This document shows, piece by piece, positions 1 through 32,991 of a stretch of DNA of 32,991 bases. A program made the translations under genes and the position numbers. The notes under the pieces are model-generated. The model was not told the DNA's origin, searched no databases, and saw only the letters and a program-made list of their open reading frames with translations. This DNA is from Candidatus Poribacteria bacterium. GTDB lineage: Bacteria; Poribacteria; WGA-4E; WGA-3G. The stretch's first letter is position 1, and each line of letters opens with the position of its first letter. Location of the stretch: positions 1 through 32,991 of the forward strand of contig VXMD01000085.1 of NCBI GenBank assembly GCA_009841255.1. The letters run 5' to 3'.

Positions 1-1100
<1,100 letters not shown>

Positions 1101-1182
1101 AAGTATCGAAGTACATCTTCAAAGAATCGAAGTGCACTCACAAGTATTGAAGTGCATCTTCAAAAAATTGAAATGCACTCAC
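1101..1182. repeat. two 41-bp direct repeats in the 16S leader
   Basis: Units 1101-1141 and 1142-1182 are 36/41 identical. Each is made of two related halves of about 20 bp, built around a GAAGTGCA-like core followed by either TCTTCAAA or CTCACAAG. The array sits in the transcribed leader, directly before the mature 16S 5' end, where rRNA processing stems normally form. Function is unknown. Confidence 0.8.
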
Positions 1183-1215
1183 AAGCTATTAATAGGCACG
1201 TCACGTTCACTATTT

Positions 1216-1230
1216 AACTTTCAAAGAACA
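1216..1230 (-). promoter_or_regulatory. rRNA boxA antitermination element
   Basis: The minus strand reads TGTTCTTTGAAAGTT, close to the classical bacterial rrn boxA (TGTTCTTTGAAAA type), which recruits NusB/S10 antitermination complexes. It lies between the promoter at 1262-1290 and the 16S gene, the expected place. A 7-bp hairpin with a TTGTT loop (1236-1254) precedes it at the start of the transcript. Confidence 0.75.
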
Positions 1231-1261
1231 AATTCACCTTTCTTGTTGAAAGGTAATGTTA

Positions 1262-1290
1262 ATTATACCCCCTAACAGAAGGTTTGTCAA
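1262..1290 (-). promoter_or_regulatory. consensus sigma-70 promoter of the rRNA operon
   Basis: Minus-strand TTGACA (1285-1290) and TATAAT (1262-1267) are both perfect consensus and separated by exactly 17 bp. The expected start is near 1255, about 155 nt before mature 16S. Upstream sequence is A/T-rich and contains an inverted repeat, AAAATTGTG/CACAATTTT (1293-1319), where an UP element would lie. No second promoter was seen. The remaining bases up to 1459 show nothing else I can name. Confidence 0.85.
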
Positions 1291-1459
1291 ATAAAATTGT
1301 GAAAAAAAACCACAATTTTGCCCCGAAAAGCCCATTTTTATAACAATTTTATCATTTTTTTCCATAAAAACGTCTCTTTTAGAGGTCTTCGGCAGTTTTG
1401 CCTAATTTTTACGCAATTTCGCGCTTCACGCGCATCGCTCACACCATCCTTCTGGATCT

Positions 1460-2248
1460 TTATGGCCAATACGTTATACTTTTCCCAGCCGATTCTGATG
1501 GATCAACATATTTCGCCAGATCGCGCAACGCAACAACCGTACAACCGCTGTCCCGAAGATAATCCATGTAGGTCTTAAACTGCTCAGGCGAGACATCAAC
1601 CCACGGGTGTTCAAGCGCAGGCACACCGTGAAACGTCAAGACTGCGATTTTCCCGTCCTTTGCCTGTTCAACCGCCCAGACCCAATCCGCGAATCCGTAG
1701 TTTGGACCCGGCACACCTGTTGACGGAATGACCAATGGGTGATAGACATCCGGATCGTAAACCGGTCCACGTCCGCCCTCTGGATGAAATGGAAACTCCG
1801 GTCCGATGCCACGTCGGGCGAAACGATACCCTTTTTCTGACAACACTTCTATCGCTTCCGGTCCGCGACAATCCGCCGGATAGCCAAAGGTCTCAGGAAC
1901 AGGGATACCGTATTCTTCGCACCGTTCATCAATGTGTATTAAGTCTGCCAGCAATTCCTCTTTTGATTGTGTGTTGGTATGCTTATGATGACGGGTATGG
2001 TTACCTATCTCAAAACCCTCGTCGTGCAATTGACGGATCTCGTCCCATGTGACATAGTGCACCTTACTATTGAGAAAATTGAGGCCTTCAGTGATGAAAA
2101 ATGTCGCCCCAAAACCGTAACGCTTCAACAAGGGTCCAACATAATTATAGTCTGACTTGTTCCCGTCATCAAAGGTGAGGACAACCAACCCGTCGGGGAT
2201 GGGTTGTAGGGCTTCAGTTTCAGACAATTCTTGATTTTCTTTTTCCAT
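1460..2248 (-). CDS. polysaccharide deacetylase (NodB/CE4 family)
   Basis: A 262-residue protein of the carbohydrate esterase family 4, which removes acetyl groups from polymers such as chitin or peptidoglycan using a divalent metal. Motif 1 is TFDDG (residues 25-29, catalytic and metal Asp). Motif 2 is HTRHH (His84 and His88, metal ligands). No signal peptide is visible, so it is either cytoplasmic or exported by other means. The frame is open further upstream to 2383, but that stretch overlaps the preceding gene. ATG 2248 has an AGGTG ribosome site at good spacing and starts only 8 nt after the PhyH stop, so the two are probably co-transcribed. Substrate is unknown. Confidence 0.88.
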   Translation of the reverse strand: MEKENQELSETEALQPIPDGLVVLTFDDGNKSDYNYVGPLLKRYGFGATFFITEGLNFLNSKVHYVTWDEIRQLHDEGFEIGNHTRHHKHTNTQSKEELLADLIHIDERCEEYGIPVPETFGYPADCRGPEAIEVLSEKGYRFARRGIGPEFPFHPEGGRGPVYDPDVYHPLVIPSTGVPGPNYGFADWVWAVEQAKDGKIAVLTFHGVPALEHPWVDVSPEQFKTYMDYLRDSGCTVVALRDLAKYVDPSESAGKSITYWP

Positions 2249-2256
2249 TTCTACAC

Positions 2257-3144
2257 CTAACTTGCAGGTTTTGTCCTGCGGCGATGGTAAGCAGGTTGAA
2301 CATTCATGTCGATTGCGTTCCAGTAATACTTCAGTGGATCGTCGACTTCCCACTCCGAGTAGACCTCTTCCCATTTCGCGCACCCGAGATGAACGGTAAG
2401 GGCATCTTCATCAACAGGTTCATTGACTGACTGGTAACGGGCACTCGTTGCGAGTCGTATCCGATTCTCGGTCATGTTGTCACGACCGCGATGAATCGTC
2501 AAGCTGTGGAACATGAGGACATCCCCGCACGTGAAGGGGTTCCAAGCCCATTCTGTACTGTCTTCAATCAACTCCCATGAACGGACACCGCCGTCCTCTA
2601 GCACCCCATGACGGTTTGATCCACGGGCAATCGCCAAGCCACCCAACTCGGTATTACAGTCTCCTAAAGGTGTCCACACGGTCCATGTTTCCTGCGAACC
2701 ACGAACTGGACTGAAGTCCTGATGTGGAGGCGTGGTATACTGATGTTCTCCTGGGAAGATGGCATGACAAATGTGACGGGGATGGATGAAAACGGGACTG
2801 CCGAACAGCACTTCCAGAACACTCACGATACGCTCGTGATGGGGCAGGGCGTGGAAAAGTCGGAGTTTCTGGACATCAACGTAAAAATTTATGAAAATCT
2901 CGGATCTATCCTGTTCACAGATGAAGACCCCTTTTCTTCGGATAGCCGCATTGGGGTCGGTGTCGGGTTTAAGCAATTCGTGTTGCTCTGCGACACGGAG
3001 CACCTGCCGACGTAGCTCAAGCACGGGTTCTACGGGGAGCAGCCCACGGAAGAAGAGATATCCGTTCTGGTGGCTATGCTCAAGAAGTCGAGAGTGGTCG
3101 CTGATGAAGTCTGTGCAATCTACAAATGGCAATTCAGTGTGCAT
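2257..3144 (-). CDS. phytanoyl-CoA dioxygenase (PhyH) family protein
   Basis: A 295-residue Fe(II)/2-oxoglutarate dioxygenase-like protein. The iron triad is visible as His141-Gln-Asp143 (HQD) and His218 in HSLTIHRGRDN, with basic residues just after (NRIR, 227-230) that would bind 2-oxoglutarate. Family members hydroxylate very different small molecules, so the substrate cannot be told. An earlier ATG at 3192 is in frame but overlaps the end of the preceding gene and lacks a ribosome site. ATG 3144 has AGAAGGA nine bases upstream and is preferred. It forms a tight run with the deacetylase downstream. Confidence 0.87.
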   Translation of the reverse strand: MHTELPFVDCTDFISDHSRLLEHSHQNGYLFFRGLLPVEPVLELRRQVLRVAEQHELLKPDTDPNAAIRRKGVFICEQDRSEIFINFYVDVQKLRLFHALPHHERIVSVLEVLFGSPVFIHPRHICHAIFPGEHQYTTPPHQDFSPVRGSQETWTVWTPLGDCNTELGGLAIARGSNRHGVLEDGGVRSWELIEDSTEWAWNPFTCGDVLMFHSLTIHRGRDNMTENRIRLATSARYQSVNEPVDEDALTVHLGCAKWEEVYSEWEVDDPLKYYWNAIDMNVQPAYHRRRTKPAS

Positions 3145-3167
3145 TAAGGTCGTTCCTTCTGGACGTA

Positions 3168-3842
3168 TTATCTCATCTTGAGTTTTCCCCATGTAACCGA
3201 CAACGCATCAGCGGGATTCACTGAGAAACTGTGTCCCACGGTTGTAACTAACAGATTGTCATACAGAGAATGTTCACCGGCACTTGCTCTAAAACCTATA
3301 CCGCCCTTATTATGGGTGTCATCCTCCCATGTGCAAGACAATTCGAGTTCCTCACCCTGCTCACCCAGATAGAGGTCGTAACGCCCACCCTCCGCAACGA
3401 TCTTTATCGTATACCACTCGCCAAGCTCAGCGTGCAGACCTGATTCATTGTCTAACTTATCCTCCTCATTAACAATATAGTTACCGCCGACTCTCGTAAA
3501 CCACCAAAATTGATTACGATTATCTGCCACAATTTGAACGAGCGTACAATTGTTTGGGTCTTCAGCACGCACGACCCAATTCGATGCCCAGAGCGGGTTT
3601 ATCATGTGAAAATCGACAGAGAACTCAAAGTCAGTGAAGTCATCTTTGACGGACATCCCGACTTCTCCACCGTTAACTTCCAGTTTCCCGCCATCCAAGT
3701 CCCAGCCGGCTGTAGGTGCCCATTTACTCTTGTCAATGTCTCCCTTCTCAAAGTCATCCTCAAACAGCACCTCGCCAATACAAAGCGGCGCGTATACCGA
3801 GATGAGTATGAAGAAAAAGAGCGTGAAACTGCTGAATCTCAT
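3168..3842 (-). CDS. secreted beta-sandwich (DUF1080/LamG-like) protein with a C-terminal tail motif
   Basis: A 224-residue protein with an N-terminal signal peptide (about residues 1-22, hydrophobic run FTLFFFILISVY). One concanavalin-like domain follows (FEDDFEKGDIDKSKW near the start, IGFRASAGEHSLYDNLLV near the end), the fold used by 3-keto-disaccharide hydrolases and laminin-G domains. The last 17 residues, VNPADALSVTWGKLKMR, match the ends of two other secreted proteins in this window (29539-30279 and 30604-31251). ATG 3842 is chosen for its AAAGGAG site at 8 nt. An upstream in-frame ATG at 3878 has no ribosome site. A ligand or glycan-binding role is plausible, and catalysis is not shown. 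Confidence 0.8.
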   Translation of the reverse strand: MRFSSFTLFFFILISVYAPLCIGEVLFEDDFEKGDIDKSKWAPTAGWDLDGGKLEVNGGEVGMSVKDDFTDFEFSVDFHMINPLWASNWVVRAEDPNNCTLVQIVADNRNQFWWFTRVGGNYIVNEEDKLDNESGLHAELGEWYTIKIVAEGGRYDLYLGEQGEELELSCTWEDDTHNKGGIGFRASAGEHSLYDNLLVTTVGHSFSVNPADALSVTWGKLKMR

Positions 3843-3916
3843 CACAACTTCTCCTTTCCGGTTTGAATCAGAAAACACACTTGTCCGGTTAAAATGTTTT
3901 AAAACGTTATAGAGGT

Positions 3917-4198
3917 TCAGTTAGAGGGTTCTGCAACACCACCACCGATGGCAGGAAGGAAATGAATTTCTGCGTCTGCGTCAACGCGTTCGAGGAGGGA
4001 TCCCCGAGTCAGGAGACCATTGATGTATATGGCGATACCGGGCTTAAGACGGTCTTCCTCACATAACCGTTCTTTTATCCCCGGGTAGCGACTTTCTAAA
4101 TTATCAATCACTTCACGAACAGTCGCGCCCGAGAGAACAATGTACTCTTCGCCGCCCGTGAATTTACGCATGAGGGGTGGAATAACGACGGTTGGCAT
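3917..4198 (-). CDS. MoaD/ThiS-family sulfur carrier-like protein with extended C-terminus
   Basis: A 93-residue beta-grasp protein resembling MoaD, the small subunit of molybdopterin synthase, or ThiS. It has the usual FLPAIGGG ending, but six residues (VAEPSN) follow the glycines. In working carriers the terminal Gly-Gly must be free to be adenylated and thiocarboxylated, so this form would need trimming or has another role. It lies 95 bp downstream of the molybdopterin-binding hydroxylase subunit on the same strand, which supports a link to molybdenum cofactor. The gap holds a perfect palindromic repeat (4237-4265). No clear ribosome site precedes ATG 4198. Confidence 0.78.
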   Translation of the reverse strand: MPTVVIPPLMRKFTGGEEYIVLSGATVREVIDNLESRYPGIKERLCEEDRLKPGIAIYINGLLTRGSLLERVDADAEIHFLPAIGGGVAEPSN

Positions 4199-4236
4199 TT
4201 TTTTAGTGGCTATCGGTTACCAATTCGGTAAAAGGC

Positions 4237-4265
4237 GTAGGGGTAGGCACAAGACCTACCCCTAC
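4237..4265. repeat. intergenic palindromic repeat (GTAGGGG type)
   Basis: Perfect 11-bp inverted repeat GTAGGGGTAGG/CCTACCCCTAC around the 7-nt loop CACAAGA. Copies of the same design occur at 11813-11839, 24482-24504 and 31276-31298. There is no U-run, so a terminator role is unlikely. It is probably a mobile or REP-like palindrome. Confidence 0.85.
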
Positions 4266-4293
4266 GGGATCGGGATTTCAAACCCGTTCCGTG

Positions 4294-6549
4294 TTAAATT
4301 TTGCCAAGGGCTTTCAGGAGCCGATTGGGCGACATCGGGAGTTCTGTCATTCGAACGCCGATTGCATCGTAGATAGCATTGGCAATGGCAGCCATCGGTG
4401 GCACAATCGGCACTTCACCGACTCCACGCACACCATAGGGATGCCCCGGATTCGGGACTTCAACGATGACAGCATCGATCATGGGTAAATCCAAGCAGGT
4501 CGGCATCCGGTAATCGAGGAAACTGGCGTTGGTCATAGTGCCTTCATCGTTGTAGATGTATTCCTCATTCAATGCCCATCCGATACCTTGAACAGCACCG
4601 CCCTGTATTTGCCCTTCAACATAACTCGGATGAATGGCTTTTCCGGCATCCTGGACTGCGGTATAGCGGAGGATATCGACCTTACCAGTCTCCTCGTCCA
4701 CTTCTACATCTACGATGTGTGTTGCGTAGGCACCCCCGGCACCCCCGGGATTCACTGTTCCGCTCCCTACAACTGGCCCGCCGGTTTGCCCGAGTCGTCC
4801 ACAGAGATCGCGGAAACTAATCTGTTCCTCTTTGCCGTTGATGCATGAAAATTCGCCATCTGCGAACTGCACGTTAGCTTCGTCAACTTCCCAGAGTTTC
4901 GCGGCGCGAGCGATCATCTTCCGCTTGACATCCTGTGCGGCTTCATAAGCGGCGTAGCCGGTCGCGTAGGTTGTGCGGCTACCGCCCGTTACAGCGGTGT
5001 AACCGACAGAATTGGTATCAACGACGCTCGGGTTGACCGATTCAGCGGGGATACCGAGAACTTCTGCCGCCTGCATAGCGATCGAAGAACGCGTGCCACC
5101 GATGTCTGTGGAACCTTCAATGAGGTTAATTGTGCCATCGGCGTTGACATTAATCGTTACACTGGACTCCAAACCGATATTGAACCAGTAACCGGAGGCG
5201 ACACCGCGCCCGTGGTTTTTCTTCCCATTCGGAGCGGAATAGTGTGGGTGCGCTTTTGCGACTTCAACTGTCTCAATACAACCGATACGCGGGTGAACGG
5301 GTCCATCTGCACGCCGGTCGCCCTCTTTTGCCCCGTTGAGCAATCGGATCTCAAGTGGATCGATGCCGAGTTTCTCGGCGAGCTCGTCAACCACCGTCTC
5401 TGAACCGAAAGCGGCGTTTGGTGCACCCGGGGCGCGGTAGGGTGCGGTTTTCGGCTTATTGACAACGACGTCGTAGCCGTCAATGATGACGTTTTCAATG
5501 TTGTAGGGTGCAAAGATACACATGGCGCCAGGTCCAACCGGGGCACCCGGGTAGGCACCTGCTTCAAAAGCGAGATATGCTTCAGCGGCGGTTATCTTCC
5601 CCTCTTTGGTTGCCCCCATCTTGACTCGGACGTAGGAGGCGGGTGTCGGTCCTGTGCCTTCAAACACATCCGCACGGCTCATAAGCACTTTGACAGGTTT
5701 ACCTGTTTTCTTTGCCAACAACGCCGCAACGGGTTTAATGTAAACGCTAATTTTACCGCCAAAACCGCCGCCAATCTCCATCGGAACCACCTTAATTTTG
5801 GAAATGGGGTATTGGAGAATTTCAGCGACCTGTTCGCGAACAGTAAACGCCCCTTGTGTGCTACACCAAATGGTCAGTTGACCATCTTGGTTGAAATGCG
5901 CCGTGGCGTTGTGGGGCTCAATATAGCCTTGATGGACAGTGCCTGTAACGAAATCACGTTCAACAACGATATCCGCTTCGGCGAACCCTTTCTCAGGGTC
6001 ACCCAACTGATGCTGAATATGACTCGCGACGTTGCTCGGTTCGTCAGCCGTCTCGCCCATTGAGGTAGTTTTCAGGGTTTCGTGCAGGATCGGTGCGTCC
6101 GCCTCCATGGCTTGGCGTACTTCCAAGACGGGTGGGAGCACTTCGTATTCGACCTCAATGAGTGTGCAAGCTTCCTCTGCGATATGCGGACTTGTCGCGG
6201 CAACAGCGGCAACGGCGTGTCCTTTGTATAGCACCTTATCGCTTGCCAAGATGTTGTCGCAGAGATACTTGAGATTGACCGCACCTTCACCTAAGTCTGC
6301 GACCCTGTCCTCAGCTTCAGGCAAGTCTTGCGCGGTAACAACGCCTTTAACACCGGGATAGGCTTCGGCACGACTGGTATCAATCGATATAATTCGCGCA
6401 TGGGCGTGCGGGCTACGCAGGACTCTTCCGTGCAGGAGTCCGGTCATTTGGAAATCTGCCCCGTAAAGTGCGCGCCCGGTTACTTTGTCGACCCCGTCAT
6501 GGCGGATGGGACGGGTGCCGATGACTTTATATTCCTTTTTCTCAGCCAT
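4294..6549 (-). CDS. molybdopterin-binding subunit of a xanthine dehydrogenase/aldehyde oxidase family enzyme
   Basis: A 751-residue large subunit of a molybdenum hydroxylase, which inserts oxygen from water into an aldehyde or N-heterocycle and passes electrons to the 2Fe-2S and FAD subunits. The catalytic base is visible as Glu712 in GVRGVGEVPIVPP. The N-terminal aldehyde-oxidase a/b hammerhead domain (about residues 20-130) and the molybdopterin-binding region follow the family order. The active-site loop reads PYRAPGAPNAAF, not AYxCSFR, so it is not a form I CO dehydrogenase. GGAGGAA precedes ATG 6549. It belongs to an FAD, FeS, Mo gene order. The substrate is unknown. Confidence 0.93.
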   Translation of the reverse strand: MAEKKEYKVIGTRPIRHDGVDKVTGRALYGADFQMTGLLHGRVLRSPHAHARIISIDTSRAEAYPGVKGVVTAQDLPEAEDRVADLGEGAVNLKYLCDNILASDKVLYKGHAVAAVAATSPHIAEEACTLIEVEYEVLPPVLEVRQAMEADAPILHETLKTTSMGETADEPSNVASHIQHQLGDPEKGFAEADIVVERDFVTGTVHQGYIEPHNATAHFNQDGQLTIWCSTQGAFTVREQVAEILQYPISKIKVVPMEIGGGFGGKISVYIKPVAALLAKKTGKPVKVLMSRADVFEGTGPTPASYVRVKMGATKEGKITAAEAYLAFEAGAYPGAPVGPGAMCIFAPYNIENVIIDGYDVVVNKPKTAPYRAPGAPNAAFGSETVVDELAEKLGIDPLEIRLLNGAKEGDRRADGPVHPRIGCIETVEVAKAHPHYSAPNGKKNHGRGVASGYWFNIGLESSVTINVNADGTINLIEGSTDIGGTRSSIAMQAAEVLGIPAESVNPSVVDTNSVGYTAVTGGSRTTYATGYAAYEAAQDVKRKMIARAAKLWEVDEANVQFADGEFSCINGKEEQISFRDLCGRLGQTGGPVVGSGTVNPGGAGGAYATHIVDVEVDEETGKVDILRYTAVQDAGKAIHPSYVEGQIQGGAVQGIGWALNEEYIYNDEGTMTNASFLDYRMPTCLDLPMIDAVIVEVPNPGHPYGVRGVGEVPIVPPMAAIANAIYDAIGVRMTELPMSPNRLLKALGKI

Positions 6550-6591
6550 TACGCATATTCCTCCGATTTGTGAGACTGCGTTTGTATGTAG

Positions 6592-7068
6592 TTAAGCAGA
6601 GGTTTCCTTAGCGACATCCATTACTGCTTTGACAATTTTATCATAGCCGGTACAGCGACACAGGTTACCCGCCAACCAGTAGCGAACTTCATGCTCGGTT
6701 GGATCCGGGTTGTTATCCAGCAATGCCTTGGCACTCATGATAAAGCCGGGTGTGCAAATACCACATTGGAGCGCGGCGTTTTCCAAGAATGCGTCTTGGA
6801 TCGGGTGCAGCTTGTCGGGATCCGCGAGCCCTTCTATGGTTTCGACAGATTTGCCTTCAGTCTCTACACCGAGGACGAGACATGAATTAACGAGTCTACC
6901 GTCGAGGATGACACTGCAAGCACCGCAATTTCCGTTGTTGCACCCCTCTTTAGCCCCGGTAAGGTGGAGTTCATCCCTGAGAACCTCGAGGAGGCTTTGC
7001 CGGGATTCACAGAGAAATTCTACTGTTTCGCCATTGATAGTGGTTTGAACGTGCGATTTTCTCGCCAT
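6592..7068 (-). CDS. 2Fe-2S subunit of the molybdenum hydroxylase
   Basis: A 158-residue protein with two [2Fe-2S] clusters. The plant-type ferredoxin cluster uses Cys43, Cys48, Cys51 and Cys63 (GCNNGNCGAC...C). The all-helical second cluster uses Cys102, Cys105, Cys137 and Cys139 (CGIC...CRC). It relays electrons from the molybdenum centre to FAD and is the normal family length. It starts 252 bp after the FAD subunit and ends 42 bp before the molybdenum subunit, and has an AAAGGAA ribosome site. Confidence 0.95.
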   Translation of the reverse strand: MARKSHVQTTINGETVEFLCESRQSLLEVLRDELHLTGAKEGCNNGNCGACSVILDGRLVNSCLVLGVETEGKSVETIEGLADPDKLHPIQDAFLENAALQCGICTPGFIMSAKALLDNNPDPTEHEVRYWLAGNLCRCTGYDKIVKAVMDVAKETSA

Positions 7069-7320
7069 AGTATGGTTCCTTTCATCCTTTTAATTTTACC
7101 TTGCGGATAAGTGTTAGTGGTTTGCATCCTGACGTTTTTCGTGTTAGAGCCGCCTTCCACTTCGTTACGGGCTTGATTTTTGATTAAGAGGCAGACGAAC
7201 GATCTACACGACGAAGGTTCAAAACCTATGGTTTCCTGCAACAACGGTGCAGACAGATTTAAAAAACGCACGTCAAAATCCTAACGACCTTTGTTCCCCA
7301 CAAAGTATAATGTAAAAAAT

Positions 7321-8199
7321 CTACGCTGCGTTTTGGACTCTCTGAATTGCGCCGTTGAGTGCGCGCCGCGTCAGTACACCGACGAGGTGTGTCCGCTGCT
7401 CGGCAGTCCCACGCATATCGCTAATCGGGCGTGCGATGGCTTGCGCAGCTTGCGCGGCATCATCAATCGCGGCATCAGAAACTTCGCGACCTGCGAGTAG
7501 CGCGCTCGCTTCTTCAGCAAAGAGCGGCGTAGGGGCGACAGCAGCAAGTGCGATGCGTGCCGAAACAATTGTCTGTTTCGCATCATCAAGTGTTACAGAG
7601 GCTCCGGCACCAACGACAGCAATATCCATCTCATTGCGCGGGATGAACCGGAGATAGAAAGAACTGGAATTGCTTGCGGGTGCTGGTATCTTCAGAGAGA
7701 CGAGCATTTCGCCGTTTTCCAGAGCGATTTGCCCTGGGGCTGTGCAGAACTGTTCAACGGGTAGTTCACGCTCACCATTTGGACCCGCAATAACACAGGT
7801 CGCACCGAGTACAATTAGTGGCGGTATGCAATCCGCAGCGGGTGAGGCGTTACACAGATTACCGCCAACGCCGGCGCGTCCTTGGATGGCGGTGCCACCA
7901 ATAATTTTGGTTGCATCGACCAAACCGGGATAGGCATCACAGATGGCATCAACGGCGTAAATTTTATAACATTCGACTGCGGCGCCGAGCGTTAAGCCAG
8001 CGTTATCGTCGTAATCTAAGACGTTCACCTCTGGAATGGATTTGACATCAATCATCAAGCCAACGTCGCGACGTCCCTCTCGGACATTAACGATGAGGTC
8101 GGTCCCACCCGCCAAAATGCGGGCCTTTTCTCCGTTTTCATCAAGCAGGGCAACGGCTTCCGATAGCGTTTGCGCGGAAACATACGAAAAATCTTGCAT
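7321..8199 (-). CDS. FAD-binding subunit of the molybdenum hydroxylase
   Basis: A 292-residue FAD_binding_5-type subunit. Both FAD motifs are present: ILAGGTDL near residue 30, and GRAGVGGNLCNASPAAD near residue 110. The C-terminal CO-dehydrogenase flavoprotein domain covers about residues 175-285. It is the first gene of the hydroxylase set, with GAAAGGAGA 8 nt before ATG 8199 and a promoter at 8333-8361. The 252-bp gap before the 2Fe-2S gene is longer than the other gaps, and I see no gene in it. Confidence 0.94.
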   Translation of the reverse strand: MQDFSYVSAQTLSEAVALLDENGEKARILAGGTDLIVNVREGRRDVGLMIDVKSIPEVNVLDYDDNAGLTLGAAVECYKIYAVDAICDAYPGLVDATKIIGGTAIQGRAGVGGNLCNASPAADCIPPLIVLGATCVIAGPNGERELPVEQFCTAPGQIALENGEMLVSLKIPAPASNSSSFYLRFIPRNEMDIAVVGAGASVTLDDAKQTIVSARIALAAVAPTPLFAEEASALLAGREVSDAAIDDAAQAAQAIARPISDMRGTAEQRTHLVGVLTRRALNGAIQRVQNAA

Positions 8200-8332
8200 G
8201 AACGGAATCTCCTTTCATTAACTATTAAATGGAATTCACATCTTATAAAGTGTTGGGGGCTGAGGCGTGGAGACCCCGCCACAGAAATCAGTATTTATGA
8301 GACAGGTTTTAGAGATATTTATTTTAAACCGT

Positions 8333-8361
8333 AGTATAGCAAAAATTCGGATTTAAGGCAA
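8333..8361 (-). promoter_or_regulatory. predicted sigma-70 promoter for the molybdenum hydroxylase genes
   Basis: Minus-strand TTGCCT (8356-8361), a 17-bp spacer and TATACT (8333-8338) lie just after the decayed ATPase gene and give a leader of about 125 nt before ATG 8199. The leader holds an imperfect GGCG/CGCC palindrome at about 8261-8281. The -10 is good and the -35 matches in three positions. Confidence 0.5.
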
Positions 8362-8369
8362 GTTTTTTA

Positions 8370-8916
8370 TCACTTGGAGGGACATATCTCAGCAATCAAC
8401 GCGTCCAAATTCACAAACTTAACCTGGATGCCGTTGTACCTGTTCATGAACGAGCGGTCTACATCGTTTGCTACGACGAAGTTTTCACCGTCCGGATATT
8501 GTTTACGGAATGCAAGTAGGGAACGCGGTGAAAATCCAGAGGCAGCCCACTTGCACTCGATAGCAATTGGTAGACCCCGTGCACGTGTGAGTACAAAATC
8601 GACCTCTTGCCCCCTCTTGTTACGCCAATAGCGAATATCGCGGGATTGCGTATGTGCCATAATTTCATTGAGAACAAAGTGTTTCCACAATGAACCGAGA
8701 TCCTCTTGTCGGAGTTGTGCCCCCCCTCGATAATAACAGACGAATCCGGTGTCAAATCCGTTGACTTTCGGTGCAGCGACAATCAAAATATTCGATATCG
8801 GAAAGTGTCTGGCACAAGCATGTTTTTCCAACACGCCGGACCCCGGACAACCATAGGATTGAACGGTGTTTCCAAGAAGTTTCGATTCGGTTGCGCCAAA
8901 ATTCTCTATCTACCAT
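8370..8916 (-). pseudogene. decayed AAA ATPase of the DUF4143 family
   Basis: Two pieces of one gene lie in different frames. The N-terminal piece (about 8784-8916) begins MVDREFWRNRIE and keeps the Walker A motif (GVRRVGKT) and an IEYFDC stretch. The C-terminal piece (8370 to about 8787) starts around VAAPKVNGFDTGF and keeps the DUF4143 end: RYWRNKRGQEVDF, then AIECKW. The pieces meet near 8779-8790 with a frame change, and roughly 180 residues of a normal member of about 380 are missing, so this is an internal deletion. Intact members act as ATP-binding proteins with a nuclease-like C-terminal domain, and their role is poorly known. Confidence 0.85.
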
Positions 8917-8930
8917 ATTTAAATAGCGAA

Positions 8931-10475
8931 TCAGTCCGTTCCAATATCGGTTTTTGGGTCGATTATCGGTAGTTGATAACATGCTGCCTCGCGGTCATTC
9001 CGCACCAATAAGTAGGGACCAGCGAGTGCCGGAGTGTTCCATGTTTTACCCTTTATAGCCGCAAAACGTGCATGTTCAATATGACGCGCTGGGTCTGGTT
9101 CAATGAGGAAAACTTCGCCTGATTCGGTGGTTACCAACAGGACATCTGAAATTAATAGTGTTTGCCCGTGTCCGTATCTACCGCTTTTCCATTGACGTGT
9201 GCCGTCGGTTGGGTTTACACACGCCAAGATTCCGTCATCAAGTCCGTACAGGTAACCTTTGTAATGGATGATATTCGTGAATTTTGCTTTGAGGTGTATG
9301 GTTTCCCATATAATTGAAACGTCGAATTCACCGGTGGAATTCTGCGAGAGCTGATAAAGTTTAGCACCGGCACCGTAGCCGGTTGAGACGAGGAGTTTGT
9401 CATCAGAAATCGGCACCGGCTGTGCGACACATTCTGCATATGTTTTCACCCACGGTTGCTTCCACAAAAGTTTCCCGGTTAAAGGTTCATGAGCGGTAAT
9501 TAAACCTTGGTTAAAGACAACGACTTGCTCGGCGCCTGCTAAAGTTGTAAGGAGTGGTGAGCTATAACCGCTTTGTGTTCGGTAACCTGTCCACACGATT
9601 TCACCTGTATCTTTGTGGTATGCGACTGCACCACCGGCACTGACGATCACAAGTTCGTCGAAAACGAGGGGTGAAATACTGACCCCCCAAGGCGGTAAGT
9701 CCGCTTTGTTCTCTTCAAAGGTATGGGTCGTCCAGAGTGGCTTGCCTGTTTCAAGGTCCAGACAGTTGAGAATCCCTGTTGAACCGACGGTGTAAACCCT
9801 GTTCCCTGAAATTGTTGGGGTGGCACGCGGTCCGAGTCCAGCAGGCGACATATTGTAGCGCGCTTGGTCTTTATGACTCCACTTTACTTTCCCGGTGTGT
9901 AATTCATAGCAAACCACTTTTTCCCAGTCGTCTTCCTGCTCTTGTGTGATTGCTGAATTTCCAACGACGGCAAAGCCTGACCAACCCGCACCGATAGGTT
10001 GTCGCCAAACAAGTTTCGGTGGATGTGTATCCCAATCAAGGTTTAACTTGATACCTGTCACTACACCGTTCCGATGTTGACCGAGGAATTGCGGATAATC
10101 AGCGATAGATATTGCGGTGTTGGATGTATTGCTTGAGTCCTGTCGGAAAGCCGTCGGTTCATCCCGCCATCGCCATTCAAATATCGGGACGAGATCGCCA
10201 CTGAATCCTTTGAACTGAAATAGATTTGCACCGAGAAAGACTCCTAAGATGACTATGGCAAGGGTCGTTAACTTAACCCGCCAACCCAAACGCGAGAAAC
10301 TTAATAGCCACAAGACACCCAGAACCGCTGTAAGGACGACAACCGCGGCTGTCCAAAATACTTTGCTTTGACGATGATCCGTGTCCAATATCTGGATTAT
10401 CAGAATACTTACGATAGCAACAGCAATGATAACAAACAGAAGCCACCATCGGATCGGTTTTTGCGTGCGCGACAT
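8931..10475 (-). CDS. membrane-anchored PQQ-like beta-propeller protein
   Basis: A 514-residue protein with three hydrophobic segments at the N-terminus (about residues 9-28, 39-58, 66-86). A soluble eight-bladed-type propeller follows, with repeated Trp-containing blades such as VVCYELHTGKVKWSHKD and LNCLDLETGKPLWTTH. The propeller begins with YPQFLGQHRNGVV, typical of the PQQ-binding-like family found in Planctomycetes-type genomes. It probably faces the periplasm and may be a scaffold or quinoprotein-like enzyme, though no specific PQQ ligands can be assigned. AGGAG lies 12 nt before ATG 10475, slightly far. A promoter candidate is at 10552-10580. Confidence 0.85.
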   Translation of the reverse strand: MSRTQKPIRWWLLFVIIAVAIVSILIIQILDTDHRQSKVFWTAAVVVLTAVLGVLWLLSFSRLGWRVKLTTLAIVILGVFLGANLFQFKGFSGDLVPIFEWRWRDEPTAFRQDSSNTSNTAISIADYPQFLGQHRNGVVTGIKLNLDWDTHPPKLVWRQPIGAGWSGFAVVGNSAITQEQEDDWEKVVCYELHTGKVKWSHKDQARYNMSPAGLGPRATPTISGNRVYTVGSTGILNCLDLETGKPLWTTHTFEENKADLPPWGVSISPLVFDELVIVSAGGAVAYHKDTGEIVWTGYRTQSGYSSPLLTTLAGAEQVVVFNQGLITAHEPLTGKLLWKQPWVKTYAECVAQPVPISDDKLLVSTGYGAGAKLYQLSQNSTGEFDVSIIWETIHLKAKFTNIIHYKGYLYGLDDGILACVNPTDGTRQWKSGRYGHGQTLLISDVLLVTTESGEVFLIEPDPARHIEHARFAAIKGKTWNTPALAGPYLLVRNDREAACYQLPIIDPKTDIGTD

Positions 10476-10551
10476 TATAGAAAACCACTCCTTTGATCGT
10501 GAAACGTGAAACTAAGCATAAATTTCGACTTTTTATATTATATCACTAACT

Positions 10552-10580
10552 ATAATATCACTTTACAACAGGCACATCAA
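10552..10580 (-). promoter_or_regulatory. candidate promoter for the PQQ-propeller gene
   Basis: Minus-strand TTGATG (10575-10580), 17 bp, TATTAT (10552-10557). An overlapping TATAAT lies slightly downstream. The leader would be about 70 nt. Confidence 0.45.
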
Positions 10581-10800
10581 GTGAGAATAGATAGATGTTG
10601 ACTAATCCAGACTGTTGCTGTAAATCATAGGTCGATTTCGTTTTTTGTTCTTTTTTGATGAAATGAAAAAATATGTAGATTTATACATTTATAGCAGCAT
10701 ATGGTGTGCTATATGTCAAGTCGCTTGCATATAGTACGTTTTTCCGCCGCATAGCATGAGCACGGGGATTTCTGAAAAATGATTCCGCAATGCTTTGATT
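10581..10800. other. A/T-rich intergenic region after the adenosine deaminase gene
   Basis: No gene is visible. The stretch is A/T-rich and contains an inverted repeat TATAGCA...TGCTATA around 10690-10715. There is no clear intrinsic terminator for the adenosine deaminase transcript. Confidence 0.6.
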
Positions 10801-11748
10801 TCAATCAAGAACTTCAAGAGACGCGCGCCGAATACTGTCCAATTCTTCAGCACTGAAGACGCCCGCTCGGTAGAGATTCCGATACTCCTCGGAGACGCTC
10901 TGACCGAATATCATCAGATCATCCGTGTTAATTGTCACCGAAACACCGTTATCAAATAAGATGCGGATCGGGTGTGAGGTGAGATCCGGTACAGCATCTA
11001 ACATCACGTTGCTTGTTGGACACACGTTCAACTGTATCTGATTCCTCGAAAGCCACCGCATTACTTCAACGGATTCTGCAGCACCGATGCCGTGTTGAAC
11101 AGCGTCTAAATCAAGGAGTTCAACCGTCCGTCGGACCTCTTCTGCACCCCCAAACTCTCCAACGTGTGCTTTGCGCTTCATCCCCGCTTCGCGTGCCTTT
11201 CTGTATAACGGCTTCACGGCTTCAGGCGTACACGCTTCTTCATAACTATACAGATCGATGGATTGAAATATACCCAATTCCACGGCTTCGTGTGCCAACG
11301 CCATCAACTTTGGATCGTTAGCATGTGTCCGAGGAAAACCGAGTTCTGGGCGCAGATCAATCTGCGCTCCACACTGTTCAACTAACGCCTCAAGAAACAT
11401 CCGCGCCCCGACTAACGCATCTGGATAGTATTCAGCCATCCGAATATCAAAACTCATCTCGAGCACAACAACGCCATCCTGTATTGCATCGCGCACGCCT
11501 GAGGATGCGACAAACTTAAAACTTTCGGGGGTTATTATGTGATCGGATAAGACCGCGTTTACGTATTCCATCATCCCCTCAAGTCCTTTCATCTTAGAAG
11601 GAGGGTGCTTTAAGGGATGACCCAGCCAGTGTTCCAGATTCTCCAATCGTGTACTCAAGAAGGCGTGGGAATGAACGTCAGTTTTAGGGGCCGCCTTCAT
11701 AGCCGTTACATTGTCTGTGGAAAGTGCTTCGACAAAATTAATAGACAT
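10801..11748 (-). CDS. adenosine deaminase family protein
   Basis: A 315-residue amidohydrolase of the adenosine/AMP deaminase family. Zinc and catalytic motifs appear in order: HSH (His26, His28 in KTDVHSHAF), HVGE in KAHVGEFGG, HG in VQHGIGA, CPTSN, and NTDD in SVTINTDDLMIFG. These support deamination of adenosine or a related 6-aminopurine. The frame is open to 11826, but that extension is encoded by a palindromic repeat (11813-11839), so ATG 11748 is preferred. Its ribosome site is weak. It lies on the same strand as ileS and 166 bp downstream of it, probably sharing its transcript. Confidence 0.88.
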   Translation of the reverse strand: MSINFVEALSTDNVTAMKAAPKTDVHSHAFLSTRLENLEHWLGHPLKHPPSKMKGLEGMMEYVNAVLSDHIITPESFKFVASSGVRDAIQDGVVVLEMSFDIRMAEYYPDALVGARMFLEALVEQCGAQIDLRPELGFPRTHANDPKLMALAHEAVELGIFQSIDLYSYEEACTPEAVKPLYRKAREAGMKRKAHVGEFGGAEEVRRTVELLDLDAVQHGIGAAESVEVMRWLSRNQIQLNVCPTSNVMLDAVPDLTSHPIRILFDNGVSVTINTDDLMIFGQSVSEEYRNLYRAGVFSAEELDSIRRASLEVLD

Positions 11749-11812
11749 GCTATCAAAACTCTCAAGAGAAATGTCATGCGGTTCCAATACGTAGGAGACC
11801 GAAAGGTAATAT

Positions 11813-11839
11813 GTGGGCAGGCACAAGACCTGCCCCTAC
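11813..11839. repeat. intergenic palindromic repeat (GTAGGGG type)
   Basis: The minus strand reads GTAGGGGCAGG, loop TCTTGTG, CCTGCCCAC, the same loop and flanks as the copy at 4237-4265 with coordinated changes in both arms. It lies between ileS and the adenosine deaminase gene. Confidence 0.85.
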
Positions 11840-11914
11840 AACGGTTTTTGGGAATAGAATTACCGAAATATTTATTGAAACCTTATCAAACCCCGCCAGC
11901 GGAGAAGAGATAGG

Positions 11915-14900
11915 CTAAACCTGTTCAACGCTCAAGGTTGCGGGTTCGCCGTTCAGTTTTTGGGCGAGGGTGAAGGCACTTTCGCCCGGTGTGTCTACGA
12001 CTGCAGTCGTGAGGGTCTCGCGGAGGATATAGTCTTGATGTGCCTGAAACGCCTCATTCGCAAGCGGAGACGTATCACTGAGACTGAGTTTAATCCGATC
12101 GGAGACGTTAAAATCGGCTTCCTTGCGCATATTCTGAATCTTATTGACGAACTCACGCGCCAAGCCTTCCAGCGTCAACTCGTGCGTCAACTCCGTTGAC
12201 AATGCGACGAATTTCTTCGCGTCCGCTTCCACAAAGAACCCCTCCCGATTTTGGGTCTGCACATCAACTTCGGACCGCTCAAGGGTGTATGTTTCCCCCG
12301 ACGCTTCAACCTGTAAGCTGCCCGTGGCCTCTAATTCTGCTTTCAACGCAACTGCGTCTGCGGCGGCGAATGCTTTGGCGATAGCTTGCACACCCTTACC
12401 GTATTTGGGTCCCAATACCTTGAAATTGGGTTTGAGGGTTACCTGTGCGAAAGCGTCCAAATCCTCTGTGAAGTCGATCGCTTTGACATTGAGTTCATCG
12501 TGGATGAGGTCTGCCAAACGATTCACGGTCGCTTTCTCTGCGTCAGAGAGACCACCGAGGGTAATTTCCGCCAAGGGTTGGCGCGTCTTAATGCCGGAAC
12601 GGTTGCGAGCGGCATGTCCCATGCTAATTACCTCGCGCGTGAAATCCATATCTGCCTCTAACTGGGCGTCTTTGAGAGCAGGATCCGCAACGGGATATTT
12701 CGCAAGGTGAACACTCAGAGGTGCCTCGGTATCCAGCGAACACACCAAGTTGCGATAGAGTTCATCCGCCAAAAACGGGACGAAGGGGGCAGCGAGTTTC
12801 GCAACGGTTACGAGGACCTCATAAAGCGTGGCGTAGGCGGCATGCTTGTCGGGTCCGGTTTCCGCGCCCCAGAAGCGATCACGGGAACGGCGGACATACC
12901 AGTTGCTGAGATCGTCGAGAAACGTCTCAATGGCACGCGGGGCGTTCGTGAGATGATAATTTTCCATCTCGTCGCGCACCCTGTCGATGAGGGTGTTGAG
13001 ACGAGATAAAATCCATTTGTCTATCGTGGCGCGTTCGGAAACCGGCGGCGCGTCTCGCAGGACATCGACCTGCTCAAGGTTGGCGTACATGACGAAGAAA
13101 CTATAGACGTTTTGGAGCGTTCCCATGAACTTCTTCATTGCTTCATCAATGCCGTCTGGTTTGAAAGCGCGGGGTGTCCACGGTGTGGTTGCGGTGAACA
13201 TATACCAGCGCATAGCGTCTGCGCCTTGTTTGTTCAGAATTGTCCACGGATCTATCGTGTTGCCTCGACTCTTACTCATCTTTTGGCCGTCGGGACCCAT
13301 AATGAGTTCAAGACAGAGGCAGTTCTTGTAGGCGGGTTTATCGTAGAGGAGTGTCCCCGTCGCTAAAAGACTGTAGAACCACCCACGGGTTTGATCGATG
13401 GCTTCGGAGATGAAATCGGCAGGGTACGCCTGCTCCAGCATCTCTTTGTTCTCAAAGGGGTAGTGCCACTGCGCCGTGTGCGCACAACCCGAGTCGAACC
13501 AGCAATCAATGACATCTTGGACGCGATACATCGTGCCATCGCATTTTTCACAGGCGAGAACAACTTCGTCTACATAAGGACGATGGAGCTCAATATCATC
13601 CGGCACATCCGTCCCGAGTTCCTGCAATTCGGCGATACTGCCGACACAGTGCTGATGTCCGCAATCGGCACATACCCAGACGGGCAAGGGGGTACCCCAA
13701 TAGCGTTCACGACTCAACCCCCAGTCGATATTGTTTTCCAACCAGTTGCCGAAACGTCCGTCTTTGATATGTTCCGGGTACCAGTTGATTTGCTGATTGT
13801 GCTGATGCATCTGATCCCGGATGGCGGTCGTCTTGATGAACCACGATTCGCGGGCATAGTAGAGCAAGGGGTTATCACACCGCCAACAGAACGGATATTG
13901 GTGGGTATACTCGGCAGCCTTGAATAACAGTCCACGTCCGTCCAAGTTTTCGATGATTTTTGGATCAGCGTCCTTGACGTATTCACCCGCCCACACCTCT
14001 TTAACCTCTGGGACAAATCTACCGTCGGGACCGACCAATTGCACGAGCGGCAGACCGTGTTTCTGTCCGATCTCGTAGTCATCCTGTCCAAAAGCGGGGG
14101 CAATGTGAACCAAGCCACTCCCCTCTGTCGTCGTTACGAAATCACCCGTGACGACGTAGTGGGATTTTTCCGGATGCTGTCCGCTCTCAAATAAGGGTTC
14201 GTATTCCCAATCTTGGAGGTCGCTGCCCTTATAATTTTCGACGATTTGTGGCGGTTCATCTCCGAACAAACTGGGGATACACTCCTTTGCAAGAATGAGA
14301 TGCCGTCCGTCGCTTTCTTCAACGGCGACGTAATCGTAATCTTCACCGACAGCGACAGCGACGTTAGAGGGTAACGTCCACGGGGTCGTCGTCCAGACGA
14401 GGAGGTAGGTATTCTCCCGGTTTTTCAGCGGAAAGCGAACGAAGATAGATGGATCGGCGACCTCTTGGTAACCGAGTGCGACCTCGTGGCTCGCTAAGGT
14501 TGTGCCGCACCGATAGCAATACGGTTGTACCTTATGTCCCTGATAGAGCAGTTCCTTGTCCCACGCTTGTCGGAGGACCCACCAGACGCTTTCAATGTAA
14601 TCGTTTGACAATGTAATATAGGCATCATCAAGATTGACCCAGAACCCGATGCGTTCCGTCATCTGTCGCCAATCCTGCTCGTATTGGAAGACGTTCTCCT
14701 TACATTTTTCGATGAAGTTCTGAACGCCGTAAGCCTCCAGTTCGGCTTTGTTTGTAATATTGAGTTGCTTCTCAACCTGATATTCAACGGGAAGTCCGTG
14801 TGTGTCCCAGCCTGCCTTACGATGGACGTAATGCCCTGTCATCGTCTTGTACCGGCAGACTGCATCTTTCATGATACGTGCGAGGACGTGATGTACCCCC

Positions 14901-15061
14901 GGCGGTGCATTCGCAAAGGGCGGCCCTTCCAGAAAAACAAAGGGCGGATCGCCTTTGTGGACATCCATACTCTTCTGAAAGATGTCGTTTTTACGCCAGA
15001 ATTCTAAGATCTGTTTTTCCTTTTCAGCGAACGTGAATTGGGAGGATACCTCTTCAAACAT
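11915..15061 (-). CDS. ileS: isoleucyl-tRNA synthetase (IleRS2-like) with GVHH in place of the HIGH motif
   Basis: A 1048-residue class I synthetase that charges tRNA(Ile). Visible parts are the HIGH region (PPFANAPPGVHHVL, where Gly55-Val56-His57-His58 replaces His-x-Gly-His), the CP1 editing domain (VWTTTPWTLPSN and GLVHIAPAFGQDDYE), the KMSKS loop (Lys594-Ser598) and a long C-terminal anticodon-binding region. Length and C-terminus fit the eukaryote-like IleRS2 type, which is mupirocin-resistant, better than the shorter Zn-tailed IleRS1. The HxGH to GxHH swap is the change described for hyper-resistant IleRS2 enzymes. AGGAGG is 14 nt before ATG 15061. The gene has its own promoter and a 400-nt attenuator-like leader. 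Confidence 0.97.
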   Translation of the reverse strand: MFEEVSSQFTFAEKEKQILEFWRKNDIFQKSMDVHKGDPPFVFLEGPPFANAPPGVHHVLARIMKDAVCRYKTMTGHYVHRKAGWDTHGLPVEYQVEKQLNITNKAELEAYGVQNFIEKCKENVFQYEQDWRQMTERIGFWVNLDDAYITLSNDYIESVWWVLRQAWDKELLYQGHKVQPYCYRCGTTLASHEVALGYQEVADPSIFVRFPLKNRENTYLLVWTTTPWTLPSNVAVAVGEDYDYVAVEESDGRHLILAKECIPSLFGDEPPQIVENYKGSDLQDWEYEPLFESGQHPEKSHYVVTGDFVTTTEGSGLVHIAPAFGQDDYEIGQKHGLPLVQLVGPDGRFVPEVKEVWAGEYVKDADPKIIENLDGRGLLFKAAEYTHQYPFCWRCDNPLLYYARESWFIKTTAIRDQMHQHNQQINWYPEHIKDGRFGNWLENNIDWGLSRERYWGTPLPVWVCADCGHQHCVGSIAELQELGTDVPDDIELHRPYVDEVVLACEKCDGTMYRVQDVIDCWFDSGCAHTAQWHYPFENKEMLEQAYPADFISEAIDQTRGWFYSLLATGTLLYDKPAYKNCLCLELIMGPDGQKMSKSRGNTIDPWTILNKQGADAMRWYMFTATTPWTPRAFKPDGIDEAMKKFMGTLQNVYSFFVMYANLEQVDVLRDAPPVSERATIDKWILSRLNTLIDRVRDEMENYHLTNAPRAIETFLDDLSNWYVRRSRDRFWGAETGPDKHAAYATLYEVLVTVAKLAAPFVPFLADELYRNLVCSLDTEAPLSVHLAKYPVADPALKDAQLEADMDFTREVISMGHAARNRSGIKTRQPLAEITLGGLSDAEKATVNRLADLIHDELNVKAIDFTEDLDAFAQVTLKPNFKVLGPKYGKGVQAIAKAFAAADAVALKAELEATGSLQVEASGETYTLERSEVDVQTQNREGFFVEADAKKFVALSTELTHELTLEGLAREFVNKIQNMRKEADFNVSDRIKLSLSDTSPLANEAFQAHQDYILRETLTTAVVDTPGESAFTLAQKLNGEPATLSVEQV

Positions 15062-15173
15062 TTTTTAACTATTAGCCTCCTGGACCTATTTCGTTAGAAT
15101 GATTTAGAAGTTGAGAATCGGAGTTCCGTCCTACAGAAGAGCTAAATGCTCCGATCTGCTACCTATATTAAAT

Positions 15174-15216
15174 AAAAAAACACCCTCACTGAAATCGTCT
15201 GCTTCAGTGATGGGCG
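15174..15216 (-). terminator. intrinsic terminator (attenuator) in the ileS leader
   Basis: On the minus strand CACTGAA (15209-15203) pairs with TTCAGTG (15193-15187). The stem extends through T-A, a bulged A and CCCGC/GGGTG, giving about 13 bp with a 7-8 nt loop. It is followed directly by seven U residues (15180-15174). It lies 110 nt before the ileS start and downstream of an Ile-rich reading frame, so it is placed to cut off ileS transcription. Confidence 0.8.
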
Positions 15217-15258
15217 TTGTAATGGAAACTTCTTCTCTGTGCGTGATTAGCCCACCAC
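15207..15258 (-). promoter_or_regulatory. predicted antiterminator helix of the ileS leader
   Basis: Minus-strand GTGGTGGGC (15258-15250) can pair over 9 bp, one of them a G-U, with GCCCATCAC (15215-15207). The second arm is the 5' side of the terminator stem, so the two structures exclude each other. The first arm is the last three codons (Val-Val-Gly) of the Ile-rich leader frame. A ribosome reaching the stop would cover it, and one stalled at the Ile codons would leave it free. Confidence 0.65.
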
Positions 15259-15396
15259 AGCACGACGAATAGCAATAATAATAATGGATATGGCGCGCGA
15301 ACCCGTGACAGCCTGAAGGTTGTCTTGATGTAGGGTGTTATAGCGCAAAAGTTCCTTATATTGCAATGTCGGTGTTGTAGGCATTTTTCTGTCCAT
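15247..15396 (-). CDS. ileS leader peptide with isoleucine codon run
   Basis: A short frame of 49 codons from ATG 15396 (or 45 from ATG 15384). It ends S-R-A-I-S-I-I-I-I-A-I-R-R-A-V-V-G-stop, so six of eight consecutive codons (15268-15291) are Ile: ATA TCC ATT ATT ATT ATT GCT ATT. An earlier in-frame ATG at 15471 lies at the promoter's predicted start and is unlikely to be used. The ribosome site is weak. Because ATT repeats read as Leu or Tyr codons in other frames, the frame is chosen by its fit to ileS and by the stop position at the antiterminator. It would act as an Ile-tRNA sensor. Confidence 0.6.
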   Translation of the reverse strand: MDRKMPTTPTLQYKELLRYNTLHQDNLQAVTGSRAISIIIIAIRRAVVG

Positions 15397-15476
15397 GTTT
15401 CGTTCAACAGATGTACGATGTCGTTGTAGACGCGGAGTCTTTTTTGAGACTCGGCTAAAACGTATCTTCATTAATT

Positions 15477-15505
15477 ATAATACTATATTCCATGGAGGAT
15501 GTCAA
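15477..15505 (-). promoter_or_regulatory. sigma-70 promoter of the ileS leader
   Basis: Minus-strand perfect TTGACA (15500-15505), a 17-bp spacer and TATTAT (15477-15482). An overlapping TATAAT lies at 15474-15479. The expected start near 15470 gives a leader of about 410 nt. The first leader element is a hairpin GAGTCT/AGACTC at about 15436-15453. Confidence 0.75.
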
Positions 15506-15571
15506 ATATTTCTTCACACAGCGTGAGATTTGGAGCACAACCAATGTAATAGAGTTTTTTACTGAAGGTTC

Positions 15572-15600
15572 TTGAATCCCAGCGAAACAGAAGGTATATA
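15572..15600 (+). promoter_or_regulatory. candidate promoter for the protease/TPR/FGE-like lipoprotein
   Basis: TTGAAT (15572-15577), 17 bp, TATATA (15595-15600), about 105 nt before the start codon at 15713. It diverges from the ileS promoter. Quality is moderate and no other site is better. Confidence 0.4.
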
Positions 15601-15712
15601 ACTTACGGTGAGATACCGATACATTATGGATCAGCGGGGTTAAGAAGCCTCGCCTATCGAGAGGTATTGTGACAAATCTTTCGGTAGCCATTGAACCCAA
15701 GGATATAGACCT

Positions 15713-18124
15713 ATGCAACACGGTAGAAAAGGTTTACTCAGTCTATTCACTTTAGTGCTCCTCCTCTCATGCACGAGAACGGAGCAGCAGATCACTCCCG
15801 ATAAACAGCAACTTCCAATACTGACAGTAGACACGGTAACCCAGAAAGGAAAAGCGTCTGTCGTCCGCATTACAGGTGGGAGTTTGTTTACAGACAGAAA
15901 TTGGTTGAACATAGGAGCAGGAAGCGGTTTTTTTGTGGAGCCTGATAAGATTGTAACGAACATGCACGTTGTTGCACGTCCGGGTGTTATTTTCGCAAAA
16001 CTCAGCGACGATGAAACCATCTGGACTGTTGAAGGGGTCACCGCATTTGACATAGAAAACGACCTCGTCATTTTAAAAATCGCAGGTGAAGGTGTGCCGC
16101 TCTCCCTCGGTAATAGTGGTGCCGTTACGAAAGGTGAGACTGTTTACGCTATAGGCTATCCCGGCGGTGGAGATTACAAACTCACGGAAGGCATTGTATG
16201 GAACAGCCGATATAAAGACATGTGGATACAAACAACAGCAGAAACTGTCAAAGGGAATAGCGGCGGTCCTATCCTAAACGATAGAGGCGAAGTCATCGGC
16301 ATCAGTTCCCGCGTTAGTGACTTCTACAGTTATGCTGTGCCTTCAGACGCGCTTAAAGCACTGTTTTCTCAATCTGCCCGAACTGAACCGTTAGTGACGT
16401 GGTATCAGCAAAAACGGATACGTGCCTACACCTATTACGCGCGGGGACAACATAAATATCAAGACAATGACGATAGAGCCGCAATACTTGAACTCAATAA
16501 ATCCGTTGAATTGGACCCGGAGTTTGCTTATGGCTACAGAGTGCGCGGGTACGTAATGTCCCATTACGGTGATGCTATCGGCAAGTACGAGAAGAACATC
16601 ACTAAAGCTCGGAGACAGCATCAAGCGGCGATAAAGAACCATACCAAAGCCATCGAATTAGATTCTAAAAATGATGAAAGCTACCACGGACGCGGGCATG
16701 CGCGGTCTCGCTACGGTAAATATGAAGCCGAGCAAGCCAATACAACAGAAGCCCGAAAACAGTATCAAGCGGCGATAAAGGACTATACCAAAGCCATTCA
16801 GTTAGATTCAGACGATAGCACACATTACAACGGGCGCGGACAGGTGAAGCGCCGCTTTGGACAATCGAACATGAAACAAGGGGCATTTCGTAAAGCCCGA
16901 AAACAGTATCAAGCGGCGATAAAGGACTATACTAAAGCCATTCAGTTAAACCCGAACGATAGTTCACATTACAACGGGCGCGGATGGACGCAATACCTGC
17001 TTGGGCAACTAAAAACGGAACAAGGAAAAACCTCTGAAGCACAGAAGCACTATTACGCAGCGATATCGGACAGTGATAAAGCCGTTCAGCTCCAAATAGA
17101 TAACGCCTCTGCCTATCACACTCGCGGTGTTGCAAAGGCGGCACTTGATGCGTACAACAACGCAATAGAAGATTTTAATACCGCCATAGAACACAACTCT
17201 GATTTCACCGAAACTTACAACAGCCGTGGAAAGGCAAAAGAGGCACTCGGACAACATGAAGCAGCAGCAATAGACTTCACGCGGGCACTGCAGTCTTTAG
17301 GGCACGGCACTATATCAGCACAGGAATTGGAAAAGGCTGCTACTGAAATGGTAAAGATTCCTGCAGGCGAGTTTCAGATGGGTAGTAAAGAACTCAGATA
17401 TGCGACGCCTACACACACCGTTTATCTTGACGAATTCTATATTGATCCTTATGAGGTGACGAACGCGCAATTTAAAGCGTTCATTGCTGCGAATCCAGAG
17501 TGGAGCAAGGAAAACATCCCGGGCAAATACCATAACGGCAACTATCTGCAACTCTGGAATGGAAACGACTATCCCAACGGAAAATCCAATCATCCTGTTG
17601 TCTATGTGAGTTGGTACGCAGCAATGGCTTATGCCAAGTGGAAAGGTAAACGGCTTCCGACGGAGGCAGAATGGGAGAAAGCGGCACGCGGCGGCGTGGC
17701 AGATAAACGCTATGTATGGGGCGATTCGCGAGATCCAGGTAAGGCAAACTATGGGTATTACGGACGACAGACTTCACCTGTCGGCAGTTATTTACCGAAT
17801 GGGTACGGCTTACATGACATGGGTGGGAACGTATGGGAACACTGCTTGGACGAGTTTGACAAGGACTTTTATAGAAATTCTCCGAAGAAAAATCCGATCG
17901 CTGGTGTTCCCGATATTGAGGCGTTGACGGAAAACTTTACGAGTGTTCAGACGGAGCACGTGTCGCGTGGCGGTTCTTGGAATACACCTGGCCCCGCCCA
18001 TGTGGCAAGTCGCGGCAGCGATACACCTATAAATACGAACAGCTGGCTCGGATTTCGTTGTGCTAGGAGTACTCCGCCCCAACAGGATGCCCAAACCATT
18101 ACTATGCCGAGTATCCCCGATTAG
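15713..18124 (+). CDS. lipoprotein fusing a trypsin-like protease, TPR repeats and a sulfatase-modifying-factor-like domain
   Basis: An 803-residue protein. Residues 1-20 are a lipoprotein signal ending LLLSC (Cys20). Residues 45-220 form a DegP/HtrA-like serine protease with His85 (TNMHVV), Asp117 (ENDLVIL) and Ser183 (KGNSGGP). Residues 230-535 hold TPR units, several with an unusual 48-residue period and nearly identical DNA. Residues 546-790 form an FGE/SUMF1 domain starting MVKIPAGEFQMGS. That domain reads RGGSWNTPGP and lacks the cysteine pair of true formylglycine-generating enzymes, so it is probably a binding domain. Likely located at the cell envelope. AAGGA precedes ATG 15713 by 9 nt. 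Confidence 0.92.
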   Translation: MQHGRKGLLSLFTLVLLLSCTRTEQQITPDKQQLPILTVDTVTQKGKASVVRITGGSLFTDRNWLNIGAGSGFFVEPDKIVTNMHVVARPGVIFAKLSDDETIWTVEGVTAFDIENDLVILKIAGEGVPLSLGNSGAVTKGETVYAIGYPGGGDYKLTEGIVWNSRYKDMWIQTTAETVKGNSGGPILNDRGEVIGISSRVSDFYSYAVPSDALKALFSQSARTEPLVTWYQQKRIRAYTYYARGQHKYQDNDDRAAILELNKSVELDPEFAYGYRVRGYVMSHYGDAIGKYEKNITKARRQHQAAIKNHTKAIELDSKNDESYHGRGHARSRYGKYEAEQANTTEARKQYQAAIKDYTKAIQLDSDDSTHYNGRGQVKRRFGQSNMKQGAFRKARKQYQAAIKDYTKAIQLNPNDSSHYNGRGWTQYLLGQLKTEQGKTSEAQKHYYAAISDSDKAVQLQIDNASAYHTRGVAKAALDAYNNAIEDFNTAIEHNSDFTETYNSRGKAKEALGQHEAAAIDFTRALQSLGHGTISAQELEKAATEMVKIPAGEFQMGSKELRYATPTHTVYLDEFYIDPYEVTNAQFKAFIAANPEWSKENIPGKYHNGNYLQLWNGNDYPNGKSNHPVVYVSWYAAMAYAKWKGKRLPTEAEWEKAARGGVADKRYVWGDSRDPGKANYGYYGRQTSPVGSYLPNGYGLHDMGGNVWEHCLDEFDKDFYRNSPKKNPIAGVPDIEALTENFTSVQTEHVSRGGSWNTPGPAHVASRGSDTPINTNSWLGFRCARSTPPQQDAQTITMPSIPD

Positions 18125-18130
18125 AAAGTT

Positions 18131-18859
18131 CTATTCGTCATCACCGTCCTCATCTATGAGATGAAAAGGTGTCCCATCCGCTCTCGCTTTTCGGTATTTT
18201 TCCAGTGTTTTTAACTTTACATCCCCGGGCCACAACACATACTCTGCTTCGAGAAAGGCGATGTATTCGTCTTCATCGCCGGGAAACCTAAAGCCGCCAA
18301 ACCACAACTTCGTCTCTCCTTTAACAACAGTATCCACCTCCGGGATATCCCCATGTTGTTCGACCAACTCCTCTCTGTAGAGTTTAGCAAACAGTTCTGG
18401 ATCATCTGTCTCACGCCTCAATTTTATCTTCAGCGACCTGTCAAGTTTGTCCCGATTTAGCTTGTTGGGCCAGAGAAGGTATTTTGCTTTGTCAAAATCA
18501 ATCATTTCCTCAAGTGTATATGTAACGTAATCTCCCGATGCGTTTGCTTTCCTTCGCTCATGTTCTGCGACGATATGAACGGCTGGAATGTTTCCGAATT
18601 GTTGGAGCAGGTGCGCATGGTAGTATTTGGCGCGTAACTCACGATCTTTCGTCTGATCCCAGTTTATCGGAACGTCTAACGCCATCAATTCCTGAATCTC
18701 TGCATCGCCAAAGTCATGAGTGAGTTGGCTGGTGTCGTAAAGTTCGTTGGGTATTACTATCGACTCCGTGTCTTCCGTGTCGCCACAACCGATAAAGATA
18801 GATAGCCCTATGCCCCACGCGAAACTGAAAATTGTGCTAAGGGTTTTTCTATATTTCAT
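18131..18859 (-). CDS. hypothetical lipoprotein with internal duplication
   Basis: A 242-residue protein that I do not recognise. The N-terminus is a lipoprotein signal with lipobox FIGC (Cys25). Residues 73-144 and 154-224 are similar to each other: both run AKYY/AKLY, then QxGxIPxV, then YLLWP/YVLWP, then a basic helix, so the protein is an ancient two-unit repeat. Composition is acidic at the end (LIDEDGDDE). It converges with the upstream lipoprotein gene and the two stops are only 6 nt apart. An AGAGGA site lies 7 nt before ATG 18859, and a good promoter is at 18928-18955. Confidence 0.8.
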   Translation of the reverse strand: MKYRKTLSTIFSFAWGIGLSIFIGCGDTEDTESIVIPNELYDTSQLTHDFGDAEIQELMALDVPINWDQTKDRELRAKYYHAHLLQQFGNIPAVHIVAEHERRKANASGDYVTYTLEEMIDFDKAKYLLWPNKLNRDKLDRSLKIKLRRETDDPELFAKLYREELVEQHGDIPEVDTVVKGETKLWFGGFRFPGDEDEYIAFLEAEYVLWPGDVKLKTLEKYRKARADGTPFHLIDEDGDDE

Positions 18860-18927
18860 CTGCGGGTCCTCTTTAAAGGTCGTTAGGGAGAAGGTTTGCC
18901 GTTTGGATTCAGCAATACATAGGAATT

Positions 18928-18955
18928 AGTATAACATGTCCTGAGATTCGGTCAA
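18928..18955 (-). promoter_or_regulatory. sigma-70 promoter of the duplicated-repeat lipoprotein
   Basis: Minus-strand TTGACC (18950-18955), a 16-bp spacer and TATACT (18928-18933) preceded by an extended -10 TGT. The expected start near 18921 leaves a 62-nt leader. Confidence 0.65.
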
Positions 18956-18989
18956 TGCAATTTCGGTGGTAAATTGTTATTGTCTGAAT

Positions 18990-19370
18990 CGCGGATTCTC
19001 GCGGATTTTACAGATTACGCGGATTTTGGTTTTTTTGTGTATCTAATGTCTTTGGTAGTATTGATTTTTCTACATAGATGCCGCCCCGCTGGGGCTGGAT
19101 TTCTGTGTTTCCAAAGGTTCTTGATGCGAAGCCGGCGCGGTTGCAAACCGCACCTACCGCGGTTAGGGGCGAGGTTGGGAAATTTCGCCAGCATAGAAGG
19201 CAAGTTGTGAGGGAACAAGATTGGGAAGACTGCACCAGCGGAGAAAGGTGTCGGATATTTATAGATCTAAGGGACGGGCAATGAATGGTTTCCCTACTAC
19301 AAACTTGGTTTTCTGTCCATCTCAGGTGAAAAGTTAGGATTTGGAGGTTCCTGCTATGGGAAACAAACGC
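18990..19370. repeat. repeat-rich intergenic stretch
   Basis: No convincing gene. It holds short degenerate direct repeats of GCGGATT (18991, 19001, 19019), a GCCCCGCTGGGGC palindrome (19083-19095) and a palindrome GGCGCGGTTGCAAACCGCACCTAC (19133-19157). On the minus strand the last begins GTAGGTG and belongs to the TGTAG-headed family. The open frames crossing it are made of these repeats. Confidence 0.65.
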
Positions 19371-19399
19371 TTTACATTCCCATAAACAGCGTGTATAAT
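19371..19399 (+). promoter_or_regulatory. sigma-70 promoter of purB
   Basis: TTTACA (19371-19376), 17-bp spacer and perfect TATAAT (19394-19399). The start near 19406 gives a 173-nt leader that contains two opposed palindromes (19435-19493). Confidence 0.7.
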
Positions 19400-19434
19400 T
19401 ATAGTAAAGCCCATAATTACGTGAACATTTCCAT

Positions 19435-19493
19435 TGTAGCGTAGACTGTTAGTCTGCGTGCCAAAGATGCACAAACTCACAGTTTGTGCTACA
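19435..19493. repeat. two opposed TGTAGC palindromes in the purB leader
   Basis: The left copy (19435-19462, plus strand) is TGTAGC with arms CGTAGACT/AGTCTGCG around GTT. The right copy (19466-19493, minus strand) is TGTAGC with arms GCACAAACT/AGTTTGTGC around GTG. They share head, loop and arm positions but differ in compensating arm bases. They are arranged tail to tail. Confidence 0.8.
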
Positions 19494-19578
19494 GAAGTCA
19501 ACTTATTTTTCGACTTTAGTATAAAAAAATAAACACGAAGGGGTGGGGTTCTCTCTGCTCTGATGGAGAATATATTTT

Positions 19579-20985
19579 ATGGAACTTTTTGAAGCCGTCA
19601 GTCCGCTGGATTTTAGATACTATGGCGGTGATGATACTTTTATGAAACGGTTGCTACCGTATGTTTCTGAGGCAGGATATGTTACATATCAGGCGAAGGT
19701 GGAGGCGGCGTTGGTGCGCACTCTGGCAAATTATGGTGTCTGTTCTGCTGCGATCGCTGATGAAGTCGAAGCGGCAGTAGACCTCGTAACGGCGGAAGAG
19801 GTCTATGAGGAACAATCCCGCATTCGGCACAATATCCGCTCACTCGTCAATGTGATCCGGCGGAAGATTAGTCCGGACGCGCGCCCGTATGTCCACCTGT
19901 TTGCGACTTCTGCGGATATCCTGGACACCGCAACTTCATTGCGGTTTAAAGCCCTCACCGAAAACGTCATCATCCCTGATCTGGTTGCCTTGGAACAGCA
20001 ATTGATTGCCCTTGCGCGCGAGCACGCAGAGACGGTGCAAATCGGTAGGACACACGGACAACACGCGGAACCGACGACGTTTGGTTATGCGCTAGCACTC
20101 TATGTGAGTCGTCTCGGCACCCGAATTGAGAAGATTCATGAGGCGGGACAAAATCTTCGTGGTCAATTTTCAGGGGCGGTCGGTGCGTTCAACGGACTCG
20201 CACTGATTCATGAACACCCGGAACAGATCGAGGCGGATTTTCTCGCACTGCTCGGTTTGAAGCCGTCCGATACACATACCTCAACGCAATGCGTGGAACC
20301 GGAGTTTATCTCGGATCTGGCGTATCAGATTACGGCGGCATACACGGTGCTTGCGAACTTCGCGGACGATATGCGACACCTCTATCGGACTGAAATCGCA
20401 GAGGTCGGTAGGAAGTATAATCCGCAGCTGGTCGGCTCATCGACGATGCCGCACAAAGTGAACCCAGAGGCTTATGAGAACATCAAAAGCTTGTGGAAGG
20501 CGTTCGTGCCACGTATGCAGACTGTCTTTATGGATAGCATCTTAGAACATCAACGCGATTTGACGAATTCGGCATCAAGTCGTTTTTTGACGGAATTGTT
20601 TGTGGCGTTCCATTACGCGATCTATCGGCTTCGGCGTGCGTTGGATGAGATGGATGTCAAAGCGGATAACATGCGACGCAATCTGGCGCTGAGTGCGGAG
20701 GACACGATTGCGGAACCTATCTATCTGTTGATGGCGTATTACGGGTTTCCCGATGCCTACGACCATACCCGGAAGTTAATCGGACAAGTACATGAGACGG
20801 GAAAGAGTTTGACGACCTTACTGTGGGAAGATGAAACGTTTCGTCCGTTCCTCAACAAGTTGACGGAACCGCAGCGCGAAGCATTGCGAGATCCAACGAA
20901 TTATATCGGTGCCTCGGTGCGGCGCACGCACGCGACCTGCGATGAATGGGAGGCACGGATTTTCAAGTTACCTTGCGGTCTTTAA
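19579..20985 (+). CDS. purB: adenylosuccinate lyase
   Basis: A 468-residue member of the fumarase/aspartase superfamily. It cleaves SAICAR and adenylosuccinate in purine synthesis. The signature GSSTMPHKVNP (residues 286-296), GRTHGQHAEPTTFG and TSADILDTAT are all present, and length is normal. GGAG lies 10 nt before ATG 19579. It has its own promoter at 19371-19399 and no partner gene for purine synthesis nearby. Confidence 0.96.
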   Translation: MELFEAVSPLDFRYYGGDDTFMKRLLPYVSEAGYVTYQAKVEAALVRTLANYGVCSAAIADEVEAAVDLVTAEEVYEEQSRIRHNIRSLVNVIRRKISPDARPYVHLFATSADILDTATSLRFKALTENVIIPDLVALEQQLIALAREHAETVQIGRTHGQHAEPTTFGYALALYVSRLGTRIEKIHEAGQNLRGQFSGAVGAFNGLALIHEHPEQIEADFLALLGLKPSDTHTSTQCVEPEFISDLAYQITAAYTVLANFADDMRHLYRTEIAEVGRKYNPQLVGSSTMPHKVNPEAYENIKSLWKAFVPRMQTVFMDSILEHQRDLTNSASSRFLTELFVAFHYAIYRLRRALDEMDVKADNMRRNLALSAEDTIAEPIYLLMAYYGFPDAYDHTRKLIGQVHETGKSLTTLLWEDETFRPFLNKLTEPQREALRDPTNYIGASVRRTHATCDEWEARIFKLPCGL

Positions 20986-21416
20986 TTTTACCTTGTGGAA
21001 GGACAGCGTACGCTTGAACTTTGATATGCATTCCTCAAACCCGCCTGCGTGTTTTTGCGAATCAGAATCAACGGTATGAGGTCTCCCGTGTGGGCTTCAA
21101 ATCAACGGTATTCATGCCGTGTGGCATGAACCGGGGTATGAATGCCGTGTGGCATGAACCGGGGTATGAATGCCGTGTGGCATGAACCGGGGTGTTTTTG
21201 CGTATTGTTGCAGGCTACAATTTTGGTTTAAGAAAAGTCAACATTCACAAATCCAGTCCATAAGCGTAGTGGAGGGCAGTTCAGAAACCCAATCGTGTAG
21301 TCCGTAACATTGTCCCGCAGGTCTCCTATAGAGGCTTGCGCAAGGAGGACGGCTCTACGGAAATGAATGTCAAATCCCAGATCCCGCCTCACCGAACCGC
21401 AAGGAATCATTAAAAA
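20986..21416. other. intergenic region between purB and the phosphodiester glycosidase gene
   Basis: It contains the 3 x 28-bp tandem repeat at 21108-21191. The rest shows no clear promoter or terminator. A 60-codon minus-strand frame (21228-21410) ends with beta-strand-like residues (GFVNVDFS) and could be a remnant of a barrel protein, but I cannot support it as a gene. Confidence 0.5.
21108..21191. repeat. three tandem 28-bp repeats with an ATGCC/GGCAT hairpin core
   Basis: Units 21108-21135, 21136-21163 and 21164-21191 share GCCGTGTGGCATGAACCGGG. Unit 1 has TTC where the others have GAA and so forms a perfect 8-bp stem, TTCATGCC/GGCATGAA. The sequence AATCAACGGTAT precedes the array, and also precedes a related single copy at 30471-30505. 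Confidence 0.9.
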
Positions 21417-22760
21417 ATGTTTGATATTGCCTATTTAGGACGGCGATGCTTCCGTTTCATCAGACGTTATCCGCGCACGTGGACAACGATTGGCTTTCTA
21501 TTGATCTTCGGTATCGGTATTCGGTTGGGGCAGACGGTTCCGTTCAGTAAAATAACCGATTACTTCCGCTCCTTCGCGGATCGTGAGCGGACGGATGTGA
21601 CACAATCGGTTGCGCGGGGAGTCCTGCACCGACAGATACAAGATAATGGAATGCTGACGAACATCCTTGCGGTGTCGCCAGATGTCGTGGACATCCGTCC
21701 ATACCGTGCGTTGAGTGCGGGGATCGGGACTGAAACATTGGTGTCGCTTGCGCGGCGGCACAAGGCACTCGCTGCGGTAAACGGCGGTTTCTTTGAGATG
21801 GTGGGTACGTTCCGTGGAGAGTCCGTGGGTGCCTTGAAGATCGACGGTGAGTGGATCAGCGAACCGGAACAGGGTAGAGCGGTGATCGGGTTCCGAACGG
21901 TTGATGGGAAAATTGAAGCGTCCATCGACCGGATTGCGCTGCAGCAGGAGCTTGTGCTATCGAGCGGCGGGACATTGCCAATTGACGGTATGAATCGGGA
22001 ACGTGGCAGAAATGAATTGGTCATTTATCGTTCGCATTTTCACGGAGTGACTTTGACGATGCCCAATGGCGTAGAAGCCGTTGTGAGAGACGACAAGGTT
22101 GTCGGTATCCACGAGGGACAGGGGAGTTCGCGTATTCCGGTGGATGGTTATGTTTTATCTGCAAGCGGTAAGAAACGCGGTGAACTTTTATCGCATATCG
22201 CTGAAGGTGATACGGTTCAGATTCGTGAGACAATCATTCCTGAGCGCGTCGGGGACAGCAAATTGTGGGCAAGTTTCGCGCACATTGTCGGCGGTGGTCC
22301 GTTATTATTGCAGGACGGCAGTGCGCCTTCCACACAAGCATACGAGCAAGAAGGTTTCGATCGGGCATTTCACAGTTTCTGGCATCCGCGGACGGCTGTC
22401 GGTAAAAAGGCGGACGGGACGCTTCTTTTCGTGACGATAACGGGGACAGAAGCGGGGGTTCGGCGTGGGGTCATGTTGTCACGACTCGCGGAACTGTTTC
22501 TGGAATGGGAAGCGACGGATGCTCTTAATCTTGACGGTGGCAATTCATCGATGTTAGTCATTCGAGATGAAGTCGTGAGCGTGAAGAAGAAGAAAGCTGC
22601 TACGCGTGATACATCGGAAGGGAAAAAGACACACGTAGAGAAAAAGGTGCGAGCGGAGAAGAACGCGAAGACCGCCCGTGGGAATCGTCGAATACGTCCA
22701 CTGCCGAGGCAACAGGGACGCGCAATTTCGGATGCGATCTTGATTTTTTCGCGCTTTTAG
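21417..22760 (+). CDS. phosphodiester glycosidase (NAGPA/DUF2233) family protein, membrane anchored
   Basis: A 447-residue protein with one N-terminal membrane segment (about residues 23-40) and an exported NAGPA domain. Motifs seen are VNGGFF (about residue 121), HPRTAVG and ALNLDGGNSSMLV. The expected domain end, RAISDAILIF, is present. Between the last two lies a Lys/Arg-rich insert of about 45 residues (22584-22718) that is not typical of the family. The family hydrolyses phosphodiester-linked sugars such as GlcNAc-phosphate caps, and the bacterial substrate here is unknown. AAGGA is 11 nt before ATG 21417. Confidence 0.88.
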   Translation: MFDIAYLGRRCFRFIRRYPRTWTTIGFLLIFGIGIRLGQTVPFSKITDYFRSFADRERTDVTQSVARGVLHRQIQDNGMLTNILAVSPDVVDIRPYRALSAGIGTETLVSLARRHKALAAVNGGFFEMVGTFRGESVGALKIDGEWISEPEQGRAVIGFRTVDGKIEASIDRIALQQELVLSSGGTLPIDGMNRERGRNELVIYRSHFHGVTLTMPNGVEAVVRDDKVVGIHEGQGSSRIPVDGYVLSASGKKRGELLSHIAEGDTVQIRETIIPERVGDSKLWASFAHIVGGGPLLLQDGSAPSTQAYEQEGFDRAFHSFWHPRTAVGKKADGTLLFVTITGTEAGVRRGVMLSRLAELFLEWEATDALNLDGGNSSMLVIRDEVVSVKKKKAATRDTSEGKKTHVEKKVRAEKNAKTARGNRRIRPLPRQQGRAISDAILIFSRF

Positions 22761-22861
22761 GTTATAATAGGGTGAAAATAGTGCCAGCAGAATAAACCGT
22801 TGCCAGTGGGTAACAGAAAGGCACGTTTGGCTACAATAGGAAGTGGAACAGGAGGAAGGTC

Positions 22862-23788
22862 ATGTCAATCAACAATAGACACCCCGAACCTCGGAAGAAA
22901 TCGGATGCTGGTAACGAACATCGGAAATCCATATCGGGCATGGAATCGAAATCGGCACCACTGTCAAGACGCTCTTTTTTTAAAGGCTCTGTTGGACTTG
23001 CTGCCGCTGCATTCACCGCAGATCAGCTGATTTCGCCTGCACATGCCCAGTGGCGGTTCCGAGAATATCTCCCTTATGACGCAGCTGGGGATTATCACTA
23101 CGGACGATATGGGAGGATTTACCATCACTATCCTGAGATGAATCCGACAGGCGAGAAATTCACGTTCGTGCGACTCAAGTACCCGGGCGGTGATTGGTAT
23201 ACGAACATTGTCAACCACTATTACTGGCAATCGGATCTGAAGTTCACTGAGGAGCTCGCTAAATGGACGACGATTGATGTCGAGGTACGTGAGCATCCGC
23301 AATATGTTGACATTGACGATGAAGGCTTATTCGCCTATCCGTTTCTCTTTATGACGGGGCATACTGGGATTCGGCTTTCCCCGCAACAGATCCGGAAGTT
23401 GAGAGAATATTTTGAACGGGGTGGTTTCCTCCACGTTGAAGATTGTGATGCTCGGCTCAACAATTATCGCGGCGGCTTGCGTCCGCATATCTATCAGATG
23501 ATGCGGCAGATCTATCCGGAAAAGAATTTTGAACGACTGGAGATGAGTCATCCGATTTATCACACCCTCTATGATCACGATGAGTATCTCGGCGGTGATA
23601 AACGCATCCCTGACGTCTGCGATTATGACGAGGCAATCATGGACGACGATCGCGTGATTGTCTACTTCTGTCCAAGCGATCTGAATTGCGCATGGGAAGG
23701 CAGGCCGTGTGAACCGGGTGGTGATGAACAGCGGACGTGGGCATTCAAACAGGGGATAAACGTCGTTGCTTATGCATTGACACGTTGA
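22862..23788 (+). CDS. Tat-exported DUF4159 domain protein
   Basis: A 308-residue protein with a twin-arginine signal: SRRSFFKG (Arg36-Arg37), a hydrophobic stretch and AHA cleavage after residue 62. The mature part matches the DUF4159 family, which has a glutamine-amidotransferase-like fold (FLFMTGHTGIRLSPQQIRKLREYFERGGFLHVEDC). Function is not established. Tat export suggests a folded, perhaps cofactor-bound, periplasmic protein. A strong AGGAGG lies 6 nt before the start. It follows the NAGPA gene after about 100 bp on the same strand. Confidence 0.87.
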   Translation: MSINNRHPEPRKKSDAGNEHRKSISGMESKSAPLSRRSFFKGSVGLAAAAFTADQLISPAHAQWRFREYLPYDAAGDYHYGRYGRIYHHYPEMNPTGEKFTFVRLKYPGGDWYTNIVNHYYWQSDLKFTEELAKWTTIDVEVREHPQYVDIDDEGLFAYPFLFMTGHTGIRLSPQQIRKLREYFERGGFLHVEDCDARLNNYRGGLRPHIYQMMRQIYPEKNFERLEMSHPIYHTLYDHDEYLGGDKRIPDVCDYDEAIMDDDRVIVYFCPSDLNCAWEGRPCEPGGDEQRTWAFKQGINVVAYALTR

Positions 23789-23822
23789 TGTGATGACTAT
23801 TGGAAACCATCAGCAGGAAAAG

Positions 23823-23846
23823 TCGCGAGCACAGCTCGCTCCTACA
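23823..23846. repeat. TGTAG-headed palindrome supplying a stop codon
   Basis: The minus strand reads TGTAGGAGCGAGCTGTGCTCGC, with arms GCGAGC/GCTCGC around TGT. The TAG in its head is the stop codon of the oxidoreductase gene (23842-23844). Confidence 0.8.
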
Positions 23847-25269
23847 GGTGTGAAAGTAGTTTTTCTCGGAGGCGTTCATAGGCGAGAGTCGCGCCAGCGA
23901 TGTTGCCTGAAGCGGGACCTACCTGAAGTTGCGCGATGGTACCAGATCCGAATAGATTCTCGACTGGGTGGAGTTGTAAATCGGTATCAAGTCGTGGGAG
24001 TCCACAGACAAGCGGGATTTGGTGTTGCGCGAGTAATTCCGTTAAAAATCCGTAACGACGCAGATTGAATCTATACCCCGTTGCGAGGATGACGCGAGAC
24101 ACATCCGTAATCACACCACGCGTCGTTTCAACCCTGAGTCTTTGTGCGGGTAGACCTCCTTCTTCCGTCGTAATGTTGTGGACACGGGTCTCAGGATAGA
24201 TGTCAACATTCGGCGTATTCAGCAAAGCATCCATAATATCAGGGGTGATGCTCCCTTCGCCTCTGTTCTGTTGAATTGTCTCATAACGTCGCTGAAAATC
24301 GGTCTCACTCGCAAATTCGGCGAGTGCTTTGGGACCTAACCACACCGGCGGAAAATCGAACTGTTCCGTCTTCAACGTTTTCCGAGCCATCAGTGCTACA
24401 CTGTGTCCGTGTTCGCTGAGACTTTTTGCGAGTGTCCCCGCCGTCAATCCACCTCCAACGATAACAATTTTTCTTTTGGACGGGCGAGGCGACCTCGCCC
24501 CTACGTTTCCGTCCTCACAATCCACTGTAAACTGGGCGGCGTGTAAAATCTGCTCGGGATATCGGTGCTGCCATTCAACAAACTCAGGTGGCACGTAAAC
24601 GCAGTCGTCCGCTCCGATGGCGAGGACAACACAACTGCTCCGAAACCCCTCATTATTTGTTGAGATGAGGCGGAACGGAAATCTACCCGCACCTTTGTCC
24701 CATCGTAATTTCGCCACATCAAACTGATAATAGACGCTGCTTCTTGTAGGTGGGATTTGTAATCCCGATACCGCAAGCGCATCGTTGCAGAAATCCCAGA
24801 AGAGTTGCGTGGAGGGTTGCGAATAGGGGGGTGCCAACTCATCCGTTCGGTTGTGGCGTTCGGCGTATTCAACGATACCGAGCGCATCGGGCGTAATGTG
24901 ATGAACAGCGGGTGAACGGAGAAACGTCATGCCTTGGCGTTCCGTTTTACATCGCCATTGGGTGAGGGGTTGCAGATGCCGATCGACAATCGCGAGGCTT
25001 CTTGCCGCCCGTGGCATATCGCGGAGCAACCGAATCGCGATAGATACACCGTGTATCCCGCCACCGATGATGGTAATCGGGATGTTTCGATGTGCTAATT
25101 GGTGATCGGTTGTCAGTTTTCGGTTATCGGTTAAAGAGGGATCCGATTTAACCAAATCCTCTTTTAACTGACCCCTGTTAACTGACGACTCAGACTCTCC
25201 CACGCGTTTTAAAAGCTTTGTATCAGTAGTCGTGGGCGAATCTGACCTATCTGGCTGATGGCTATTCAT
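23842..25269 (-). CDS. FAD/NAD(P)-binding oxidoreductase with repeat-encoded insertions
   Basis: A 475-residue flavoprotein resembling N-hydroxylating monooxygenases and other COG4529-like proteins. It has two Rossmann motifs, GGGIHG (residues 69-74) and IVIVGGGLTAG just after residue 265, and a late ATGYRFN motif. Two palindromic repeats are read in frame: residues 256-263 (VGARSPRP) and about 168-175 (SGLQIPPT). A third supplies the stop. The first 60 residues are low-quality sequence coded by CGGTTTTCGGTTA-like repeats, so the true start may be a non-ATG codon further down. Substrate is unknown. Confidence 0.8.
   Translation of the reverse strand: MNSHQPDRSDSPTTTDTKLLKRVGESESSVNRGQLKEDLVKSDPSLTDNRKLTTDHQLAHRNIPITIIGGGIHGVSIAIRLLRDMPRAARSLAIVDRHLQPLTQWRCKTERQGMTFLRSPAVHHITPDALGIVEYAERHNRTDELAPPYSQPSTQLFWDFCNDALAVSGLQIPPTRSSVYYQFDVAKLRWDKGAGRFPFRLISTNNEGFRSSCVVLAIGADDCVYVPPEFVEWQHRYPEQILHAAQFTVDCEDGNVGARSPRPSKRKIVIVGGGLTAGTLAKSLSEHGHSVALMARKTLKTEQFDFPPVWLGPKALAEFASETDFQRRYETIQQNRGEGSITPDIMDALLNTPNVDIYPETRVHNITTEEGGLPAQRLRVETTRGVITDVSRVILATGYRFNLRRYGFLTELLAQHQIPLVCGLPRLDTDLQLHPVENLFGSGTIAQLQVGPASGNIAGATLAYERLREKLLSHL
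24482..24504. repeat. palindromic repeat inside a coding sequence
   Basis: GGGCGAGG/CCTCGCCC around CGA with the CTAC flank; on the minus strand it reads GTAGGGGCGAGG... It lies in frame in the oxidoreductase gene just before its second Rossmann motif. Confidence 0.8.
24746..24767. repeat. second palindromic repeat inside the same coding sequence
   Basis: TGTAGGT head and arms GGGATT/AATCCC around TGT, very like the intergenic copy at 19133-19157. It is read in frame on the minus strand as part of GLQIPPT. Confidence 0.75.
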
Positions 25270-25280
25270 TTTGTAGAAAC

Positions 25281-26186
25281 CTAATCCGCACTCGGCACTG
25301 GTAGGTGTACACTTTTCAAAGCGAAGGTTCGGGACGAGGGTTCATCGATGGCACGGTAAAGGCTGTACCGATACTGAACAACCCCAACGGATGGCGCGAT
25401 CCAATAAATTGCGGGTGGACTAATTAAGAAAACCGACGGCTCTGGACTATCTCCATAAACGACTTCTTCATGAACGACATAAGTCGTGTAGCTACCGGCG
25501 GGGACGGTAACCCGTTCATTGTCGCTCACCACATAGCGTGTAACCGTGACCGGTATCCCAGCGGTTTTCTCAAAAACTGTCCACTGTTTCCCGACTTCCA
25601 ATGGAAAATCCCAGAGACGGCGCGGTGGAAAATGCTTTCGGTGCGATATACGGAGGAACCCCGGATTATCAAAGTTCGGAAGGTACATATCAAACGCGGA
25701 TTCTATCAACGCCTGATGCGTTTTCGTAAAGTAGGTGGCAGAAATTGGGAACGGGAATCCGTCAAAAAATTCGGTGTCTATCCGCAAATAATATGCATTC
25801 GCTACCAAGTGATCAACTGCTTCGACCCTGACTTGGTCAGGTTCCTCAGTAGTAATCCCACTGACGGTCAACTGGCGATGCGTTGTGCCACTGACATCGC
25901 GTGTGCCTTCGACGCGGAACGTGAATTCTTGGTTGGTGTCAACGTTAACGTATGTCCACGCCGAACCTGGTGCTGTCGGAAGGTCGATGGCTTGGAAACC
26001 CGTTGTCTCAGGGGGTGGCAGCGTCGTTTCACCGTGCGGGTCAATTAGCCCTTCATCTCCACAACTACAGAGAAATAACAAGAAAAATAAAATGGTTTTC
26101 GGTTTTCGGTTTTCGGTCTTTAGTAGGAGAGATCTGATATGTATCAATCCCCTCTTTAACTGAACTGATAACTGATAATTTTCCAT
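25281..26186 (-). CDS. hypothetical lipoprotein
   Basis: A 301-residue protein of unknown family. The hydrophobic run ILFFLLFLCSC (Cys40 or Cys42) is a lipoprotein signal, followed by a Pro/Thr-rich linker and a beta-rich domain (PGSAWTYVNVDTNQEFTFRV, VTVPAGSYTTYVVHEEV). The start overlaps the stop of the metalloprotease gene as TGATG, which suggests translational coupling. However, the codons before the signal peptide are the same TAACTGA and CGAAAACCG repeats seen elsewhere, so a TTG start near 26144 is also possible. It probably works with or after the metalloprotease at the envelope. Confidence 0.7.
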   Translation of the reverse strand: MENYQLSVQLKRGLIHIRSLLLKTENRKPKTILFFLLFLCSCGDEGLIDPHGETTLPPPETTGFQAIDLPTAPGSAWTYVNVDTNQEFTFRVEGTRDVSGTTHRQLTVSGITTEEPDQVRVEAVDHLVANAYYLRIDTEFFDGFPFPISATYFTKTHQALIESAFDMYLPNFDNPGFLRISHRKHFPPRRLWDFPLEVGKQWTVFEKTAGIPVTVTRYVVSDNERVTVPAGSYTTYVVHEEVVYGDSPEPSVFLISPPAIYWIAPSVGVVQYRYSLYRAIDEPSSRTFALKSVHLPVPSAD

Positions 26187-28792
26187 CACTTCACCACACA
26201 GAATTTACCGGTGCTGTGGAATCCATTCCCATCTGTTGCCCGGAAGAAGTATAATCCGGTGCAGACCATTTCGCCGCGTGCGTTCGTGCAATCCCACTCA
26301 GTAGCACCATCAAGCACCTTAATTAAGTTTCCCAAAGCATCGTAGATCTCAACGGTTAAACCCTTCGGATAGAAGGTGAGGTGTTTACCCTGTCCCGCAT
26401 AAAGCGGGTTCGGTGCGACGATGACATTTCGGTTCTGACTGTTTGCGACATAATTGAAGGTCCGCCCGCGCCAGATCTGAGTGCCTGTTACGCCACCAGC
26501 GGTTTGTCCCCGAATCTTATAGAGATAGATACCTGTCGGTGGAAACCCATTTGTGCGAAGTGTCCCAAACCATCGCGTCTCGGTTGATTGTGTCAAAAAG
26601 ACGGTGTATTCGTCCCTATTCGGACCCTCCACTGTCAGATGGGGTGCAGCCTGTAGTGGAGATGTGCTTTGGACTTCAACATTCCATTCGCCTGTCCCGT
26701 GCGGTTGCGTCTGAATGAAGAAGGCAGGTGCTCCGCCTACGGTATCTACACTGGGTGTGATACTGTTTGGAACGATACTGGGTGTTCCCATAAGTCCCAG
26801 CGCGTCAACAGGCACAACGGCATAGGAGTAGTGGAGATTGTTTGGATCAAAGAACTCACTGGTGACATCAATTCCCTCAAAGATCGTTGGATCTTCAAAC
26901 TGAGTTTGTGTGACATCAAGGCGTCCAACGATGGCTATATCGTCTTCGGGGATACCGTTTCCATCGCGGTCGGCAGCAGCGAGCACTTCATTAGGATTTT
27001 GAAAAGGCAACGGGATATCCGTTTCATTCTGCGACATATAGCGTTTTCGCACGATGGCGATTTCTCGAATTCCCGACGGATTGTCAACATTCCATGTCAC
27101 ACGCGGTCCGTTAGCACCTTGCGTAACCTGTGCGTTTAACAGCACGCCTACCGGTGGTGCGCCCGCCACATAACTGACAGAACCGCCAAAACTTCCACCC
27201 GGAATAACGACGCGCTCGACATCGGGATGCATATTAATTAAGATGAGTGTAATCTCCTGAATATCTCCCCCGAAATCTTTGAAGGTCATCTGTGCTTCCT
27301 GGGAACGGTGATAGGTAAATGATTCCTTGATTTCAGTGGTTCCATTCCGTTTTTTGACGATAAACTTGGCAGCCCACCCGCGTAAACCGGTGCCTGCGTG
27401 CCGCTGCAATTCGTCCTGAATGTCCTGTCGATCATCAGGTGCGAGGTGTTGGAGATTTATCGGTGCGAGATCCGCGCCATCAATTTTGACGGCGAATTCC
27501 GGCATAACGCCTGACGGACGGAAGACGATATAGCGTGACGAGAAATGCTCAGGCATTGATTCCGAATCGAAATCGGTGCGAACTGGATAACTAGCGTGGA
27601 CATCGGTGGGATGAATAGCGACTGGTGGGAAACGATGGGCGTTCCTGTAACCACGCATTCCAGTCGCTGTATTGGCACGGGTATGCGTGAAATAATTCCA
27701 TACCGTGAAAGTCTTGAACGCCTCAGCGAGGGTTGTGCCGTTATTCGTGAAGACCTCGTAAAAATTGCCCATCTCGCGATAACTGCCATCGGTGGTGTTC
27801 CGATAAAATTGGCGGACGATGTCGTATCCGAACCGTTCTGCCATATACAACGTCCAGATAACGGAACCGTACTCGTGGTCGCCGATGCGGCTTTCAAGGG
27901 AAATATCGGGGATGAGAAACCAGCGGCGGAGTTGATGGATATAATAGTTATAGGAATTGGTTTCGTTGGGTTCATCGGGATCCGGGAGTGTATCGCCATC
28001 GTCAATAACGCCGCCATCGTAAGTCATGACTTCTATCCACGTTGCGGATGCTTCCATGAACCATGTTGGCATATAGGCGTTATACCCGAACTGGACACCG
28101 TGCAGGAATTCATGTGTGCAGGTTGTCTCAAGATAGCGGATCCCCTCCGCTTTTCCGACGTAATCGTAGATACGGGAGTTAATCATAAAATAGGGTGCGA
28201 CGGTTAGAGCGGTGGACAGGACGCGTCCTTCGAACCAGTCAGCGGTCGTGATCCCGAGTGCAGGAAAGGTAAAGAGATAGACATCGTATTTATGATTGCC
28301 GCCGTTTTGTGCCGCCCAAAAGTCGATGTAGGGGATTTTGAACCCCATTAGGTCGATTTGGACGTGATACGCGCGTTCCATCGCATCGGCACAGAGGTCG
28401 ATATAATCCGGCACCCCATTGCGCGGGTGGAAATCCTCGAGTGGTGGTGCATGCGGTCCGACCCGCGTGTAATGGAATTTGAAATGCGGTGTGTCGAACC
28501 TCTCTGGGAGCTCTATTTCACCGAAGAAACTGCCGGGAAGCCCGGGTCGCAGGAAAAGCCCTTTCAACTTTTGCCGATGTACAGAGGGCAAGTTTCGCCA
28601 ATTCTTAGCGATAGTGACAAAACTATCGGTTACACACTCCGTTACTTCGTTTGCGGTGTATCTCGGTTTGAGATGGGTGAACTGTTGAGCCGTTTGAATG
28701 GCGCGTTGGAGTTCGGGATCAGGCGGCAGCGCGTGTGCAACAGGTAAGAATGCTATAAAGAGCGCAACGAGGATTATAAACGATATTTTCAT
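26186..28792 (-). CDS. secreted MXAN_6640-like metalloprotease with Por/FlgD-type C-terminal domain
   Basis: An 868-residue protein. Signal peptide, residues 1-21 (ends AHA). The zinc motif HEFLH (His227, Glu228, His231) lies in THEFLHGVQFGYN, followed by WFMEASATWIEV, the arrangement of MXAN_6640-type putative metalloproteases. A middle beta-rich region follows. The last 80 residues (APNPLYAGQGKHLTFYPKG, VEIYDALGNLI, GLYFFRA, GKFCVVK) match type IX secretion/FlgD-like sorting domains. It is therefore probably exported and anchored or released at the surface. No strong ribosome site is seen before ATG 28792. No type IX secretion genes lie in the window. Confidence 0.87.
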   Translation of the reverse strand: MKISFIILVALFIAFLPVAHALPPDPELQRAIQTAQQFTHLKPRYTANEVTECVTDSFVTIAKNWRNLPSVHRQKLKGLFLRPGLPGSFFGEIELPERFDTPHFKFHYTRVGPHAPPLEDFHPRNGVPDYIDLCADAMERAYHVQIDLMGFKIPYIDFWAAQNGGNHKYDVYLFTFPALGITTADWFEGRVLSTALTVAPYFMINSRIYDYVGKAEGIRYLETTCTHEFLHGVQFGYNAYMPTWFMEASATWIEVMTYDGGVIDDGDTLPDPDEPNETNSYNYYIHQLRRWFLIPDISLESRIGDHEYGSVIWTLYMAERFGYDIVRQFYRNTTDGSYREMGNFYEVFTNNGTTLAEAFKTFTVWNYFTHTRANTATGMRGYRNAHRFPPVAIHPTDVHASYPVRTDFDSESMPEHFSSRYIVFRPSGVMPEFAVKIDGADLAPINLQHLAPDDRQDIQDELQRHAGTGLRGWAAKFIVKKRNGTTEIKESFTYHRSQEAQMTFKDFGGDIQEITLILINMHPDVERVVIPGGSFGGSVSYVAGAPPVGVLLNAQVTQGANGPRVTWNVDNPSGIREIAIVRKRYMSQNETDIPLPFQNPNEVLAAADRDGNGIPEDDIAIVGRLDVTQTQFEDPTIFEGIDVTSEFFDPNNLHYSYAVVPVDALGLMGTPSIVPNSITPSVDTVGGAPAFFIQTQPHGTGEWNVEVQSTSPLQAAPHLTVEGPNRDEYTVFLTQSTETRWFGTLRTNGFPPTGIYLYKIRGQTAGGVTGTQIWRGRTFNYVANSQNRNVIVAPNPLYAGQGKHLTFYPKGLTVEIYDALGNLIKVLDGATEWDCTNARGEMVCTGLYFFRATDGNGFHSTGKFCVVK

Positions 28793-28816
28793 ATTTTTAA
28801 CTATTGGGTCTTCGAT

Positions 28817-28852
28817 CGGTTTTGTTCTGCTTCGCAGTGAGAACCAAAACCG
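28817..28852. repeat. imperfect hairpin before the metalloprotease gene
   Basis: CGGTTTTG/CAAAACCG arms enclose an inner CTGC/GCAG stem. There is no U-run on either side, so I do not call it a terminator. Confidence 0.5.
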
Positions 28853-28927
28853 GTTTTTGCTGAGGTCGAGGCGTTTTGGGAGTTATTGTATTTTTTATTT
28901 TGTTTTCTATGAATTAAATTAGGAATC

Positions 28928-29467
28928 CTAAGCGAAACGGGTTGGTTTCCCATCAAGGCTGGTGTGGTTGGTCTCTTTCCAATATGTTTCCACGCCCTCT
29001 TCGCCCTTTTTCGCCGCCCAGGCGTTTAGCTGCTCCCTTTCACCGATATACTCATAAACCGGGACAGCCATCCCACAAGAGGTTTGTACGAGGTCAACGT
29101 TGAGATCAAAGATCTGCCGCGCCCCTGGGAGCGGCGTGAACAGTGGAAAGAGCAGTTGCCAGTCAGCATCGTCTGTGTGGACAGCCTTCGCAGTGCCGTA
29201 GAGCCGAAGGATCATGGGATTATCCTGAAAAGCGGTAAACATAAGCGTCATTCGCGGGTTTTCCTGAACATGTGCGGCGGTCTCATTCCCACTCCCCGTT
29301 ACATTTAACCAAGCGACGCGGTTTGGACCCAAAACACGCAACGAATCCATACCTTTCGGGGACAGATTGATTCTGCTATCGGCTGTCGCGGTTGCAACAA
29401 AGAAGATTTTTTGTTCACTGATAAATTGCTGCAGTTTTTGAGGGATTTCAGTATATAATTTTGACAT
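28928..29467 (-). CDS. pyridoxamine 5'-phosphate oxidase-like FMN-binding protein
   Basis: A 179-residue split-barrel flavoprotein of the PNPOx-like superfamily. The typical sequence is SPKGMDSLRVLGPNRVAWLN, then GNETAAHVQENPRMTLMF and LRLYGTAKAVH. Such proteins bind FMN, F420 or haem and reduce varied small molecules. True PNPOx activity is unlikely at this length and sequence. The frame is open to 29518, but the family starts at about MSKLYTEI, so ATG 29467 is preferred. It follows the LamG gene by about 70 bp. Confidence 0.85.
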   Translation of the reverse strand: MSKLYTEIPQKLQQFISEQKIFFVATATADSRINLSPKGMDSLRVLGPNRVAWLNVTGSGNETAAHVQENPRMTLMFTAFQDNPMILRLYGTAKAVHTDDADWQLLFPLFTPLPGARQIFDLNVDLVQTSCGMAVPVYEYIGEREQLNAWAAKKGEEGVETYWKETNHTSLDGKPTRFA

Positions 29468-29538
29468 CGTGTTAAGCCCCAGTTGTTTTGAAGGCGACCA
29501 AGGTAAGATACGATCCACCCAGCCGCCGATTTAAAAAA

Positions 29539-30279
29539 TTAATGCGTTTTGATAGCACCCCACGTGAGCGCGAGTTTCCCTGCGGGTTCAACATCAAAGG
29601 CGATTTGGTAGTTCTCCATGACCTCTTTTTTGTCCAACGCGCGATGGTAGACAGCAACATCGTCAATCAGACCATCAAAATAGAAGGGTTTGATAAAGGC
29701 GTTCCGGTCGTGTCCGACTGCGACAACCACATGGCTGCGCGTGTCGCGACTGTTTATCTTTCCATCCGCCTCGGCATCAAGTTCACCGTTAAGGTAGAGG
29801 AACTTTTTTTCGTCCTCGCCGGCAGCAACAAACGTGACGTGTGTCCATTCGTCCGCTTCGACAGCGGTCTGTGTTTTGAAGACCCCGAACCCGTCGCCAC
29901 CTCTTTGGGTTTGTATCGTGCCATCCGCTAAAAGTTCGAGCCATGAATCACCACCGCCCTGTGGATCATCGTCCCAGATGATAACTTTAGGACCCTCGGG
30001 GAGGGCTGTGGGTTTAATCCACATTGCGTAGGTAAGATCCTGCCCTGTGGTGGCAGCACCCATGACGACATAATCCTCTTTGCCGTTGAAACTGAGCGCG
30101 TCTCCGACAATGCCTTCTACAATTTTGGGAGCTCCTTTAATCTCTCCATCGTTTTCGCCGAGAGCATCTTTCGCTACTTTCGCGTCGGTATCGGCTTTAT
30201 CAAAGGTCCAGTGCCCTCCTAATCCATCTTCAATGGATTGTGCGTGTGTCATCTCTGTGTTGATCGCTGCGAGACTCAT
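29539..30279 (-). CDS. LamG-domain secreted protein with C-terminal tail motif (displaced start)
   Basis: A 246-residue in-frame protein with one laminin-G/concanavalin-like domain. GGHWTFDKAD opens it, WIKPTALPEG and WTHVTFVAAG lie in the middle, and FDGLIDDVAVYHRAL is the classic end. The last 17 residues, VEPAGKLALTWGAIKTH, match two other secreted proteins here. The ATG used here lies inside what should be the signal peptide. The natural start, with a perfect AGGAGGTGA, is at 30322 but is one base out of frame. As read, export would be impaired. It probably binds carbohydrate or another extracellular ligand. Confidence 0.8.
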   Translation of the reverse strand: MSLAAINTEMTHAQSIEDGLGGHWTFDKADTDAKVAKDALGENDGEIKGAPKIVEGIVGDALSFNGKEDYVVMGAATTGQDLTYAMWIKPTALPEGPKVIIWDDDPQGGGDSWLELLADGTIQTQRGGDGFGVFKTQTAVEADEWTHVTFVAAGEDEKKFLYLNGELDAEADGKINSRDTRSHVVVAVGHDRNAFIKPFYFDGLIDDVAVYHRALDKKEVMENYQIAFDVEPAGKLALTWGAIKTH

Positions 30280-30335
30280 AACTGCTACGCAAGCGAGTGC
30301 AAGGAATAGACTTAATTTTCATTGGTTCACCTCCT
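30280..30335 (-). other. out-of-frame start and ribosome site of the LamG gene
   Basis: The minus strand has AGGAGGTGA (30335-30327) followed by ATG (30322-30320) and a run of four A residues. With three A residues the frame would read MKLSLFLALACVAVM straight into the LamG protein, a textbook signal peptide ending at THA. One extra base therefore separates start and gene. This could be a real mutation, a slipping tract or a sequencing error. Confidence 0.8.
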
Positions 30336-30603
30336 GGGTATTGTAATCCCATGGTGTGCAATGCGTTCTTCCGGTAGACGTAAAGTGCTTACCATCCTTA
30401 TTTGACCCTGATGTATATTATATATCGTTTTGCGGGAATATGCAAGGGAAAGTCAAGCATAGCACTTCGGAATCAACGGTATGAATGCCGTATGGCATTC
30501 CCCGGGCGTGCGGGGTTTGAACACCATTTCGCTATAGACATGGAGCAGGGAGCAGGTTTGGAACAAACGACCGGAGAGGCGATGATTCTGAAGTTGTTTT
30601 TTG
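30336..30603. other. intergenic region with a single ATGCC/GGCAT palindrome
   Basis: It contains AATCAACGGTAT followed by the hairpin GAATGCC/GGCATTC around GTAT (30483-30500), the same family as the tandem array at 21108-21191. No gene or terminator is seen. Confidence 0.6.
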
Positions 30604-31251
30604 CTACTCTTTGAGAACTGCCCAAGTAGTTGTTAATTTGTCTGCGGGTTCAACGGATTGTGGCTCAGCACCATCGATGTCAGCAACGAACTCGCCCTCA
30701 TACAGACGGATATGGTCGAGCCAGACATCCCCTTTTTCTCCGCCCATAATTATGCCGGCGCGTGAACTCACGTCATCTGCTGGCATCTTGAACGTGATGA
30801 AGAATTCCTTCCACGTTTCAGACAGATTGATTGTCTGTCGGGCATACTCATTCCAAGGCGCCCCTTGATGGAGAATTCGCATTACGACAGTTCTGGGGTT
30901 TTCGCTCTTTGCCCACAAACTGTAAGTATAGGTGGCACCTTTCTCCAGCGTGAAGGGTTGCTGATAGAACTGGACATGCCACACGGCATTACCCGCATTA
31001 CTGATTTTGACATACGCCACTTTCTTTCCGACGATCGGTTCCGCTTTTTTGCCCTCGGTTTGGAAAAGCGCGGCGGCATCGGCATGTGTCCAGTGGTGCC
31101 ATCCTTCAAGGTTGAGGTCGAAATCGGGGTTTTTGAGGATATTTTCAGCGGGCTTTGCTGCGTATGAGAGTGTTGGAATCCCGAACAGCAATATTAATGT
31201 GAGGAGGGAAGCGTAATATCGTTCTGAGGTGTAATCCTGCATTAGTTTCAT
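30604..31251 (-). CDS. secreted carbohydrate-binding (CBM4/9-like) protein with C-terminal tail motif
   Basis: A 215-residue protein with a signal peptide (hydrophobic LLTLILLFGIPTLSYA, cleavage after about residue 32). One CBM4/9/22-type domain follows: ILKNPDFDLNLEGWHHWTH at the start, YTYSLWAKSENPRTVVMRIL, and GDVWLDHIRLYEGEF at the end. The last 16 residues, VEPADKLTTTWAVLKE, repeat the tail of the LamG protein next door. The open frame reaches 31293, but that part is a palindromic repeat, and AGGA lies 5 nt before ATG 31251. It is the first gene after the rRNA terminator. Confidence 0.82.
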   Translation of the reverse strand: MKLMQDYTSERYYASLLTLILLFGIPTLSYAAKPAENILKNPDFDLNLEGWHHWTHADAAALFQTEGKKAEPIVGKKVAYVKISNAGNAVWHVQFYQQPFTLEKGATYTYSLWAKSENPRTVVMRILHQGAPWNEYARQTINLSETWKEFFITFKMPADDVSSRAGIIMGGEKGDVWLDHIRLYEGEFVADIDGAEPQSVEPADKLTTTWAVLKE

Positions 31252-31275
31252 AGAAATCCTATAGCCAAATAGTAG

Positions 31276-31298
31276 GTAGGGTGGAGGCACCACCCTAC
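31276..31298. repeat. intergenic palindromic repeat (GTAGGGTGG type)
   Basis: Perfect 9-bp arms GTAGGGTGG/CCACCCTAC around AGGCA, upstream of the carbohydrate-binding protein gene. It is a member of the GTAGGG family. Confidence 0.85.
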
Positions 31299-31321
31299 AA
31301 TGCTGGGGGTCTTAGAGACCC

Positions 31322-31495
31322 TTACTTGTGTTCCCTTTCGCCTTCTCGTTCATGTTCGCCGCGGCCCTCACCACCACTACCGTGTTCGTTACCTTCTCGG
31401 TCGTGTTCGCCGTTTTCCCGTTCATGTTCGCCGCGGCCTTCTCCGCTACCGTGTTCGTCGTCGCCAACCTCAGGATGTGCGGTCCACTTGTCAAA
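31322..31495 (-). other. Gly/Glu/His-rich reading frame remnant after the rRNA terminator
   Basis: A frame without a start codon of its own reads FFDKWTAHPEVGDDEHGSGEG and then repeats of GEGRGEHERE before a TAA stop at 31322-31324. The DNA holds two copies of a roughly 45-bp unit. A hairpin GGGTCT/AGACCC (31307-31321) follows the stop. It looks like the end of a gene cut off by the rRNA unit, or a repeat-coded spurious frame. Confidence 0.35.
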
Positions 31496-31502
31496 GAAAG
31501 CA

Positions 31503-31529
31503 AAAAGGCAGGTGATGAACCTGCCTTTT
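31503..31529 (-). terminator. intrinsic terminator of the rRNA operon
   Basis: Perfect 11-bp stem AAAAGGCAGGT/ACCTGCCTTTT with a 5-nt loop, the 3' arm running into a U-tract. It lies immediately downstream of 5S on the minus strand. Confidence 0.9.
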
Positions 31530-31536
31530 GAGAGGG

Positions 31537-31653
31537 TTCCCGGCAGCGACCTACTTTCCCGCGGGGTTGCCCCCGAAGTATCATCAGCGCTGAAGGGCTT
31601 AACTACCGTGTTCGGGATGGGTACGGGTGGGTCCCCTTCGCTATAACCACCGG
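31537..31653 (-). rRNA. rrf: 5S ribosomal RNA
   Basis: The minus strand carries the conserved 5S core CCATCCCGAACACGG and GTTAAGCCCTTCAGCGC, a typical terminal stem (CCGGTGG.../...GCCGGG) and about 117 nt of length. It follows 23S by about 60 nt with no tRNA between. Exact ends are estimated. Confidence 0.93.
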
Positions 31654-31714
31654 AAAGGTGTATAAGAATATTTGACAATTGTATATGTGTGAGGGGTCGG
31701 CAGAATGAAAGAAG

Positions 31715-32991
<1,277 letters not shown>

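Follow-up and report, generated by a model that had tools for sequence, protein, structure and literature searches.

Leader-peptide attenuation is known chiefly from Proteobacteria and Actinobacteria. The trp, his, ilv, leu and thr attenuators of Enterobacteria combine cognate codons in a leader, a stop codon near the antiterminator arm, and antiterminator and terminator structures that exclude each other. The pheST attenuator of Escherichia coli applies the same principle to a synthetase gene, again through cognate codons. Outside the proteobacteria, leader-peptide control of synthetases has been predicted computationally for leuS and trpS in Streptomyces (PMC1262725) and for hisS in bacilli (PMC2965389). 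A leader open reading frame in front of ileS also has a precedent, since the Caulobacter ileS leader CDS CCNA_03934 appears in a ribosome-profiling study of coding sequences (PMC4117421). In the available portion of that paper, this leader serves only as a negative control in a motility assay and Ile-codon attenuation is not described, and it is compared with Poribacteria here by description only. T-box riboswitches likewise sense tRNA charging, control ileS in many Gram-positive bacteria, and can change specificity by a codon swap.

The window analysed here, a stretch of 32,991 nucleotides from a Candidatus Poribacteria bacterium, carries ileS on its minus strand, preceded by what is very probably a ribosome-mediated transcription attenuator that senses the charging of tRNA-Ile (Table 1). 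This reading draws on what sequence and comparison reveal: the parts and their spacing, their conservation, compensatory changes, and a match between codons and genes across a wider family. An earlier sequence-only reading had proposed a promoter, a short Ile-rich frame with its stop codon, a U-tailed terminator hairpin about 110 nt upstream of ileS, and a 9-bp pairing between the last three leader codons and the 5' arm of that terminator, and each of these lies where it had been placed. The terminator lies downstream of the ileS promoter and ends 112 nt short of the start codon of ileS (ATG at 15061). The promoter carries 11 of 12 consensus bases and is the sole promoter-like site within 15000-15720; the pattern TTGACA-N15-19-TANNNT is present upstream of each same-genus leader examined. 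The leader ends in ISIIIIAIRRAVVG-stop (R-A-I-S-I-I-I-I-A-I-R-R-A-V-V-G-stop), with six Ile among the 16 residues up to the arm GTGGTGGGC, which the stop codon directly adjoins. When the window is folded, the pairing of this arm extends upstream via 15266-15259 to a total of about 16 bp. Shine-Dalgarno signals are weak in the leaders of this genus.

Table 1. Parts of the ileS leader in the window, and loci at which the same core precedes other genes.
Feature	Position or locus	Strand	Details
Promoter	15477..15505	-	-35 TTGACA 15505-15500, 17-nt spacer, -10 TATTAT 15482-15477
Leader ORF, 49 codons, MDRKMPTTPTLQYKELLRYNTLHQDNLQAVTGSRAISIIIIAIRRAVVG-stop	15247..15396	-	ATG at 15396, TAA 15249-15247
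Putative sensor codons	15268..15291	-	ATA 15291-15289, ATT x4 15285-15274, ATT 15270-15268
Antiterminator 5' arm GTGGTGGGC	15250..15258	-	Final three sense codons of the leader; 15258-15250 pairs with 15215-15207 over 9 bp, one G-U
Shared arm GCCCATCAC	15207..15215	-	Terminator 5' arm; partner is the antiterminator arm or the terminator 3' arm
Intrinsic terminator	15174..15217	-	Hairpin 15217-15180, about -20 kcal/mol; U-run reaching 15174
ileS, isoleucyl-tRNA synthetase, 1048 aa, putative regulated gene	11915..15061	-	NCBIfam TIGR00392
Citramalate synthase (cimA), Ile codons	L186, L229		..VIAIIIIIRIAAPCVVGGG (L186); ..ELISIISIRIARPGGVGSG (L229)
leuS, Leu codons	L179, L181, L219, L220, L222, L224		..ALALRLRLLGLLRLKS (L179); ..LLDLVLLRLRGLVGG (L220)
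tyrS, Tyr codons	L183, L226, L231, L176, L182		..TYLYYYTSVLFVPALYL (L183); ..QPYFYYTYQYVYSLLS (L226); ..NFYYYYCG (L231)
DAHP synthase, both types, Tyr codons	L177, L176, L221 and others		..PYFLYLYLFLLYLCCDGG (L177)
metG, Met codons	L185		..IIMIFMMVELNGG

The gene itself is readily identified, as its product scores 956.6 bits against its NCBIfam model (cut-off 621), and relatives at 84-94% identity all belong to Candidatus Poribacteria. Models of the mupirocin-resistant enzymes MupA/MupB score this product as highly as TIGR00392 does, yet below their own curated cut-offs, which suggests a type-2, eukaryote-like enzyme. The ileS products of families f2 and f4 are just ~46% identical to it. Between terminator and gene, at 15106-15145, lies a REP-like short sequence that occurs in at least 10 places in the same genome and is missing at this position in many relatives. 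The window ends cut through partial rRNA genes (1-1101 and 31538-32991), with 16S at one end and 5S and 23S at the other.

This arrangement allows predictions of how the leader would behave: that it is translated, that ribosomes stall on it, that transcription does terminate, and which way the response runs. RNA polymerase would transcribe the leader with a ribosome trailing on the 49-codon frame. When Ile-tRNA(Ile) is ample, the ribosome would pass the Ile codons, reach the stop and cover GTGGTGGGC, so that GCCCATCAC is free to form the terminator and transcription halts upstream of ileS. When charged tRNA-Ile is scarce, the ribosome would stall on the Ile run and leave GTGGTGGGC exposed. The exposed arm would then pair with GCCCATCAC before the 3' arm of the terminator exists, and the polymerase would continue into ileS.

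Computed folds agree with these two states. They were run from the edge of a stalled ribosome to just before the terminator 3' arm, for several ribosome positions. A ribosome on the Ile codons lets the antiterminator fold (-14 to -20 kcal/mol), whereas one at the stop makes it impossible and leaves the terminator alone (-21 kcal/mol). Once the full terminator has been transcribed, it is the more stable state, and the choice must therefore be kinetic, as in classical attenuation. The element had also been described as a complete attenuator, which overstates it: the leader, arms and terminator stand, but a conserved 1:2 protector hairpin is not supported. In single folds, 48 of 53 leaders of family f1 place the arm's partner before the Ile run, with the run in the loop; such upstream pairing is no more frequent than with shuffled sequence, the arms are GC-rich, and RNAalifold finds no consensus for the hairpin in the alignment.

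The antiterminator was selected by RNAalifold unprompted. Its paired cells amount to 97.8% in 15 ileS arm pairs, 95.5% in 22 ileS cores and 96.5% in 21 mixed cores; in all three alignments the covariation score is above every one of 500 shuffles, and pairing drops to ~29-63% in slid controls. Double changes occur in two to four pairs only, and seven of the 11 core pairs never vary on both sides, so the evidence from covariation is good rather than overwhelming. Between groups the arms change together, from GTGGTGGGC/GCCCATCAC in f1 to GATGGTGGGC/GCCCATCATC elsewhere and CAATGGTGGGT/GCCCATCATTG in f10. The 3' arm of the terminator follows these exchanges, which thus involve all three arms.

Conservation was examined in the DNA upstream of 73 ileS genes from the whole phylum, in a set of 85 Poribacteria genomes. 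The terminator is kept in 69 of the 73 regions, and in nearly all of these its 5' arm has a possible pairing partner upstream. Terminator and arm occur together in 35 of 36 regions of the window's own genus and in all 16 of genus g20, and further members are found in families f2, f3, f4, f5, f6, f7 and f10. In f5 the arms differ in sequence, yet the fold still joins them; a few loci (L043, L106, L111) show imperfect or shortened pairing. A covariance model of the core has a match in 73 of the 85 genomes. By eye, the element is present in none of six ileS upstream regions from the Kiritimatiellae group.

Four of the 73 genes lack an adjoining unit (L114, L054, L056, L037). At L114 (G063) and L054 (G044) the leader is gone and the promoter is retained close to ileS, making these natural attenuator deletions. 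An ileS-type leader with a broken terminator (L230, G038:C21:175096-175176) lies 7.7 kb from ileS beside an integrase-like gene, and is apparently the leader of L056, displaced by an insertion. L037 is on a short contig, with a copy of the attenuator on another (L188). One genome, G078, has two ileS copies (L108, L109), each with its own attenuator, and may be a mixed assembly.

The leader frame is kept as a frame rather than as a peptide. Alignment of the relatives, which the sequence-only reading had suggested as a check, shows Ile codons mostly kept in place while the peptide drifts and the competing stems change together. The frame is open in all 35 leaders of the own genus, and the other two frames contain stops in 19 and 34 of them. 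Upstream of the Ile run, pN/pS is 0.71 in the leader's frame and 0.72 and 0.67 in the others, giving no sign by this measure of purifying selection on the peptide. This equality is expected if only the frame and its control codons matter, and is also why frame openness and codon class, and not peptide conservation, are used as evidence. Within the own genus and g20, the run varies by whole codons from two to five consecutive Ile, with ATA or ATC sometimes replacing ATT. Alignment of the peptides fails for the most distant genomes, yet most of these still have Ile codons just upstream of the arm, as in the ends ..LISIIILIDGGQKA (f3), ..SIGIISIIIIIPSCDGGLMETK (f4), ..LLGIIIGLLRAGGGQ (f7) and ..NDDIIIIRLLQTMVG (f10). 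The G064 leader has two Ile codons only, and two f6 leaders (L046, L057) have one in the window before the arm and are rich in Phe, Leu and Tyr. Across the family the stop codon lies anywhere between 5 nt ahead of the arm start and 49 nt beyond it; where it is well past the arm, its distance from that start is mostly up to 33 nt, and once 49 nt. Masking at the stop therefore fits exactly in the window's own genus. In some relatives it may operate in another way, since a ribosome at a stop well past the arm would not simply cover that arm.

The element had been presented as an ileS switch, and this needs a correction: it belongs to a wider family in which the codons are swapped. The covariance model built on ileS leaders matched other genes, and a broader model, R2, was then run on 32 diverse genomes and the loci were read (Table 1). 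Gene names rest on NCBIfam for ten loci (L175, L176 twice, L177, L179, L181, L183, L185, L186 and L190), and on reading of the sequence by eye for the rest. For 34 leaders, chosen blindly as the longest ATG frame ending near the arm, 125 cognate codons were counted; with gene labels shuffled in 20,000 trials the count averaged 60 and peaked at 103, never reaching 125. The set includes related genera, so its leaders are only partly independent, and for L229 the blind rule took a frame judged wrong, which weighs against the result. In 32 of the 34 leaders, the last cognate codon begins 3-20 nt ahead of the arm. The match between codon and gene, far above that with shuffled labels, speaks more strongly than any other evidence for the codons as the sensor, and one RNA core with four codon classes amounts to a natural experiment that points to the codon as the specificity element.

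Further loci lie at the edges of this family. A leader ending ..FIRVRRSRSG (L232) is possibly an attenuator of an argD-like aminotransferase with Arg codons. Weak model matches at L178, L223, L227, L228 and L234 were unconvincing and left uncounted; L223 precedes a hisS-like gene and its leader has no His codons. By eye, no attenuator is evident upstream of leuS in the own genus and G082 (L258-L262) or upstream of tyrS in G082 (L263). An exact-pattern search of the window's own genome gave no second copy of the core beyond chance. Most genomes of the genus have a second core copy (G000:C81:76211-76315, L172; also L173, L174 and L238-L257), whose leader starts like that of ileS (MFYLSLTTLI..), lacks the Ile run, and precedes a DUF5916/CBM9-like protein, named from Pfam at two loci. 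This copy seems to be an ileS leader that was duplicated and passed to an unrelated gene.

These comparisons bear on other explanations of the ileS element. It appears very unlikely that the RNA is a switch bound by a protein or metabolite with an incidental Ile frame: the RNA core is the best-conserved part and the peptide outside the Ile region is free of purifying selection, as such a switch would have it, but the frame never closes in the own genus, its Ile run changes by whole codons, and those codons become Leu, Tyr or Met according to the downstream gene. Arrest of a hydrophobic nascent peptide in the exit tunnel, instead of starvation for a codon, is a highly improbable cause of stalling. 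The leaders are indeed hydrophobic, and those of f6 abound in Phe, Leu and Tyr rather than Ile, yet arrest peptides require a defined sequence, and between families the peptide is wholly different save for its codon class.

A T-box riboswitch that senses uncharged tRNA-Ile directly has an extremely small chance of being the answer, even though ileS is commonly under T-box control elsewhere (PMC2494555, PMC1262725) and Poribacteria possess T-boxes. At the ileS leader an Rfam scan finds no T-box or other family above threshold, and no T-box even at E up to 10, in agreement with the earlier failure to recognise a T-box core there; the conserved unit is instead a reading frame with two mutually exclusive arms. 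T-box family matches occur in 79 of the 85 genomes, in 61 of them above the curated cut-off; most of these genomes have one or two, among them L128 (C32:275072-275390) in the window's own genome and further loci L129-L141. Those inspected precede ilvB, ilvD or pheS, with five downstream genes confirmed by NCBIfam and the others named by eye. Read by position in the loop, the specifier would be GUC (Val) at ilvB and ilvD and UUC (Phe) at pheS. An ordinary terminator of a neighbouring gene is almost certainly not the explanation for the terminator that does exist there, since it follows the promoter of ileS and precedes the gene itself, its pairing arm is kept throughout the phylum, and the upstream neighbour of ileS is a divergent gene on the plus strand (15713 onward).

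Peptide-sensing attenuation of ileS is thus supported by the Ile codons of relatives, by covarying stems and by the lack of a T-box, and with a T-box at pheS and a predicted peptide attenuator at ileS the same bacteria would use both systems. It is fairly likely that Poribacteria have one modular attenuator chassis, made of antiterminator arm and terminator, which has spread by duplication to synthetase and biosynthesis genes and changed specificity simply by swaps of leader codons. T-boxes and peptide attenuators would then have partly traded their usual roles, with T-boxes at pheS, ilvB and ilvD and peptide attenuators at ileS, leuS, tyrS, metG, cimA and DAHP synthase. Attenuation is seemingly conserved on ileS through an uncultured phylum of sponge bacteria, alongside T-boxes for other genes of the same genomes, and the family offers a ready means of predicting amino-acid control in bacteria that cannot be cultured.

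The mechanism is of a known kind, as classical attenuation, known or predicted, already extends to the synthetase genes pheST, trpS, leuS and hisS (PMC1262725, PMC2965389). In the literature covered, which lay mostly outside subscription journals, neither attenuation in Poribacteria nor Ile-codon attenuation of ileS was found. The apparent novelty lies in the phylum, in ileS as a worked example, and in a single RNA core that recurs with four codon classes. Unlike the element at Poribacteria ileS, where none is present, a T-box binds tRNA directly and without translation. Relative to pheST of E. coli, Ile replaces Phe, and the pheS inspected in Poribacteria has a T-box. The Streptomyces leuS and trpS and bacilli hisS predictions concern other phyla and genes, and the available portions of those papers describe no sequence core shared across amino acids. 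The trp and his attenuators have a 1:2 pause or protector hairpin, whereas the Poribacteria leaders have no RNAalifold consensus for one. Compared with the trp, his, ilv, leu and thr attenuators as a group, the target in Poribacteria is a tRNA synthetase, the phylum is new, and a single homologous RNA core recurs with different codons.
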